Below, piece after piece: positions 1 through 64,000 of a DNA stretch of 64,000 bases. The stretch comes from Thiogranum longum (GTDB taxonomy: Bacteria > Pseudomonadota > Gammaproteobacteria > DSM-19610). The notes beneath the pieces are model-generated. The model had not been told where the DNA came from. It searched no databases and worked only from the letters and a program-made list of their open reading frames with translations. The stretch is taken from positions 2,646,573 through 2,710,572 of the forward strand of contig NZ_SMFX01000001.1 in assembly GCF_004339085.1 (NCBI RefSeq). Reading direction: 5' to 3'. A program made the translations under genes and the position numbers. Numbering within the stretch: the first letter of the stretch is position 1; every line of letters starts with the position of its first letter.

Positions 1-300
1 GAGCTGCGCAATATTCTGCTGCGCGCCACAGCACTCAGCACCAATGGCATTATCACACCCGCAGAAATCTACCTTGATGTGCCCATCGAATCAGGGTATG
101 CCGAAACCACACACCCGATAGCGAACCCGGATGGCCCGGAACCTTCCATCAAGGGCCTGGAATCACAGTACATTGCCGAACTACTGGCCGAACACCAGGG
201 CAAGCGCGCCAAGGTTGCGCAAATTCTGGGGATCAGTGAACGGACGCTGTACCGTAAACTGAAACAATATGGCTTGCAGTCAATTGGCCGCTCTGCCTGA
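1..300 (+). CDS. sigma-54-dependent response regulator, C-terminal part
   Basis: The reading frame is open from the first base, so only the last 99 residues are present. The first residues, ELRNILLRAT, match the end of the AAA+ domain of NtrC-type activators, where the 'GNVRELRN' helix lies. A Fis-type helix-turn-helix follows at the very C-terminus (AKVAQILGISERTLYRKLKQ). Proteins of this family bind enhancer DNA and use ATP to open sigma-54 RNA polymerase promoters. The receiver or sensor domain is outside the window, so the signal it answers cannot be told. The stop lies 104 bp before argE, with no clear link to it. Confidence 0.85.
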   Translation, partial: ELRNILLRATALSTNGIITPAEIYLDVPIESGYAETTHPIANPDGPEPSIKGLESQYIAELLAEHQGKRAKVAQILGISERTLYRKLKQYGLQSIGRSA

Positions 301-404
301 ATCGGGCGACAGCATGTGTTTCCATGAAAGTGTAGTCTTGCGGATTATCCCTGCGGGGTTGTGACAGGCTTTTCCCGTTTTCCGATACGCGTTAGGCTGC
401 ACAC

Positions 405-1571
405 ATGCACAACACACCCGACCTGTTGGAAATGATCGATGGCCTGATCTCTGCACCTTCGGTGAGCAGTGTCAACGCCGCATTTGATCAGGGCAATCGC
501 CAGGTAATCGAACGGCTGGCCAACTGGCTGGACCCACTCGGCTACCAGGTCGAAATCATGCCGCTGGCGGGGCAACCGGACAAGGCCAACCTGATTGCCA
601 CGCTAGGCAGCGGCCCCGGAGGACTGGTACTGGCGGGGCACACGGACACCGTACCCTGGGACGAGGGTCGCTGGAATGTTGATCCGTTCAGCCTCACGCA
701 AAAGGACAATCGCCTGTACGGCCTTGGTACTTCGGATATGAAGGCCTTTCTTGCGCTGGCCATCGAAGCCGCAAGCCGGTTTGATGCCAGCCAGTTCCGC
801 GAGCCGCTGATCCTCATCGCCACGGCTGATGAAGAAAGCTCCATGGCAGGTGCCCGCGCTCTGGTGGATGCCAGGCGCCCGCAGGCCCGATACGCGGTGA
901 TTGGCGAGCCGACCGGATTGCGCCCGATACGCATGCACAAGGGTATCCTCATGGAGGCCATACACCTGCGCGGACGTTCCGGGCATTCCAGCGACCCCTC
1001 GCTTGGCAACAATGCGCTCGAGGGTATGCACAAGGTCATCGGTGAACTGATACGCTGGCGCACCGAACTGCAAGCCGGGCATCACAACCCGCTGTTCGAT
1101 GTACCGACACCGACGCTCAACCTCGGGCATATCCACGGCGGTGACAATCCCAACCGGATTTGCGCTGACTGCGAACTGCATATTGATCTCCGCCCCTTGC
1201 CCGGCATGGAAATCGAGGCCTTGCGCCATACCCTGCAAACCCGCCTTGCCGGTGTTATCGAAGGTAGCGGACTGGAGCTGGACTGCCATCCATTATTCGA
1301 AGGTACGCCGGCCATGGAGACAGATGCGGCTTCGGAAATTGTGCGTACAAGCGAGGTTCTTACCGGATATGACGCTACCTCCGCAGCCTTTGGCACCGAG
1401 GCGCCTTATCTCAACAGCATGGGCATAGATACCGTGGTGCTGGGTCCTGGCGATATCGACCAGGCCCATCAGCCAGACGAATACCTGGCTTGTGATCGCA
1501 TTGAGCCGACGCTTGAACTGCTCAGGCAACTCATCACACGCTTCTGTCTCGCACCCGGGAGCCGGACCTGA
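405..1571 (+). CDS. argE: acetylornithine deacetylase
   Basis: A 388-residue M20-family metallopeptidase that removes the acetyl group from N2-acetylornithine to give ornithine, in cytosolic arginine synthesis. Metal ligands and catalytic residues of the family are visible: HTDTVP (H79, D81), GTSDMK with D111, and ADEESS with E143/E144. Length agrees with E. coli ArgE. The gene lies 48 bp before argA on the same strand, so the first and a later step of the linear, acetylated arginine route are side by side. M20 members are hard to separate by motif alone; the argA neighbour makes ArgE the best choice over a succinyl-diaminopimelate desuccinylase. Confidence 0.9.
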   Translation: MHNTPDLLEMIDGLISAPSVSSVNAAFDQGNRQVIERLANWLDPLGYQVEIMPLAGQPDKANLIATLGSGPGGLVLAGHTDTVPWDEGRWNVDPFSLTQKDNRLYGLGTSDMKAFLALAIEAASRFDASQFREPLILIATADEESSMAGARALVDARRPQARYAVIGEPTGLRPIRMHKGILMEAIHLRGRSGHSSDPSLGNNALEGMHKVIGELIRWRTELQAGHHNPLFDVPTPTLNLGHIHGGDNPNRICADCELHIDLRPLPGMEIEALRHTLQTRLAGVIEGSGLELDCHPLFEGTPAMETDAASEIVRTSEVLTGYDATSAAFGTEAPYLNSMGIDTVVLGPGDIDQAHQPDEYLACDRIEPTLELLRQLITRFCLAPGSRT

Positions 1572-1619
1572 ACATGCTGCAGCTGTTTTTCGCGGCACGA
1601 AACCGGTAATCTGTCCCGC

Positions 1620-2969
1620 ATGCCCGACAAACAACTCCATAAGAAAGCGGACAGCTTCGTTGAAAATATCCGCCAGGCCGCACCCTATATCCAGGCGCAC
1701 CGCGGCTCGACCTTTGTGCTGATGTTCAGCGGCGAGGCCGTGGATGAGCATTTTGACCGTCTGGTACACGATATCGCGCTGCTACACACCTTCGATATAC
1801 GGCTGGTGCTGGTGCATGGCGCACGCCCGCAAATCGAACAACGCCTGAAACTGCGCAAGGCGAAAATGCATTATGTAAATGACTTGCGTGTGACTGATGA
1901 CGAGGCACTGGCCTGTGTCAAGGATGCAGTCGGCAGCCTGCGCGTTGAAATCGAGGCGCAACTTTCGATGAGTCTTGTCAACACCCCTACAGCCAATGCC
2001 CGCATCGGCGTCGCCAGTGGAAATTTTGTAATTGCCAAACCGCTGGGCATTCATGATGGCGTGGATTACTGCCATACCGGCGAAGTCCGGCGTCTGGATA
2101 CGGATGGTCTACGCCAGCAACTGGAGGCTGGCCGAATCGTGCTGCTGTCACCGCTCGGGTACTCACCGACCGGAGAGGTATTCAACCTGAGTGCCGAGGA
2201 AGTCGCCACAGCCGCCGCCATTGCGCTTCACGCGGACAAACTGATTCTGTTGACCGACAGCGGCAACCTGCGCGACGGCAGGCGGCGCCCGATCCGGCAG
2301 TTATCCCTGCAGGAAGCTGAAAAACTCCTGCATTCCCGGCGCAAGCTGGATCCCGACCGGGAACGGCACATACGTCATGCCATCGACAGCTGTCAGCGCG
2401 GTGTACACAGAACACACCTGGTGGACCGGCATGAAAACGGCGGACTACTCAAAGAGCTGTTCACGCGGGACGGTGTCGGCACCCTGATTAGCGCAGAAAC
2501 CTACGAAGGCATGCGCATCGCCGGCATTGATGATGTCGGTGGTATCCTGCAACTGATCACGCCGCTGGAAGCCAGTGGTGTGCTGGTGCGGCGTTCTCGC
2601 GAGATGCTGGAAATGGAAATTCACCACTTCATGGTTGTCGAGCGTGACGGCATGATCGTCGCCTGTGCAGCACTCTACCCTTACAGCGGCGGAGTTGCCG
2701 AACTTTCCTGCCTTGCCGTACACCCGGATTATCAAAAACAGGGGCGTGGCGACCAGCTACTCCAGGCGATTGAGCAACGCGCCGCACGGGAGGGTGTCAA
2801 ACGACTGTTTATCCTGACGACGCGAACGGCCCACTGGTTCCGTGAACGAGGCTTCCGAAGCGCGGCACTTGCCGACCTTCCCGTGAAAAGGCGGAGCCTG
2901 TATAACTACCAGCGCAACGCCAGGGTACTGATAAAAACACTTGAGACGCCCGGCAAGAGGCTGTCCTGA
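1620..2969 (+). CDS. argA: N-acetylglutamate synthase
   Basis: Makes N-acetylglutamate from glutamate and acetyl-CoA, the first step of arginine synthesis. At 449 residues it has the two-domain layout of classical ArgA. An amino-acid-kinase-like domain at about 20-290 normally binds the feedback inhibitor arginine. A C-terminal GNAT domain at about 300-440 carries the acetyl-CoA loop, seen as AVHPDYQKQGRGDQLL near residue 370. The ATG is 48 bp after argE. Start and length fit the gammaproteobacterial family without extension or truncation. Confidence 0.94.
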   Translation: MPDKQLHKKADSFVENIRQAAPYIQAHRGSTFVLMFSGEAVDEHFDRLVHDIALLHTFDIRLVLVHGARPQIEQRLKLRKAKMHYVNDLRVTDDEALACVKDAVGSLRVEIEAQLSMSLVNTPTANARIGVASGNFVIAKPLGIHDGVDYCHTGEVRRLDTDGLRQQLEAGRIVLLSPLGYSPTGEVFNLSAEEVATAAAIALHADKLILLTDSGNLRDGRRRPIRQLSLQEAEKLLHSRRKLDPDRERHIRHAIDSCQRGVHRTHLVDRHENGGLLKELFTRDGVGTLISAETYEGMRIAGIDDVGGILQLITPLEASGVLVRRSREMLEMEIHHFMVVERDGMIVACAALYPYSGGVAELSCLAVHPDYQKQGRGDQLLQAIEQRAAREGVKRLFILTTRTAHWFRERGFRSAALADLPVKRRSLYNYQRNARVLIKTLETPGKRLS

Positions 2970-3006
2970 TTTAATCAACCCGGGGAAACAGAAAAGGCGG
3001 AGCCAG

Positions 3007-3816
3007 GTGCAGCAAAAGCGGAAGGGCAGGAAACCATTGCGTATAGCCCAGATCACCGATACACACCTCTACGCGACTCCGGACGGTCGATTGCTGGGCC
3101 TCAACACACGTGATTGCCTTGAACAGGTCTTGCGCCTTGTCCGAAAGGACACCACCTTCGACCTGGTGGTCGCCAGTGGAGACCTTGCACACGATGGCAG
3201 CATGAGTGCCTACCTGGGTCTGCGGGAACAGGTCGGGCAACTCGGTATCCCTGCCTACTGCCTGCCAGGCAACCATGACGAAGCCGGCGCGATACGTGAA
3301 TACCTGGACGCCGGAGGCTTCCACTGCGTACGCAGCCACCTGGCCGGTGGCTGGCAACAGGTCTTTCTCGACTCCACCGTCGAAGGTGAGGATGGTGGAC
3401 ACCTGGCGGAAGGCGAGCTCGACGCGCTGTCACAGGCGCTCAACGCACACCCCGGCCTGCCAACCCTGGTCTGGTTGCATCACCAGCCCGTGCTCATGGG
3501 AAGCCGTTGGCTGGACACCATGGCCGTGGATAACCCGGATGACTTTTTCGCTGTCATTGACCGTCACTCTCAGGTACGCGCGATTGCCTGGGGACACGTA
3601 CACCAGGCATTCGATCAACGGCGTAACGATGTGCGCCTGCTGTCCTCCCCGTCAACCTGCCTGCAGTTCCTGCCCGCCAGCGAGGACTTTGCCGTGGATG
3701 AAATACCGCCCGGTTACCGCTGGCTGGAACTGCATCCCGACGGGAAGTTGCAGACCGGTATAACGCGCCTTGAACACATCCCCGGTCATATCGACCTGGC
3801 AGCAAGCGGTTACTGA
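3007..3816 (+). CDS. cpdA: 3',5'-cyclic AMP phosphodiesterase
   Basis: A 269-residue calcineurin-like metallophosphatase that hydrolyses cAMP to AMP. All metal motifs are present: DTH at 18-20, GDLAHDG from about 58, GNHDE at 88-92 and GHVH near 196. I chose the GTG at 3007 because GGCGGAG stands just upstream and family members begin close to the 'RIAQITDTH' strand. The frame is open back to a TTG at 2941, but that start would overlap the end of argA and lacks a ribosome site. The 3' end overlaps the convergent hydrolase gene by 7 bp. Confidence 0.85.
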   Translation: MQQKRKGRKPLRIAQITDTHLYATPDGRLLGLNTRDCLEQVLRLVRKDTTFDLVVASGDLAHDGSMSAYLGLREQVGQLGIPAYCLPGNHDEAGAIREYLDAGGFHCVRSHLAGGWQQVFLDSTVEGEDGGHLAEGELDALSQALNAHPGLPTLVWLHHQPVLMGSRWLDTMAVDNPDDFFAVIDRHSQVRAIAWGHVHQAFDQRRNDVRLLSSPSTCLQFLPASEDFAVDEIPPGYRWLELHPDGKLQTGITRLEHIPGHIDLAASGY

Positions 3817-4831
3817 GCCGGCAGCGGGTATCGCTCCATCAGGTACCCCAGGCAGTCCTGGCGAATCACCCTTTCGTCAAGCGTAAACATTGATGGCATC
3901 AGCGGTCGAGCTGTCTGTAACAAACCGTCTTTCATGGTGAAGTAACGTGCGGCCACTTCATTCCCCTGTTCATCGGATGCTTCCAGTGGCAAAGATGTCA
4001 CATCATTGAGATATGCCAGCGTACTACCGGCCGGCAACTCCCGGAAATTCAGATGGTCGAGGTCCTCGATAAAATTGATGTCCGCCGACACATCACCAAA
4101 ACCGAAACTGAAACTGCGTGGCACCCGCACAATCGCCACGGTATGAAACACGTCCACGTCATGGTCGGCGACCGGTTGATCGGGTAACGCGTTAAGGTGC
4201 AGACAGGCGTCGAGGAATTCCAGCGCGTGCTGCTCACCTGCCGCCTGCCCGACCTTGCCGCACTCGACCGTCACGGCCGGACATGTTTCGGAAAACGCCA
4301 GTGACTGCACGCCTTTTGGCCGTGTAAAATACACCAGTGTACGGCTGAACAGACTGGCCAGTTGTACATAACGATGATCAACGCGATTGATACAGGCGTA
4401 GTGGGGATTGATGCCGGTATTGTTGTGGACATCGACACTGGCGAACGGCCGGCGCTCACGCATAATGTCGAACACTTCGCTCATCATGCGCTTCTCCGGT
4501 GTGTCCTGGCACTCGCTGCCGGGCCACACCCGGTTGTAGTCGGGTTGGCCGGCAAGACGGCGTAGCCCGTCACGGGCCGCATCTACATTCCCGATAAACA
4601 GGCTCAGTGTGCGTGGCAGTTCACGATCATAATAACGCTGTAACAAGGCCTGTACCGCCAACAGGCCAGTCGTTTCGTTGCCATGCAATAGCACAGATAC
4701 AAACAGAGGGCGCTCACGCCGCCCCTGCAGGTGTACAAGCGTCGGGCCGCCAAGCAAGTCTGCGAGCTGTTCCGGTTGTGCATCGATAAAAGACTCAGGC
4801 AAGGTGTCCACCTTATGCAATATGCTACCCA

Positions 4832-4832
<1 letters not shown>
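3810..4832 (-). CDS. succinylglutamate desuccinylase/aspartoacylase family hydrolase
   Basis: A 340-residue zinc carboxypeptidase-fold amidohydrolase of the AstE/AspA family. Zinc ligands H50 and E53 are seen in LLHGNETTG, and the substrate-site DVHNNTGINP block lies near residue 134. Family members deacylate N-acyl amino acids. It is probably not AstE of arginine catabolism, since no other ast genes are near. The ATG at 4832 overlaps the stop of the upstream GCS2-type ligase as TGATG, so the two are translationally coupled. A GTG at 4844 is a less likely start. The coupling suggests that it acts on the product or a relative of the ligase product; the substrate is unknown. Confidence 0.75.
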
Positions 4833-7921
<3,089 letters not shown>

Positions 7922-8106
7922 GCATATTCCATAGTAAGCTTTGAGGTTATAAGGTGCATTATAACGATATGGCATGACAAATAACCGGCCCGGTTACCCG
8001 CTGGACAGCAGAATCAGAGGCGATTTTGCCTGAACAATTGAATATACTGACGCCTTGCGCGATTTTGGCGCATCCCGACTGAACCAGCCGAGCCGAATTC
8101 CTGTTT

Positions 8107-10446
8107 GTGAACATCCGAATCTTTCTCCTGATCATGGCGCTCGGCCTGCTTCCCGCACCGTACACTGCGGCCTCTTCCGACTGCTCCGGTTCCCTGCCTG
8201 GCTGGGCGTGCAGCGGTCTGGAACTGGCACAGGATATCGGTAGCAAAGACAAAAAATCGAACGACAAGAACTACCCCTACTACATCCATGAAGACCCCTA
8301 CCAACCCTCTTCTGCCTGGGCCGTCTGCCCACCGCAACCTTTGCAGGATTTTCAACCGGCCTTCAATGGTGATCCTGACAAGGCCCCGACCATGCTGATC
8401 GGGAATACGGCTATCCGGGAAACCGGTGGCAAGCTGACGCTAACCGGCAACGCCGAAATTACCCGTGCAGACAAGCGCCTGAAGGCGGAGCAAGTCACCT
8501 ATACCGAAGACAGTGAAGAAGTGCGGGCTGAAGGCAAGGTGCGTATTGACCAGCCGGATATGACCATGACTGCCGATCATGGCAGCTTCTGGCTGAAACA
8601 GAATCATGGCATCTTTTACGATACACAGTTCCGGCTCTATAGCCGCCATGCACGCGGCAGCGCCGAAACCTCCCGGCTGCTGGAACCCGGTATCACGCAG
8701 TTTGACAAAACCACCTACACCACCTGCGCCGACAACAGCAACGCCTGGATGCTGCGTGCCAGCGAGGTAACCCTGTACCAGGATGAAGGTCAGGGTGTTG
8801 CACGTCATGCCCGGCTCAACATCAAGGGCGTACCGGTAATCTACACCCCCTACTTGTCATTCCCGATCGACGAAAGGCGGAAAAGCGGCTTCCTGATACC
8901 AGGCTTCGGTTCCTCCAATCAGTCGGGCCTGGAGATTTCGCTGCCTTACTATTTCAATCTGGCCCCGAACTATGATGCCACCATGACGCCACGTTACCTG
9001 GAAAATCGTGGCGCACAGCTGAGCACCGAATTTCGCTACAAGTTCCGCCGCCAGGATGGCATTATCAACTACGAAATCCTGCCCAACGACGACCTCACGG
9101 GAGAAAACCGCAACCGCTTTACCTTCCGGGATACCAACCGCTTCGGACAGCACCTGACCACGCGTATCGACTATGACCGGGTTTCAGACAAGGATTACCT
9201 GAACGACCTGGGTGACTCACTGAGCCTGGCCAGCGCCACTCACCTGAGGCGATCAGCCCAGGCAGATTACCGGACCCGCTGGTGGCAGGCCGGAATACAG
9301 GTTGACGACTACCAGACCATCGACCGTACCATCGCCCCCGAGGACCGGCCCTACGAACGTCTGCCTGCACTGAGGCTGAATGCCAGCAGTCCGTGGCGTC
9401 CACTGGGTATCGACAGCAAACTGGATGCTACGCTGGTCAACTTTGACCAGGATGCACGTGTTACCGCAGACCGCTTCGACGCACAACCTGAAATCAGCTG
9501 GCCACTGCGCCGCAATGCTTTTGAACTGACACCACGGATTGGCGTCCGCCATACGGCCTACAAGCTTGACAACCAGAATGCCGGCATCAACAAGCAACAA
9601 CGCCGCACTACACCCCTTGCCAGCCTGGACGGGACTCTTTTCCTTGAACGCCCGCTGAACTTCGGGGACAAGCGCTACACCCACACCCTCGAGCCACGCC
9701 TCTGGTACCTGTATGTAAAGGGTGAAAACCAGGAAGACATTCCACTGTTTGATACCAGTGAGCCAACTTTCACCTACCGGGAGTTGTTCACCGAAAACCG
9801 TTTCAACGGTGCCGACCGCATGGGTGACGCCAACCAGGCGGCACTGGCGGTGTCGACGCGCGTACTTGATGCAGACACCGGCGCCCAGCTTTTCCGTGCC
9901 TCGGTGGGGGAACTGTTCTACTTCGCCAATCGAAATGTCACAATCGACAACAGCGCACCCAGGACGCGCAGCCGCTCCAGCGTCGCCGGTGAAATGGAAC
10001 TGGCACTGTCACGCTCCTGGCTGGGCAAGGCAGATATGGTGTGGGATCCTTACGACGGGCAGACTGAGCGCGGCAACCTGAGACTTCAGTACCGACCGGG
10101 ATACCGCAAGGTCGCTAACCTGTCCTACCGGTTCCTGCGGCAATCCCAGAGTCAGATAGACGCTTCTATCCTGTGGCCATTGACACCATCGTGGCATGTA
10201 CTCGGACGCTGGTACTATGACCTTAATGAATCCTCGGAACTTGAGACCATGGCGGGTATCGAATATGACAGCTGCTGCTGGGGTGTCCGGCTGATTGCCC
10301 GTGAATATATTGTTGCTGACGAGGATAAACCCCGACGCTCCATTATGTTCCAGTTTGTCCTCAAGGGACTGGCACGTATTGGCAATGACATCGAGTCAGT
10401 ACTGGAAGATGGTATCCTTGGCTACACCGACCGACCTGAAAACTGA
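8107..10446 (+). CDS. lptD: LPS-assembly outer membrane protein LptD
   Basis: A 779-residue outer-membrane beta-barrel that inserts lipopolysaccharide into the outer leaflet together with LptE. It starts at a GTG with a signal peptide (about 1-22). The OstA/LptA-like jellyroll follows at about 95-200, then a long barrel rich in alternating aromatic residues that ends in a phenylalanine-containing strand region. Disulfide cysteines are kept: a cysteine in TTYTTCADNS, and the adjacent pair C723-C724 in YDSCCWG, matching the CysCys pair of E. coli LptD. surA follows after 7 bp, and SurA is the periplasmic chaperone for LptD. Confidence 0.96.
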   Translation: MNIRIFLLIMALGLLPAPYTAASSDCSGSLPGWACSGLELAQDIGSKDKKSNDKNYPYYIHEDPYQPSSAWAVCPPQPLQDFQPAFNGDPDKAPTMLIGNTAIRETGGKLTLTGNAEITRADKRLKAEQVTYTEDSEEVRAEGKVRIDQPDMTMTADHGSFWLKQNHGIFYDTQFRLYSRHARGSAETSRLLEPGITQFDKTTYTTCADNSNAWMLRASEVTLYQDEGQGVARHARLNIKGVPVIYTPYLSFPIDERRKSGFLIPGFGSSNQSGLEISLPYYFNLAPNYDATMTPRYLENRGAQLSTEFRYKFRRQDGIINYEILPNDDLTGENRNRFTFRDTNRFGQHLTTRIDYDRVSDKDYLNDLGDSLSLASATHLRRSAQADYRTRWWQAGIQVDDYQTIDRTIAPEDRPYERLPALRLNASSPWRPLGIDSKLDATLVNFDQDARVTADRFDAQPEISWPLRRNAFELTPRIGVRHTAYKLDNQNAGINKQQRRTTPLASLDGTLFLERPLNFGDKRYTHTLEPRLWYLYVKGENQEDIPLFDTSEPTFTYRELFTENRFNGADRMGDANQAALAVSTRVLDADTGAQLFRASVGELFYFANRNVTIDNSAPRTRSRSSVAGEMELALSRSWLGKADMVWDPYDGQTERGNLRLQYRPGYRKVANLSYRFLRQSQSQIDASILWPLTPSWHVLGRWYYDLNESSELETMAGIEYDSCCWGVRLIAREYIVADEDKPRRSIMFQFVLKGLARIGNDIESVLEDGILGYTDRPEN

Positions 10447-10453
10447 GACCTGA

Positions 10454-11737
10454 ATGAAACTGATATCCCTCCTGCTGACTCTGGTATTTATACTGCCCGG
10501 ACAATTGCTCGCCAATGTGCCGCTGAACCACATTGTGGCCGTAGTCAACAATGACGTCATCCTGCAAAGCGAACTGGACAACCGGGAACGCCTTGTCATC
10601 GAACAATTACAGAAACAGGATGCACAGCTCCCGCCACAGGATGTCATGCGCAAACAGGTACTGGACCGCCTGATACTGGAAAACCTCCAGTTACAGATTG
10701 CCGAACGCTCCGGTATACGCGTTGACGATGAAACACTCAACGCCAACCTGCGCAGCATGGCCAAACAGAACGGGATGACATTGACTGAATTCCGCGAAGT
10801 CCTGGAAAAAGACGGCTTTGATTATGTCGCTTTCCGCGAGGAATTCCGTAACCAGATCATCATGAACAAGATACGCCAGCAGATGGTGGATAACCGCGTG
10901 CAGGTCAGTGAACAGGAAGTCGACAATCTGCTGGCCAGTGCCGCAGAGTTCAATGACCAGTCACGTGAATATCACCTGCTGCACATCCTGATTTCCCTGC
11001 CGGAAGCCGCCAGCCCGGAACAAATCCAGGCAGCAAAAAAACGTGCCGAAGACATCCTCGCCCGCCTCAAGGCCGGTGCGGACTTTAAACAGCTTGCCAT
11101 CGCAGAATCAGATAGTCAGACCGCTCTTGATGGTGGTGATCTTGGCTGGCGCAAGACCGGGCAGCTCCCCTCCTTCTTCTCCGATGTGGTCGGGCAGCTG
11201 AAAGCTGGCCAGATCAGCGATCTGATCCGCACCCCGAGCGGCTTCCATATCGTAAAAATCGAGGATATTCGCGGTGACGAACAACATACCGTCCATCAGA
11301 CGCAGGCCAGCCACATCCTGCTGAGGCCTGATGCGCTGGTATCGGAAAATGAAGTCAAAACACGTATCACCCAGCTTTACGACCGCATTATGGCAGGTGA
11401 CGATTTTGCCGAGCTGGCGCGCGCCCATTCACAGGACCCCGGCTCCGCCAGCCAGGGAGGAAGCCTTGGCTGGGTCAGCCCCGGCAAGATGGTACCTGAG
11501 TTCGAGAAAGCCATGAACGAACTTGATGTCGGTGAAGTCAGCAAACCGGTCAAGAGCCGTTTTGGCTGGCACCTGATCAAGGTACTGGACCGTCGCGACC
11601 ACGATGATACGGAAGCCTACCGCCGTGCGCGTGTTCGCGAATCGATCCGCCAGCGCAAAACTGACGAAGAACTGGAAATCTGGTTGCGCCGACTGCGCGA
11701 CGAAGCATACGTCGAGTATATCGATAACGGATCGTGA
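10454..11737 (+). CDS. surA: periplasmic chaperone/peptidyl-prolyl isomerase SurA
   Basis: A 427-residue periplasmic chaperone for outer-membrane proteins. It has a signal peptide (about 1-20, ending LLAN) and an N-terminal chaperone domain starting VPLNHIVAVVNNDVI. Two parvulin domains follow, at about 171-275 (HILISLPEAA to GFHIVKIED) and about 282-385 (SHILLRPDAL to GWHLIKVLD), then the C-terminal helix. It is 7 bp after lptD and overlaps pdxA by GTGA, the conserved lptD-surA-pdxA operon. Confidence 0.96.
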   Translation: MKLISLLLTLVFILPGQLLANVPLNHIVAVVNNDVILQSELDNRERLVIEQLQKQDAQLPPQDVMRKQVLDRLILENLQLQIAERSGIRVDDETLNANLRSMAKQNGMTLTEFREVLEKDGFDYVAFREEFRNQIIMNKIRQQMVDNRVQVSEQEVDNLLASAAEFNDQSREYHLLHILISLPEAASPEQIQAAKKRAEDILARLKAGADFKQLAIAESDSQTALDGGDLGWRKTGQLPSFFSDVVGQLKAGQISDLIRTPSGFHIVKIEDIRGDEQHTVHQTQASHILLRPDALVSENEVKTRITQLYDRIMAGDDFAELARAHSQDPGSASQGGSLGWVSPGKMVPEFEKAMNELDVGEVSKPVKSRFGWHLIKVLDRRDHDDTEAYRRARVRESIRQRKTDEELEIWLRRLRDEAYVEYIDNGS

Positions 11738-12699
11738 CCCTGCGTATTGCCATTACCACAGGCGAACCGGCAGGCATCGGACCGGAACTGTGCGCAACAC
11801 TGGATGCCAGTCTGTTTGACGCAGAGCTGGTACTGATCGGTGACCCGGAGCTTCTGGGTAACCGCACGGTAGCCGGTAAAACGCTAACAGACTTGCCGCT
11901 GTTCAACCCCGCCAGCTCGGCACAAAAAGGCCGGCTGTGCATAGCACCGGTTAACCTCAATACACCGTCACATGCCGGAACGCTCAACCCTGACAACGCC
12001 GGCTATGTCCTGCAGACGCTGGATACCGCGATTGAAGGCTGTCTCGATAAAACCTTCCAGGCCATGGTGACCGCACCGGTACACAAGGCTGTGATCAATG
12101 ATGCCGGCATCCCTTTTACCGGCCACACCGAATACCTGGCAGAAAAAACCGCGAGTACACAGGTCGTCATGATGCTGGCAACACCCGGCCTGCGTGTCGC
12201 CCTGGCGACAACACACCTGCCACTATCCGAAGTACCTGCGGCGATTACCGCAGACAACCTCGAAGCTGTCCTCCGCTGCCTGTACCGGGACCTGCAGCTA
12301 CATTTTCATATCAAATCGCCACGTGTGCTGGTGGCCGGACTGAACCCGCACGCCGGTGAGGGTGGCCACCTCGGATACGAGGATGACACCATCATCCGTC
12401 CTGTCATCGAGCAGCTGTCGGCCGAAGGTATGAGTCTCACCGGACCCTTGCCGGCCGACACACTGTTCACACCACCGTGGCTTGCCAAAACCGATGCCGT
12501 GCTGTGCATGTATCACGACCAGGGGCTGCCGGTCCTCAAGCATATGGGCTTTGGTCAGGCGATTAATATTACGCTGGGGCTGCCGGTTATCCGTACTTCG
12601 GTTGATCACGGCACCGCCCTGGAAATTGCCGGGACTCACCGCGCAGACCCTGGAAGCCTGGTAGCCGCCATACACTGCGCAATCGAGATGGCTGGCTGA
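11734..12699 (+). CDS. pdxA: 4-hydroxythreonine-4-phosphate dehydrogenase
   Basis: A 321-residue oxidative decarboxylase of pyridoxal-phosphate synthesis. It begins at a GTG that overlaps the surA stop (GTGA), with the typical start TLRIAITTGEPAGIGPE. The zinc-binding histidines are visible in TGHTEYLA, GLNPHAGEGGH and MYHDQGLPVLKH. Length fits the family (about 330). In many relatives the next gene is rsmA, but here an antiporter gene intervenes. Confidence 0.95.
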   Translation: MTLRIAITTGEPAGIGPELCATLDASLFDAELVLIGDPELLGNRTVAGKTLTDLPLFNPASSAQKGRLCIAPVNLNTPSHAGTLNPDNAGYVLQTLDTAIEGCLDKTFQAMVTAPVHKAVINDAGIPFTGHTEYLAEKTASTQVVMMLATPGLRVALATTHLPLSEVPAAITADNLEAVLRCLYRDLQLHFHIKSPRVLVAGLNPHAGEGGHLGYEDDTIIRPVIEQLSAEGMSLTGPLPADTLFTPPWLAKTDAVLCMYHDQGLPVLKHMGFGQAINITLGLPVIRTSVDHGTALEIAGTHRADPGSLVAAIHCAIEMAG

Positions 12700-12714
12700 T
12701 GCGCGGGGTATAAG

Positions 12715-14415
12715 ATGGAACACAGCCTGGTTCTGAATCTGTTGTTACTGATGGCAGGAACGACCTCGCTGGTTGCACTGTGCTATCGCATTGGCCTGTC
12801 GCCGATCATTGGCTATCTGACTGCGGGCTTACTGTTCGGCCCGTATGTCAGTGGTATTTTGCATGAGTCAGAATGGATTCATATGCTGGCAGAAACCGGC
12901 GTAGTGCTGCTGATGTTTACTATCGGACTCGAATTCTCTCTGCCGAGGCTGCTGGCCTCACGCCGTCTGGTACTGGGCTTGGGTGGGGCCCAGGTATTAC
13001 TGATCACGCTGGTATTTACACTGTTTTTAATGTGGGCAGGCATGCAGCCCGGGCTGGCATTCGTGCTGGGTGGTGCATTTGCCATGTCTTCTACCGCGAT
13101 AGCACTGAAACAGCTTGCCGAGCAGGGTGAACTGGGCATGGTGCATGGGAAAATTACGACCGCTATATTGCTGTTTCAGGATATCGCCGCCATTCCTTTT
13201 CTGGTCCTGCTGCCTTTTCTTGCCCCGGACAATACCGCGACATCAGGGGAAATATGGGTAACTTTTATCAAAGCAGTGGCTGTATTCATTGCGCTGGTGG
13301 CGTTCGGGCGCAACCTGTTGCCGCAAATATTGCACACTGTTGCACGCACTCATTCACTGGAATTATTTATGCTGACAGTGCTGGCGACGGCTTTAAGTGC
13401 AGCCGCATTAACCCTGCTAGCAGGCCTGTCTTCCACGCTGGGCGCTTTCATGGCAGGTATGCTACTGGGTGAAACCCATTTCCGGCATCAGGTCGAAGCT
13501 GATATTCGACCGTTTAGGGATTTGATGCTGGGCATCTTTTTTATCAGCATCGGCATGCAGCTTAACCCCCAGGTTTTGATTACAGCACCGTTGATGGTTC
13601 TGGCTGTGTTGCTTGGCCTTACACTGATAAAAGGTCTGATGATGTATGCGTTGATTCGACTGTTTTCCTACAACGCCATGGATGCGGCACGTGGTGCGGT
13701 GTCGCTTTCTCAAGGAGGAGAATTCGGCCTGCTACTGGTCGCACAGGCACTTTCACTTGGGCTTGCGGAGGCAGCCTTTTTACAGCCCGTACTGGCGGGC
13801 CTTATCATCAGTATGTTGCTGGCGCCGGTAATTGTACGATTCAATTACCCAATATCCCAGTTATTGCATGGCCGCCATCCCTTGCGCCTGAAAAGCGACA
13901 CACTGGAAAATGTGGCAGAGGAAACCGCTGACCTACATGGCCATGTCATTATTTGTGGCTATGGCAGGTTGGGACAGGGTATTGCGCACATACTGAACGA
14001 GCAGGATTTTGATGTGGTGGCGATTGATAATGACCCGGAAAGGGTTCGGTTACTGCGCAAACAGGAGCCATCACTGCTGTTTGGTGATGCTGCAAATGCC
14101 ATTATTCTGGAGCTGGCAAAAATCCACCAGGCACGGGCACTGGCAATAGCTTTTGATGATGAAGAGAAAGCACGATTGGTACTGGCACATGTGCATCGCC
14201 TTAACCCCGACCTCCCGGTGCTGGTACGCAGCCGCCACGGCTGGAAAACGGCTGACGAGCTGGGTCTGAATGTACAGGTCTTTGATGACCGACTGGAAAG
14301 CAGCCTGATGTACGCCTATGAATTACTGGTTATGTGTGGCGTAGAACCAGAACAGGCAGAAAAAACCATTCATCTTATTCGTACCAGTGCGTTTTCAGAG
14401 TTGAAAACGTTTTAA
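12715..14415 (+). CDS. Kef/YbaL-type monovalent cation:proton antiporter
   Basis: A 566-residue inner-membrane CPA2 antiporter. Residues 1 to about 385 are a string of hydrophobic helices, and an RCK/TrkA-N domain begins at HGHVIICGYGRLGQG near residue 408 with the nucleotide-binding GxGxxG. It ends after this domain, like KefB/KefC/YbaL. It probably exports K+ or Na+ in exchange for protons, gated by nucleotide or redox state; no KefF/KefG partner is adjacent. It sits between pdxA and rsmA, which are usually neighbours. Its third codon positions look richer in A and T than those of the flanking genes, so it may be a later insertion. Confidence 0.85.
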   Translation: MEHSLVLNLLLLMAGTTSLVALCYRIGLSPIIGYLTAGLLFGPYVSGILHESEWIHMLAETGVVLLMFTIGLEFSLPRLLASRRLVLGLGGAQVLLITLVFTLFLMWAGMQPGLAFVLGGAFAMSSTAIALKQLAEQGELGMVHGKITTAILLFQDIAAIPFLVLLPFLAPDNTATSGEIWVTFIKAVAVFIALVAFGRNLLPQILHTVARTHSLELFMLTVLATALSAAALTLLAGLSSTLGAFMAGMLLGETHFRHQVEADIRPFRDLMLGIFFISIGMQLNPQVLITAPLMVLAVLLGLTLIKGLMMYALIRLFSYNAMDAARGAVSLSQGGEFGLLLVAQALSLGLAEAAFLQPVLAGLIISMLLAPVIVRFNYPISQLLHGRHPLRLKSDTLENVAEETADLHGHVIICGYGRLGQGIAHILNEQDFDVVAIDNDPERVRLLRKQEPSLLFGDAANAIILELAKIHQARALAIAFDDEEKARLVLAHVHRLNPDLPVLVRSRHGWKTADELGLNVQVFDDRLESSLMYAYELLVMCGVEPEQAEKTIHLIRTSAFSELKTF

Positions 14416-14454
14416 TGTCTAGTTTACTAACGGACTGTAAATCTTGATAAAGAT

Positions 14455-15261
14455 ATGGGTAGCTCCTTGAGTCACCGTCCAAGGAAACGCTTTGGACAAA
14501 ACTTCCTCCATGATGCCGGCATAATCCAGCGCATCGTGCAGGCAGTCAGTCCGCAACCCGGCCAGAGAATTGTGGAAATCGGGCCTGGCCAGGGTGCGAT
14601 TACGCTGCCATTACTGGAAGCTTGCGGGAAACTCGAGGTTGTGGAGCTGGACCGTGACCTGATACAGCCCCTTGCCGACAGGGCCGCCGGAATCGGAGAG
14701 CTGATTATCCACCAGCAGGACGTCCTGAAATTCGATTTCGGAACACTGGCCGGGGATGACCGCCTGCGCGTCGTGGGAAACCTGCCCTACAATATTTCCA
14801 CACCCCTGCTGTTCCACCTGATTGACCAGTCACCGGCCATACAAGACATGCATTTCATGCTGCAAAAAGAGGTTGTGGACAGAATGGCGGCTGCACCGGG
14901 CAACAGTGACTATGGCAGGCTGTCGGTGATGATCCAGTACCACTGCAAGGTCGACCCGCTGTTCCGGGTCAAACCCGGTGCCTTTAACCCTGCGCCCAAA
15001 GTTGAGTCTGCGATCGTAAGGCTGACGCCGTGGCAACAACCTCCCGCCCGGCTTGATGACCTTGCCAGCCTGTCGCTGCTGGTACGCACGGCTTTCTCCC
15101 AGCGTCGTAAAACCCTGCGCAATACGCTAAAAAAACTGCTGCCTGCTGAGCAAATCGAAGCGGCGGACGTGGACCCCGGAGTACGACCGGAAACCATCAG
15201 CCTGGAGCAATATATCAAACTGGCCAACCAGCTTTCGCGAATGAAAACCCGGGAACACTGA
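14455..15261 (+). CDS. rsmA: 16S rRNA (adenine1518/1519-N6)-dimethyltransferase
   Basis: A 268-residue methyltransferase that dimethylates two adjacent adenosines near the 3' end of 16S rRNA during 30S assembly. The N-terminal RKRFGQNFLHD, the SAM motif VEIGPGQGAIT (from residue 40) and the catalytic NLPYN at 109-113 are all present. The C-terminal helical domain is complete. It is followed after 14 bp by a convergent small gene, which cuts it off from apaG and apaH, its usual operon partners. Confidence 0.96.
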   Translation: MGSSLSHRPRKRFGQNFLHDAGIIQRIVQAVSPQPGQRIVEIGPGQGAITLPLLEACGKLEVVELDRDLIQPLADRAAGIGELIIHQQDVLKFDFGTLAGDDRLRVVGNLPYNISTPLLFHLIDQSPAIQDMHFMLQKEVVDRMAAAPGNSDYGRLSVMIQYHCKVDPLFRVKPGAFNPAPKVESAIVRLTPWQQPPARLDDLASLSLLVRTAFSQRRKTLRNTLKKLLPAEQIEAADVDPGVRPETISLEQYIKLANQLSRMKTREH

Positions 15262-15275
15262 GACCAGCACCGGCG

Positions 15276-15701
15276 CTACCAGCGGCGCTGTAAAAAAAGA
15301 TATCCGTCGGGATTGTCGTTCAGACTGCCTATCTGGGTATCGCCACCGGCGCGCAGGCAACGTTTCACATGGCCTGGAACGCTGGTGGAAAATTTGAGCG
15401 CCGGCCCATGACCTCCGAAAGGGTGCACAATTCGCAAGCCATCCCCGCCATTATCCACTTCAATTTTCGGTCGCCAGTTTTTCAGCCGGGCAGACAGATC
15501 GAAATTCGAAAAAGACTGTAACCACTCTGCGGATACTATTTCCGCCCTTATTTGCTGCAGCGGGCCCGTCGGATTTCCTTTACCTTCGGACACCTCACCT
15601 GCTTGCGCAACGCTACTCAAAACGACTCCGAGTGCAACACTGCAGGTCAAGACAACCATCAGATCCGGCTTTCGATAACGCCTTGATTTTATTGTGTTCA
15701 T
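15276..15701 (-). CDS. hypothetical secreted protein
   Basis: A 141-residue protein I do not recognise. The chosen ATG gives MNTIKSRRYRKPDLM, then a hydrophobic stretch ending VAQAGEV, a likely Sec signal peptide with cleavage after AQA near residue 34. The mature part is small, polar and has a single cysteine; no motif is evident. The frame is open to 15752, but that extension adds residues before the basic start of the signal peptide. It is convergent with rsmA (14 bp) and lies between rsmA and apaG, which are neighbours in most relatives, so it may be an acquired gene. Confidence 0.5.
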   Translation of the reverse strand: MNTIKSRRYRKPDLMVVLTCSVALGVVLSSVAQAGEVSEGKGNPTGPLQQIRAEIVSAEWLQSFSNFDLSARLKNWRPKIEVDNGGDGLRIVHPFGGHGPALKFSTSVPGHVKRCLRAGGDTQIGSLNDNPDGYLFLQRRW

Positions 15702-16134
15702 AGCAACACCGCCAGTGCGTTTCCCAATATTCCGGGGGGACGCTGACATCATTTATGATATCAAGGCAACTTTCTGTGAACCCGTTCACATTTCTGGCAC
15801 TTGCACAGGGCAGCATAAAAGATCGGGCACTGGACTATGACAGGGCAAGATCAGAAACCCATTGAATATTCAGGTTATTGATATAGCTATACAAATCCAG
15901 AGAAACTCTGATCAATTCATATTCCGTCATTCTGGTGTATGCCAGAATCCAGCGGTTTCAATGAGAGGGATACCGGCCTGCGCGGGTATGATGGATTAAG
16001 CCGGTATGAGGGATTATCCAGAAACTCCCTCACGAATTTGTCGTTTCAGTATATGCCGAAATGACGGAAAACGCATACAGCAGGGCCATCCCTCCCGCTT
16101 AAAAAACACTGAACCTTCAGTAGGCTGCGCACCC
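15702..16134. other. gene-poor spacer with degraded repeats
   Basis: About 430 bp without a credible gene on either strand. The first part is upstream of the secreted hypothetical gene and should carry its promoter. From about 15920 to 16070 it holds decayed copies of a REP-like palindrome (see separate entry). Base composition is more AT-rich than in flanking genes. Confidence 0.6.
15922..16067. repeat. two degraded REP-like palindromes
   Basis: Around 15924-15950 is a GTCATTCTGG ... CCAGAAT hairpin. At 16041-16067 is an imperfect inverted relative ending CCGAAATGACGG. Both resemble the perfect palindrome at 30850-30877, with mutations in each arm. The stretch between them has further short GGATTA/CCGGTATGA echoes. 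They look like old copies of a dispersed element of the 'GTCATTCCGGC' type common in proteobacteria. Confidence 0.5.
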
Positions 16135-16458
16135 CTAATGCCGGACGCTCCGATAACCAACGTCTATCCAGCAGCGTGGCAATTCTTCCCCGGAAGGAAA
16201 TGCCAGCTGTTTTTTTACAAAACGTGCCGGATCCTGCAACTCCTCTCCGGCGTGGTAGCGCCCCTCAAGTTCGACACTGCAAGGATCTATCATCGCAGCC
16301 ATATCCAGAACTTCCACCAGGTCACCCGTACTCTTGTCTTTCAGGAACATAACGCTCTCCTGCGCATCAAAGTATTCGATATAAATATAGACCCGTTTAC
16401 GGCTTTGCGCCTCCCACGGAATGAGAAGGGGTAATCTGTACGCACTGTCGTAAAGCAC
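16135..16458 (-). CDS. small conserved-looking hypothetical protein
   Basis: A 107-residue soluble protein, not assigned to a named family. The GTG at 16458 is preceded by GAAAGGAT at good spacing, which supports real translation. The sequence is well mixed, with blocks such as LLIPWEAQSRKRVYIYIEY, LVEVLDMAAMIDP, HAGEELQDPARF and AFPSGEELPRCWID that look like a folded domain and not an antisense artefact. It is divergent from apaG, whose ATG is 34 bp away. No catalytic motif can be named. Confidence 0.55.
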   Translation of the reverse strand: MLYDSAYRLPLLIPWEAQSRKRVYIYIEYFDAQESVMFLKDKSTGDLVEVLDMAAMIDPCSVELEGRYHAGEELQDPARFVKKQLAFPSGEELPRCWIDVGYRSVRH

Positions 16459-16491
16459 GTATCCTTTCGTGGTATTCAGGAGTCGTTATTC

Positions 16492-16872
16492 ATGACAACA
16501 GACAGTTACGATATCAAAATCGATGTGGAAACCCACTACATCGAAGAGCAATCACTTCCCGAACAGGGCCGCTATGTGTTTGCCTATACCATCACGATCG
16601 AGAACTGCGGTAATGTACCTGCCCAGTTGCTACGTCGCCACTGGGTGATTACCGATTCCAACAACCGCGTGCAGGAAGTCAAGGGCGAAGGTGTCATTGG
16701 AGAACAACCACACCTCAAGCCCGGTGAAAATTTTCGTTACACCAGTGGCACCATGCTGGAAACGCCTGTCGGCAGCATGAAAGGCAGCTACCAGATGGTC
16801 GCCGATGATGGTGTCGAATTCGATGCCGATATACCGCCCTTCAGCCTGTCGATTCCGCGCATCCTGCACTGA
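16492..16872 (+). CDS. apaG: Co2+/Mg2+ efflux-associated protein ApaG
   Basis: A 126-residue single-domain protein with the fibronectin-III-like ApaG fold. The typical blocks are YVFAYTITIENCG, LLRRHWVITD and GEQPHLKPGENFRYTSG (about 22-86). The exact biochemical role is unsettled; mutants of E. coli and Salmonella show altered cobalt/magnesium sensitivity. The ATG follows CAGGAG at proper distance. apaH begins 3 bp after the stop, so the two are coupled. Confidence 0.94.
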   Translation: MTTDSYDIKIDVETHYIEEQSLPEQGRYVFAYTITIENCGNVPAQLLRRHWVITDSNNRVQEVKGEGVIGEQPHLKPGENFRYTSGTMLETPVGSMKGSYQMVADDGVEFDADIPPFSLSIPRILH

Positions 16873-16875
16873 CCG

Positions 16876-17706
16876 GTGGCAATCTGGGCGATCGGCGACA
16901 TCCAGGGCTGCTACGACGAACTTCAGGCACTACTGGAACAGATAAACTTCGATACGCACAAGGATACGCTGTGGTTTGCAGGCGACCTCGTCAACCGCGG
17001 ACCAAAGTCACTGGAGACCCTTCGCTTTCTCCACCACCTGAATGCCGTCACGGTACTCGGTAACCACGATCTTCACCTGCTTGCCTCGGCGCACATCCCG
17101 AAATACCGCAAGCACAGGGACACCCTGCATCAGATCATAGATGCCGATGACGGACCACAATTGCTCGACTGGCTGCGTCACCAGCCTCTGCTTCACCATG
17201 ATGGCCACACCGGTTACACCATGATCCATGCCGGGCTGCCCCCACAATGGAACCTGCAAATTGCACAACAGTGTGCCGCTGAAGTGGAACAGGTGTTACG
17301 AGGCCCGGACTACAAAGACTTTCTCGAGACCATGTATGGAAACCACCCTAACCTGTGGTCCGAGTCGCTGCGCGGTCACGATCGCCTGCGCTTCATCACC
17401 AACTGTTTAACACGGCTGCGCTACTGTGATGCCAATGGACGACTGGCGCTGGAACACAAGGGCGCACCCGGCACCCAGCCCAGGCACCTCAGGCCGTGGT
17501 TCGAATGGCCAAGAAAAAGTGCCGATATGAATATCCTGTTCGGGCACTGGTCGACGCTGGGGGCTTATGACGGTAATGGCGTTCATTCGCTGGATACGGG
17601 TTGCCTGTGGGGCGGGACGTTGACGGCGCTGCGGGTGGACACGGCAGAGCCGGAGCGTGTGGAGTATGCCTGTCCGGGGGCGATGTCGCCGCGTGAGGAA
17701 AAATAG
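16876..17706 (+). CDS. apaH: symmetrical diadenosine tetraphosphatase
   Basis: A 276-residue metallophosphatase that splits Ap4A symmetrically to two ADP. Motifs of the PPP family are in order: GDIQGCYDE at 7-15, GDLVNRGP at 36-43 and GNHDLHLL at 62-69, with a later HAGLPPQW. It starts with GTG directly after apaG. It is convergent with folA; the 31-bp gap has no clear terminator. Confidence 0.94.
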   Translation: MAIWAIGDIQGCYDELQALLEQINFDTHKDTLWFAGDLVNRGPKSLETLRFLHHLNAVTVLGNHDLHLLASAHIPKYRKHRDTLHQIIDADDGPQLLDWLRHQPLLHHDGHTGYTMIHAGLPPQWNLQIAQQCAAEVEQVLRGPDYKDFLETMYGNHPNLWSESLRGHDRLRFITNCLTRLRYCDANGRLALEHKGAPGTQPRHLRPWFEWPRKSADMNILFGHWSTLGAYDGNGVHSLDTGCLWGGTLTALRVDTAEPERVEYACPGAMSPREEK

Positions 17707-17737
17707 CGGCTGGTATGGGTAGATTTAGTGGCAGCGT

Positions 17738-18226
17738 TCAGGTAATGCGCTCCAGTGTGACAAACTCGAAATCGAATTCATTTTTGTCATCGCGTGTATG
17801 TGCTTCGCGTTCAACTTCATGCCACTGCGTCAGATTGAATTCGGGAAACCAGGTGTCGCCCTCGACATCTGCCTTGACCAGCGTGAGATACAGACGGTCA
17901 GCCCGGTCGAGCAGTTGCCGGTAGAGATTTGCGCCGCCGATGACCATGGCTTCGTCGCTGCCGGCGGCCACTTCCAGTGCCTGTTCGACAGAATGCACAA
18001 CGACACAGCCCTCGGCCTGATATCCAACATCGCGGGTAATCACAATGTTGGTTCGTCCCGGTAACGGGCGCCCGAGTGATTCCCAGGTCTTGCGACCCAT
18101 GATGACGGGTTTGCCCATCGTCAGCGCCTTGAAATGCTGCAGGTCAGCAGGCAGGCGCCAGGGCAGCTGGTTGTCACGGCCGATCACATGGTTCTGCGCC
18201 ATGGCGACAATGAGGGAGATTTTCAT
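17738..18226 (-). CDS. folA: dihydrofolate reductase
   Basis: A 162-residue enzyme that reduces dihydrofolate with NADPH. The N-terminus [28 protein letters not shown]... carries D28, the equivalent of the catalytic Asp27 of E. coli; the MGRKTWESLGRPLPGR NADPH loop follows. The ATG at 18226 overlaps the thyA stop (TGATG), which favours it over the GTG one codon earlier. Coupling with thyA joins dTMP synthesis to recycling of the dihydrofolate it makes. Confidence 0.95.
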   Translation of the reverse strand: MKISLIVAMAQNHVIGRDNQLPWRLPADLQHFKALTMGKPVIMGRKTWESLGRPLPGRTNIVITRDVGYQAEGCVVVHSVEQALEVAAGSDEAMVIGGANLYRQLLDRADRLYLTLVKADVEGDTWFPEFNLTQWHEVEREAHTRDDKNEFDFEFVTLERIT

Positions 18227-19020
18227 CACACGGCAACCGGTGCCTTGATGTGCGGGTGCGGGTCGTAGTCGACCAGTTCGAAGTCTTCAAAGGTGAAACT
18301 GAACAGGTCTTTTACATCCGGGTTGATCTGCATGGTCGGCAGTTTGCGCGGTTCGCGCTGTAACTGGGTACGGGCCTGTTCGAGATGGTTGGAATACAGG
18401 TGGGCATCACCCAGCGTGTGTACGAAATCGCCCGGCTGCAGGCCGGTCACCTGCGCCATCATCATGGTCAGCAGGGCATAGGAGGCGATATTGAACGGGA
18501 CACCCAGGAAGATGTCCGCACTGCGCTGGTATAACTGGCAGGACAACTTGCCCTCGGCCACATAGAACTGGAAGAAGGCATGACAGGGCGGTAACGCCAT
18601 GTTGTCGATTTCACCGACATTCCAGGCACTGACGATAATGCGCCGGGAGTCCGGGTTGTTTTTGATCTGGTCGATGACCTGGCTGATCTGGTCGATCTTG
18701 CGGCCGTCCGCAGCCGGCCAGCTACGCCACTGGGAGCCGTATACCGGACCGAGTTCACCGTTCTCATCGGCCCATTCGTCCCAGATGCTGACACCGTTGT
18801 CTTTCAGGTAGCGGATATTGGTATCGCCCTGCAGGAACCATAACAACTCGTGAATAATCGAACGCAGGTGCAGCTTCTTGGTGGTGACGGCGGGAAACCC
18901 TTCCCCCAGGTCGAAACGCATCTGGTGACCGAAAACACTCAGCGTTCCGGTCCCGGTACGGTCCTCCTTGCGCACGCCGTTATCCAGCACGTGCTGCATC
19001 AGGTCACGATACTGCTTCAC
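18226..19020 (-). CDS. thyA: thymidylate synthase
   Basis: A 264-residue enzyme, exactly the E. coli length, that methylates dUMP to dTMP with methylene-tetrahydrofolate. The catalytic C146 lies in [11 protein letters not shown] and is followed by the nucleotide-binding [16 protein letters not shown] take the GTG at 19020, preceded by GGGAGAGG; it lies inside the 3' end of lgt, a 17-bp overlap. A longer frame reaching 19065 would lie wholly inside lgt and adds non-family residues. Confidence 0.95.
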
Positions 19021-19804
19021 GCTTCCCTCTCCCCGAGTAGGCCCACCACAACAAATAAAGTCCAAACAGGATCATCGGCGCAGACAGCACATGCCCCATG
19101 GTCACCCAGCCAAATACCAGGTAACCAATGTGTGCATCGGGCGTACGCACAAACTCCACTGCAAAACGGAAAATGCCATAACACAGCATAAACATGCCGG
19201 ACACTGCACGGCGTGGTCGCGGCTTCGCCGAATAAAACCACAGAATAATGAACAGCACCAACCCTTCAAGAAAGGCCTCGTAGAGCATGGACGGGTGACG
19301 CGGCTGATTGTCGACGAACGGGAACACCATACCCCAGGGCAGGTCTGTCGGTTTCCCCCAAAGCTCGCCGTTAATAAAATTGCCGATCCGCCCGGCGCCC
19401 AGACCGACAGGCACATAGGGCGCGATCACATCGGTCACTTCGTAAAAGGTACGCCCGGTCTTGCGCCCATAGAGCCACATGGCAAAGAATACGCCGAGCA
19501 TGCCACCGTGAAATGACATCCCGCCCTGCCAGATGCGAAACAGCACCAGGGGATCGTCGAGAAACAGACCGAAGTTATAAAACAGGATATAACCGATGCG
19601 CCCGCCAAGAATAACGCCAAGGGCACCGTAAAACAGCAGGTCACTGATCTCTTCCGGCGTCCACCCGGAGCCGGGTTTGCGTGCACGGATAGTACCCAGC
19701 CACCAGACCGCGATAAAACCGATCAGATACATCAGTCCGTACCAGTGAATGGCAAACGGCCCGAACGAAACAACCACCGGATCAATATTCGGATAGGTCA
19801 ACAT
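19004..19804 (-). CDS. lgt: prolipoprotein diacylglyceryl transferase
   Basis: A 266-residue inner-membrane enzyme that moves diacylglycerol from phosphatidylglycerol to the lipobox cysteine of prelipoproteins. It has about seven hydrophobic segments. The Lgt signature [16 protein letters not shown] is near residue 138, and the early [11 protein letters not shown] block around 18-28 is typical. lgt-thyA-folA order is widespread in gammaproteobacteria. Confidence 0.95.
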
Positions 19805-19806
19805 AA

Positions 19807-21003
19807 TCAGCTCGGCAATACGCGGCAGAACAGTGCTTTCAGGTAAGCGGTTTCAGGGATGGCCGGGTGTAATGGATGGTCCGGCGCCTGGTGGCCACGC
19901 TCCAGGATCTGCAGGCTGCGATCCAGGTGACGAGAGGACTGCAGCAAAATCTTCTGGAACTGCTCCTCGCCCAGGTGATGCGAACAGGACGCCGAAACCA
20001 GTATCCCGTCTTTTTTCAGCACCTGCATGCCCAGTTGATTGATGCGATGGTAGGCCTGTTCACCGGCCTTGTTGTCCTTGCGGCGTTTTATAAAGGCTGG
20101 CGGGTCAAGCACCACAACGTCGAAGCGCTCCTGGTCGACACGCAATTGTGACAACACTTCAAAAGCATCTCCCTGGATACTGGCAACCTTGTCTCCAAAA
20201 CCGTTGGCTTGTGCATTGGCATGGACGCGATCCAGCGCCTGCTCCGAGGCATCAACGCAAAATACCTCGCTGGCGCCACCCGCGGCGGCCTGCAAGCCCC
20301 AGCCGCCAACATAACTGAATACATCCAGCACGCGTTTTTCTTTTGCATAGGCGCGCAGGCGAATCCGGTTCATGCGCTGGTCATAGAACCAGCCGGTCTT
20401 TTGCCCCTGCTGCAACGAGACATCAAACCCCAGCCCGGCCTCTTCTACCTTGATGTGCTCCGGGACGTCTCCCAGTGTTTCGGTATAACTGTCCAGCCCC
20501 TCGAATTTACGAATTGAACTGTCACAACGCAACACCACACCTTTCGGGTGTATCACCTTGTCCAGCGCCTCCAGCACCTGCTCGCGTACGGCTTCCATAC
20601 CCGCCGTGGTCAACTGAACCACACAGATATCGTCGTAGCGGTCGATGACCAGTCCCGGCAGTTGATCGGATTCACCGTACACCAGCCGGTAGAAAGGCCG
20701 GTCGAACAAAAATTCGCGCAGCGACAAGGCCACCTTGAGGCGGTGCACAATCAGCGATCGATCCAGCACATAGTTCGGATCGCGACTCACCAGCCGCGCA
20801 CAGATCAACGAAGCGGGATTCACATAGCCATTGCCAAGCGATTTACCGTTATGGGCCTGGACCTGGACTGCCTGACCCGGGGTGAACGCCTTGAGCGGTG
20901 TGGCGGTATTGTCTACCTCGTTGCTGTACACCCACACATGTCCGGCGCGAATGCGGCGCTCCTCATTCTTCTTCAACCGTAACGGGGGCAGGGTTTCACT
21001 CAC
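19807..21003 (-). CDS. rlmI: class I SAM-dependent rRNA methyltransferase (RlmI family)
   Basis: A 398-residue protein with an N-terminal PUA domain (KKNEERRIRAGHVWVYSNEV) and a C-terminal Rossmann methyltransferase. The latter shows VLDVFSYVGGWGLQAAAGG (SAM site), VVLDPPAFIKR and SASCSHH with the catalytic cysteine. RlmI makes m5C1962 in 23S rRNA. RlmI and its paralogues share this layout, so the exact target is inferred. It lies 2 bp upstream of lgt on the same strand. Confidence 0.82.
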   Translation of the reverse strand: MSETLPPLRLKKNEERRIRAGHVWVYSNEVDNTATPLKAFTPGQAVQVQAHNGKSLGNGYVNPASLICARLVSRDPNYVLDRSLIVHRLKVALSLREFLFDRPFYRLVYGESDQLPGLVIDRYDDICVVQLTTAGMEAVREQVLEALDKVIHPKGVVLRCDSSIRKFEGLDSYTETLGDVPEHIKVEEAGLGFDVSLQQGQKTGWFYDQRMNRIRLRAYAKEKRVLDVFSYVGGWGLQAAAGGASEVFCVDASEQALDRVHANAQANGFGDKVASIQGDAFEVLSQLRVDQERFDVVVLDPPAFIKRRKDNKAGEQAYHRINQLGMQVLKKDGILVSASCSHHLGEEQFQKILLQSSRHLDRSLQILERGHQAPDHPLHPAIPETAYLKALFCRVLPS

Positions 21004-21043
21004 AACGCAGTCCTTGATACCGATTCATTCAAAGCCGGCAAGC

Positions 21044-22666
21044 TTACGCGCTCGCCGCCATCGCGTCGAGCCAATCCGGGGCTGACGGCAGGCGCGATAC
21101 CGGCCACAAAACCAGGCTGCCGCCACGGTAAGGCCAGACCTCCACATCGACAGGCAAATGCGCCGGCAACACCTTGTGATTGACCAGCAGGTAACCGTCC
21201 GGGTGGGCCTTCTGCCAGTGTTGCAGCGCAACCCTGTCCCGCAACGGCTCGATGCGCTGTCGCAGGCGCCCGATAAAATTGAACTGACCGTGGTACTTGC
21301 CCAGCCAGGCGACCGGTCGACCCTGTTCCTGTAATTGCGCAATCCGGTGACTTGCCGGCCGCAGGTCAAACGGCGTGGTCGCCAGTGACAAAACCCCGGC
21401 ATACACCACCGCTGTCATAAACATAGTCGTCAGCGCCGCCACGCGCACGGCTGCCGGCAGGGGAAGGCTCAATCGCATCAGCACAAAAGACCATAGCAGC
21501 AGTGCCGGGCCCCACATCAACTGAATATAGGCGAGCCACGCCGGGCCCTGCGGCCACCAGGGCAATACCAGTAAAAGCAGTCCCGCTCCCGCCAGCAGCA
21601 CCGCCACAAACAACAGGCTGAATCGCTGCTCCGGGCGGACCTGCTGCCACTCGATCAACGCCCGCGCCAGCAATGCAGCCACCAGCGGGAACAGCGGCAG
21701 CAGGTACTTGCCCTGCTTGCCGCTCACCAGGCTGAACAGCAGTAATGCCGGCACCAGTACCGCCAGACAAAAGCGCACCCCCGAATCCCACTTCTCCGGC
21801 TTGCCGAGTAACCGAACGGCCTTCCACAAAACCGGCCAGAGCAGCCACGGCAACCACATGACCGGCAGCAACCACAGGTAAGTCCACCATGGGCTGCGAT
21901 GCGCAAAGGAGTCCACCACCCGCCCGGCCGATTGTCCCCAGAAAATCGCCTCGCGATAATCTTCTCCACCCGCCAGTCCGGCCGGTATGGCCCACGCCAG
22001 TGCAATCACCGCCGCCAGCAGCACGGCGCCCGCCAGCCCTGAATACCATCGCCACCAGTGTTGTGGCCGATCGGCAAGCCACCAGGGCGCCAGGAGTGCG
22101 ACAGGCAATACCGGCAGGAATATCACCGGTCCCTTCGCCAGTACGCCGAAACCCAGCGCCACAGCGACCAGAAACCAGCCGCGCAGTGGCCGCTGTGGCA
22201 CATCGAGCAGCCCCAGCCAGGCCACCAGCGCCGCAATCACCAGCAGCATGTCGAACTGCACCAGGGTATAGAAGTTCTGCCAGAACAGACTCCCCAGTAG
22301 CAACCAGGGCACCAGGCCAGCAACACTATCTGCCCGCTGCGGCCACAGGCGACGCGCCAGCAGCGTGGACAGTCCTAACGCCAGCAGACCCAGACCTGCC
22401 ATCAGCAAACGCGCGGACAGGGCCGACACACCCGTCAGTGACCACAACGCATGAATCAACCAGAACAGCAAGGGGGGTTTGTGGCTGTATGGCTCGCCAT
22501 TCAGGTAGGGCACCAGAAAATCATCGCGCAGCCACATCTCCCATGCCACGCTCAGGTAGCGCGTCTCGTCGACGGGTAGCAACGGGCGCAACCATAGCTG
22601 GATAGCAGACAGTGCAGCCGCTGCCAGCAACAACTCCAGCCAATGCACTACCTCCCGACCCTTCAC
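21044..22666 (-). CDS. ArnT/PMT-like glycosyltransferase (GT39 family)
   Basis: A 540-residue integral membrane protein with about 10-12 hydrophobic segments. The periplasmic loop after the first helix has PVDETRYLSVAWEM (acidic catalytic region at 32-45) and YSHKPPLLFW, the hallmark of ArnT-type enzymes that use undecaprenyl-phosphate-linked sugars. It may add a sugar or aminosugar to lipid A or to a protein or surface glycan; the acceptor is unknown. The ATG overlaps the stop of the VTT-domain gene by four bases, and a GT2 enzyme is just upstream, so lipid-sugar synthesis and transfer may be encoded together. Confidence 0.8.
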   Translation of the reverse strand: MKGREVVHWLELLLAAAALSAIQLWLRPLLPVDETRYLSVAWEMWLRDDFLVPYLNGEPYSHKPPLLFWLIHALWSLTGVSALSARLLMAGLGLLALGLSTLLARRLWPQRADSVAGLVPWLLLGSLFWQNFYTLVQFDMLLVIAALVAWLGLLDVPQRPLRGWFLVAVALGFGVLAKGPVIFLPVLPVALLAPWWLADRPQHWWRWYSGLAGAVLLAAVIALAWAIPAGLAGGEDYREAIFWGQSAGRVVDSFAHRSPWWTYLWLLPVMWLPWLLWPVLWKAVRLLGKPEKWDSGVRFCLAVLVPALLLFSLVSGKQGKYLLPLFPLVAALLARALIEWQQVRPEQRFSLLFVAVLLAGAGLLLLVLPWWPQGPAWLAYIQLMWGPALLLWSFVLMRLSLPLPAAVRVAALTTMFMTAVVYAGVLSLATTPFDLRPASHRIAQLQEQGRPVAWLGKYHGQFNFIGRLRQRIEPLRDRVALQHWQKAHPDGYLLVNHKVLPAHLPVDVEVWPYRGGSLVLWPVSRLPSAPDWLDAMAASA

Positions 22667-23337
22667 AGCACTTCTCCCGGCACGACCGGCAAACGGCGCC
22701 GGTAGCGCTGGTAAAGCTGCACACCCAGCACGCCGGAGATCAGGAACAGCACAACGCCGATACCGATACGCATGACAGGGTCAACATGAACACCGCTGCC
22801 GAGAAGGGAAAATATCAACATCTGCGGCATATAGCCCAGCGCCGAGCCGGAGAAAAAGGGTATCGCCCGTATCCCGCCAAGTCCGGCAGCAAGGTTCAAC
22901 AACAGGTTACTGCCGGCCGGCAAAAGACGAATCACCAGGGTAGTAGTGAAGGTGTGCTCATGCACAAACGCGGCCATACGCCTGAACCGTTCCGGTACCC
23001 CGGACACACCGAGGAAGCGCCGGGCCACACGTCCATAGGTAAAGGTCATTACACAGGCGGCCAGCACCGCCAACATGGCCAGCACGGTGCCTTCCGCGAA
23101 CCCGAAGGCGTAGCCCGAGAGAAACGCCACCACCTGTCGCGGTAGCCCCAGCGAAGCAAACAGTGCAGCCACACCGACAAACCACAATCTGCCGGCGAGG
23201 CCCTCGTTGCGGATTTCACTATCTATCCAGCTCTTGTCCGGCAACACACCAAAAGCTCCGGACTGCAACAGCCAGCCGACTGCGACCAGCACGGCAGCCA
23301 GTAACAGACCTTTCCACAGGCGACGATACGGGTGCAA
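22663..23337 (-). CDS. TVP38/TMEM64 (VTT-domain) membrane protein
   Basis: A 224-residue protein with about six hydrophobic segments and the VTT/DedA-like core LPRQVVAFLSGYAFGFAEG (about 66-84) plus RLLPAGSNLLLNLAAG. DedA-superfamily proteins take part in lipid scrambling or undecaprenyl-phosphate recycling in bacteria. Sitting between a GT2 and a GT39 gene with 3-bp and overlapping junctions, it may help flip the lipid-linked sugar; that is inference. Confidence 0.78.
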   Translation of the reverse strand: MHPYRRLWKGLLLAAVLVAVGWLLQSGAFGVLPDKSWIDSEIRNEGLAGRLWFVGVAALFASLGLPRQVVAFLSGYAFGFAEGTVLAMLAVLAACVMTFTYGRVARRFLGVSGVPERFRRMAAFVHEHTFTTTLVIRLLPAGSNLLLNLAAGLGGIRAIPFFSGSALGYMPQMLIFSLLGSGVHVDPVMRIGIGVVLFLISGVLGVQLYQRYRRRLPVVPGEVL

Positions 23338-23340
23338 AAC

Positions 23341-24054
23341 TCAGTCGTCCTCGCGGGCATCCGGCCGTAGCGGTCGGCGGCGCAGCCACATCACACCCAA
23401 CAGGTCGACTATGCCGGCCCAGAGACGGTTATGCAGACCGTACTTGCTGACACCACGCTGGCGCGGACGGTGATTGACGGGTACTGAACACACCCCGCCG
23501 CCGGCACGCAAAACCAGTGCAGGCAGGAAACGGTGCATGTGGTCAAAGCGCGGTAATTGCAGACAGGCTTCGCGGCGCACCAGCTTGAGGCCACAACCGG
23601 TATCCGGCGTTGCATCCCCAAGCAAGGCCGCGCGCACCGTATTGGCGACGCGTGACGACAGGCGTTTTATCCAGCTGTCACGACGCTGTTGACGCCAGCC
23701 TGTCACCAGCCACAAGGTGTCATCGGCCTGTGCTGCCTCGTACAGGACGGAAATATCCGAGGGATCATTCTGGCCATCACCATCCAGTGTGGCAACCCAG
23801 GGCGCGCGTGCGGCCAGCAGTCCCGTCATCAATGCCGCACTCTGGCCAGCGTTCCTGGCATGGCGAAGCACCCGCAAGCGGGGGCACGCTGCTCGCAGCG
23901 CCGCCAACCGCCCGGCCGTGGCATCGACGCTGCCGTCATCGACAAAGATCACCTCGTAGTCGAAGCGGCCGTCCAGTACCGAGCACACTTCATCGAGCAA
24001 CGGCTGCACATTGTCCTGTTCATTAAACACGGGAATTACGAGGGAAAGATCCAT
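23341..24054 (-). CDS. glycosyltransferase family 2 (polyprenyl-phosphate sugar synthase-like)
   Basis: A 237-residue GT-A enzyme. It starts MDLSLVIPVFNEQDN, with FVDDGS (38-42) and the dolichyl-phosphate-mannose-synthase-like DGDGQNDPSD (91-100). Later the QQRRDSWIKRLSSRVAN block is typical of ArnC/DPM1-type enzymes that load a sugar on a polyprenyl phosphate. The ATG at 24054 matches the family start; the open frame to 24183 runs into the upstream region of the divergent gene and is not supported. It lacks the C-terminal membrane helices of ArnC/GtrB, like the short DPM1 type. Confidence 0.82.
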   Translation of the reverse strand: MDLSLVIPVFNEQDNVQPLLDEVCSVLDGRFDYEVIFVDDGSVDATAGRLAALRAACPRLRVLRHARNAGQSAALMTGLLAARAPWVATLDGDGQNDPSDISVLYEAAQADDTLWLVTGWRQQRRDSWIKRLSSRVANTVRAALLGDATPDTGCGLKLVRREACLQLPRFDHMHRFLPALVLRAGGGVCSVPVNHRPRQRGVSKYGLHNRLWAGIVDLLGVMWLRRRPLRPDAREDD

Positions 24055-24146
24055 AAGCTTGAAAAGGTTTTCCGCTCGCTTGTGCGCGGCAAGACCGCCT
24101 CTGTATAGTTGACTGTTCCAGTCAGGAATTATACCGGATCCCAACC

Positions 24147-26216
24147 ATGACCCGTGACACGCAATATACCAACCATCTTGCAAACGAAACCAGCCCCTAC
24201 CTGCTGCAGCACGTCAACAACCCGGTCGACTGGTACCCCTGGGGGGAAGAAGCGCTGGACAGGGCGCGCCGCGAGAACAAGCCCATTCTGCTGTCCATAG
24301 GCTACTCCGCCTGCCACTGGTGCCACGTCATGGCGCATGAATCCTTCGAGGATCCGGCCACTGCCGAGGTTATGAACCGGCTGTTCGTTAATATCAAGGT
24401 CGATCGCGAGGAGCGGCCGGACCTGGATAAAATCTACCAGACGGCACACTCACTGCTCACGCAGCGCAACGGTGGCTGGCCGCTGACCATGTTCCTCGAC
24501 CCGGAAAACCGGATCCCGTTTTTTGGCGGCACCTACTTCCCGCCACAACCCCGCCACGGCCTGCCCGCTTTTACTGACCTGTGTGAACAGATCACCGCCT
24601 TCTACCGCGACAAGCGCAGTGACCTGGAACAACAGAACCAGTCACTGATCGAGTTCATGCGCAATATGCATCGCAGCGAATCCCCCTCAGCGGATGCAAT
24701 CGACAGTATGCCGCTGGATGTTGCACGCCAGCAACTCGGTGGCCAGTTCGACAAAACCTTTGGCGGATTTGGCAAAGCACCCAAATTCCCCCACCCGACC
24801 AGTCTGGAACGCCTGCTGCGCCACTGGTCTGCAACCGGCGGCAAGGATACAGAAGCACTGGACATGACGCTGTTCACCCTGGATCGCATGGCACTGGGTG
24901 GCATGTATGACCAGGCAGGCGGCGGTTTTTGTCGCTACTCGGTCGATGACCAGTGGATGATTCCGCATTTTGAAAAAATGCTCTACGACAACGGCCCGCT
25001 GCTGTCGTTATACAGCGAAGCCTGGGCAGCAACCGGCAACCCGCTTTACCAACGCATCGTTGCAGAGACCGCCGGCTGGGTACAGCGCGAAATGCAGGCA
25101 CCGGAAGGCGGTTATTACTCCAGCCTGGATGCCGACAGCGAAGGAGAGGAAGGCAAGTTTTATGTCTGGTCGCAGGATGAGTTGCACGCACTGCTCGAAG
25201 AGGATGAGTATGCCGTGGCCGCCGCGCGTTATGGTTTTGACCGTAAGCCCAACTTCGAGGGTCACTGGAACCCGCACGTCTATGAATCCCTTGAATCTGT
25301 GGCACAAAAAACCGGTAACGATACGGCGCGTGTGCAGGCGCTTCTTTCAAGCGCACGCAACAAACTGTTTAACGCACGCGAGCAGCGTATTCGACCCGGC
25401 CGCGATGACAAGGTCCTGGTATCCTGGAATGCGCTGATGATAAAAGGTATGGCGCAGGCGGCGCGGGTTTTCGATGAACCCGGTTACTTCGCATCATCAC
25501 AACGCGCACTGGACTTTATTCGCACCACCCTGTGGTCAGAGGGCAGACTACTCGCCACGTGCATGGATGGCCGCGCCCACCTTTCAGCCTACCTGGACGA
25601 TTATGTTTTTCTTATCGACGCCATTCTGGAGCGCCTGCAGGTGCACTGGGACAGCGACGAAATGGCCTTTGCCCTGCAGCTCGCCGATGTCGTACTGGAA
25701 CACTTCGCCGACCCGGAAGGCGGCTTCTGGTTTACCGCCGACGATCACGAAGCGCTGATCCAGCGCCCTAAACCACTGGGCGACGATGCCATGCCATCAG
25801 GAAATGCGATCGCCGCAAAAGTCTTCGGCCGACTCGGCCACCTGCTTGGTGATACGCGCTACACAGATGCTGCACAAGGCACGCTGAAAGCCGCATGGAA
25901 TCACATCCAGCAAGGACCGTACGGACACACCGGTCTACTGGTTGCAGTCGAAGAATACCTGAACCCGCCGGAGACACTGGTGATACGACCCGGCAACGAC
26001 AAGATCATATGGCAGCAGGCTGTCGGCAATAACTACGCACCGCGGCGCATGTGCTTTATTATTCCTGATGAGGCAACCGGGCTTCCCGGCCTGCTCGCAG
26101 AGCGCAAGCCACAGGACAAAGGTGTGGCCTGGCTGTGCCAGGGCACACAGTGCCTGCCCCCCATCAACGACCCCGCGCAGCTGGGGGAACAACTCGACAC
26201 TACCGGGGACAACTGA
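24147..26216 (+). CDS. thioredoxin domain-containing protein (DUF255/YyaL family)
   Basis: A 689-residue cytosolic protein. Residues 1 to about 160 are the DUF255 thioredoxin-like domain with [10 protein letters not shown] and the CxxC motif C56-H-W-C59. The rest is an (alpha/alpha)-barrel like glucosaminidase/cellulose-fold enzymes, with [29 protein letters not shown] and MPSGNAIAA. The family (human SPATA20) is widespread and its function is unknown; a redox or N-acyl-sugar epimerase-like role has been guessed. It is divergent from the GT2 gene with a 92-bp gap. Confidence 0.85.
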
Positions 26217-26257
26217 CACAATCAACGCATTACTTGCGATAAAGAGTTTCCAGCCGC

Positions 26258-26956
26258 ATGCACTACTCCGGAAAACCGGTCAACTTTCGGACAGCAGCCC
26301 CACTAACTGCCAGCCCGGGAATCGTTACATACTGCGCACTGGCACTGGTATTTCTGACGTCTTCACTACATGCGGACACCGCATTGTATTTCATCGGCCA
26401 GTTCGGTGATAAAGCTGTCATTCATATAGACGGAAATCAGCGCACGCTCAAGGTGGGCGAAACGAGCCGTGAAGGTGTCAAACTGCTTTCTGTTAACGCA
26501 AACCATGCTGTTGTTCTCTACCACGGGAAAAAGCAATCGTTGCGCTTTGCCGCGGCAGGTAAAACCTACAAGGCCAGGTCCAGCACCGAGGTCAGAATCT
26601 GGGCTGATGCATCAGGAAGCTTCCAGACACCGGGAAGCATCAATGGTCACCTTGTCAATTTTCTGGTTGATACCGGTGCAACCACAGTGGCCATGAACGA
26701 GCTCGTGGCCGACAAGCTGGGCATCGACTTCCGCTACACCGGTACGCCCGGTACCGTCTCTACCGCGTCGGGCCTTTCGCCTGCCTACCATGTGAAACTC
26801 GATGCTGTCAGGGTCGGTGATATTGAACTCAAAAATATCCAGGCGACAGTACTGGAAGGCGCTTTCCCGCAAGAGGTCCTGCTGGGTATGTCTTTTCTGT
26901 CACAGCTTGAACTTGAGCGGAAGGGAAACCTGGTCACACTGAGAAAACAGCATTGA
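26258..26956 (+). CDS. retropepsin-like aspartic protease (clan AA)
   Basis: A 232-residue envelope protein. A hydrophobic segment (about 22-38) looks like a signal or anchor, and a single-lobe aspartic protease domain covers about 115-230. The catalytic motif is FLVDTGATTVAMN with D138-T-G. The N-terminal part (about 42-110) resembles the small SH3-like region found in TIGR02281-type proteins. As in retropepsins it must dimerise. The true role in these bacteria is not known. Confidence 0.82.
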   Translation: MHYSGKPVNFRTAAPLTASPGIVTYCALALVFLTSSLHADTALYFIGQFGDKAVIHIDGNQRTLKVGETSREGVKLLSVNANHAVVLYHGKKQSLRFAAAGKTYKARSSTEVRIWADASGSFQTPGSINGHLVNFLVDTGATTVAMNELVADKLGIDFRYTGTPGTVSTASGLSPAYHVKLDAVRVGDIELKNIQATVLEGAFPQEVLLGMSFLSQLELERKGNLVTLRKQH

Positions 26957-26972
26957 TGAATTCACACCGGCC

Positions 26973-27419
26973 ATGAAAATATTAACCTTGATACTCTTTC
27001 TGTTCGTCACGGGACCGGCATCTGCGGAAATCTATAAATGGACCGACGAAGAAGGCCAGGTCCATTACGATGAAAATCCCGGCGAGGGCTCCTCTGGCAG
27101 CGTCATCGTTCCACGGCAAAACAAAGCGCCTGCAACGCCCGCCCCGAGTGCAAAGCAGCGTCTTGAAAACATACGCAAATGGACTGATGCCCGACAAAAA
27201 GAACGTGAGACTGAAAAACGCAGGAAAGCTGAACAGGACGCCAAACGGGTCAAGCAAGAGGAGAAATGCCACCGGAAAAGAAACAGGCTGACCGACCTGG
27301 AAAGAGGCGGGCGCCGCTATCGCCTGGACGAAAACGGGCAACGCCGGTTTTTATCAGACCAGGAAATAGACTCCAGGAAAAACGACGCCAGGGCGTACCT
27401 CGAAAAACACTGTCGTTAA
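26973..27419 (+). CDS. DUF4124 domain-containing protein
   Basis: A 148-residue secreted protein. It has a signal peptide (about 1-18, ending PASA) followed at once by the DUF4124 motif EIYKWTDEEGQVHYDENP. The middle (about 60-110) is a highly charged Lys/Glu/Arg helix, probably coiled coil. DUF4124 proteins are periplasmic and of unknown function. The gene is 16 bp after the protease gene and overlaps the convergent GNAT gene by four bases at the stop codons. Confidence 0.8.
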   Translation: MKILTLILFLFVTGPASAEIYKWTDEEGQVHYDENPGEGSSGSVIVPRQNKAPATPAPSAKQRLENIRKWTDARQKERETEKRRKAEQDAKRVKQEEKCHRKRNRLTDLERGGRRYRLDENGQRRFLSDQEIDSRKNDARAYLEKHCR

Positions 27420-27961
27420 TCCAGCGGCATCTCGATGAAAGGTCCAAGCTCCTGTTGAGCAGCATCCTGCCCGGCCAGCGATGCCCCCATCTTCGGAAGC
27501 TTCATGACACGCACGCCATTTTCCGTGACATCCAGCGGTAAAAACCCGCGCCGTAAATTCATCTGGTACAGAACCTGGGCTTCTGCCGCACAACGCGAGA
27601 ATACATCGACGCGGGGATGCAGGAAGGCCAGTGCCTTGTCCTGCATACGCGAACCTTCACCCGTACCACGGAGGTCGGGCAAAACAGCAACCATCCAGAG
27701 TTCATTACCCATACCCGGAAGAATGGCGCTGTTGATCAGGCAACCGGCCATTTCACCACTCACGGTTTCCCATACCAGCAACTGCGCCTCGACATCCTCA
27801 TCAAGCCGGCGCCCCCGTTTACGAATGGTGTTCAGGTTCTTTCGTAAACCTGCCTGGTGTGTCTCTTCCGCCAACCGCGGATCAAAGCGACCCTGTGCAG
27901 CTTCGCTGATAATCAGCTGGTGAATAACATCAATATCCTGTGATTTCGCCGAACGGAACAC
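27416..27961 (-). CDS. GNAT-like N-acetyltransferase family protein
   Basis: A 181-residue protein with a GNAT-like layout: an N-terminal MFRSAKSQDIDVIHQL strand-helix, a central beta sheet, and a likely acetyl-CoA loop MVAVLPDLRGTGEGSRMQDKAL at about 91-112. The substrate is unknown. It ends 4 bp into the convergent DUF4124 gene and lies 3 bp after the PfkB kinase gene on the same strand. The family call rests on the one loop and overall order, so it is moderate. Confidence 0.6.
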   Translation of the reverse strand: MFRSAKSQDIDVIHQLIISEAAQGRFDPRLAEETHQAGLRKNLNTIRKRGRRLDEDVEAQLLVWETVSGEMAGCLINSAILPGMGNELWMVAVLPDLRGTGEGSRMQDKALAFLHPRVDVFSRCAAEAQVLYQMNLRRGFLPLDVTENGVRVMKLPKMGASLAGQDAAQQELGPFIEMPLD

Positions 27962-27964
27962 CTG

Positions 27965-28915
27965 TCAGCCCTCTTGAAGAACCGTCAGGTCAGCTGCAAA
28001 ACTGTCCTTGTAACGAGCACGGAAATCGTCCAGCGTAAAAGCATGATTCTGGGTGCCATGCTGCTCGATCTTTATTGCGCCCATCAGGGCAGCAATACGA
28101 CCGGTAACTTCCCAGTCAAGCCCGTTCATCAAGCCATATAGCAGACCGCCGCGGTAAGCATCACCGCAACCCGTCGGATCTGTCACACCACTCACCTTCG
28201 CTGTCGGGACTTCGATGCAGCCGCCATCGGTAAAGATCTGCGAACCTTCTCCGCCACGGGTCACCACAAGCGCATCGACATGCGACGCAATTTCTTCCAG
28301 TGACCAGCCAGTACGATCCTGCAACAGCTGCGACTCATAGTCATTGACGCAAATCCAGGTTGCCTGCTCGATGAACTTCCTGAAATCATCGCCGTCGAAC
28401 AACGGCATGGCCTGTCCGGGATCGAATATAAAAGGTATACCGGCTTCGACAAACTGGCAGGCATGATCGATCATCCCCTGGCGGCCATCCGGCGACACGA
28501 TACCGAGCTTTACCCCCTTCGCGTCAGCGACTTTAACCTCATGGGCATAATCCATTGCACCGGGGTGAAAAGCAGTGATCTGGTTATCATCCTGGTCTGT
28601 AGTGATAAATGCCTGCGCGGTGTAGGCCTCACCGATTTCCCTGATATGTGTCACCGGGATTTCGTGCTGCTTCATCCACGAGGCGTAAGGAGCAAAGTCC
28701 TTGCCTACCGTCCCCATCGGGAGTGGATTACCACCCAGCAGTTTCAGGTTAAATGCAATATTCGCCGCACAACCGCCGAACTCACGGCGCATCTCCGGCA
28801 CATGGAAAGCAACGTTCAGAATATGCACCTTGTCCGGGAGGATGTGATTCTTGAACTTGTCCTGGAACACCATGATGGTGTCAAACGCAAAGGAACCGCA
28901 AATCAGTGCCGACAT
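27965..28915 (-). CDS. PfkB-family carbohydrate/nucleoside kinase
   Basis: A 316-residue ribokinase-fold kinase. It starts MSALICGSFAFDTIM. The substrate-side GGCAANIAFNLKLLGG is near residue 48, and the ATP/anion-hole motif VTDPTGCGDAYRGGLLYG, with the catalytic aspartate, is near residue 250. The pattern is closest to the adenosine-kinase-like branch, but sugar kinases cannot be excluded. The ATG at 28915 gives the family start; the open frame to 29113 overlaps dgkA antiparallel to nothing useful and is rejected. Its position after dgkA and the gcv operon says little about its job. Confidence 0.8.
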   Translation of the reverse strand: MSALICGSFAFDTIMVFQDKFKNHILPDKVHILNVAFHVPEMRREFGGCAANIAFNLKLLGGNPLPMGTVGKDFAPYASWMKQHEIPVTHIREIGEAYTAQAFITTDQDDNQITAFHPGAMDYAHEVKVADAKGVKLGIVSPDGRQGMIDHACQFVEAGIPFIFDPGQAMPLFDGDDFRKFIEQATWICVNDYESQLLQDRTGWSLEEIASHVDALVVTRGGEGSQIFTDGGCIEVPTAKVSGVTDPTGCGDAYRGGLLYGLMNGLDWEVTGRIAALMGAIKIEQHGTQNHAFTLDDFRARYKDSFAADLTVLQEG

Positions 28916-28988
28916 GTATTTCTTCTCCGAAAACGTAAATTTATAGGCCGGCATCATAACCCGACATAATGCATACCGGGAAACGGCA

Positions 28989-29351
28989 TCAGGTAAACAG
29001 CAGGATACCCCACACGGCAGCTGCCACCAGCATGGCGTACACCACCGCGGCAGAGCCCACATCTTTTGCCACACCGGCCAGCGGGTGGTATTCGTCACTG
29101 ATGCGGTCGACAACGGCTTCTATGGCCGAGTTGAACATCTCCGTCAGCAGTACCAGCAACCAGAACCCCACCATCAGCGCCCGTTCGACAGCGTCTTGTG
29201 TGAGCCAGAACGCCAGCGGAATCAGCAGCAGGGTCAGCGCCAGTTCCTGGCGGAAGGCCGCTTCGTTTTTAAACACGGAAACAAAGCCCTTCCGGGAAAA
29301 GCCGGCGGCACGGATAATACGGCTTAAACCCGTATTACCCGCCTTGCCCAT
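28989..29351 (-). CDS. dgkA: diacylglycerol kinase
   Basis: A 120-residue inner-membrane protein with three hydrophobic helices that phosphorylates diacylglycerol to phosphatidate. The signature LTEMFNSAIEAVVDRI (about 67-82) contains the catalytic glutamate and the metal-binding ExxN/D pattern of DgkA. Its ATG shares a base with the gcvPB stop, so it is read together with the glycine cleavage genes. Confidence 0.93.
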   Translation of the reverse strand: MGKAGNTGLSRIIRAAGFSRKGFVSVFKNEAAFRQELALTLLLIPLAFWLTQDAVERALMVGFWLLVLLTEMFNSAIEAVVDRISDEYHPLAGVAKDVGSAAVVYAMLVAAAVWGILLFT

Positions 29352-30802
29352 CAGCCCTGCGCCTTCCAGCGCAGGTCGAGTTCGCGCGCCGCGCGCACTT
29401 CGTCCAGACGTCGCACCGGCAAGGTATGCGGTGCTTCGTGCAGTAACTCAACATCTTCAGCCGCCTCTTCAAGTATCTTCGCCATCGCATCGACAAAACC
29501 ATCGATTTCCTCACGGCTCTCCGTTTCGGTTGGCTCGATGAGCAGGCACTCGGGTACCAGCAGGGGAAAATAGGTTGTTGGCGCATGGTAGCCGTAGTCG
29601 AGCAGTCGCTTGGCAAAGTCCATGGCGCTGGCGTGCTGTTCTTTCATCTGCCTTTTCAGCGTCACGATAAATTCGTGGGTCGCACGACGCTCCGGGAAGG
29701 CCAGGTCGAAACCTGCTGCCTCCAGACGCTTCATCAGGTAGTTGGCATTGAGCGTGGCAAACTCGGCCACGCGGTGCATACCTTCGCGTCCCAGCAGCCG
29801 GGCATAAATATAGGCACGGAACAAGACACCGGCGTTACCCATGAAAGTTGAAAGTCGACCGATGGTTTGCGGCACTTCCTTTTCGGTAAGCCAGAAGTAC
29901 TCGTCACCATCGTAGCCAACCATCGGTACCGGCAGGAAAGGCTCCAGCCGCTCGCCGACGCCCACCGGACCCGCCCCCGGGCCGCCACCGCCGTGCGGCG
30001 TTGAGAACGTTTTGTGCAGGTTCATGTGGATCACATCGAAACCCATGTCGCCCGGCCGCACCTTGCCGAGAATGGCGTTGAGGTTGGCACCGTCGTAGTA
30101 CAGCAGACCACCGGCCTGGTGCACAATATCGGCAATATCCTTGATGCGCCGCTCGAATACACCCAGCGTGGAGGGATTGGTCAACATGATGCCGGCAGTA
30201 TGTTCTCCAACGGCTCCACGCAATGCATCCACATCGACGTCACCATTATCCAGCGTAGGAATCTCACGCACCTTGTATCCGCACATGGTCGCTGTGGCCG
30301 GGTTGGTGCCATGCGCCGCATCCGGCACCAGGATTTCATCGCGTGCCGTGTCGTTACGTGAATCGTGATAGGCACGAATCATCGCCACACCGGCAAACTC
30401 ACCCTGCGCACCGGCCGCCGGTGTCAGCGACACGGTTTTCATGCCGGTCACTTCCTTGAGCATTTCCTGTAACTCGTACAGGCAGGCCAGTGCGCCCTGC
30501 CCTTCACTGGCCGGCGCCAGCGGATGCCTTGCCAGTATGCCCGGCAACATCGCCAGCGTATTGCAGGCGCGCGGGTTATATTTCATGGTGCAGGAACCCA
30601 GCGGGTAGAACTGTGTATCGATGGAAAAGTTTTTCTGCGACAGTTTTGTGTAGTGCCGCACCACCTGCATCTCGGACACTTCCGGCAGGGCTGGCGGGTC
30701 CTCGCGCAACAGTTCGGCGGGCAGGTCATTTTCCACGCCATCGAGATCGGGGGCCTGTACCGCAGCACGACGGCCGGGGCGGGAGTGTTCGAAAATCAGC
30801 AT
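29351..30802 (-). CDS. gcvPB: glycine dehydrogenase (decarboxylating) subunit 2
   Basis: A 483-residue C-terminal half of the two-subunit P-protein, which decarboxylates glycine and loads the aminomethyl group on GcvH. The pyridoxal-phosphate lysine is in [16 protein letters not shown] near residue 264, preceded by the glycine-rich YYDGANLNA. It partners GcvPA encoded about 0.6 kb upstream. tpx and a perfect palindrome separate the two halves, which is not the usual layout (see findings). Confidence 0.95.
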
Positions 30803-30849
30803 GTGGTTACTCGTTATACCTGGTGGATACTCTGATCCAGATGTCTCGA

Positions 30850-30877
30850 CGTCATTCCGGCAAATGCCGGAATGACG
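30850..30877. repeat. perfect 28-bp REP-like palindrome
   Basis: The arms CGTCATTCCGGC and GCCGGAATGACG are exact inverse complements around a 4-base AAAT loop. It lies between the tpx stop and the gcvPB start, inside the operon. There is no U-run on either side, so it is more likely a REP-type element or an RNA-stabilising hairpin than a terminator. Confidence 0.85.
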
Positions 30878-30901
30878 GTTTAACCGGTATTTGCCGGTGT
30901 A

Positions 30902-31399
30902 TCAAAGCGCAGCCAGCGCCTTGTCGTAATCCGGTTCCTGGGCAATTTCCGGTACCAGCTCGGTATATACCACCTTGCCGTTCTCGTCGATGACGACAAT
31001 GGCGCGCGCGGTAATACCCGCCAGCGGACCATCCTCGATCAGCACGCCATAGTCCTTGGCGAAATTGCGTGAACGCATCATCGATAATGGAACCACCTTG
31101 TCGACATTCTCCACACCACAGAAGCGGCTCATGGCAAACGGCAGATCTGCGGCTATCACCAGCATCACTACATTGTCCTTGCCGGCCGCCACTTCGTTAA
31201 ATTTCTTTGTCGAAGTTGCGCATACCGGGGTATCAAGACTCGGCACGATATTCATAAGAATCTTCTTGCCCGCATAATCAGCGAGCCGCTTGTCATTCAG
31301 CTCTGCGTCGACCAGGTGAAAATCCGGGGCATCACTGCCAACAGCAGGGAGTTCTCCATTGGTGTGTATTTCGTTTCCTTGCAGCGTAATCGTCGCCAT
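30902..31399 (-). CDS. tpx: thiol peroxidase
   Basis: A 165-residue atypical 2-Cys peroxiredoxin that reduces alkyl and hydrogen peroxides with thioredoxin. The peroxidatic C60 is in PSLDTPVCATS and the resolving C94 in SRFCGVEN, both as in E. coli Tpx. Length is typical. It is placed between gcvPA (18 bp upstream) and gcvPB on the same strand, so it should be co-transcribed under the glycine riboswitch unless it has its own promoter. Confidence 0.95.
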   Translation of the reverse strand: MATITLQGNEIHTNGELPAVGSDAPDFHLVDAELNDKRLADYAGKKILMNIVPSLDTPVCATSTKKFNEVAAGKDNVVMLVIAADLPFAMSRFCGVENVDKVVPLSMMRSRNFAKDYGVLIEDGPLAGITARAIVVIDENGKVVYTELVPEIAQEPDYDKALAAL

Positions 31400-31417
31400 A
31401 TTTCCTCTCCTCGTCAG

Positions 31418-32815
31418 TCAAGCCATTTTTGGCTGCACCGGATGTCCGGCGGTAGTTTGTTTTTCAATGGCGCGGGCCATGTGGTCGGCAAAGCGATCCA
31501 GGTCTGCGTCGCTTTTTGTCTCGGTGGCGCACACCAGCAGCGACTCACCCAGCTCCGGGTAGTCGTCGTTCAGCATATATCCGGGCTGCAGATTGTGCGC
31601 ATACAGCGGGCGGACCAGGCCATCCAGGGATAGCTCAGTGGTCAAAACCGCCTCATGGAAGTACGGGCGGTTGAAACGCAACCTGATGTGGTCGTTGGCA
31701 AGCTTGTCCACCAGCTTGCGGGTATTGGCATGACTCGCCAACGCCACACGTCGCAGACCTTCGGCGCCCAGCAGGCTCATGTGAATCGTGGCTGCCGTTA
31801 CCAGCAGACCCTGATTCGTGCAGATATTCGAGGTCGCCCTGGAACGACGAATATGCTGCTCACGCGCCTGCAGGGTCAGCGTAAAGCCTTCCCGTCCGTC
31901 GCGGTCGACCGTGCGCCCGACAATACGCCCCGGCATCTGCCGCACGAAGTTCTGGCGCGCACACATAAAACCGAAGTAGGGGCCACCCGATGACAGGGGC
32001 ACACCCAGCGGCTGTCCTTCACCGATCGCAATGTCCGCACCGGTCTCACCCCATTGGCCCGGCGGTTTGAGCAGTGCAGCAGCCACCGGGTTGGCAACGG
32101 CAATAACCATGGCACCGTTGGCGTGCGCCCAGTCGGTCAGTGCATCGACGTCTTCCAGCACGCCGAAGAAGTTGGGCTGCGCGATAACCAGCGCGGCGAT
32201 GTCTTCGCCGCTGTATGCCTCCAGGCTGTCCAGATTGAGGTGACCACCTTCGTTATCAAACGGCACCTCGACCAGCTCGATACCCTGGTTGGTGACAATG
32301 GTACGCGTGGTGGCCCGGTAGGCCGGGTGTACATTGGTCGGCATAAGAATGCGTCGCGACTTTGACTTCCGGTTGGCACGAATCGCCATCAGCACGGCTT
32401 CGGCCAGCGCCGAAGCGCCATCGTAAAGCGATGCATTGGACACATCCATCGCCATCAGCTCCGTCATCATGCTCTGGAACTCATAGACCAGTTGCAGTGT
32501 GCCCTGGCTGGCTTCTGCCTGGTAAGGCGTATAGGCACTGTAAAACTCGCCGCGCGTAACCAGTTCCCACACCGCTGCAGGAATATGGTGCTCGTAGGCG
32601 CCGGCACCGATAAAACACAGCGGCTGCCCGTCTTTTGAAGCACGCTCGTGCATCAGCCGGCTGACGTCCTGTTCGGTCATGCCCTGCGGAATGCCTTCCA
32701 GCGTGCCACAACGCAATTGCTGCGGAATTTCATCGAACAGGTCTTCGATATCCTGCACGCCGATGGTTTTCAACATGTCACGGATATCGTCTTCAGTATG
32801 GGGGACAAACGGCAT
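31418..32815 (-). CDS. gcvPA: glycine dehydrogenase (decarboxylating) subunit 1
   Basis: A 465-residue N-terminal half of the split P-protein. It starts [20 protein letters not shown], and carries [21 protein letters not shown]... with typical GcvPA blocks such as [10 protein letters not shown] and GGPYFGFM. It forms a heterotetramer with GcvPB. It follows gcvH by 6 bp. The split form of glycine dehydrogenase is found in many gammaproteobacteria and in Bacillus; E. coli has the fused form. Confidence 0.95.
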
Positions 32816-32821
32816 CTGGTT

Positions 32822-33211
32822 TTACTCTGACTCTATAAATTCCCGGTACTCTTCGGGGCTCATGAGGCGATCCACGTCATCCACACTGGATGGCTGAATG
32901 CGCATCAACCAGCCGGCGCCATAGGGATCCTGGTTGACGGCCTCCGGCGCACCGGCCAGATCCTCGTTGACCTCGACCACGGTTCCGGCAATAGGCGCAT
33001 AAAAATCCGAGGCCGCCTTGACCGATTCGACCACGGCACAGGCTTCTTCAGCCTCCATCTCGTGATCAATCTCCGGCAGCTCGACAAACACCAGGTCGCC
33101 CAGCTGCTCCTGTGCATGGTCGCTGATGCCGGTTGTAACCGTGCCATCCTCGTTCACCCGCACCCACTCGTGACTCGTGCTGTATCTCAGATCACCCGGC
33201 ACTTCACTCAT
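32822..33211 (-). CDS. gcvH: glycine cleavage system H protein
   Basis: A 129-residue lipoyl carrier that shuttles the aminomethyl group between the P and T proteins. The lipoylated lysine is K65 in [12 protein letters not shown], and the start [17 protein letters not shown] is typical. The ATG at 33211 is preceded by GAGGAACA. The same frame continues upstream through the 81-bp repeat and into gcvT, which is an artefact. It is separated from gcvT by about 150 bp that hold the repeat. Confidence 0.96.
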
Positions 33212-33270
33212 TGTATGTTCCTCTTTTTCAATTGTTTCAACTCTCCAGAGATCAACTGGTGGCAGACCCC

Positions 33271-33351
33271 CGTCATTGCGAGCGCAGCGCGGCAATCTCT
33301 TTGTCCTGGTGCCAGACTGAAAGAGATTGCCGCGCTGCGCTCGCAATGACG
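33271..33351. repeat. 81-bp perfect inverted repeat (short form)
   Basis: Two 32-bp arms (33271-33302 and 33320-33351) are exact inverse complements around a 17-base loop. The outer end is CGTCATTGCGAGCGCAGCGC. It lies between gcvT and gcvH inside the operon. The same element, with base changes, occurs at 42149-42229 and in a longer form at 47892 and 60585. Confidence 0.92.
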
Positions 33352-33359
33352 TATCGTTT

Positions 33360-34448
33360 TCACAGTTCAATTTGCGCCTTGCCGTTACGCACAAACGGTG
33401 GCTTGACGACCTTGCAGTCCAGCAACTTGCCGCGAATTTCGACCTGGCACCTGGCACCGATACTAGCCGGTACCCGCGCCAGTGCAATGGAACGCTGCAG
33501 TGTTGGCGAAAAGCCGCCACTGGTGGTTTCGCCGGTCTGGTCACCGACCACGACTTTCTGGTGCCCGCGCAACACACCCCGGCCTTCCAGCAGCAAACCG
33601 ACAAACTTCTGTTCGGGGCCGGCTTCACGTTCGGCTTCCAGCGCCTTGCGGCCGATAAAATCACGCGCTTCCGGCTTCCAGCCAATCGTCCAGCCCAGAC
33701 CGGACACCAGTGGACTGACGCTTTCATCCATATCGGCACCGTACAGGTTCATCCCGGCTTCCAGACGCAGCGTATCGCGGCAACCCAGACCACAAGGCTG
33801 TACACCGGCGTCGGCCAGTGCCTGCCAGAAGGCCGGCGCCTCGACATCCGGCAACATGATTTCAAAGCCATCTTCGCCGGTGTAACCGGTGCGCGCGACA
33901 AACCAGTCATCGACTTCCGCGCCAAAGAAAAGATCCAGCCCCTCGACGACCTTGCGCTGTTCCGCATTGAAAAGTGACAGGGTTTTTTCGCGTGCGTTCG
34001 GCCCCTGGATCGCAATCATGGCCAGTTGTGGCTGCTCGATCACCTGCACATCGAAAGCAGCGGCCTGTTTGATAATCCACGCCAGGTCTTTCTCCCGCGT
34101 AGCGGAATTCACCACCAGGCGGAAATTGTTCTCGGTCAGGAAATAAACGATGAGATCATCCAGCACACGCCCCTGCTCGTTAAGCATGCAGCTGTACAAT
34201 GCCTTGCCGGGATTCTGCAACTTGTCGATATTGTTGGCCAGCAGATAGCGCAGGAAGTCGCGCGTCTTGTCACCGTGCAGGTCGACGACCGTCATGTGCG
34301 ACACGTCGAACATTCCGGCATCGCGGCGTACTGCGTGATGCTCTTCGAGCTGCGAGCCATAGTGGATCGGCATGTCCCAGCCGGCAAAATCCACCAGCTT
34401 GGCGCCCATGGCCTTGTGTGATTCGTACAGGGGGGTTCTGTTTCCCAT
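33360..34448 (-). CDS. gcvT: glycine cleavage system T protein (aminomethyltransferase)
   Basis: A 362-residue folate-dependent enzyme that releases ammonia from the aminomethyl-lipoyl arm and makes methylene-tetrahydrofolate. It shows [24 protein letters not shown], the GMFDVSHM block, and the conserved [10 protein letters not shown] near the middle with the C-terminal barrel complete. I chose the ATG at 34448, which aligns with the E. coli start; an ATG at 34463 (five codons longer) is also possible. It is the first gene after the tandem glycine riboswitch. Confidence 0.94.
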
Positions 34449-34524
34449 AACTGACTCTGTCATTCTGAAAGCGTTGGCTGTCATGCCGCCCGAAAACATC
34501 CGGAACGACGGCTGAATATCCGTC

Positions 34525-34712
34525 GCCCCTCTGTCCGGTAACCTGAGAGTGTGAGCGACCATTTGGCCGCCTTCCCCTTCGGTGGGCCGATATGGCCGCT
34601 CTCCAGAGTCAATCCGGCTGAATAATGCCTGCTGCCGCGGTCCTTTTGCCTGAGCGATTCCGGGCGGGTTGCGCCTTCGGCGGCCGGCTGGGCCGGCTCT
34701 CTCCCGCAGCAG
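34525..34712 (-). promoter_or_regulatory. tandem glycine riboswitch
   Basis: Two glycine aptamers read on the minus strand. The first (34712-34627) has a P1 stem GCTGCTGC/GCAGCAG, the GGGAGAG start, CCGAAGGCGCAA and CTCAGGCAAAAGGACC. The second (about 34611-34525) has CTGGAGAG, CCACCGAAGGGGAA, CTCTCAGGTTACCGGACAG. These are the conserved cores of the gcvT-type riboswitch, which turns the operon on when glycine is bound. Below it a 6-bp hairpin (CGACGG/CCGTCG, 34505-34524) may be part of the expression platform. Confidence 0.93.
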
Positions 34713-34729
34713 CGCGAGATCGAAGGCGG

Positions 34730-34758
34730 ACTATACCCTGCCCGCGCAGGCCAGCCAA
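34730..34758 (-). promoter_or_regulatory. sigma70 promoter of the gcv operon
   Basis: On the minus strand TTGGCT (34758-34753) and TATAGT (34735-34730) are separated by 17 bp. Transcription would start about 34723, just ahead of the first glycine aptamer. Position and spacing fit well. Confidence 0.65.
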
Positions 34759-34845
34759 GCGTGCAATCGTTACACGATCGGGAAAACAGCTTTAACCCTG
34801 CAAAACGATGATTTAGTCTTCTGACTATCCAGACAACAGCGCGTC

Positions 34846-35145
34846 ATTATCGACCTGGTAAAACACGGCAATCTTACCGCCCTGGACAAGGCTATCGACA
34901 ACCCGCACAGCGAGACAGCCGACTGGGCAATGATGGCCGCGATCCAGCAAAACAATCGCAGCGTGCTCGACTTTCTTCTTGAAAGAAAAAACATGCGCCC
35001 GGAGGACTGCTCCCTGGAGTCAGGGATAACCCTGTTACATACCGCCACCCGGCTCCGAAACGGCGAGCTGGACGACGATCAATCGCCCCTACCCCCTCTC
35101 ACCAAGACCGTGCAGGCTTCAGCGACAGTGACAACCAACACTTGA
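34846..35145 (+). pseudogene. possible remnant of an ankyrin-repeat-like gene
   Basis: The plus frame is open from about 34825 and contains IIDLVKHGNLTALDKAIDNPH, then AMMAAIQQNNRSVLDFLLERK and SGITLLHTATRLRNGEL, with the spacing of two degenerate ankyrin repeats (alternating helix pairs with LL and TLLHTA). There is no good start codon for the first repeat; the ATG at 34930 is in the middle. The end (DDDQSPLPPL...) has lost the pattern. I read it as a truncated gene, with low certainty. Confidence 0.3.
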
Positions 35146-35264
35146 TAATAATCTATATGTTATTATTTATAGACCATTAAATAATCTTTATATTATTATT
35201 GACTAATTATTATAACTTATATATTATTTTATACTGAATTATAAATAACTTTTTGGTTATTTTT
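35146..35264. other. very AT-rich spacer upstream of the mobile mystery pair
   Basis: Almost only A and T for about 110 bp, in contrast to its surroundings. It carries many TTATTA/TAATAA echoes that could be operator half-sites for the HTH protein encoded next, and the promoter listed separately. There is no coding sequence. Confidence 0.7.
35199..35227 (+). promoter_or_regulatory. likely promoter of the mobile mystery A/B genes
   Basis: TTGACT (35199-35204), a 17-bp AT-only spacer and TATTAT (35222-35227). A TATACT at 35230 is an alternative -10. A start near 35234 would leave a leader of about 30 nt. Confidence 0.5.
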
Positions 35265-35735
35265 ATGAGAGCAAAAGATCGCGCAGTAGCGCGCCAACAA
35301 CTCGATAAGCGACTGAACTCATTGCGATATTCAGACGCTTTTGCACGCCCTCCACGCGGCTGGATTAAAGCCATCCGAGAAGCACTGGGCATGACAACAG
35401 CCCAGCTTGGCAAGCGCCTTGGCGTCAGCCAACCGCGCGTCGTTAAAATCGAGCATGCCGAAACCAAAGGTTCAATCACCCTTGATAGTCTTGAGCGGGC
35501 TGCAAATGCCCTGGATTGCCGCCTTGTCTATGCATTGGTGCCACGAAAACCACTCGATGAACAGGTCACCGAACGGGCTGAACGCCTTGCGAAGAAACGA
35601 CTGAAATCAACGAGTCACAGCATGGCCCTCGAAGACCAGGAAGTTGATACAGCGGATGAGCAGGAGCAACTCAAACGCATGATCCAGAGTCTGCTCGATA
35701 AGGCAGGTTCCGAGCTTTGGGATGAGGATCTATGA
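35265..35735 (+). CDS. mobile mystery protein A (HTH regulator)
   Basis: A 156-residue protein of the 'mobile mystery protein A' family (TIGR02612 type), found sporadically and nearly always next to mobile mystery protein B. An Xre-type helix-turn-helix lies at about 36-65 (IREALGMTTAQLGKRLGVSQPRVVKIE), followed by SLERAANALDCRLVYALVP. The ATG at 35265 fits the family start; a TTG at 35253 is in frame. It is likely the DNA-binding antitoxin-like or autoregulatory partner of the Fic protein, whose ATG overlaps its stop. Confidence 0.82.
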   Translation: MRAKDRAVARQQLDKRLNSLRYSDAFARPPRGWIKAIREALGMTTAQLGKRLGVSQPRVVKIEHAETKGSITLDSLERAANALDCRLVYALVPRKPLDEQVTERAERLAKKRLKSTSHSMALEDQEVDTADEQEQLKRMIQSLLDKAGSELWDEDL

Positions 35736-36319
35736 CCGATCCCCTGGATGAACAGGACGATGCCGCCACACCCTTGACGGAAGAAGAGAAAGCAGCATTG
35801 ATCCCCTCCTACATCACGCTTCGCCCGGAACTGAACGAGGCTGAGCAGGCTAATATTCTGGAAGCAGAGGAATGGGCAGTCACGCGCAACCGCGATGTGC
35901 TCAATGAGAAGTTCCTTAAAGACCTTCACAAGAGAATGTTTGGCCGGGTCTGGCGGTGGGCTGGCAAGTTTCGTCAGTCCGAACGCAATATCGGCGTAGA
36001 GGCCTATCGCATCCCAACCGAGCTTCGACAACTTATCGATGATTGTCATTACTGGATAGAAAATGGAACCTATGAACCGGATGAAATCGCGACACGGTTC
36101 CATCACCGACTGGTATTGATCCATCCCTTCCCGAATGGCAATGGTCGCCATGCCCGTCTGACAACCGACCTTCTGCTAGCAGCAGTGGGATGCCATCCAT
36201 TCACCTGGGGCCAGGTCAATCTTGTCGATGCCAGTGAGACACGGAAAGCCTACATTGCCGCGCTCCGGGCGGCCGATAATCATGATTACGTACCGTTACA
36301 AGAATTTGTGCGTTCATAA
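35732..36319 (+). CDS. mobile mystery protein B (Fic domain protein)
   Basis: A 195-residue Fic-fold protein of the mobile mystery protein B family. The Fic motif is HPFPNGNGR at 131-139, with the catalytic histidine and the GNGR phosphate loop kept, but the usual acidic residue before GNG is N135. The helix before it (ATRFHHRLVLI) and the KFRQSERNIG flap segment fit. Fic enzymes move AMP or related groups to target proteins. The ATG overlaps the HTH gene by ATGA, so the pair behaves like a toxin-antitoxin unit; the target and even catalytic ability are unknown. Confidence 0.85.
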   Translation: MTDPLDEQDDAATPLTEEEKAALIPSYITLRPELNEAEQANILEAEEWAVTRNRDVLNEKFLKDLHKRMFGRVWRWAGKFRQSERNIGVEAYRIPTELRQLIDDCHYWIENGTYEPDEIATRFHHRLVLIHPFPNGNGRHARLTTDLLLAAVGCHPFTWGQVNLVDASETRKAYIAALRAADNHDYVPLQEFVRS

Positions 36320-36323
36320 GAAT

Positions 36324-36383
36324 GAAGATTTACGGTATTGACTTTACAAGCAGGTGCAAACACAGCGCACCTGGACAAGGTTA
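36324..36383 (+). pseudogene. possible 5' remnant of a DUF429-type gene
   Basis: Directly after the Fic stop, an ATG gives MKIYGIDFTSRCKHSAPGQG and then a stop. The opening MKIYGIDFTS is what I recall as the N-terminus of DUF429 (RNase H-fold) proteins. The rest of such a gene is absent: the convergent MOSC gene ends 30 bp further. It looks like a relic cut off by insertion or deletion. The match is only about ten residues, so certainty is low. Confidence 0.3.
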
Positions 36384-36412
36384 AAATACTCGCTTTATTC
36401 AAAGAGCACGGA

Positions 36413-37228
36413 TCACACCAGCCTGCTTTCGGAAACAACCTCAACAACATCGCCTACATGCACCACCCCGCCACTACGAGGTATCAGGTTCTGCCCGAAA
36501 TACACACCACCCTCCGGCCGTTTCCGGTACTGGCTGAGTGTGCGCAATGGTTCCGTTTTGGTACTTTTAATCCCTGTATCTGGATCAATGGTGGTAAAGA
36601 TACAGCGTGAACAGTTCTTCACCCCTTCAAACTCGACTTCACCAATGCGGATCCGGTGCCAGTTATCCTCTGCATAGGGCAACTCGCCATCCACCACCAG
36701 GTTGGGCCGGAAACGGCGCATGGATACGGGCTGTTCGAGCCGGGTATTGAGATCATTCAGGGATGCTTCGGTAATCAGCAGCAGCGGGAAACCGTCAGCA
36801 AAACTGACCTGGTCACCAGGCCGGCCATAGTCCGGGTCAACGCCACGCACCAGGTCATCGGTCATCCGTACCAGGCGGCACTCGATCCCGAGGTATTCGG
36901 AAAACCAGGCATCGGCTTCAGGCCCTGCAGAAATTGCATCGCACTGGTCACGCCAGATCGTGACTTTCGTGAGATCGGTGTTGTCTGCCTTCAAGGGCAG
37001 GACAAGTTCCGGCCGGCCGGCAACACTGACATGCAAACTTGTATCATCCAGGCGCGTATCCACCACGGCCAGTGCCGGGTGCTGTCGCGCGGTAATAAAC
37101 TTGCCCTGTGCATCGACCAGCATCCAGCGCCGGTCCCACGGCAGACCACGCGGCAACACTTCGCTCTCGTTCAGCGCGATACGACGCGTGGACTTGACGG
37201 GATAGATATTGATTTCGGTGAGTTTCAT
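36413..37228 (-). CDS. MOSC domain-containing protein (YcbX-like)
   Basis: A 271-residue protein with the N-terminal MOSC beta-barrel domain (KLTEINIYPVKSTRRIALNE) and a C-terminal MOSC domain with the molybdenum-cofactor region GVKNCSRCIFTTIDPDTG near 210-230. Family members reduce N-hydroxylated bases using molybdenum cofactor. E. coli YcbX has an extra C-terminal 2Fe-2S ferredoxin domain of about 90 residues, which is missing here. Its ATG overlaps the ubiI stop by four bases. Confidence 0.85.
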   Translation of the reverse strand: MKLTEINIYPVKSTRRIALNESEVLPRGLPWDRRWMLVDAQGKFITARQHPALAVVDTRLDDTSLHVSVAGRPELVLPLKADNTDLTKVTIWRDQCDAISAGPEADAWFSEYLGIECRLVRMTDDLVRGVDPDYGRPGDQVSFADGFPLLLITEASLNDLNTRLEQPVSMRRFRPNLVVDGELPYAEDNWHRIRIGEVEFEGVKNCSRCIFTTIDPDTGIKSTKTEPLRTLSQYRKRPEGGVYFGQNLIPRSGGVVHVGDVVEVVSESRLV

Positions 37229-38409
37229 AGCCCCATGGCCGAACGAATGATCTGCGCCTTGACCGGTGTTGCACGATCAAACAGCTTCAGGCCCAGGCCG
37301 CGCGCAAGGCGCACCGGCGTCAGCGTGCTGCCGAATAACTGCTTGAAGGCGCTCATCGCCGCCAGGGTCAGCTGGTTATCGCCACGCCGGGCACGTTCGT
37401 AGCGGCGCAGCACGGTAAAGGCGCCGGGGTTGCGACCCGATGCACGGGCAGCATGCAGCTCGTCGGCCAACGCCTGCACATCCTTCAGGCCAAGGTTGAC
37501 GCCCTGCCCGGCAAGCGGGTGAACGACATGGGCGGCATCGCCAACCAGTGCAAGTCCGGGTTTGACATAAGCCTCGGCCGACTGTGCCTGTAAAGGGAAC
37601 AGCACCCTGTCACCAACGGCCCGGATCTCACCAAGCCGGTACTCGAAGGCTTCACCAAGGGCACGGCAGAATGCCTGGTCATCCAGCGCCAGCAATGCCT
37701 GTGCCTTGCTGCTGGTGGCAGACCAGACAATCGAACAGCGCCCGTCGTGCAGTGGCAGAAAAGCCAGCGGACCGCTGGGCAGGAAGCGCTGCCATGCCGT
37801 TTCCTGGTGAGGCTTTTCAGTCTCCACCACGGCCACCAACGCCTGTTGACCGTAATCGGATACCTGGACGTGAATACCGGCCAGGTCGCGCACGCGGGAA
37901 TGTTTACCGTCGGCGCCGACCAGTAACCGTGCGGTAAGTGACTTGCCGTCATCCAGCCCGATGTGTTGCCGGTTACCGCTATATTCAAGGGTCTGCAGAC
38001 GGGCCGGACAGAAACGCGTGACAGTGCCCGTACCCTCCACCACATCGAGCAAGGCACGCTCGATGACACGTGACTCGATAATGTGCCCAAGATCAGGCTC
38101 ACCGAGTTCAGCGCTGTCAAAGTGAATCTCGCCTTCACTGCCGGCGTCCCACACCTGCATTTCGCGGTAGGGCTGTGCCAGCGGTGCGATGGCTGGCCAG
38201 GCACCGAGAGACTCGAGCAACCGCTGTGAAGCGCGGGAAATGGCGTAGACACGCAGGTCGATACTGTCCGCCGGCCAGTCGTGCACGGGTTCGCGGGCTT
38301 CAAGTATGGCAACGCTGAAACCCTCGCGCCCGAGTGCTGCCGCCAGCGCCAGGCCCACGAGACCGGCACCGCTGATAACACTATCGAAATCTGTCGGCTG
38401 GTGATCCAT
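37225..38409 (-). CDS. ubiI: FAD-dependent ubiquinone hydroxylase UbiI-like
   Basis: A 394-residue flavoprotein monooxygenase of aerobic ubiquinone synthesis. It starts at the ATG at 38409; the Rossmann motif GAGLVGLALA is at 14-23, and the FAD-ribityl block GDAAHVVHPLAGQGVNLGLKD is near 290. UbiI hydroxylates C5 of the ring, UbiH C4. The paralogue next door is closer to UbiH, so this one is called UbiI by context. The open frame upstream to 38619 runs inside ubiH and is an artefact. Confidence 0.85.
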   Translation of the reverse strand: MDHQPTDFDSVISGAGLVGLALAAALGREGFSVAILEAREPVHDWPADSIDLRVYAISRASQRLLESLGAWPAIAPLAQPYREMQVWDAGSEGEIHFDSAELGEPDLGHIIESRVIERALLDVVEGTGTVTRFCPARLQTLEYSGNRQHIGLDDGKSLTARLLVGADGKHSRVRDLAGIHVQVSDYGQQALVAVVETEKPHQETAWQRFLPSGPLAFLPLHDGRCSIVWSATSSKAQALLALDDQAFCRALGEAFEYRLGEIRAVGDRVLFPLQAQSAEAYVKPGLALVGDAAHVVHPLAGQGVNLGLKDVQALADELHAARASGRNPGAFTVLRRYERARRGDNQLTLAAMSAFKQLFGSTLTPVRLARGLGLKLFDRATPVKAQIIRSAMGL

Positions 38410-38411
38410 AG

Positions 38412-39638
38412 CTACAACGCCAGCCCTCGCGCAAGTCTTGGCAGCCGCCCGGCACGCCCCATGGTCAGGCGGCCAAACCAGTGCTTGGCGGGCGGGCACA
38501 GGTCCAGCGCCAGCATGCCGGCATCGCGCAGGCCGACAACCGGTGTCAGTGACTGCCCGAACAGGCGCACCATCGTGTCGGTAAAGGCGACCACGCGGCG
38601 CTGATCGGTCTGTCGCCAATCTGCATAGCGCCGTAATACATCAACATCACCGATATCGCCCCCCCTGCGCTGCGCATCGATGACAACTTCCGCCAGTGCC
38701 GCAACATCCCGCAAGCCAAGATTGAAACCCTGACCGGCAATCGGATGCAGTGTATGCACCGCATTGCCGATCAATGCCAGCCGCTGCGCCGTTGACTGTT
38801 TGGCGCGCAGTAACTGAAGTGGATAGGCGTGACGCGTACCGACCCTGGTGAACCGGCCCAGCCGATAACCAAAGCGCGCCTGCAGACGCGACAGAAATTC
38901 TGTGTCTTCGAGCCCCATCACTTCATCGACCTGGTCAGCCCGGAGTGTCCAGACCAGTGAACAATGGTTGTCATTAAGCGGTAACAGGGCCATCGGCCCG
39001 GTATCCGTAAAACGCTCGTAGGCAACCTGTTTATGGGGTTGATCGGGTGTAACGTTGGCAATCACGGCTGTCTGCCCGTAGTCCCATTGATGCGTATCGA
39101 TAGCCAGTTGTTCGCGCACCCGGGATTGCACGCCATCGGCTGCAACCAGCAGACGTGCCGTATGTTCTACAGACTTCCCTTCATGGTTCAGCACAGCTTG
39201 CACACGGTCCCCGTCAGTCTGGAAAGACTCGAGTCGGGCAGGTGCAAGCAGTTGCACAGACGTCTGTTCAAGGGCACGTATCAGCGTATTGCCGAGCAAG
39301 CGCGCACTGGCGACATAACCCAGCGCCTCCACACCCTCCTGTTCACGTTTCAGTCGCGTGAAACCAAAATGACCCCGATCGGATACGTGTATCGTATGAA
39401 TAGGGCACACCTCTTTCTGCAGCGCATCCCAAATTCCCATGCCGGTAAAAATACGCTGCGAGCCCTGCGCCAGTGCAATGCTGCGTTCGTCATAATTGGG
39501 CTGCTCATTAATACGAAAGGGATGTGCTTCGACAATAGCGACGTCAAGCCCCGCGCGTCCCAGCGCGAGCGCCAGGCTGGCGCCAACCAGGCCGCCACCG
39601 ACAACAAGCACATCTGACTGACGGGGCTCATGGCTCAT
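38412..39638 (-). CDS. ubiH: 2-octaprenyl-6-methoxyphenyl hydroxylase
   Basis: A 408-residue FAD monooxygenase with VLVVGGGLVGASLALALG at the N-terminus and GNAVHTLHPIAGQGFNLGL in the C-terminal FAD-binding part. It follows pepP by 5 bp and precedes ubiI by 2 bp, the conserved ygfB-pepP-ubiH-ubiI order of gammaproteobacteria. Start ATG at 39638; a GTG one codon upstream is possible. Confidence 0.88.
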   Translation of the reverse strand: MSHEPRQSDVLVVGGGLVGASLALALGRAGLDVAIVEAHPFRINEQPNYDERSIALAQGSQRIFTGMGIWDALQKEVCPIHTIHVSDRGHFGFTRLKREQEGVEALGYVASARLLGNTLIRALEQTSVQLLAPARLESFQTDGDRVQAVLNHEGKSVEHTARLLVAADGVQSRVREQLAIDTHQWDYGQTAVIANVTPDQPHKQVAYERFTDTGPMALLPLNDNHCSLVWTLRADQVDEVMGLEDTEFLSRLQARFGYRLGRFTRVGTRHAYPLQLLRAKQSTAQRLALIGNAVHTLHPIAGQGFNLGLRDVAALAEVVIDAQRRGGDIGDVDVLRRYADWRQTDQRRVVAFTDTMVRLFGQSLTPVVGLRDAGMLALDLCPPAKHWFGRLTMGRAGRLPRLARGLAL

Positions 39639-39643
39639 CACGA

Positions 39644-40945
39644 TCAGCCCATCAGGCCTTCGATTTCATCGACAGTCTTCGGCGCAGCCTTACTCAGCAC
39701 ATCGTAACCATCACGCGTGACCAGCACGTCATCCTCGATACGGATACCGATATTCCACCATTTGCGTGCCACGCCTTTGCTGTGCGCAGGGATATACAGA
39801 CCCGGCTCAACGGTCAACACCATACCCGGCTCCAGTTCACGCCAGGCTTCACCGACCTTGTAGTCACCCACATCATGCACATCCATACCCAGCCAATGCC
39901 CGGTTCGATGCATGTAAAAACGCCGGTAGGCCTGCTCCTTGATCAGGGTAGCCGTTCTCCCCTTGAGCAGACCGAGCTTGACCAGCCCGCGCGTCAGCAC
40001 CTTGACCGCCGCCGCATGCGGCGCATTCCAGTGATTACCCGGGTAGACTTCCTCGATAGCCGCCAGTTGCGCATCGAGCACCAGCTCGTAAATTGCGCGT
40101 TGCGACGGGTTGAAGCGGCCACTGACCGGAAAGCAGCGCGTGATGTCGGACGCGTAGTAATCGTGTTCCACACCGGCGTCGATCAGCACCACCTCACCCT
40201 TGTTAAGCGGCGCGTTGTTTTCGGTGTAATGCAGGATACAGGCGTTTTCACCCCCACCGACAATCGACGGGTAGGCGGGTTCGCCACCCGCTTTGCGAAA
40301 CGCGTAGAGAAACTCGGCCTCCAGCTCATACTCCATCATGCCAGGCTCACACACCTGCATGGCACGCTTGTGCGCACGCGCGGCAATATTGGCAGCCTGG
40401 CGCATGGTCTTGATCTCGGCACGACTCTTGTACAGGCGCATGTCATGAACAAAATGCTCCAGGGACACAAATTCCTCGGGCGTATGTTTGCCGGCACGCG
40501 ACTGGCTGCGAATGCGGTTCACCCAACCAATGACGCGCTGGTCGAATTCGGGTGCCGTGCCCATGGTGTAAAACACGCGGTCACGACCTTCCAGCAGGCC
40601 GGGCAGAATATCGTCGATGTCACCGATCGGGAACGCGTCGTCAGCACCAAAACGTTCGACCGCACCCTCCGGACCGGCGCGACGCCCGTGCCAGGTTTCC
40701 ATCTCCGGGTCACGATCACGGCAGAACAGCAGGAACTCGCCGTGCTTGCGTCCGGGCATCAGCACCGCTACGGCTTCGGGTTCGGCAAAACCGGTCAAAT
40801 AGTAGAAATCACTGTCCGGACGAAACGGGAAATCCACATCGCGGTTTCGTGACTGCTCCGGGTTGGTGGGCAGGATAGCAATACTGTCCGACCCCATCAT
40901 GCGCATCAGCTGCTTGCGGCGGCGGGCAAATTCTTTCTGTTCCAT
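39644..40945 (-). CDS. pepP: Xaa-Pro aminopeptidase P
   Basis: A 433-residue metalloaminopeptidase that removes N-terminal residues before proline. The N-terminal creatinase-like domain begins EFARRRKQLMRMM. The pita-bread catalytic domain has the two-metal ligands in VLIDAGVEHDYYASDITR, HRTGHWLGMDVHD, LTVEPGLYIP and IGIRIEDDVLVT. Length equals the E. coli enzyme (about 441). Confidence 0.95.
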   Translation of the reverse strand: MEQKEFARRRKQLMRMMGSDSIAILPTNPEQSRNRDVDFPFRPDSDFYYLTGFAEPEAVAVLMPGRKHGEFLLFCRDRDPEMETWHGRRAGPEGAVERFGADDAFPIGDIDDILPGLLEGRDRVFYTMGTAPEFDQRVIGWVNRIRSQSRAGKHTPEEFVSLEHFVHDMRLYKSRAEIKTMRQAANIAARAHKRAMQVCEPGMMEYELEAEFLYAFRKAGGEPAYPSIVGGGENACILHYTENNAPLNKGEVVLIDAGVEHDYYASDITRCFPVSGRFNPSQRAIYELVLDAQLAAIEEVYPGNHWNAPHAAAVKVLTRGLVKLGLLKGRTATLIKEQAYRRFYMHRTGHWLGMDVHDVGDYKVGEAWRELEPGMVLTVEPGLYIPAHSKGVARKWWNIGIRIEDDVLVTRDGYDVLSKAAPKTVDEIEGLMG

Positions 40946-40950
40946 AACAG

Positions 40951-41514
40951 TTACTGGATCTGTTGCGGCGCGGCGGCCGGTTGCAGTTCATCGTGGACGA
41001 ACAGGACGCCAATACGCAAGTACTCCACGACCTCCTCAAACGCAACGTTTTCGTTCTCATCAGGGCTTTCCAGGTCAAAGTCGACCTTTGCGATCTGCGC
41101 CACATCATCAAGCAGTTCGGCGAGCTCCTCCGATAATTTGTCCCGTTCCGGTAGCCCGCCAAGCCCCAGTCCCGACAGAAAACCGCTGCACCAGGCACCC
41201 AGTGATTCGGTGCGCTCGGCCAGTGGCGCATCGTCATCCGGCAACAATAATTCAAAATCCAGTTCCTCGCTGTGCAGGCTGGCCAGCGTTTGCTCGTAGA
41301 CCTCCTGCAGGCACTGGTAGGCCCTGGCCTGGGCGCTGTTGCGTGGATCAAAGTCGTCGAACACCTCCGGCAACCAGCGCTGGGGGTCGGCAAAGCCCGC
41401 TGCGCAAATTAACCCGCACAACAGCCCGTGGCTGTCCGCCGGGTCTGCGCCGGGGTTGGCGAGATCCAGCACATCCTGTACATCGTAGTACTCAAGACCT
41501 TGATTTTCTGACAT
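40951..41514 (-). CDS. ygfB: UPF0149 family protein YgfB
   Basis: A 187-residue acidic, helical protein of the UPF0149 family. It shows the typical SHGLLCGLICAAG (about 36-48), WCSGFLSGLGL and the C-terminal EVVEYLRIGVLFVHDE. In Pseudomonas YgfB affects beta-lactamase regulation, but no general function is fixed. The ATG at 41514 fits the family; the frame runs to 41541. It is divergent from the TIGR02449/zapA pair with a 61-bp gap that holds the promoter of that pair. Confidence 0.9.
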   Translation of the reverse strand: MSENQGLEYYDVQDVLDLANPGADPADSHGLLCGLICAAGFADPQRWLPEVFDDFDPRNSAQARAYQCLQEVYEQTLASLHSEELDFELLLPDDDAPLAERTESLGAWCSGFLSGLGLGGLPERDKLSEELAELLDDVAQIAKVDFDLESPDENENVAFEEVVEYLRIGVLFVHDELQPAAAPQQIQ

Positions 41515-41540
41515 TGCCTGATTATTGCACAGCGCCGACA

Positions 41541-41569
41541 TTGACGCATTTTTGACCCTTCTCTATAGT
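41541..41569 (+). promoter_or_regulatory. strong sigma70 promoter of the TIGR02449-zapA unit
   Basis: TTGACG (41541-41546), a 17-bp spacer and TATAGT (41564-41569). The expected start nucleotide, about seven bases after the -10, is A41576, the first base of the next ATG. This suggests a leaderless message (see findings). Confidence 0.65.
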
Positions 41570-41575
41570 GTGCGC

Positions 41576-41809
41576 ATGACACAGACAAGCCCGCAGTCCG
41601 TCACCGAACAAGAACTCCAGAAACTGGAAGTCCGTCTTGAAGAACTGGTCGACACCATTACCCGCCTCAAAGAGGAAAACCGCTCCCTGCGTAACCAGCA
41701 GGAGTCCATGGTCACCGAACGCGCCAGCCTGATCGAAAAAAGCGAAATGGCCCGCACCCGGGTCGAAGCCATGATCAACCGCCTGAAAGCCATGGAGCAG
41801 GGGGCATGA
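41576..41809 (+). CDS. TIGR02449 family coiled-coil protein
   Basis: A 77-residue protein that is one long coiled coil (heptads in LQKLEVRLEELVDTITRLKEENRSLRNQ), like the short ZapB-like family that precedes zapA in many gammaproteobacteria. Its place before zapA suggests a role near the division ring, but this is inference. The stop overlaps the zapA ATG (ATGA). No Shine-Dalgarno is visible ahead of its ATG. Confidence 0.8.
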   Translation: MTQTSPQSVTEQELQKLEVRLEELVDTITRLKEENRSLRNQQESMVTERASLIEKSEMARTRVEAMINRLKAMEQGA

Positions 41810-42117
41810 GCAAGGCCGAGCCCATGCGCATCCAGATCCTCGGTAAGGAATACCTTGTGGCGTGTCCGGATGAAGAACGCGAGGCGCTGTTCGCCTCTGC
41901 CGAGTTCCTGACCGAAAAAATGAAAGAAATCCGCGATAACGGCAAGGTTGTCGGCGCCGACCGGATCGCCGTGATGGCCGCCCTCAATATGGCCCACGAG
42001 CTGCTGGGACACCGCAGCAGCAAGGATGATTACCAGTTTGACGTCAGCAAGCGCATTCGTGCCCTGCAGGACAAGATAGATGTTGCGCTCAACCAGGGCA
42101 GGCAGCTCGAACTCTGA
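41806..42117 (+). CDS. zapA: cell division protein ZapA
   Basis: A 103-residue protein that bundles FtsZ filaments at the division site. The N-terminal domain has MRIQILGKEYLVACPDEEREAL; the coiled coil follows from about residue 50 (DRIAVMAALNMAHELL) to the end. It is coupled to the preceding gene by an ATGA overlap. It lies upstream of the 6S RNA gene, as in E. coli (zapA-ssrS-fau). Confidence 0.95.
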   Translation: MSKAEPMRIQILGKEYLVACPDEEREALFASAEFLTEKMKEIRDNGKVVGADRIAVMAALNMAHELLGHRSSKDDYQFDVSKRIRALQDKIDVALNQGRQLEL

Positions 42118-42148
42118 GCTGAATGACACCTGCCCGACCCGAATCCCC

Positions 42149-42229
42149 CGTCATTGCGAGCGCAGCGAAGCAATCTCTCACCCCCCAGCACCAGGCCAAA
42201 GAGATTGCTTCGCTGCGCTCGCAATGACG
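42149..42229. repeat. 81-bp inverted repeat (short form, second copy)
   Basis: The same length as the copy at 33271. Arms of 30 bp (42149-42178 and 42200-42229) are exact inverse complements, starting CGTCATTGCGAGCGCAGCGA; the loop is a different, C-rich sequence. It lies between zapA and the 6S RNA promoter. A short echo (GATTGCCC twice) follows to about 42262. Confidence 0.9.
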
Positions 42230-42265
42230 GGGATTGCCCCTCGCAGTGACAGGGATTGCCCATGG

Positions 42266-42293
42266 TTCGCCATATCGGCATTTGCGTTATACT
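42266..42293 (+). promoter_or_regulatory. promoter of the 6S RNA gene
   Basis: A good -10 TATACT (42288-42293) stands about 8 bp before the first base of the RNA; the -35 is a weak TTCGCC (42266-42271) with 16-bp spacing. Confidence 0.55.
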
Positions 42294-42301
42294 GATACTC
42301 C

Positions 42302-42482
42302 GCATCTTCTGCGGTACACGTTAGCGGCTAAGATCTCCTTGAGCCTAATAATTGTCCAGGGGATCGGCTTGCCGGGCCAGTGAGCATGTCCACTGCGGTG
42401 GAAAGCCTTAGGTTCTGCACTCATCCCCACCTGAACCTCTGGTTCAAGGGCAATAGCTGCAACGGTATTCGCGGAAGATGCC
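42302..42482 (+). ncRNA. ssrS: 6S RNA
   Basis: About 181 nt. The ends pair (GCATCTTCTGCGG at the 5' side with GCGGAAGATGCC at the 3' side). The internal landmarks of gammaproteobacterial 6S RNA are present: CTTGAGCC, GTGAGCATGTCC, GTGGAAAGCCTTAGGTTCTGC, and the CACCTGAACC/GGTTCAAGGG arm. 6S RNA holds sigma70 RNA polymerase in stationary phase by mimicking an open promoter. Its place between zapA and fau is conserved. Confidence 0.95.
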
Positions 42483-42500
42483 TTTTATTGTCTGGACACC

Positions 42501-43091
42501 ATGCCCAACCGTTCCAACCAGCGTAAACAACTGCGCGACCGGCGTTGCGCACTCGAACCGGCGGAACGCCTGCAGCGTTCACGCCTGCTGTGCCGGCAAC
42601 TGGCGAAACACCACCTGTTTCGCAACAGTCAGCGTATCGCCGCCTACCTGTCGGCAGATGGCGAAGTCGATCCCCACCCCCTGATTGAACGCGCCTGGGC
42701 CATGAACAAGCAGGTTTACCTGCCCGTGTTGCGCCCTTTCGGTGATAACCGACTCTGGTTTGCCCGCTATGAACCGGGTACACCACTGGTGAAGAATCGC
42801 TATGGTATTGCCGAGCCGGAAATTGACCATAACAAACGCGTTGAAGCCTTTGCGCTGGACCTGGTGCTGGCGCCGCTGGTCGGCTTTGACCTGAAAGGCA
42901 ACCGGCTGGGCATGGGTGGCGGGTTCTATGACCGCAGCTTTGCCCACCTGCTACGTCGCCGGCACTGGCTGAAACCGCGCCTTGTGGGTCTGGCATACGG
43001 CTTCCAGCAGGTTGAACACCTGCCCGCACAACCCTGGGATGTACCACTGACCGCTGTCGCCACCGACACCCAGATTACCGAATTCCGTTAA
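42501..43091 (+). CDS. fau: 5-formyltetrahydrofolate cyclo-ligase
   Basis: A 196-residue enzyme that turns 5-formyl-THF to methenyl-THF with ATP. It starts 18 bp after 6S RNA, as E. coli ygfA/fau. The RKQLRDRR N-terminus, the DLVLAPLVGFDLKGNRLGMGGGFYDRSF block (about 114-141) and the PWDVPLTAVATDTQ end are typical. It probably shares the ssrS transcript. Confidence 0.94.
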   Translation: MPNRSNQRKQLRDRRCALEPAERLQRSRLLCRQLAKHHLFRNSQRIAAYLSADGEVDPHPLIERAWAMNKQVYLPVLRPFGDNRLWFARYEPGTPLVKNRYGIAEPEIDHNKRVEAFALDLVLAPLVGFDLKGNRLGMGGGFYDRSFAHLLRRRHWLKPRLVGLAYGFQQVEHLPAQPWDVPLTAVATDTQITEFR

Positions 43092-43114
43092 CGAGAGCAC
43101 TACTGGAGCAGACC

Positions 43115-43588
43115 TTGAACTACTGGCTGATGAAATCCGAACCCGATGTCTTCGGCATCGAACACCTGAAGAAAATGCCGAAGAAAACCGAGCACTGGGA
43201 TGGCGTGCGCAACTACCAGGCCCGCAACATGATGCGCGATGAAATGAAAAAAGGAGACATGGTATTTTTCTACCACTCCAACTGCACCGAGCCTGGCATT
43301 GTCGGCATTATGGAAGTGGTCCGCGAAGGCTACCCGGACTTTACCGCCTTTGATCCGGAACAAAAATACTACGACCCTAAAAGCGACCCCGACAAACCAT
43401 GCTGGTATATGGTCGATGTGCGCTACAAACGTATGACGAAACGCCTGATCAGCCTGCAGGAGCTGAAAGGCTACAAGGCGCTGGAAGACTGCCCGCTGGT
43501 GCGCAAGGGCAACCGCCTGTCGATTATGCCGCTTACAAAAAAACAGTGGGATTTTATTCTGAAGCTTGAGGATAAAAAACCCGGCTGA
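43115..43588 (+). CDS. EVE domain-containing protein
   Basis: A 157-residue EVE (PUA-like) protein. It shows NYWLMKSEPDVFGIEHL, WDGVRNYQARNMMRDEMKKGD and the aromatic-cage segment VFFYHSNCTEPGIVGI. EVE domains bind modified DNA or RNA bases; family members often lie in core positions like this, with an unknown exact role. It begins with TTG, preceded by GGAG at proper spacing. Confidence 0.9.
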   Translation: MNYWLMKSEPDVFGIEHLKKMPKKTEHWDGVRNYQARNMMRDEMKKGDMVFFYHSNCTEPGIVGIMEVVREGYPDFTAFDPEQKYYDPKSDPDKPCWYMVDVRYKRMTKRLISLQELKGYKALEDCPLVRKGNRLSIMPLTKKQWDFILKLEDKKPG

Positions 43589-43591
43589 CAG

Positions 43592-45613
43592 ATGAAGCAC
43601 CGTACTGACATCGACGGGTTACGTGCGATTGCCGTACTGCCGGTTATTCTCTTTCACGCCGGCTACTCCTGGCTGCCCGGTGGTTTTGTCGGGGTCGATG
43701 TCTTTTTCGTCATCTCCGGCTACCTGATCTGCTCCATCATCCTCAGGGAAATGAAACAGCAGCGCTTTTCTTTCCTGCGCTTTTATGAACGCCGGGCACG
43801 GCGCATTCTCCCCGCCCTGCTGGTCGTGCTGTTCACCACCCTGCTTGCCGGTTACTTCTTTCTGCTTCCGGATGAATACGCCATCCTGTCGGAAGCCACC
43901 CTGGCCGCCCTGGCGTTCGTGCCCAACATTTATTTTGAAAATACCGCCAGCACCTACTTTGGCCTGGACATCGCAACCCAGCCGCTGCTGCACACCTGGT
44001 CACTGGGTATCGAGGAACAGTTCTATATCCTGTTCCCCGGCCTTCTGCTGTTGCTATACAAGTACTTCGACAAAAAAATAATGAAACTGGCCCTGGTGGC
44101 CATACTGGCGGTATCGCTCGCCGCCAACATTCTGCTGGCAGCGGATTTCACCACGTTTACCTTTTATATGATCCCGACCCGCGCCTGGGAGCTGCTGGCC
44201 GGTGTCATGCTGGCTATTGGCCTTATTCCCCAGGTGCGCGGACAACTGGCCGCCAATATTGTCTCCAGCATCGGGCTGGCACTCATCATCGGCACCATGC
44301 TGCTGCTGGGTGAAAACGCGGTATTCCCGGGAATCAATGCCGTTTATCCCGTGCTGGGTACGGTAATGGTGCTGCATGGCAACACACATGTTTCCACCGC
44401 TGTCAGCTGGCTGCTCAGCCGCCAGCCACTGGTCTGGATCGGACTGATTTCCTACTCGCTATACCTGTGGCACTGGCCGGTAACGGTCTATACCGGCATG
44501 CTGACCGATTCCAGCAACAGCCGGCTGTTTATCGTCGCGCTGTCTATCGCACTTTCCGCACTTTCCTACCGCTATGTCGAAAGCCGTTACCGCAAACCCA
44601 GTGAGCGCCTGCCCGCCCGTCGCATCACCGGCGAACTCGGAACGATCGGCGCACTCTCCGCCGCCGGTGCTGTGTTTATTATTTCCGGACAAGGCCTCGC
44701 ACAGAGAATACCGGACGCAGTAATGCACGTTGCCTTGACAACTCATGGTGACGCCGAACCGGAAAAGTGCCGAACCTTCACTGAAAACAGGTTGGGAGAA
44801 GAAGACGAAAAAGGGAAACTCTGCCAATTGGGAAAACAGGGTGGAGTACCCGACTTTATCATCTGGGGTGACTCACACGCACAGTCGCTTTCCCACGCAC
44901 TGCATCTGGCTGCCCTGCAAACCGGCAAAAGCGGCTACTCAGTCACACTGGGGGGCTGTCGTCCACTACTCGGCGTGTACCGGAAACACAAGGAAAAGTG
45001 CCTGAAGTTCAACGACGCCGCATTGAAGCTGATTGAAGAAACACCCTCTATCCGGCAAGTATTCCTTGCCGGTTACTGGCGCATTCCGCTGACCAGCCAG
45101 GGGTATGACAACAGCAACTTTCTCATCATGGACGAGAAAACAGGTACCACCTCGCCGGCTGAAAACCGCCTGGTATTCGAGCGTGGCCTGCACCGCACAC
45201 TGGAGAGACTGAAAAACCGCAAGGTTGTTATTGTCGAAGACATCCCGGAGGTTGGTTCGCAGTTCGGGAAATCCGTGGCCAACCATTTTATTCGCCAGGC
45301 CTGGCTCGGGACTGAACACACGGCACAATTTGAATACAAACTGACTACCGACAAATACGAAAAGATCTTTTCCGAAGTGCTCTCCGAACTCCCGGGCAAC
45401 ACAGAACTGCTGAAAATAAGACCCTGGCTGTGCAGCGACACGTCCTGCCCGCTGCTGATCGACGGGAAACTGGTCTATGCCGATGGCGACCACCTGTCGA
45501 GATTCGGTGCATCATTGCTGGTTCCCGCACTGCTGCCTTACCTGGCACCTGACGGGACTGCGGCACTTTCAGGGGCTGGCCCGGTGAAGAAAACGCAACC
45601 CGGCAAACAGTAA
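43592..45613 (+). CDS. acyltransferase-3/SGNH surface O-acetyltransferase (OafA/YrhL type)
   Basis: A 673-residue protein. An N-terminal acyltransferase-3 domain of about ten membrane helices (1 to about 360) carries RTDIDGLRAIAVLPVILFH and the RRARRILP motif. A C-terminal periplasmic SGNH domain has the catalytic GDSH at 426-429 (S428) and a late DGDHLSRFG with the Asp-His pair near 630. Such fused proteins O-acetylate LPS O-antigen or other surface sugars. The gene starts 3 bp after the EVE gene and is convergent with ilvA (6-bp gap). Confidence 0.92.
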   Translation: MKHRTDIDGLRAIAVLPVILFHAGYSWLPGGFVGVDVFFVISGYLICSIILREMKQQRFSFLRFYERRARRILPALLVVLFTTLLAGYFFLLPDEYAILSEATLAALAFVPNIYFENTASTYFGLDIATQPLLHTWSLGIEEQFYILFPGLLLLLYKYFDKKIMKLALVAILAVSLAANILLAADFTTFTFYMIPTRAWELLAGVMLAIGLIPQVRGQLAANIVSSIGLALIIGTMLLLGENAVFPGINAVYPVLGTVMVLHGNTHVSTAVSWLLSRQPLVWIGLISYSLYLWHWPVTVYTGMLTDSSNSRLFIVALSIALSALSYRYVESRYRKPSERLPARRITGELGTIGALSAAGAVFIISGQGLAQRIPDAVMHVALTTHGDAEPEKCRTFTENRLGEEDEKGKLCQLGKQGGVPDFIIWGDSHAQSLSHALHLAALQTGKSGYSVTLGGCRPLLGVYRKHKEKCLKFNDAALKLIEETPSIRQVFLAGYWRIPLTSQGYDNSNFLIMDEKTGTTSPAENRLVFERGLHRTLERLKNRKVVIVEDIPEVGSQFGKSVANHFIRQAWLGTEHTAQFEYKLTTDKYEKIFSEVLSELPGNTELLKIRPWLCSDTSCPLLIDGKLVYADGDHLSRFGASLLVPALLPYLAPDGTAALSGAGPVKKTQPGKQ

Positions 45614-45619
45614 AGCCGG

Positions 45620-47134
45620 TCAGCCAAGAAACAGTGTGTAAGCCGGGTTATCCAGTTCCTCGAACCAGGTATAACCCAGATCATCCAGCGAGGCGCGGAA
45701 GCCTTTTCGCTCCGCTGGCGGCACCTGCACCCCGACCAGCACCCGGCCGTAGGCCGCACCGTGATTACGGTAATGAAACAGGCTGATATTCCAGCGCTTG
45801 CCCATGCTGGCAAGGAACTTCAGCAGTGCGCCGGGGCGTTCGGGAAACTCGAAGCGGTACAGTACTTCATCGTCGATGCCCGAGGCGTGCCCCCCCACCA
45901 TGAAACGGATGTGGGTCTTGGCCATTTCGTTGTCGGTCATGTCGACCACAGCATAACCCTGCTTGCGCAGTGTATCGAGCAGCTCCTCACGTTCTTCGTC
46001 ACCACCGCTCAACTGCACACCGGCGAAAACCTGTGCATCGTGCGCATCGGCATAACGATAATTAAACTCGGTAATCCCCCGCTTGCCCAGTGTGCGACAG
46101 AATTTCAGGAAGCTGCCGGGTTGCTCGGGGATGGTGACAGCCAGCAGGGCTTCGCGGCGTTCGCCAATTTCAGCGCGCTCGGCCACGTGGCGCAGGCGAT
46201 CAAAATTGATATTGGCACCACTGTTAATCGCAATCAGGGATTCATCAGTGCAACCCTCGCGCTCGACATATTTTTTTATGCCGGCCACGGCCAACGCTCC
46301 GGCCGGTTCCACCATGGCACGGGTATCATCGAAGATATCCTTGGTGGCAGCACAGATTTCATCCGTGCTGACCAGCATAATCTCATCCACAAACTTGCGC
46401 GCCAACCGGTAAGGTTCCTTGCCGGCCTGTCGCACCGCAACACCGTCAGCAAAAATACCGACCTGGTCGAGCACCACGCGCCGTTTGCGTTTCAGCGCCT
46501 CGTACATGCACGGCGCATCTTCGGGCTCTACACCAATGACGCGGATATCCGGGCGCAAGGCCTTGATGTAGGCCGCCATGCCGGCAATCAACCCACCACC
46601 GCCAACCGGAACAAACACGGCATGTATCGGGTCACGCTGCTGTTGCAGCACTTCCATCGCCACCGTGCCCTGCCCGGCAATCACTTCGGGGTCATCATAG
46701 GGGTGGATAAATATCATGCCGCGTTCTTTCGCCAGCTTGTGCGCATGCTCGCAGGCTTCATCGTAGGTATCACCGTGCAGCAACGGTTTGCCGCCCAGCG
46801 CACGCACCGAGCTGACCTTGATCCCCGGTGTGGTGCGCGGCATTACAATCAGGGATTTTATGCCGCGATGTTTCGCCGCCAGTGCTACGCCCTGCGCATG
46901 ATTACCCGCTGATGCGGTAATAATGCCTTTTTCGCAACTCGCCGCATCGAGGCTGGCAATCTTGTTATAGGCGCCACGCAGCTTGAAGGAAAATACTGGC
47001 TGCAGGTCCTCGCGCTTCAACCACACATCATTGCCCAGCCGCACGGACAGGCCTTGCGCAAAATCCAGGCGGGTTTCAGTGGCAACGTCGTAGACCCGCG
47101 AATTGAGGATCATTTTCAGGTATTTGTCTGGCAT
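45620..47134 (-). CDS. ilvA: threonine ammonia-lyase, biosynthetic
   Basis: A 504-residue pyridoxal-phosphate enzyme that deaminates threonine to 2-oxobutanoate, the first step of isoleucine synthesis. The cofactor lysine is K51 in FSFKLRGAYNKI, and the glycine loop VPVGGGGLIAGMA is near 190. Two C-terminal ACT-like regulatory domains (about 335-504) are present, so feedback inhibition by isoleucine is expected. It is divergent from rpiA. Confidence 0.95.
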   Translation of the reverse strand: MPDKYLKMILNSRVYDVATETRLDFAQGLSVRLGNDVWLKREDLQPVFSFKLRGAYNKIASLDAASCEKGIITASAGNHAQGVALAAKHRGIKSLIVMPRTTPGIKVSSVRALGGKPLLHGDTYDEACEHAHKLAKERGMIFIHPYDDPEVIAGQGTVAMEVLQQQRDPIHAVFVPVGGGGLIAGMAAYIKALRPDIRVIGVEPEDAPCMYEALKRKRRVVLDQVGIFADGVAVRQAGKEPYRLARKFVDEIMLVSTDEICAATKDIFDDTRAMVEPAGALAVAGIKKYVEREGCTDESLIAINSGANINFDRLRHVAERAEIGERREALLAVTIPEQPGSFLKFCRTLGKRGITEFNYRYADAHDAQVFAGVQLSGGDEEREELLDTLRKQGYAVVDMTDNEMAKTHIRFMVGGHASGIDDEVLYRFEFPERPGALLKFLASMGKRWNISLFHYRNHGAAYGRVLVGVQVPPAERKGFRASLDDLGYTWFEELDNPAYTLFLG

Positions 47135-47215
47135 AGACGGATAATAAACGGAACAGGGTAGGAGTCAATTTGATTGTCCGGTATTATCGGGAGAATTGAT
47201 TTTCAGGAGCGCACT

Positions 47216-47875
47216 ATGGACCAGGACGAACTCAAGAAACAGGTCGCCGAAGCGGCCATCGAGTATGTTGAAGCAGGCACCGTCATCGGCGTCGGCACCG
47301 GCTCGACAGCCAACTTTTTCATCGACGCACTGGCAAAAATAAAGGGCAAGATCGACGGCACCGTCGCCAGTTCGATTGCCAGCGCCGAACGGCTGAAGGG
47401 ACACGGCATCCCGGTACTGGACCTGAACGAGGTCGGTGAACTGTCGGTATATGTAGACGGTGCCGATGAGACCAACGAGCAGCTGCACCTGATCAAGGGC
47501 GGTGGTGGCGCGTTGACACGTGAAAAAATCGTCGCCGGTGCCAGCCGCAAATTCGTTTGTATCTGCGACGAGAGCAAGCTGGTGAAAATGCTCGGCGCCT
47601 TCCCGCTGCCCATCGAGGTTATCCCCATGGCGCAGAGCTTTGTTGCACGTGAGCTGGTCAAACACGGCGGCATGCCGGAGCTACGCCAGGGTTTTACGAC
47701 GGACAATGGCAATATCATCCTCGACGTCAAGGGCATGGAAATTATGGAACCTTGTACGCTGGAGTCTGCGCTGAATAATATCCCGGGTATCGTCACCGTG
47801 GGCATATTTGCCAACCGGCCTGCTGATGTGCTGTTACTTGGCACGGCCAACGGGGTAAAAACGCTTACGGCCTGA
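47216..47875 (+). CDS. rpiA: ribose-5-phosphate isomerase A
   Basis: A 219-residue enzyme, the E. coli length, of the pentose phosphate pathway. The signature [13 protein letters not shown], the [25 protein letters not shown] block (about 81-105) and the [10 protein letters not shown] region are intact. The ATG at 47216 follows AGGAG; the frame is open 14 codons further upstream without a ribosome site. ilvA and rpiA are often divergent neighbours in gammaproteobacteria. Confidence 0.95.
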
Positions 47876-47891
47876 AGAGCTCAGTCACCAC

Positions 47892-48027
47892 CGTCATTGC
47901 GATGCCTTGACCCGCAAGGGTAAGGTACCCGTAATGAAGCCCGTAGGGATTCTATGGGCACAGCGAAGCAATCTCCCACAGCCTGGCACCCGCCCAAAGA
48001 GATTGCCACGCTACGCTCGCAATGACG
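47892..48027. repeat. 136-bp inverted repeat with 55-bp insert (long form)
   Basis: The same outer ends as the 81-bp element (CGTCATTGCG at the left, CGCAATGACG at the right), but after the first 11 bases of the left arm a 55-bp segment is inserted. The segment folds into two hairpins (GGGTA/TACCC and GCCCGTAG/CTATGGGC). The segment differs by one base from that at 60585, 12.7 kb away. It lies between rpiA and the DUF2235 gene. Confidence 0.9.
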
Positions 48028-48050
48028 GGCAAATCAGAGGGAAGCTGATA

Positions 48051-49091
48051 GTGAAAAAACGGATTATCATCTGTGCCGACGGCACCTGGAACCGTCCCGA
48101 GAAAGATCTCGACAAGGATTTCCCCACTAATGTCCTGAAACTCGCACGTGCGATTAAACCGATCGGCAGCGATAAAGTCCCGCAACAGGTATTTTATGAC
48201 TGGGGCATAGGATCGTACTATGCAAAACTCAGCGGCGGCATTACCGGCAAGGGCATCAATAAAAATATCATGGACGACTACCGGTATATCGTCCAGAACT
48301 ATGCACCCGGCGATGAGTTATTCTTTTTCGGCTTCAGCCGCGGCGCCTACACCGTTCGCTCCCTGTGCGGGATGATCAACAACATCGGTATACTCAAACG
48401 CCCCGATGCCCGGCTCATCCAGCAGGCTTTCAATCACTATAAAAAACCTGGCAAGGCCTGGCACCCGAGGGGTGAAAAATCTGTCGCATTTCGCCGCAAG
48501 CACTCACACCGGGGCCGCGATATCGCCTTTGTCGGCGTCTGGGACACGGTTGGCGCACTCGGCATCCCGTTCTCTTTTCTTGGCCTGCTGGACCGCAAGG
48601 ACGAGTTTTACGATAACAAGATGGGGCCCATTATCAAGGTTGCGCGACACGCCATGGCCATCGATGAATTGCGCAGTGATTTCGAGCCGACTATCTGGGA
48701 ACCGCGCCCGGGCATCGACCTCAAACAGGCCTGGTTCGCCGGCGTACACAGTGATGTCGGCGGCAGCTACGCGCCCGACAAGGATGGCGGCCTGGCATCA
48801 GACTACGCCATGGACTGGATGATGCGTGAAGCCAGGAAGCTCAACCTGACCCTGGAGCGCCACCTGGGCAGAAGCCTGAAGCCCGAACCGGATGCCACAC
48901 TGCACAAGTCCCGCAAGTTTATCTACCGTTCAAAACGGCCCTACTATCGCCCCATCGATCATGGCAAGGGTGAAATACTGATACACAAGTCTGTGAAAAT
49001 ACGCTGGGACCTGGATCCAAAATACCGGCCCAAAAATCTGCGCGATTACCTGAAGGCTAATAATGACAACTGGCCGCAGCTGGTGAGTTGA
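48051..49091 (+). CDS. DUF2235 (Tle1-like alpha/beta hydrolase) protein
   Basis: A 346-residue protein with the DUF2235 fold: RIIICADGTWNRPE at the N-terminus, the nucleophile elbow GFSRG with S96, a VGVWDTVGALG block, and GVHSDVGGSYAP with the catalytic-type aspartate. DUF2235 proteins are alpha/beta hydrolases, and the domain occurs in T6SS phospholipase effectors of the Tle1 type. No secretion genes, immunity gene or signal peptide are near, so a housekeeping or phage-related hydrolase is equally possible. The GTG at 48051 follows AGAGGGAAG; the frame upstream lies inside the repeat and is rejected. Confidence 0.8.
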   Translation: MKKRIIICADGTWNRPEKDLDKDFPTNVLKLARAIKPIGSDKVPQQVFYDWGIGSYYAKLSGGITGKGINKNIMDDYRYIVQNYAPGDELFFFGFSRGAYTVRSLCGMINNIGILKRPDARLIQQAFNHYKKPGKAWHPRGEKSVAFRRKHSHRGRDIAFVGVWDTVGALGIPFSFLGLLDRKDEFYDNKMGPIIKVARHAMAIDELRSDFEPTIWEPRPGIDLKQAWFAGVHSDVGGSYAPDKDGGLASDYAMDWMMREARKLNLTLERHLGRSLKPEPDATLHKSRKFIYRSKRPYYRPIDHGKGEILIHKSVKIRWDLDPKYRPKNLRDYLKANNDNWPQLVS

Positions 49092-49170
49092 GCCAGGAAA
49101 CCCCGCAATGCCAAGGATGCCTGTACACGGACATCAGGCATAAATTCAGGAATAAACCCCTTGCTATTAA

Positions 49171-49186
49171 GTAACACTTAAGTTAC
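49171..49186. promoter_or_regulatory. possible operator of the toxin-antitoxin pair
   Basis: GTAAC and GTTAC form an inverted repeat around ACTTAA, 9 bp before the toxin ATG, inside an AT-rich promoter-like stretch. Such sites often bind the antitoxin of HigBA-type modules. This is suggested by position only. Confidence 0.35.
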
Positions 49187-49194
49187 CTTTAGTT

Positions 49195-49524
49195 ATGGTC
49201 GAAGTAAGGGAATACATCGACGCACGGGGAGTATGCCCCGTTGAAAAGTGGTTCAGGCGCCTGAATGCCCAGGCAGCCGCGAGAGTCACTGTCGCACTAT
49301 CAAAACTTGAGCAAGGATATTCGGGCGATCATAAAAGCGTCGGCGCCGGTGTGCAGGAACTTCGCATCAATATTGGGCCCGGTTACCGTATCTATTTCGG
49401 CAAGGATGGCGAGAAAATCATCATCCTGCTTGGCGGTGGCACGAAGAAAAAACAACAACGCGACATACACGCCGCACAGGAACGTTGGAAAGACTATAAA
49501 CGCCGCAAGAGGCTTAAGAACTAG
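49195..49524 (+). CDS. RelE/ParE-type toxin (HigB-like, TIGR02683 type)
   Basis: A 109-residue toxin of the RelE fold. It starts MVEVREYIDARGVCPVEKWFRRL. The strand-loop VQELRINIGPGYRIYFGKDGEKIIILLGGGTKKKQQRDI (about 60-98), with its basic end, is the hallmark of the 'addiction module killer' family. These toxins cut mRNA on the ribosome. The antitoxin gene follows after 2 bp, giving the HigBA order (toxin first). Confidence 0.87.
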   Translation: MVEVREYIDARGVCPVEKWFRRLNAQAAARVTVALSKLEQGYSGDHKSVGAGVQELRINIGPGYRIYFGKDGEKIIILLGGGTKKKQQRDIHAAQERWKDYKRRKRLKN

Positions 49525-49526
49525 CA

Positions 49527-49838
49527 ATGGCATTGACACGTGACTTCAAGGAAACGATTCTGGAACGGGTGAACACAGATCCCGATTTCAGACGGGCACT
49601 TTTGCGTGAATCTGTCCAGTGTATGCTGGATGGCGATATGGATACGGGAAAAGCCATTATGCGCGATTATATCAATGCAACCATTGGCTTTAAGAAGCTT
49701 GGGGAGAAAACCCATAAACAGCCGAAAAGCCTGATGCGCATGTTCAGTCCAAAAGGAAACCCCCAGGCCAGAAACCTCTTTGAAATAATTGCGTATCTCA
49801 AGAAACAGGAAGGCATAGGCTTGAAGATTTGCAAATGA
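49527..49838 (+). CDS. HigA-like antitoxin (addiction module antidote)
   Basis: A 103-residue DNA-binding protein. The C-terminal half reads like the helix-turn-helix of TIGR02684 antitoxins (KKLGEKTHKQPKSLMRMFSPKGNPQARNLFEIIAYLKK). It would neutralise the preceding toxin and repress the operon. The stop overlaps the ATG of the next gene (ATGA), so three genes form one unit. Confidence 0.82.
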   Translation: MALTRDFKETILERVNTDPDFRRALLRESVQCMLDGDMDTGKAIMRDYINATIGFKKLGEKTHKQPKSLMRMFSPKGNPQARNLFEIIAYLKKQEGIGLKICK

Positions 49839-50179
49839 TCCGTTTAAAAAAAGCACACATGGGCTGGGGAAGCGCCTGCTTTGATGAGCAGCTAAAAAAA
49901 GAAATTGAACAGGTGGATGCTTCGCAACTGCCTCTCCAGGCAGGACTGTCACAAAGCAGCTACGTCAGCGATGAGCCATTCCGGGTTATGGTTATCGGCA
50001 CCACGGAAACAGAAAGCCATATTCAGGTACGCGCCGGTATCTTTTACTCGGGAATTATTGCCGGTTGCAGCTGTGCGGATGACCCAACGCCGGTCGAGGC
50101 ACAAACTGAATATTGTGAAGTGATGTTTGATATAAACAAAAAGAGTGGTGAAGCGACTGTCGCGCTGGCGGAAGATTAA
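49835..50179 (+). CDS. conserved small hypothetical protein
   Basis: A 114-residue protein of a family I have seen in proteobacterial genomes without a function. Its mark is SGIIAGCSCADDPTPVEAQTEYCEV near residues 69-93, with two cysteines CSC followed by an acidic DDPTP turn that could bind a metal. No signal peptide or membrane segment. The ATG overlaps the antitoxin stop. Whether it belongs functionally to the toxin-antitoxin pair is not known. Confidence 0.7.
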   Translation: MIRLKKAHMGWGSACFDEQLKKEIEQVDASQLPLQAGLSQSSYVSDEPFRVMVIGTTETESHIQVRAGIFYSGIIAGCSCADDPTPVEAQTEYCEVMFDINKKSGEATVALAED

Positions 50180-50207
50180 GGAACCTCTGATTAATCAGAA
50201 CTTCCTT
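50178..50207. repeat. 30-bp imperfect inverted repeat
   Basis: The outer arms AAGGAA/TTCCTT enclose a perfect CTGATTAATCAG palindrome. It covers the stop codon of the small conserved gene and precedes the convergent end of the fusion oxidoreductase gene. There is no T-run, so it is a protein-binding site or a weak bidirectional end, not a clear terminator. Confidence 0.45.
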
Positions 50208-50234
50208 AACTACTGGCTGCCAGCCTGCACTTTC

Positions 50235-53200
50235 CTAAAGCAGCACGCGCTCGATACCACCGTCCCGCGCCTGTTCGATAAAGCGTTTCTGCCAGTCTTT
50301 ACCCAGGTGACGATCCGCCAGCTCACTGACGATATAGCGGGTTTCCAGGCCGGTGTCTTCCGCGTAACGCGACAACCCCTGCTGGCAGGCCGGGCAGGAT
50401 GTCAGCAACTTGACCGAGCCATCTGTCACCCTGTCCTTGCCGGTCAGACCGCGCAAATCGTTTTCAAGTTCTTCCTGTTTGCGGAAGCGTATCTGGGTGG
50501 CAATATCCGGGCGCGATACGGCCAGTGTTCCTGCCTCACCACAACAACGATCCGACAGCTTGACGTCTGCACCCAGTAACTGGCCCGCCACTTTCAGTGA
50601 GTTGTGCGTTTTCATTGGCGTATGACAGGGCTCGTGATACAGGTATTGCTGCCCTTCCACACCCTCCAGTGAGACGCCCTTCTCCATCAGGTACTCGTGG
50701 ATGTCGAGCAAACGACATCCCGGGAAGATCTGCTCGAACTGGTATTGCTGCAACTGGTCCATGCAGGTGCCACAGGACAGGATGACAGTTTTGATGTCCA
50801 TGTAGTTGAGTGTATTGGCGAGGCGATGGAACAGCACACGGTTGTCAGTGGAAATCTGCTTGCCTTTATCGAGATCACCGGACGAGGTTTGCGGGTAACC
50901 GCAACACAGGTAACCCGGCGGCAAAACGGTCTGCGCACCTGTTTCATACAGCATGGCCAGTGTGGCGAGACCCACTTCACTGAACAACCGCTCCGAACCG
51001 CAACCCGGAAAATAGAACACCGCATCCGAGCGATCATCGACCTTTCCGGGGTCGCGCAGGATAGGCACAACACTGCCATCCTCGATGCCCAGCATGGCGC
51101 GCGTGGTCCGGGTCGGCAAACCGCCCGGCATGGGCTTGTTCATAAAATGTACGACCTGCTCGACCATTTTCGGCTTGCCGGTGGTAGCCGGCGGTAACGC
51201 GGAACGATGCTTCCCGGTCAGGGTTTGCAGCGCGCGGCGCGCCAGCCGCTGCCCCTTGTAACCCCACTCGATCATACCCTTGCGCATCAGCTTGATGGTG
51301 GTCGGATCGGTAATATTGAGGAACGCCATGGCGGCCCAACTGGCCGCGTTGAAACGTTTCTTGCCCTGCTCGCGAAGAATGCTGCGCATGCGCACAGACA
51401 CTTCACCGAAATCAATATCGACCGGACAGGGCGCCAGGCATTTGTGGCAGATGGTGCAGTGATCGGCCACATCGTTCATTTCGTCGAAGTGTCGGGTGGA
51501 TATACCACGCCGGGTTTGTTCTTCATACAGGAACGCCTCGATCACCACGCCGGTGGCGAGTATCTTGTTGCGCGGCGAGTACAGCAGGTTGGCGCGCGGC
51601 ACATGGGTGGTACACACCGGTTTGCACTTGCCGCAACGCAGACAGTTGCTGATATCGTCATTCAACTCACCCAGCTCACTGGCTTCCAGCAACAAGGCCT
51701 CCTGCTGCACCAGTCTTAACGAGGGCGTATAGGCATTCTCCAGCCCCGAGCCTTTTAACAGCTTGCCACGATTAAACACCCCGCGCGGATCAACAAGCTG
51801 CTTGTAGTCAGAGAAGGCCTCCAGTGTTGCATCATCGAGGTACTGGATTTTGGTAAGACCGATACCGTGCTCGCCGGAAATCACACCATCCAGCGAACGG
51901 GCCAGCGCCATAACACGGTCCACGATACGCCCGGCTTCGTGCAACATGACATAGTCATTGGAGTTAACCGGTATGTTGGTATGTACATTGCCGTCGCCCG
52001 CGTGCATATGGGTAGCGACAAACAGACGACCGGAACGCACCTGCGCATGGATTTCATCCAGCCGTTCGCGCACCGGTTCGAATTCACGGCCACTGAAACT
52101 GTGCTTGAGCGGGCGTTCGATGGTCTCCCGGTAGGAAATGCGCAGGTCACGCCGCAGCAACAAATCAATCAACCGGTCATTGTCACGGATTGCATCCGCG
52201 TCCACCCCTTCGGCCAGCTCACGACATTCGGCCACCGGCTGCTCATGTTTTTCCAGTATAGTCTTCCAGCGCGCGCTGACCGCATCAAGGCGCTCACAGG
52301 CAGCGCGTTGCTTGTCAGCGAGAATAGCGCGGTTCTCTTCGCTGTCTTCGTAGTCATCGTACTGCTTCAGTTCGGGCAGGCTAGCGCCCAGGTATTCGCG
52401 TACTGCGTCGATCATCGCCAGCTTGTTGCGGATCGAGTACTCGATATTGATGCGCTCGATTCCTTCGTTGTACTCGGACAGTCTGTCGAGCGGAATGACC
52501 ACGTCTTCGTTAATTTTGAAAGCATTGGTATGCGCGGCGATGGCCGCGGTACGCGCACGGTCCAGCCAGAACTGCCTGCGCGCTTCAGGACTGACCGCGA
52601 TAAAACCTTCACCACCGCGCTGGTTGGCCAGCCGCACAACCGCCGAGGCCGCTTCGGCAACCGCCGCTTCGTCCTCGCCGGCGATATCCATGACCAGCAC
52701 CATCTTCGGCAACTCGCGGCGTGGCGACTTGGTGCTGTATTTCACGGCGCGCACATAGCGTTCGTCGAGGTGCTCCAGGCCGGATAACACCACCCCGTCG
52801 CGTGCGTCCAGGTAATCCTTGGTTTCAACAATGGCAGGGACGGCGCGCGCAAGATCCGAACCGAAAAACTCCAGACACACGGTGCGGATCTGTTCGGGCA
52901 TGCGGTGAACCACAAATACCGCCGAGGTAATCAGGCCGTCGCAGCCTTCTTTCTGGATACCCGGCAGACCACCGAGAAACTTGTCGGTTACATCCTTGCC
53001 AAGGCCTTCCTTGCGCAAGGACACACCCGGCATTTGCAGCAACGCCGGCTCACTCTTGCGCGTAACACCATCGGCCTCATAGCGGTGAACACGAAAGCGC
53101 ACTGTTTCCTGATCGTGAATTTTCCCCAGGTTATGGTCGAGGCGTTCCACCTCCATCCAGTCACCGTCCGGCGTCACCATCCGCCACGACACCAGGTTAT

Positions 53201-54119
53201 CGAGTGTGGTACCCCACAGCACAGCCTTCTTGCCACCGGCATTCATGGAAACATTACCGCCGATGGTGGAAGCGTCCTGGGAGGTAGGGTCAACCGCAAA
53301 AACATAACCGGCTGCCTCGGCACGCTCCGAAACCCGGCGCGTCACAACCCCGGCTTCGGCGCGAATCGTCGGCACCGGCTGGCTGACACCTTCCAGTTGT
53401 CGCATGTCCAGTTCGCCGAGCGCTTCGAGCTTTTCGGTATTGATCACTGCAGCATCGCCATGCAGGGGCACGGCGCCGCCGGTATAACCGGTACCACCAC
53501 CACGCGGAATAATCGTCAGCCCGAGGTCGATACAGGCGTGCACAATCTCCCGCACTTCCTGCTCACTGTCGGGGCTGATCACCACAAAGGGTAATTCGAC
53601 GCGCCAGTCTGTCGCATCGGTGGCATGCGACACACGCGCCAGCCCGCCAAAGTCGATATTGTCTGCCCGCGTTACCCGCGCCAGACGTTTGCGAATGCGC
53701 GCACGCAAGTCACGTGTTTTGGGGAACCAGGCGGCAAAGGCACTGACGGCGTCTCGCGCCCGCTCCACCAGTCGCAACGCTTCGACATTACCCTTGGCAC
53801 GACTGACCACCTGATCCAGTCGATGATTCAGGGCATGGATCAGCTGCTCGAAGCGTTTACGGTTTTCCAGCAGGTCATCCTGGATATAAGGGTTGCGCGT
53901 GACGACCCACAAGTCGCCCAGGACTTCGAACAGCATGCGCGCAGAACGGCCGGTCCGGCGTTCGCCACGCAGCGTTTCGATAACGCCCCACATCTCCTCA
54001 CCGAGAAAGCGCAATACAATTTCGCGATCGGAGAAAGACGTATAGTTATAGGGGATTTCGCGTATGCGATGGGGCATGCCGGGCCGCGCTGGTGCTTTAA
54101 CAGGAGCGCATTGTAACAC
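50235..54119 (-). CDS. FAD/FMN dehydrogenase-FeS oxidoreductase fusion (DUF3683 family)
   Basis: A 1294-residue GlcD-GlcF-like fusion. The N-terminal DUF3683 part begins [25 protein letters not shown]-type FAD domain (about 170-420) carries [15 protein letters not shown] near 206, with its C-terminal oxidase domain to about 800. Two 4Fe-4S motifs follow ([11 protein letters not shown] near 825 and [12 protein letters not shown] near 885), then CCG domains ([25 protein letters not shown] near 1190). It probably oxidises a 2-hydroxy acid and passes electrons to the quinone pool; the substrate is unknown. The GTG at 54119 overlaps the WD40 gene stop (TAGTG); an ATG at 54077 is also possible but lacks a ribosome site. 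Confidence 0.88.
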
Positions 54120-55141
54120 TATTCGCTTTCTTCACCCCAGACCGTTACAGGGCGATACGGCGCCTTCATATCATAGAGGTGTATTGAACCCTCTTCCCCT
54201 GCGCTGGCCGCGTAACGCCCGTCCGGACTGAAACGCGCCTGCCATCCACACAGGTTGTGCGCCTGCAGGCGGCGCAAGATACGGTTGCTCTGTGCGTCGA
54301 TGAGGTACAACGAAGAATCCGTTTGCCGACCCAGCGTGAGCCAGGTTTGCTTGTCGGGGTTGATGTCCACCGAAATGACCTGCCCAAGGTGCGCGGTCGG
54401 CCTTGGCTCAAGCACACCGCTGGTTACATCCCAGACCCAAAGCCTGAACCAGCCTCCCGCCAATAGCCTGCTGCCATCCGCAGAGAAATGCAGATCATTT
54501 GCATCGGATGAGGGTCGCTCCAGCTCGCGCCAGTGTGACAGATCACGATCTCCCACAAGCACGCGCCCATCTGCGGTGGAAACAGCCACCTGCCCGCCTC
54601 CTGCATCAACCGCGACGGAAATAATCCGGCCACCGATTTCGCCTTGCGCTTCGACACCCAGACTCCCGGTATTGACCCGCAGCACACGGTTGGCCTGCCC
54701 CAGCAACACATAGCGCCGGTCCGTTGATATCTTCATTGCCCGAACGGGCCCTGGAAAAAAGCGCGACACTACGTCGGAGGTGCCCACATGATAGCGGCGC
54801 AATTCACCCGTCCTGTCCACGCTGAGTAAATGCAGCTCATCTTGCCAGGCCAGCCCTTGCACCCTTGACCGGTGTGCAGGCAGGCGGCGTTGCTCCATAC
54901 CACTGCCAACCGACCAGATGATAACTTCGCCATGCAATCCACCGCTGGCCAGCAAGCGCCCGGAGGGCGAGAAAGCAATGCGCTGCGCACCACCGGGATG
55001 AACCCCGGATAACAGATGTGTCGGCGGCTGGCTTTTTGTAACCGAACAACCAGACACCAGAAAGAGTAATGCCAGCGAAATAAAACGCAGGCATAAAAAA
55101 ACGGGGTCCGAAGACCCCGTTTTTACTTCGTCACGAAACAA
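54119..55141 (-). CDS. WD40-repeat lipoprotein
   Basis: A 340-residue frame with a lipoprotein signal ([14 protein letters not shown], lipobox at LVSGC) and about seven WD40-like blades ([58 protein letters not shown]). It should be a membrane-anchored periplasmic scaffold of unknown partner. The start is odd: there is no ATG or GTG in frame. I give the TTG at 55141, which places the porin terminator inside the coding sequence. A CTG at 55090 would give a shorter, ideal signal peptide. See findings. Confidence 0.7.
55093..55126 (-). terminator. intrinsic terminator of the porin gene
   Basis: Minus-strand hairpin with stem GACCCCG/CGGGGTC extended by A/T pairs, a tetraloop TTCG, and a 7-base T-run. 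It begins 24 bp after the porin stop codon. It lies at the start of the WD40 lipoprotein frame. Confidence 0.9.
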
Positions 55142-55149
55142 GGTTTCGT

Positions 55150-56169
55150 TTAGAAGTTGTGACGCAGACCCAGTGAGAAGATGTCAATCTCACCTGTGTT
55201 ATCAAAGTCCTGCTGAGCATACGTCGCATAGACGCGTGTACGGTTGCTGAACTTGTGATAACCGCCCAGACGCCAGGTGGTGTAATCATCCATGCTGACA
55301 CCATCATCAGACTCGTCGCCTTCGGCATAGTCGAAGGAAACCAGGTTGTTACCGATGGTGTAGGAAGCGCCAACATCGAAGATATTGGCATCCTGGTCGC
55401 CGGAGATCAGGCCACCGTCGATTTCATACATACCCCACACGGCAACATCACCGAAGGTGTACTTGAGACCGAACTGGGTGGCGTCATCATCACCGCCAGT
55501 CTGCGTGGTCAGGTAGGAAGCAAATGCATAGATGTTGCCGGCCTTGTAGCTGGCACCCAGGCTGTAGGGATCGTCATCGTTTGCATCGTTCTTGTTGTTG
55601 TCGAGGGTGTAGGTACCAAACACTTTCGCACCACCGGCAAACGTCGGGGAGTCATAGCGGATGGTGTTGGTGGCACGACCCTGACCTTCTTCGCCACGAC
55701 CCTTGTGCAGTGAAGACTGCAAGCCAATGTTACGGGCCTGGTTACGGGTGCGGTAGAACGGATCCAGCTTGGAAGCCGGTGATTTGTAGGCGGTGGACAT
55801 GCTACCGAAAGCAATCTTACCAAAGCCTTTGGATTTCAGGCCGACGTACATGTCACGACCCTTCCACTCACTGTTGTTACGACCAACAGTATCATCTTCG
55901 TTGGTACCAGGACCCTGTTCAGAGTCATCGATATCAACCTGCCACTCAACCTTGAAGAAGGCTGACATGCCGTCGCCCAGATCCTCGCTACCTTTCACGC
56001 CAATGGCGGAACGGTTGGAACCCATGTTTACATCGTCATCACCACCATCCACATCAGTGGAATCGATGGATACGTCAAGCTGACCGTAGAGCTTCACGTC
56101 TGCGTTGGCCAGACCCATACCGCCTGCCAGCACCAGACCCATTGCCGTTACAATTAATTTTTTGTTCAT
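55150..56169 (-). CDS. Gram-negative porin
   Basis: A 339-residue outer-membrane beta-barrel of the general trimeric porin type. It has a signal peptide MNKKLIVTAMGLVLAGGMG... with cleavage after ANA (residue 23). The mature start DVKLYGQLDVSID is the first barrel strand, and the last strand ends in phenylalanine (FSLGLRHNF) for BAM recognition. The loops are acidic (DVDGGDDDVN, NNKNDANDDDP), which suggests Ca2+ or cation preference. The ATG at 56169 follows AGAGGAG; further ATGs to 56205 are not needed. Confidence 0.93.
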   Translation of the reverse strand: MNKKLIVTAMGLVLAGGMGLANADVKLYGQLDVSIDSTDVDGGDDDVNMGSNRSAIGVKGSEDLGDGMSAFFKVEWQVDIDDSEQGPGTNEDDTVGRNNSEWKGRDMYVGLKSKGFGKIAFGSMSTAYKSPASKLDPFYRTRNQARNIGLQSSLHKGRGEEGQGRATNTIRYDSPTFAGGAKVFGTYTLDNNKNDANDDDPYSLGASYKAGNIYAFASYLTTQTGGDDDATQFGLKYTFGDVAVWGMYEIDGGLISGDQDANIFDVGASYTIGNNLVSFDYAEGDESDDGVSMDDYTTWRLGGYHKFSNRTRVYATYAQQDFDNTGEIDIFSLGLRHNF

Positions 56170-56436
56170 GAGAGAACTCCTCTTACTCATAGCTATAAGC
56201 AACACAAGATTATCGTTACGAGGCGCTACTCTATCGCAAGGAAAAACATAAATGCAACAACTTTTTTCAAAAAAACAACATTAGCGAATTAATGATGTTT
56301 TTTTACAACATTCTTGCCCTGTTTGCTTCCCACTCAACTTATAGATAGAGAAAATAGCACCTAATCAGATAGTTTGAAAAATCGTCAGTTTATTGGCGTC
56401 CATTTGCTGGGATTCTTTAGGGAAGGACAAAAAAAC
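56170..56436. other. AT-rich upstream region of the porin
   Basis: About 270 bp without genes. On the minus strand TTGCAT followed 17-18 bp later by ATAGAGT, near 56246-56220, could be the porin promoter. Upstream of it an imperfect inverted repeat with AACATTA/TAATGATGTT arms (about 56276-56302), flanked by runs of A and T, may bind a regulator or bend DNA. Confidence 0.45.
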
Positions 56437-56467
56437 AACAAACAAAAAACCCGCCTTTCGGCGGGTT
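56437..56467 (-). terminator. intrinsic terminator after tRNA-Gln
   Basis: Minus-strand stem ACCCGCC/GGCGGGT with a GAAA loop followed by TTTTTTGTTTGTT. It ends the rplM-rpsI-tRNA transcript. Confidence 0.9.
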
Positions 56468-56477
56468 CCTGGTTTTA

Positions 56478-56551
56478 TGGCTGGCGGACTAGGATTCGAA
56501 CCTAGATTAGAGGCGTCAGAGGCCTCTGTCCTGCCGTTAGACGATCCGCCA
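56478..56551 (-). tRNA. tRNA-Gln (anticodon CTG)
   Basis: 74 nt with acceptor stem TGGCGGA/TCCGCCA, encoded 3' CCA, T arm with GTTCGAATC, and anticodon stem GAGGC/GCCTC around loop CTCTGAC, which gives anticodon CTG. A U at position 1 of the acceptor is usual for bacterial tRNA-Gln. It starts 7 bp after the rpsI stop and precedes the terminator, so it is processed from the ribosomal-protein transcript. Confidence 0.93.
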
Positions 56552-56558
56552 ACAAACT

Positions 56559-56948
56559 TTAACGCTTGCTGAACTGCGTAGCGCGGCGTGCCTTGCGCAG
56601 ACCGACCTTCTTGCGCTCCACTTCACGGGCATCGCGGGTGACGAAGCCTGCCTTGCGCAGCGGGCTGCGTAGCTCACCATCGTGCTTCATGATAGCGCGC
56701 GTGATGCCGTGACGGATGGCGCCGGCCTGACCGGTGGTACCACCACCCTTGACGGTGCAATTCACATCGAACTGGTCATCGAGCTTTACCACTTCCAGCG
56801 CCTGGCGCACGATCATGCGTGCGGTCGGGCGACCGAAGTACTCGTCCAGCGGACGCTGGTTAACGGTAATGGCGCCACTGCCCTTCTTCATAAAGACACG
56901 GGCCGTGGAACTCTTGCGGCGGCCGGTTGCGTAATATGTATCACTCAT
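56559..56948 (-). CDS. rpsI: 30S ribosomal protein S9
   Basis: A 129-residue ribosomal protein. It shows [14 protein letters not shown], the [18 protein letters not shown] block, and the basic tail ending QFSKR, which reaches the P-site tRNA in the 30S subunit. Co-transcribed 23 bp after rplM, the universal order. Confidence 0.97.
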
Positions 56949-56971
56949 GTTGCTCTATCGCCTCGAAACGT

Positions 56972-57400
56972 CTAGATTTCCAGCGCTTTGGGCTGCTGGG
57001 CAGCGTGCTGATGTTCAGCGCCTGCGAAGATTTTCAGTTTACGGTACATGGCGCGTCCCAGCGGGTTCCTGGGCAGCATGCCCTTGACCGCCAGTTCCAG
57101 CACCCGGCCAGGGGCCTTGGCCTGCAGCTTTTCAAAGCTGATGGACTTCATGTTACCGATGTAACCGGTGTGATGGTGGTACATCTTGTCGGTCGCCTTG
57201 CGCCCGGTGACGCGGATCTTGTCCACGTTGACCACCACGATATAGTCGCCCGTATCCACGTGCGGCGTATATTCCGGTTTATGCTTGCCACGGAGGCGTC
57301 GTGCAATCTCGCTGGCGAGGCGTCCGAGGGTCTTGTCGGCGGCGTCGACGACATACCAGTCGCGCCGCACTTCATGCGCCTTGGCACTGAAGGTTTTCAT
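56972..57400 (-). CDS. rplM: 50S ribosomal protein L13
   Basis: A 142-residue ribosomal protein, the E. coli length: [20 protein letters not shown] at the start, [23 protein letters not shown] in the core and [19 protein letters not shown] in the C-terminal part. The ATG follows GGAG. A promoter of its own lies at 57445-57473. Confidence 0.97.
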
Positions 57401-57444
57401 TGGAATCTGCTCCGAAAATCCGGTACTGCTTCAAAAGAGCGGGA

Positions 57445-57473
57445 ATAGTACAGAAAGCTTCGGGGGGATTCAA
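57445..57473 (-). promoter_or_regulatory. promoter of rplM-rpsI
   Basis: On the minus strand TTGAAT (57473-57468) and TACTAT (57450-57445) are separated by 17 bp. The start would be near 57438, leaving a leader of about 38 nt. It lies downstream of the terminator at 57498-57530, so rplM does not need read-through from further upstream. Confidence 0.6.
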
Positions 57474-57497
57474 GCACTTGAGGCACCCGAATTCCAG

Positions 57498-57530
57498 ACA
57501 AAAAAAAGCGCAACGGGGGTCGTTGCGCCT
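57498..57530 (-). terminator. strong intrinsic terminator between the sRNA candidate and rplM
   Basis: Minus-strand stem GCGCAACG/CGTTGCGC with a 5-base loop and a run of seven T. It could end a transcript from the ferredoxin gene or, more likely, the short RNA candidate that starts near 57599. Confidence 0.9.
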
Positions 57531-57599
57531 AAAATACCACCAAAGGAGGATTGGAGGAGACTGATCAGGCATACGGTTGGGGGGTCGCCCGATCAGCTT
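57501..57599 (-). ncRNA. candidate small RNA with C-rich and UCCUCC loops
   Basis: No gene lies here, yet a promoter and a terminator enclose about 100 nt. The RNA would fold into three hairpins. The first is a 10-bp stem (57596-57587 with 57570-57561, CTGATCGGGC/GCCTGATCAG) with a loop holding ACCCCCC. The second is CCAA/TTGG (57554-57551 with 57543-57540), whose 7-base loop is TCCTCCT. The third is the terminator. A second TCCTCC overlaps the second stem. C-rich, single-stranded anti-Shine-Dalgarno motifs before a U-rich terminator are typical of trans-acting sRNAs. I know no named family with this sequence. Confidence 0.55.
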
Positions 57600-57605
57600 G
57601 TAAGT

Positions 57606-57634
57606 ATTTTCTAATATGCTTCTTTACTTGTCAA
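57606..57634 (-). promoter_or_regulatory. promoter of the small RNA candidate
   Basis: A perfect -35 TTGACA (57634-57629), 17 bp, and GAAAAT (57611-57606), which keeps the second A and last T of the -10 consensus. It points away from the ferredoxin stop at 57656. No coding start with a ribosome site follows. Confidence 0.55.
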
Positions 57635-57655
57635 CCCTCTTTTTGAAATATTTGC

Positions 57656-57964
57656 CTAGATCTTCAACCGCTCGACCACCCGCCCGTTCACCAGGTGCTC
57701 ATCGATGATTTCATCGATGTCCGACTGGTCGATATAGCTGTACCAGACGCCCTCGGGGTAAACGACCAGCACTGGCCCTTCACTGCAACGGTCCAGGCAA
57801 CCGGCGCTATTGACCCGGATCTTGCCTTTCCCGGCAATTCCCAGTTCTTTACTGCGCTTTTTGGCGTAATCGCGCAGGGCCTGGGCATTGAAACGCTGGC
57901 AACAGGCCGAGCCGTCCTCACGGAGATTGGTACAGAAAAAGACATGACGTTTGTAATAGGACAT
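57656..57964 (-). CDS. thioredoxin-like (2Fe-2S) ferredoxin
   Basis: A 102-residue protein of the thioredoxin-like 2Fe-2S ferredoxin family. The cluster cysteines are C11, C21 or C22, C56 and C60 in HVFFCTN, GSACCQRF and NSAGCLDRC. The end (GPVLVVYPEGVWYSYID) is typical. Probably a soluble one-electron carrier; the partner is unknown. It is divergent from the glcF-like gene, another FeS protein, with a 78-bp gap. Confidence 0.88.
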   Translation of the reverse strand: MSYYKRHVFFCTNLREDGSACCQRFNAQALRDYAKKRSKELGIAGKGKIRVNSAGCLDRCSEGPVLVVYPEGVWYSYIDQSDIDEIIDEHLVNGRVVERLKI

Positions 57965-58042
57965 GCGCGCACCTTAGCCGATCACGCAAAAAAAAAGCAA
58001 TGGTGCTTGTATCCCGCGACGAGTGCCGGTATTCCTGTATAT

Positions 58043-59251
58043 ATGGACGACCTCTCCGCGACAGACCGCTGTGTGAAGTGCGGTCTGTGCCTGCCGCACT
58101 GCCCGACTTTCACACTCACCGGCAATGAAGCCGACTCCCCGCGCGGGCGCATCAGCCTGATGCAGTGGCTGGAAGCATCACCGGAAATCTCCCAGGGGTT
58201 CCTGAACCATATCGACCGCTGCCTGCAATGTGGCGCCTGCGAGGCGATGTGCCCGTCCAAAGTACCGTTCGGCGCGTTGATGGATACCGCGCGGACCAGG
58301 CTTGCGCCGCAGCACCGGCAGGGATTCAGCAACAGACTGTTGGCCGGTATTGGCTCAAGGGTGCTGGCTTCGCCCCGCGCACTGCGGCTGGCCGGCCCGG
58401 TGCTGGGAGGTTACCGCCGCCTGGGGTTACCGGCCTTACTGGGAAAACTGCCGGGTACGGTGGGGCGGCTCAATCGTTTGCTGAGCCGCAAAACCGGTGC
58501 CGGGCACCGATTGGCACGGCCGGCCGGCAACCTGCCCCGCCTGCACCTGTTTCCCGGTTGCACCGGCCATGCGCTGGACCGGCAAACGCTTTACGATGCA
58601 CAACAGCTGTTGCGGGCACGGGGTTACGATGCCGTGATCAGCCGCGAAACGGCCTGTTGCGGGGCACTGCAGCAGCACATCGGACAAGCGGACAGGGCGG
58701 CCGCACTTGCCCGGCATAACCATACCGCGCTGGGCGATGATGAAGTGCCGGTGATCAGTATCGCCAGTGGCTGTGCAGCACATCTGCAAGGCTACGATGC
58801 GGTGGACACCCTTGACGCGTCCGCGCCCTTTTCATCGCGCGTCAGCGAAATCATGGCCTTCCTCGCGGAACAGGATGCGGCCACCGTGCGCTTCGACCCC
58901 TGCGAGGAACCGGTGGGCGTTTATGTGCCGTGCACCCAGCGTAATGCCTTGCGCCAGTCGCAAGCCCTGTTTGACGTTTTACGCTGGATTCCGGGACTGG
59001 AAACACGCCACATCAACCCGCAAGGCGGATGCTGCGGTGCAGCAGGCAGTTATATGGTGACCCAGCCGGCATTTTCCGATGCGCTGGGTGATGCGGTTGT
59101 GGAACGCATTATCGACAGCGCTGTGCGCACGCTGGTGACGACCAACATCGGCTGCTCGATTCAGCTGCAGGCACGACTGCGTGCGCGTGGCATCGAGGTG
59201 GAAGTCATCCACCCGGTGACGCTGCTGTTGAGGCAACTGCGCTCGCAATGA
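58043..59251 (+). CDS. (Fe-S)-binding oxidoreductase subunit, GlcF-like
   Basis: A 402-residue protein close in length to glycolate oxidase iron-sulfur subunit GlcF. It has two 4Fe-4S motifs (CVKCGLCLPHCP at 10-21 and CLQCGACEAMCP at 60-71) and two CCG domains (TACCGALQQHIG and GGCCGAAGSYM). It would take electrons from a flavoprotein dehydrogenase; no glcD or glcE is in the window, though the DUF3683 fusion 4 kb away is a related enzyme. The ATG at 58043 leaves a family-like start; no ribosome site is obvious. The last codons and the stop lie in a fragment of the dispersed repeat. Confidence 0.82.
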   Translation: MDDLSATDRCVKCGLCLPHCPTFTLTGNEADSPRGRISLMQWLEASPEISQGFLNHIDRCLQCGACEAMCPSKVPFGALMDTARTRLAPQHRQGFSNRLLAGIGSRVLASPRALRLAGPVLGGYRRLGLPALLGKLPGTVGRLNRLLSRKTGAGHRLARPAGNLPRLHLFPGCTGHALDRQTLYDAQQLLRARGYDAVISRETACCGALQQHIGQADRAAALARHNHTALGDDEVPVISIASGCAAHLQGYDAVDTLDASAPFSSRVSEIMAFLAEQDAATVRFDPCEEPVGVYVPCTQRNALRQSQALFDVLRWIPGLETRHINPQGGCCGAAGSYMVTQPAFSDALGDAVVERIIDSAVRTLVTTNIGCSIQLQARLRARGIEVEVIHPVTLLLRQLRSQ

Positions 59252-59253
59252 CG
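59237..59253. repeat. fragment of the CGTCATTGCG repeat at the glcF-like gene end
   Basis: CTGCGCTCGCAATGACG is identical to the right end of the 81-bp repeat. It supplies the last residues (LRSQ) and the TGA stop of the glcF-like gene. Confidence 0.75.
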
Positions 59254-59278
59254 GGAGGGTGTGTAATTAGGGTGGAGG

Positions 59279-60559
59279 TTAGCGGTTGATTGCGCGATGT
59301 CCGATATCGCGACGGCAGTACATACCTTCCCAGCTGATTTTGTCGACGGCCTGGTAGGCCCGGCGCTGCGCTTCGGCCACGTTGTCGCCGAGCGCACAGA
59401 CGCACAACACACGACCGCCTGCGGTCACGACCTTGTCACCGTCCAGCGCGGTGCCGGCATGAAAGACTTTCACACCTTCACCGAAGTCGCTGTCCAGACC
59501 GCGGATTTCATCACCCTTGCGGTAGCTGGCGGGATATCCCCCGGCGGCCAGCACAACACCGAGGCTGGCTCGCGGGTCCCAGTCGGCTGTCACGTTGTTG
59601 AGTTGGCCATCCAGCGCCGCCTCGCAGAGCGCCACCAGGTCGGATTGCAGGCGCAACATGATGGGCTGCGTCTCCGGGTCACCGAAGCGTACATTGTATT
59701 CCAGCACTTTCGGTGTACCGTCGGCCGCAATCATGATGCCTGCGTAGAGGAAACCCGTGTAGGGTTTGCCATCTGCCGCCATTCCCCGCACGGTAGGCAG
59801 GATGACTTCGTCCATGATGCGCCGGTGCATGGCTTCGTCGACGACCGGCGCCGGTGAATAGGCCCCCATACCACCGGTGTTGGGGCCGGTATCACCTTGG
59901 TCGCGCGCCTTGTGGTCCTGCGAGGTGGCCAGCGGTAACACCTGTTCACCGTCGACCATGACAATAAAGCTCGCCTCTTCACCGGTGAGGAATTCCTCGA
60001 TCACCACACGGTGACCGGCCTCACCGAATGCGTTACCCGCAAGCATGTCGCGGCAGGCAGCAATGGCCTCCTCCCCGGTCTGCGCGAGGATGACACCCTT
60101 GCCTGCCGCCAGCCCGTCGGCCTTGATGACAATGGGCGCACCCTTCGCCCTGACATAAGCGATCGCTTCATCGAGATCGGTGAAATTGCCGTAAGCCGCC
60201 GTCGGAATATTGTGGCGGGCGAGGAAATCCTTGGTGAACGCCTTGGAGCCTTCCAGTTCCGCCGCAGCCGCATCCGGGCCGAAGATACGCAGGCCGGCGT
60301 CACGAAAACGGTCGACCACACCGGCCACCAGCGGCACTTCCGGGCCGACGATGGTCAGGTCGATGCCTTCGCGCCGTGCAAAATCCAGCAACGCATCGAT
60401 GTCTTCCGCAGCAATGGCGACATTTTGCAAACCGGGTTCCTGCGCGGTACCGGCGTTACCTGGCGCGACAAACACGGTGTCCACCTGGTTCGACTGCGCC
60501 GCCTTCCAGGCCAGCGCGTGTTCGCGGCCACCGCCACCGATGATCAGTACTTTTTTCAC
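59279..60559 (-). CDS. purD: phosphoribosylamine-glycine ligase
   Basis: A 426-residue ATP-grasp enzyme, second step of purine synthesis. VLIIGGGGREHALAWKAA at the start, the LEGSKAFTKDFLARHNIPTAAY region, GPNTGGMGAYSPAP and VLEYNVRFGDPETQP are all typical. It is downstream of purH on the same strand, as usual, but a 136-bp repeat lies between them. Confidence 0.96.
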   Translation of the reverse strand: MKKVLIIGGGGREHALAWKAAQSNQVDTVFVAPGNAGTAQEPGLQNVAIAAEDIDALLDFARREGIDLTIVGPEVPLVAGVVDRFRDAGLRIFGPDAAAAELEGSKAFTKDFLARHNIPTAAYGNFTDLDEAIAYVRAKGAPIVIKADGLAAGKGVILAQTGEEAIAACRDMLAGNAFGEAGHRVVIEEFLTGEEASFIVMVDGEQVLPLATSQDHKARDQGDTGPNTGGMGAYSPAPVVDEAMHRRIMDEVILPTVRGMAADGKPYTGFLYAGIMIAADGTPKVLEYNVRFGDPETQPIMLRLQSDLVALCEAALDGQLNNVTADWDPRASLGVVLAAGGYPASYRKGDEIRGLDSDFGEGVKVFHAGTALDGDKVVTAGGRVLCVCALGDNVAEAQRRAYQAVDKISWEGMYCRRDIGHRAINR

Positions 60560-60584
60560 TACCTGAGCAACCTCATGATCAATC

Positions 60585-60720
60585 CGTCATTGCGATGCCT
60601 TGACCCACAAGGGTAAGGTACCCGTAATGAAGCCCGTAGGGATTCTATGGGCGTAGCGCGGCAATCTTTTAAAGTCTGGTACCAGGCTGACGGAGATTGC
60701 CGCGCTGCGCTCGCAATGAC
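60585..60720. repeat. 136-bp inverted repeat with 55-bp insert (second long form)
   Basis: The same structure and length as the copy at 47892, with the 55-bp insert differing by a single base, while the outer arms and loop differ more. It fills nearly all of the gap between purH and purD, inside the operon. Confidence 0.9.
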
Positions 60721-60723
60721 AGG

Positions 60724-62286
60724 TTAGTGCCGGAAATGGCGCATGCCGGTAAACACCATGGCCATGCCGTGTTCGTTGGCGGCGGCGATAACCTCTTCAT
60801 CGCGCATGGAACCGCCGGGCTGGATCACGGCGATGATGCCGGCCTCGGCCGCCTGGTCGATACCGTCACGAAACGGGAAGAAGGCATCCGAGGCCATGAC
60901 CGAACCTTTTACCGTCAGACCGGCATGTTCAGCCTTGATACCGGCAATGCGCGCGCTGTTGATACGGCTCATCTGGCCGGCGCCGACACCGATCGTCATG
61001 TTGTCGTTGGCATAGACAATGGCGTTGGATTTCACAAACTTGGCAACACGCCAGGCAAACAGCAGGCTTTTCATCTCTTCATCATCCGGCGTGCGATCGG
61101 TCACTACGCGGGTGTCATTGAGTAACGCCAGGTCGGCATCCTGCACCAGCAGGCCACCATTAACCCGTTTGAAGTCGAGACGTGGTGCCGGCGTGGCAGG
61201 CCACTCGCCACAGCTCAGGACGCGCACGTTCTTCTTTTCCGCCAGCACCGGCAATGCGGCCTCGTCAACAGCAGGCGCCACGATGACTTCCACGAACTGG
61301 CGATCGACGATGGCCCGCGCCGTGTCGGCATCGAGTGTGCGGTTAAACGCAATAATTCCGCCAAAGGCCGATTCCGGGTCGGTCTTGTAGGCCCGGTCGT
61401 AGGCATCGAGCAGGTTTTCACCATAGGCCACACCACAGGGGTTGGCGTGCTTGACGATGACGCAGGCCGCACCTTCGTCGAACTGTTTGACACATTCCAG
61501 CGCGGCATCGGTATCGCCGACGTTGTTATAGGAGAGTTCCTTGCCCTGGATCTGTTTTGCCGTGGCAACACTGGCCCCGGACCCGGCATGCTCGACGAAA
61601 AATGCCGCTGACTGGTGCGGGTTCTCGCCGTAGCGCATGGTCTGCAGCTGGCGAAACTGCAGGCTGAGCGTCTGCGGGAAAGCACGCTTTTCACCGTCTT
61701 CACCCAGCGCGCCAAGGTAGTTGGCAATGGCACCGTCATAACGCGCCGTGTGCTCGAAGGTTTTTACCGCCAGCCGGAAACGGGTGGCGTCGCTCACTTC
61801 GCCGCCCCGGGCCGCCATCTCTTCCATCACACGCCCGTAATCGCCACTGTCGACAATCACGGTGACGGCGGCGTGATTCTTGGCAGCAGCACGAATCAAT
61901 GTCGGGCCGCCAATGTCGATGTTCTCGATCGCCGTGGGCAAATCACAATCCGGGTTGGCCACGGTCTGCTCGAAGGGATAGAGGTTGACCACCACCATAT
62001 CGATGGGGCCGATTCCGTGTTCCTGCATGACAGCGTCATCCGTACCGCGCCGGCCGAGAATGCCACCATGAATTTTCGGGTGCAGGGTTTTGACACGCCC
62101 GGCCATCATTTCCGGGAAGCCGGTGTAGTCCGACACCTCGATCACCGGTACACCACGCTCTGCCAGTAAACTGGCCGTACCACCGGTCGACAGAATTTCG
62201 ACGCCCGCCTGGTGCAATTGCTGTGCAAACTCAACGATGCCGGTTTTGTCCGACACACTGATCAGCGCGCGCTGAATGACTGCCAT
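60724..62286 (-). CDS. purH: bifunctional AICAR transformylase/IMP cyclohydrolase
   Basis: A 520-residue enzyme for the last two steps of IMP synthesis. The N-terminal MGS-like IMP cyclohydrolase domain (1 to about 190) has [16 protein letters not shown] and [10 protein letters not shown]. The transformylase domain has [13 protein letters not shown], the KHANPCGVA loop with the catalytic Lys-His pair, and [13 protein letters not shown]-like [12 protein letters not shown]. It follows fis by 9 bp; dusB-fis-purH-purD is the same order as in Pseudomonas. Confidence 0.96.
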
Positions 62287-62295
62287 GATGTATTC

Positions 62296-62586
62296 CTAGA
62301 GTAAGCCGTACAATTTCAATTTCTTGCGCAGGGTACTGCGGTTGATCCCCAGCACCTCGGCTGCACGCGTCTGGTTACTGCGCACCTGCTGCATAACGCT
62401 TTCCAGCATGGCTTGCTCGACCTGGCCAATGACCATGTCGTAAATCCCTTCGGCATCGTGTCCGTCGAGATCCTTGAAGTAGATTTCCAGTGCGGATTGC
62501 ACGCAGGCACGCAACGGCTGGCTGCGACGCTCGCGTGTTGGCAGCGACGCAGCAACGGCCGCGCCTTCGCGGATCACGGCACTCAT
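62296..62586 (-). CDS. fis: DNA-binding protein Fis
   Basis: A 96-residue nucleoid protein that bends DNA and activates rRNA promoters. The helix-turn-helix is at the C-terminus (RAAEVLGINRSTLRKKLKLYGLL), and the LRACVQSALEIYFKDLDG part matches the dimer core. The ATG overlaps the dusB stop by four bases, the conserved dusB-fis operon. Confidence 0.96.
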   Translation of the reverse strand: MSAVIREGAAVAASLPTRERRSQPLRACVQSALEIYFKDLDGHDAEGIYDMVIGQVEQAMLESVMQQVRSNQTRAAEVLGINRSTLRKKLKLYGLL

Positions 62587-63569
62587 GCCGCAAGCTCCTG
62601 CTTTTCTGCCAGCCGGTCGAAAAAGGCGTGCGTCTTGCGCAGTTGCTCGTCGAGCGACTCGACGCGGTTGATTGATGCCCTGAATGCGGCACCACCCGGC
62701 TGCCGTTTGCTGTACCAGGCAATATGTTTACGTGCCACACGCACGCCGGTGTACTCCCCGTAAAATGCATATAAATTATTGAGATGCTCTATCATGACAG
62801 CACGTATTTCCTCCACCCCGGGCGCTTCCAACACTTCACCCGTCAGCAAAAAATGTTCAACTTCACGAAAGATCCACGGACGTCCCTGTGCCGCGCGGCC
62901 AATCATGACTGCATCCGCGCCGGTGTACTCCAGTATCTTCCTGGCTTTTTGCGGGCTGTCGATATCGCCGTTGGCGATAACCGGCAGTCCGGTTTGCTGC
63001 TTGACGCAACGAATGGTGTCGTACTCCGCTTCACCGGAATAACCACAGGCGCGGGTGCGGCCATGCACGGCAAGCGACTGAATACCGGCCTGTTCTGCGA
63101 TCTTCGCAATGCTCAGTGCATTACGGTTCTCCGGCTCCCAGCCGGTACGGATTTTCAGCGTGACCGGCACGTTGACGGCCGCGACCACCGCATCGAGAAT
63201 CCGCGCTACCAGGTCTTCCTGCTGCAACAGCGCAGAGCCGGCCATGACATTGCAGACTTTTTTCGCCGGGCAGCCCATGTTGATGTCGATGATCTGCGCA
63301 CCGCGTTCAACATTGAAGCGTGCCGCGTTAGCCATCAACTGTGGGTCGGCGCCGGCTATCTGGACAATGCGCGGTTCGACCTCGCCACTGTGATCCATTC
63401 GCCGCAGCGTTTGTTTGCTGCCCCACAACGCCGAATTGGCCGATACCATTTCAGAAACCGCCATACCCGCGCCGAGTTTTTTACACAGTTGGCGGAAGGG
63501 CCGATCTGTTACTCCCGCCATGGGCGCCAGCACTAACGGGTTACGCAACTTGTACGGACCAATCTGCAT
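62583..63569 (-). CDS. dusB: tRNA-dihydrouridine synthase B
   Basis: A 328-residue FMN enzyme that reduces uridine in the tRNA D-loop. The active C100 is in INMGCPAKKV; the FMN phosphate site is in the ADAVMIGRAAQGRPWIF region. The ATG at 63569 gives the family start MQIGPYKLRNPLVLAPMAG; longer starts to 63617 add unrelated residues. It precedes fis. Confidence 0.95.
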   Translation of the reverse strand: MQIGPYKLRNPLVLAPMAGVTDRPFRQLCKKLGAGMAVSEMVSANSALWGSKQTLRRMDHSGEVEPRIVQIAGADPQLMANAARFNVERGAQIIDINMGCPAKKVCNVMAGSALLQQEDLVARILDAVVAAVNVPVTLKIRTGWEPENRNALSIAKIAEQAGIQSLAVHGRTRACGYSGEAEYDTIRCVKQQTGLPVIANGDIDSPQKARKILEYTGADAVMIGRAAQGRPWIFREVEHFLLTGEVLEAPGVEEIRAVMIEHLNNLYAFYGEYTGVRVARKHIAWYSKRQPGGAAFRASINRVESLDEQLRKTHAFFDRLAEKQELAA

Positions 63570-63617
63570 ACAGCGCACGTGCTCCTTGATGACGGTTTTC
63601 AGCGAAAGGGCTGCCAA

Positions 63618-63826
63618 TCATACGCGCACTTTTCAACGGGGAAAAGCACTGAAATGATTTTTTTGAGGTGGCCCGAAAATTGCCGGAACCCCTATTTTTA
63701 AGCGATTTGCTGGGAGTCAAGTCTTGACAGGCGGATTAAAGGATGTATTTAACGGACAAGTATTGACTTACACGTCATTGCCGCGCTGCGCTCGCAATGA
63801 TGACGGGGGAATGAATAATGTCTTGT
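63618..63826. other. spacer between dusB and the DUF3426 gene
   Basis: About 200 bp without genes. It should hold the dusB-fis promoter (a TTGACT on the minus strand at 63720-63715 is a candidate -35, the -10 is unclear). A right-arm fragment of the dispersed repeat lies at 63776-63803. Confidence 0.5.
63776..63803. repeat. right-arm fragment of the CGTCATTGCG repeat
   Basis: ATTGCCGCGCTGCGCTCGCAATGA matches the right arm of the 81-bp copy at 33271; the left arm and loop are missing. Confidence 0.75.
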
Positions 63827-64000
63827 CTAGAGAAAATCGAACTGGAACGACACGGCGCGGTTACCCGGGTCTATAATCTCCAGCATCACGCGTGTCTGCT
63901 GCCCCGGCGCCATACCTCGCGAGGGATCAACTTCCTTAAGGTATTCATCCGGTAAAAACCGGCGCACGGCAACCGGGGTACCGGAAACATCGGAAAAGGC
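63827..64000 (-). CDS. DUF3426 domain-containing protein, C-terminal part
   Basis: The last 57 residues of a gene that runs off the window. AFSDVSGTPVAVRRFLPDEYL, then GMAPGQQTRVMLEIIDPG and the ending FQFDFL match the C-terminal beta-sandwich of DUF3426 (zinc-ribbon 'MJ0042' proteins). In Pseudomonas the same gene stands between prmA and dusB. The N-terminal zinc ribbon and membrane helix are not in view. Confidence 0.75.
   Translation of the reverse strand, partial: AFSDVSGTPVAVRRFLPDEYLKEVDPSRGMAPGQQTRVMLEIIDPGNRAVSFQFDFL

Follow-up and report, generated by a model that had tools for sequence, protein, structure and literature searches.

The fdx-rplM intergenic region

The window analyzed here is a 64,000-nt stretch of the genome of Thiogranum longum, whose genus belongs to the sulfur-oxidizing gammaproteobacteria; the genome comprises 2.92 Mb in one contig. 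On its minus strand, a gene for a 2Fe-2S ferredoxin-like protein (fdx) is followed by rplM, and the space between them holds a predicted small RNA (sRNA) with a promoter and a terminator of its own. The features of the region, in the direction of transcription, are as follows:

57656-57964, minus strand: fdx, 2Fe-2S ferredoxin-like gene, the conserved upstream neighbor
57634-57606, minus strand: sRNA promoter, sigma-70-type, TTGACA-N17-GAAAAT (TTGACA at 57634-57629, GAAAAT at 57611-57606, 17-nt spacer), 10 of 12 consensus matches
57601-57500, minus strand: sRNA transcript of about 100 nt, predicted from promoter, fold, homologues and T tract
57597-57560, minus strand: hairpin H1 at the 5' end, whose apical loop contains C6 at 57584-57579
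57560-57537, minus strand: core, UCUCCUCCAAUCCUCCUUUGGUGG, consisting of the CUCCUCC linker and H2; near-invariant, the presumed target-pairing region
57557-57537, minus strand: hairpin H2 with the 7-nt loop UCCUCCU at 57550-57544
57530-57500, minus strand: intrinsic terminator, a GC-rich hairpin followed by U8, from the terminator scan and compensatory stem changes
57473-57445, minus strand: rplM promoter, TTGAAT-N17-TACTAT, read directly from the sequence
56972-57400, minus strand: rplM (L13; TIGR01066, 209.6 bits), the conserved downstream neighbor

The product of fdx matches NF041612 over its full length at a score below the cut-off (74 of 150 bits). A sequence-only reading of this DNA had proposed the sRNA promoter, a terminator with no gene between the two, and a separate promoter for rplM. 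Our analysis recovered both promoters, that of the sRNA being conserved, and found no ORF of the annotated type between the end of fdx at 57656 and the start of rplM at 57400; the terminator was also recovered, with a tract of eight T (57507-57500) rather than the seven claimed. The start of the sRNA was placed 5-7 nt past the -10 box and its end at the T tract. Taken alone, the promoter scan (two found, 1.5 expected) and the terminator scan (four found, 4.0 expected) perform at chance level for this region, and the significance of the locus therefore comes from its folding z-score and its conservation rather than from these scans. Short ORFs that run through the sRNA, such as one of 66 amino acids from 57572, were rejected as coding sequences because their frames are not kept: the ATG lies in the variable apical part of H1, and the core carries 1-nt indels.

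Two further RNA elements lie elsewhere in the window, namely a 6S RNA at 42303-42481 on the plus strand (RF00013, 91.2 bits) and tandem glycine riboswitch aptamers at 34521-34716 on the minus strand (RF00504, 66.1 and 52.5 bits).

Predicted fold of the RNA

The RNA from 57601 to 57503 has a folding energy of -39.7 kcal/mol as opposed to -21.7 +/- 3.1 kcal/mol in dinucleotide shuffles (z = -5.9), and none of 200 shuffles was as stable. As the sequence-only reading had described, the predicted fold consists of three hairpins: H1, H2 and the terminator. The base of H1 is formed by 10 bp, including one G.U pair, and is topped by a 16-nt apical region that contains the C6 run. Part of the CUCCUCC linker is paired within H2 in this fold. 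The terminator stem (57530-57506) has 10 pairs and is preceded by the U-rich segment UAUUUUA, a possible Hfq site that resembles those of sRNAs known to bind Hfq.

Conservation and genomic position

BLASTN located the element in 13 of the 17 listed genomes of the same genus (T. longum included) and in all three genomes of the same family, and its core in four other families. In the alignment, the promoter, core and terminator are conserved and the flanks are not; the core is kept in relatives as UCCUCCA(A)UCCUCCUUUGGUGG, together with the 5' hairpin, and the promoter is kept in the genus, the family and beyond as TTGACA ... aTATTAgaAAATaCTTA. Among 14 genus and family members, 12 consensus pairs of H1 are retained, and in several of these both partners have changed; the CCCC of its loop and the whole of H2 do not vary, and compensatory changes occur in the terminator stem. 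A further 19 members, more distantly related, keep the core and terminator, and H1 varies in sequence and length among them. Nevertheless, 110 different promoter-anchored 5' regions of relatives still fold with a mean z of -3.7, which argues that H1 is conserved as a structure.

The covariance model that we built (R1; its calibration was short, and its E-values are rough) matched 158 of the 369 genomes sampled from the class, from 118 of 271 genera, with a single match in T. longum itself. In homologues found by the model and not by the exact pattern, the H2 stems differ in sequence yet remain complementary (CCATC/GATGG, CCACC/GGTGG, TCATCC/GGATGA and ATTCTC/GAGAAT), CCUCC is present in the H2 loop of 77 of 99, and CUCC in the linker of 93 of 100. 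No parts of the sRNA are better conserved than this loop and the linker, which are its putative pairing segments. The proposal of a free-standing sRNA with anti-Shine-Dalgarno (anti-SD) motifs is strongly supported by this conservation.

A scan of named genomes for the exact core returned at least 118 contig stretches from sulfur-oxidizing and related gammaproteobacteria. The matches listed include Thiocapsa, Halochromatium, Thiohalocapsa, Thioalkalivibrio, Sedimenticola, Thiodiazotropha, Thiothrix, Thiomargarita, Leucothrix, Arenicella and Acidiferrobacteraceae, as well as two betaproteobacterial MAGs (Comamonadaceae and Gallionellaceae).

The copies were sampled by sequence similarity, so that the fractions given here for their position describe these matches rather than all bacteria. 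With regard to the upstream side, the hairpins could be the 3' UTR and terminator of fdx, marking the end of read-through transcription and lacking any function in trans, and 50 of 100 aligned copies do have fdx upstream in the same orientation. However, a conserved promoter follows the fdx stop, the other half of the aligned copies have no detected fdx upstream, and the core is far more conserved than a terminator requires. We consider this explanation extremely unlikely.

On the downstream side, rplM lies on the same strand within 750 nt in 72 of the 100 aligned copies. Loci L047-L194 combine about 30 loci of the model search with the exact-core matches; in 72 of the 130 places there with enough flank, rplM was detected downstream, twice at a distance of more than 4 kb. 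Such linkage would be expected if the RNA were a leader or attenuator of the rplM-rpsI operon, in which transcription normally stops at the terminator and signal-dependent read-through feeds rplM. Against this, a separate promoter for rplM lies past the terminator and ahead of the gene, and a similar sequence is present in the alignment of several relatives; the distance from the sRNA to rplM ranges from about 140 nt to 4.6 kb in named contigs; no Rfam ribosomal-protein leader matches in the window; and what is conserved best is a set of anti-SD motifs and not a switchable anti-terminator. In addition, many copies lie elsewhere or form tandem arrays. One (L043, 6141-6200, plus strand) is located between tgt and queA, as named by eye, and carries the full conserved promoter, which indicates that the unit can move together with its promoter. 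A leader function is therefore unlikely.

Tandem arrays of two or three copies, about 100-150 nt apart, occur in some genomes (Thiotrichaceae and others). In Chromatiaceae (Thiocapsa, Halochromatium, Thiohalocapsa) the sRNA lies away from rplM and shares a promoter variant ending in TAAGAAACT. The corresponding loci are:

L133 5782-6024, plus strand: tandem sRNA copies
L221 978-1256, plus strand: tandem sRNA copies
L222 1028-1235, plus strand: tandem sRNA copies
L219 1004-1193, minus strand: tandem sRNA copies
L081, L084, L086, L095, L102, L105, L144 and L152: Chromatiaceae copies with the TAAGAAACT promoter variant

Relation to known RNA families

At the gathering score, no Rfam family matches the sRNA locus. 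Below it, RF02278 (Betaproteobacteria toxic sRNA) aligns end to end (model positions 1-64 of 64) with the 3' two-thirds of the sRNA at 36.8 bits (E = 4.5e-6), the only match to this family in the T. longum genome, and the CU-rich 5' segment, the CU-loop hairpin and the terminator are all aligned. The NmsRb model (RF02877) aligns over its whole length (1-91 of 91), covering all three hairpins, at 24.7 bits (E = 0.063). The statement of the sequence-only reading that the RNA belongs to no recognizable family is contradicted by these two alignments, the second of which includes the 5' hairpin. By Rfam's own thresholds, the sRNA is a member of neither family: the gathering threshold of RF02278 is 50 bits and the best relative in the genus reaches 45.7, and that of RF02877 is 52 bits and relatives reach up to 30.3.

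At E <= 1e-3, RF02278 matches 103 of the 369 genomes, largely at R1 sites; the matches exceed the cut-off in two genomes, both of one family, and fall below it in the other 101. The genome search with R1 likewise found one of the two sites above the cut-off, and both were matched when R1 was run on the stretches that contain them. Two further RF02278-like matches in relatives (L034 and L035) were rejected as copies of the sRNA since they have no CCUCC loop and resemble ordinary terminators. For NmsRb, a search of 56 relatives at E <= 0.1 gave four matches, all on the sRNA.

Among the members of RF02278 are the Burkholderia double-hairpin RNAs bdhR1/ncS03, ncS05, ncS27 and ncS62, whose predicted interactions lie mostly over RBSs; overexpression of one of these RNAs slows growth, and growth inhibition of E. 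coli on overexpression has been reported for Burkholderia members of the family (PMC5688073). The family is close to S17 of Bordetella (PMC11722255). Like our sRNA, its members have a CU-rich 5' segment, an H2 with a CU loop and a strong terminator, and the copies in betaproteobacterial MAGs share the core with the gammaproteobacterial copies. The T. longum sRNA differs in its added conserved 5' hairpin with a C-rich loop, its rplM locus and its single copy in the genome. In B. pertussis, S17 is Hfq-dependent and represses at RBSs, and 27 nt of it are conserved across betaproteobacteria (PMC11722255). S17 and S17S also resemble the sRNA in being short RNAs that end in a terminator and carry, in their 5' part, two single-stranded CU sites. 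However, S17 is cut by RNase E from a 190-nt precursor to 67 nt (PMC11722255), whereas the promoter described here is predicted to give the RNA of about 100 nt directly.

The Neisseria RNAs NmsRA and NmsRB (NgncR_162/163, RF02877; PMC5362039, PMC9973317) repress TCA-cycle mRNAs through two anti-SD motifs and are under stringent control (PMC5362039). They share with the sRNA the arrangement of three hairpins and two anti-SD segments, which is borne out by both fold and alignment. NmsRs are tandem siblings in Neisseria, whereas the sRNA is single in T. longum; the tandem copies of some gammaproteobacteria resemble the NmsR sibling pairs. By its description, Xanthomonas sX13 is similar in having three stems and C-rich loops that act on G-rich RBS motifs, but it lies at polA, has 4C/5C loops rather than UCCUCC and is Hfq-independent (PMC3771888). 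Membership of the sRNA in sX13 was rejected because its locus is fdx-rplM rather than polA and its motif differs.

The sRNA is likely the counterpart, in gammaproteobacteria, of the double-hairpin, S17 and NmsR sRNAs of betaproteobacteria. The CU-rich, low-complexity motifs of the sRNA and the betaproteobacterial families could instead have arisen by convergence; however, the shared layout, the spacing and the existence of intermediate sequences favor common descent.

Proposed action and candidate targets

The anti-SD of 16S rRNA is CCUCCUU. The H2 loop with its flank reproduces this sequence, and the linker repeats CUCCUCC, so that the sRNA and the ribosome should compete for mRNAs with strong SDs. 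The explanation that best fits our observations, and which we hold with considerable confidence, is that of a free-standing, trans-acting sRNA that mimics the anti-SD and represses strong-SD mRNAs, probably together with Hfq. We infer that its own strong promoter would start the RNA and its own terminator would end it, fdx and rplM being merely neighbors. The CUCCUCC linker, the UCCUCCU loop of H2 and the C-rich loops of H1 and the terminator would offer accessible CU-rich segments for pairing with mRNAs that have unusually strong SDs of the GGAGGA type, and this pairing, probably assisted by Hfq, would block ribosome entry. The genome encodes hfq (102.8 bits), and proQ was not detected in it.

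The C-rich loops, of which each molecule has several, could alternatively act as a decoy that titrates an RNA-binding protein, or even free mRNA/30S complexes, instead of targeting specific mRNAs, and the tandem multi-copy arrays of some genomes would suit such a role. However, what is conserved is the anti-SD rather than a site known to bind a protein, the GGA-rich, CsrA-like motifs lie on the opposite strand, and related RNAs act by pairing with mRNAs (PMC11722255, PMC5362039, PMC3771888). A decoy is thus very unlikely.

In the genome, 28 AGGAGGA sites have an ATG 3-11 nt after them, compared to 13 for the reversed pattern, and about half of the 28 look like real gene starts on inspection. 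Since the full 7-nt match before ATG is limited to these sites, the regulon may be modest. The genes concerned include soxX (TIGR04485, 101.3 bits) and those for a sigma-54 activator, a DsbA-like protein, a sulfotransferase and an outer-membrane protein, along with adenylate kinase and fliE, which were identified by eye only. The SD of soxX is as follows:

C1:621677-621691 of the T. longum genome, minus strand: AAGGAGGA, complementary to the sRNA loop region

GGAGGA is present upstream of soxX in all 12 orthologues of the genus, and AAGGAGGA in 11 of them. By this complementarity soxX is a candidate target; its SD is not evidence of regulation, since the needs of expression alone may preserve a strong SD. 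The sigma-54 activator (at 2645517, with an AGGAGGA SD), an idea taken from S17, is not supported as a conserved target because GGAGGA is kept only in the three closest genomes.

Discussion

RNAs of the anti-SD kind are already known. New in the present case is an sRNA that is unannotated, widespread and linked to rplM, and that has a conserved 5' hairpin in addition. In nearly all of the sampled gammaproteobacteria it escapes Rfam at the curated threshold, although the core is widely kept in the class. The sRNA probably connects bdhR, S17 and NmsR, betaproteobacterial RNAs that were named separately. More tentatively, and as a speculation that we would not favor over its opposite, the double-hairpin/S17 RNAs, NmsR and the sRNA might form one ancient clan of the beta- and gammaproteobacteria that descends from a single anti-SD-mimic gene, whose ancestral gammaproteobacterial site would be between fdx and rplM-rpsI and which in sulfur oxidizers might serve as a general brake on strong-SD mRNAs, those of sox included.

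The sRNA also permits a clean test of how selective an RNA that copies the anti-SD can be. With it, sulfur-oxidizing bacteria gain a candidate global post-transcriptional regulator.
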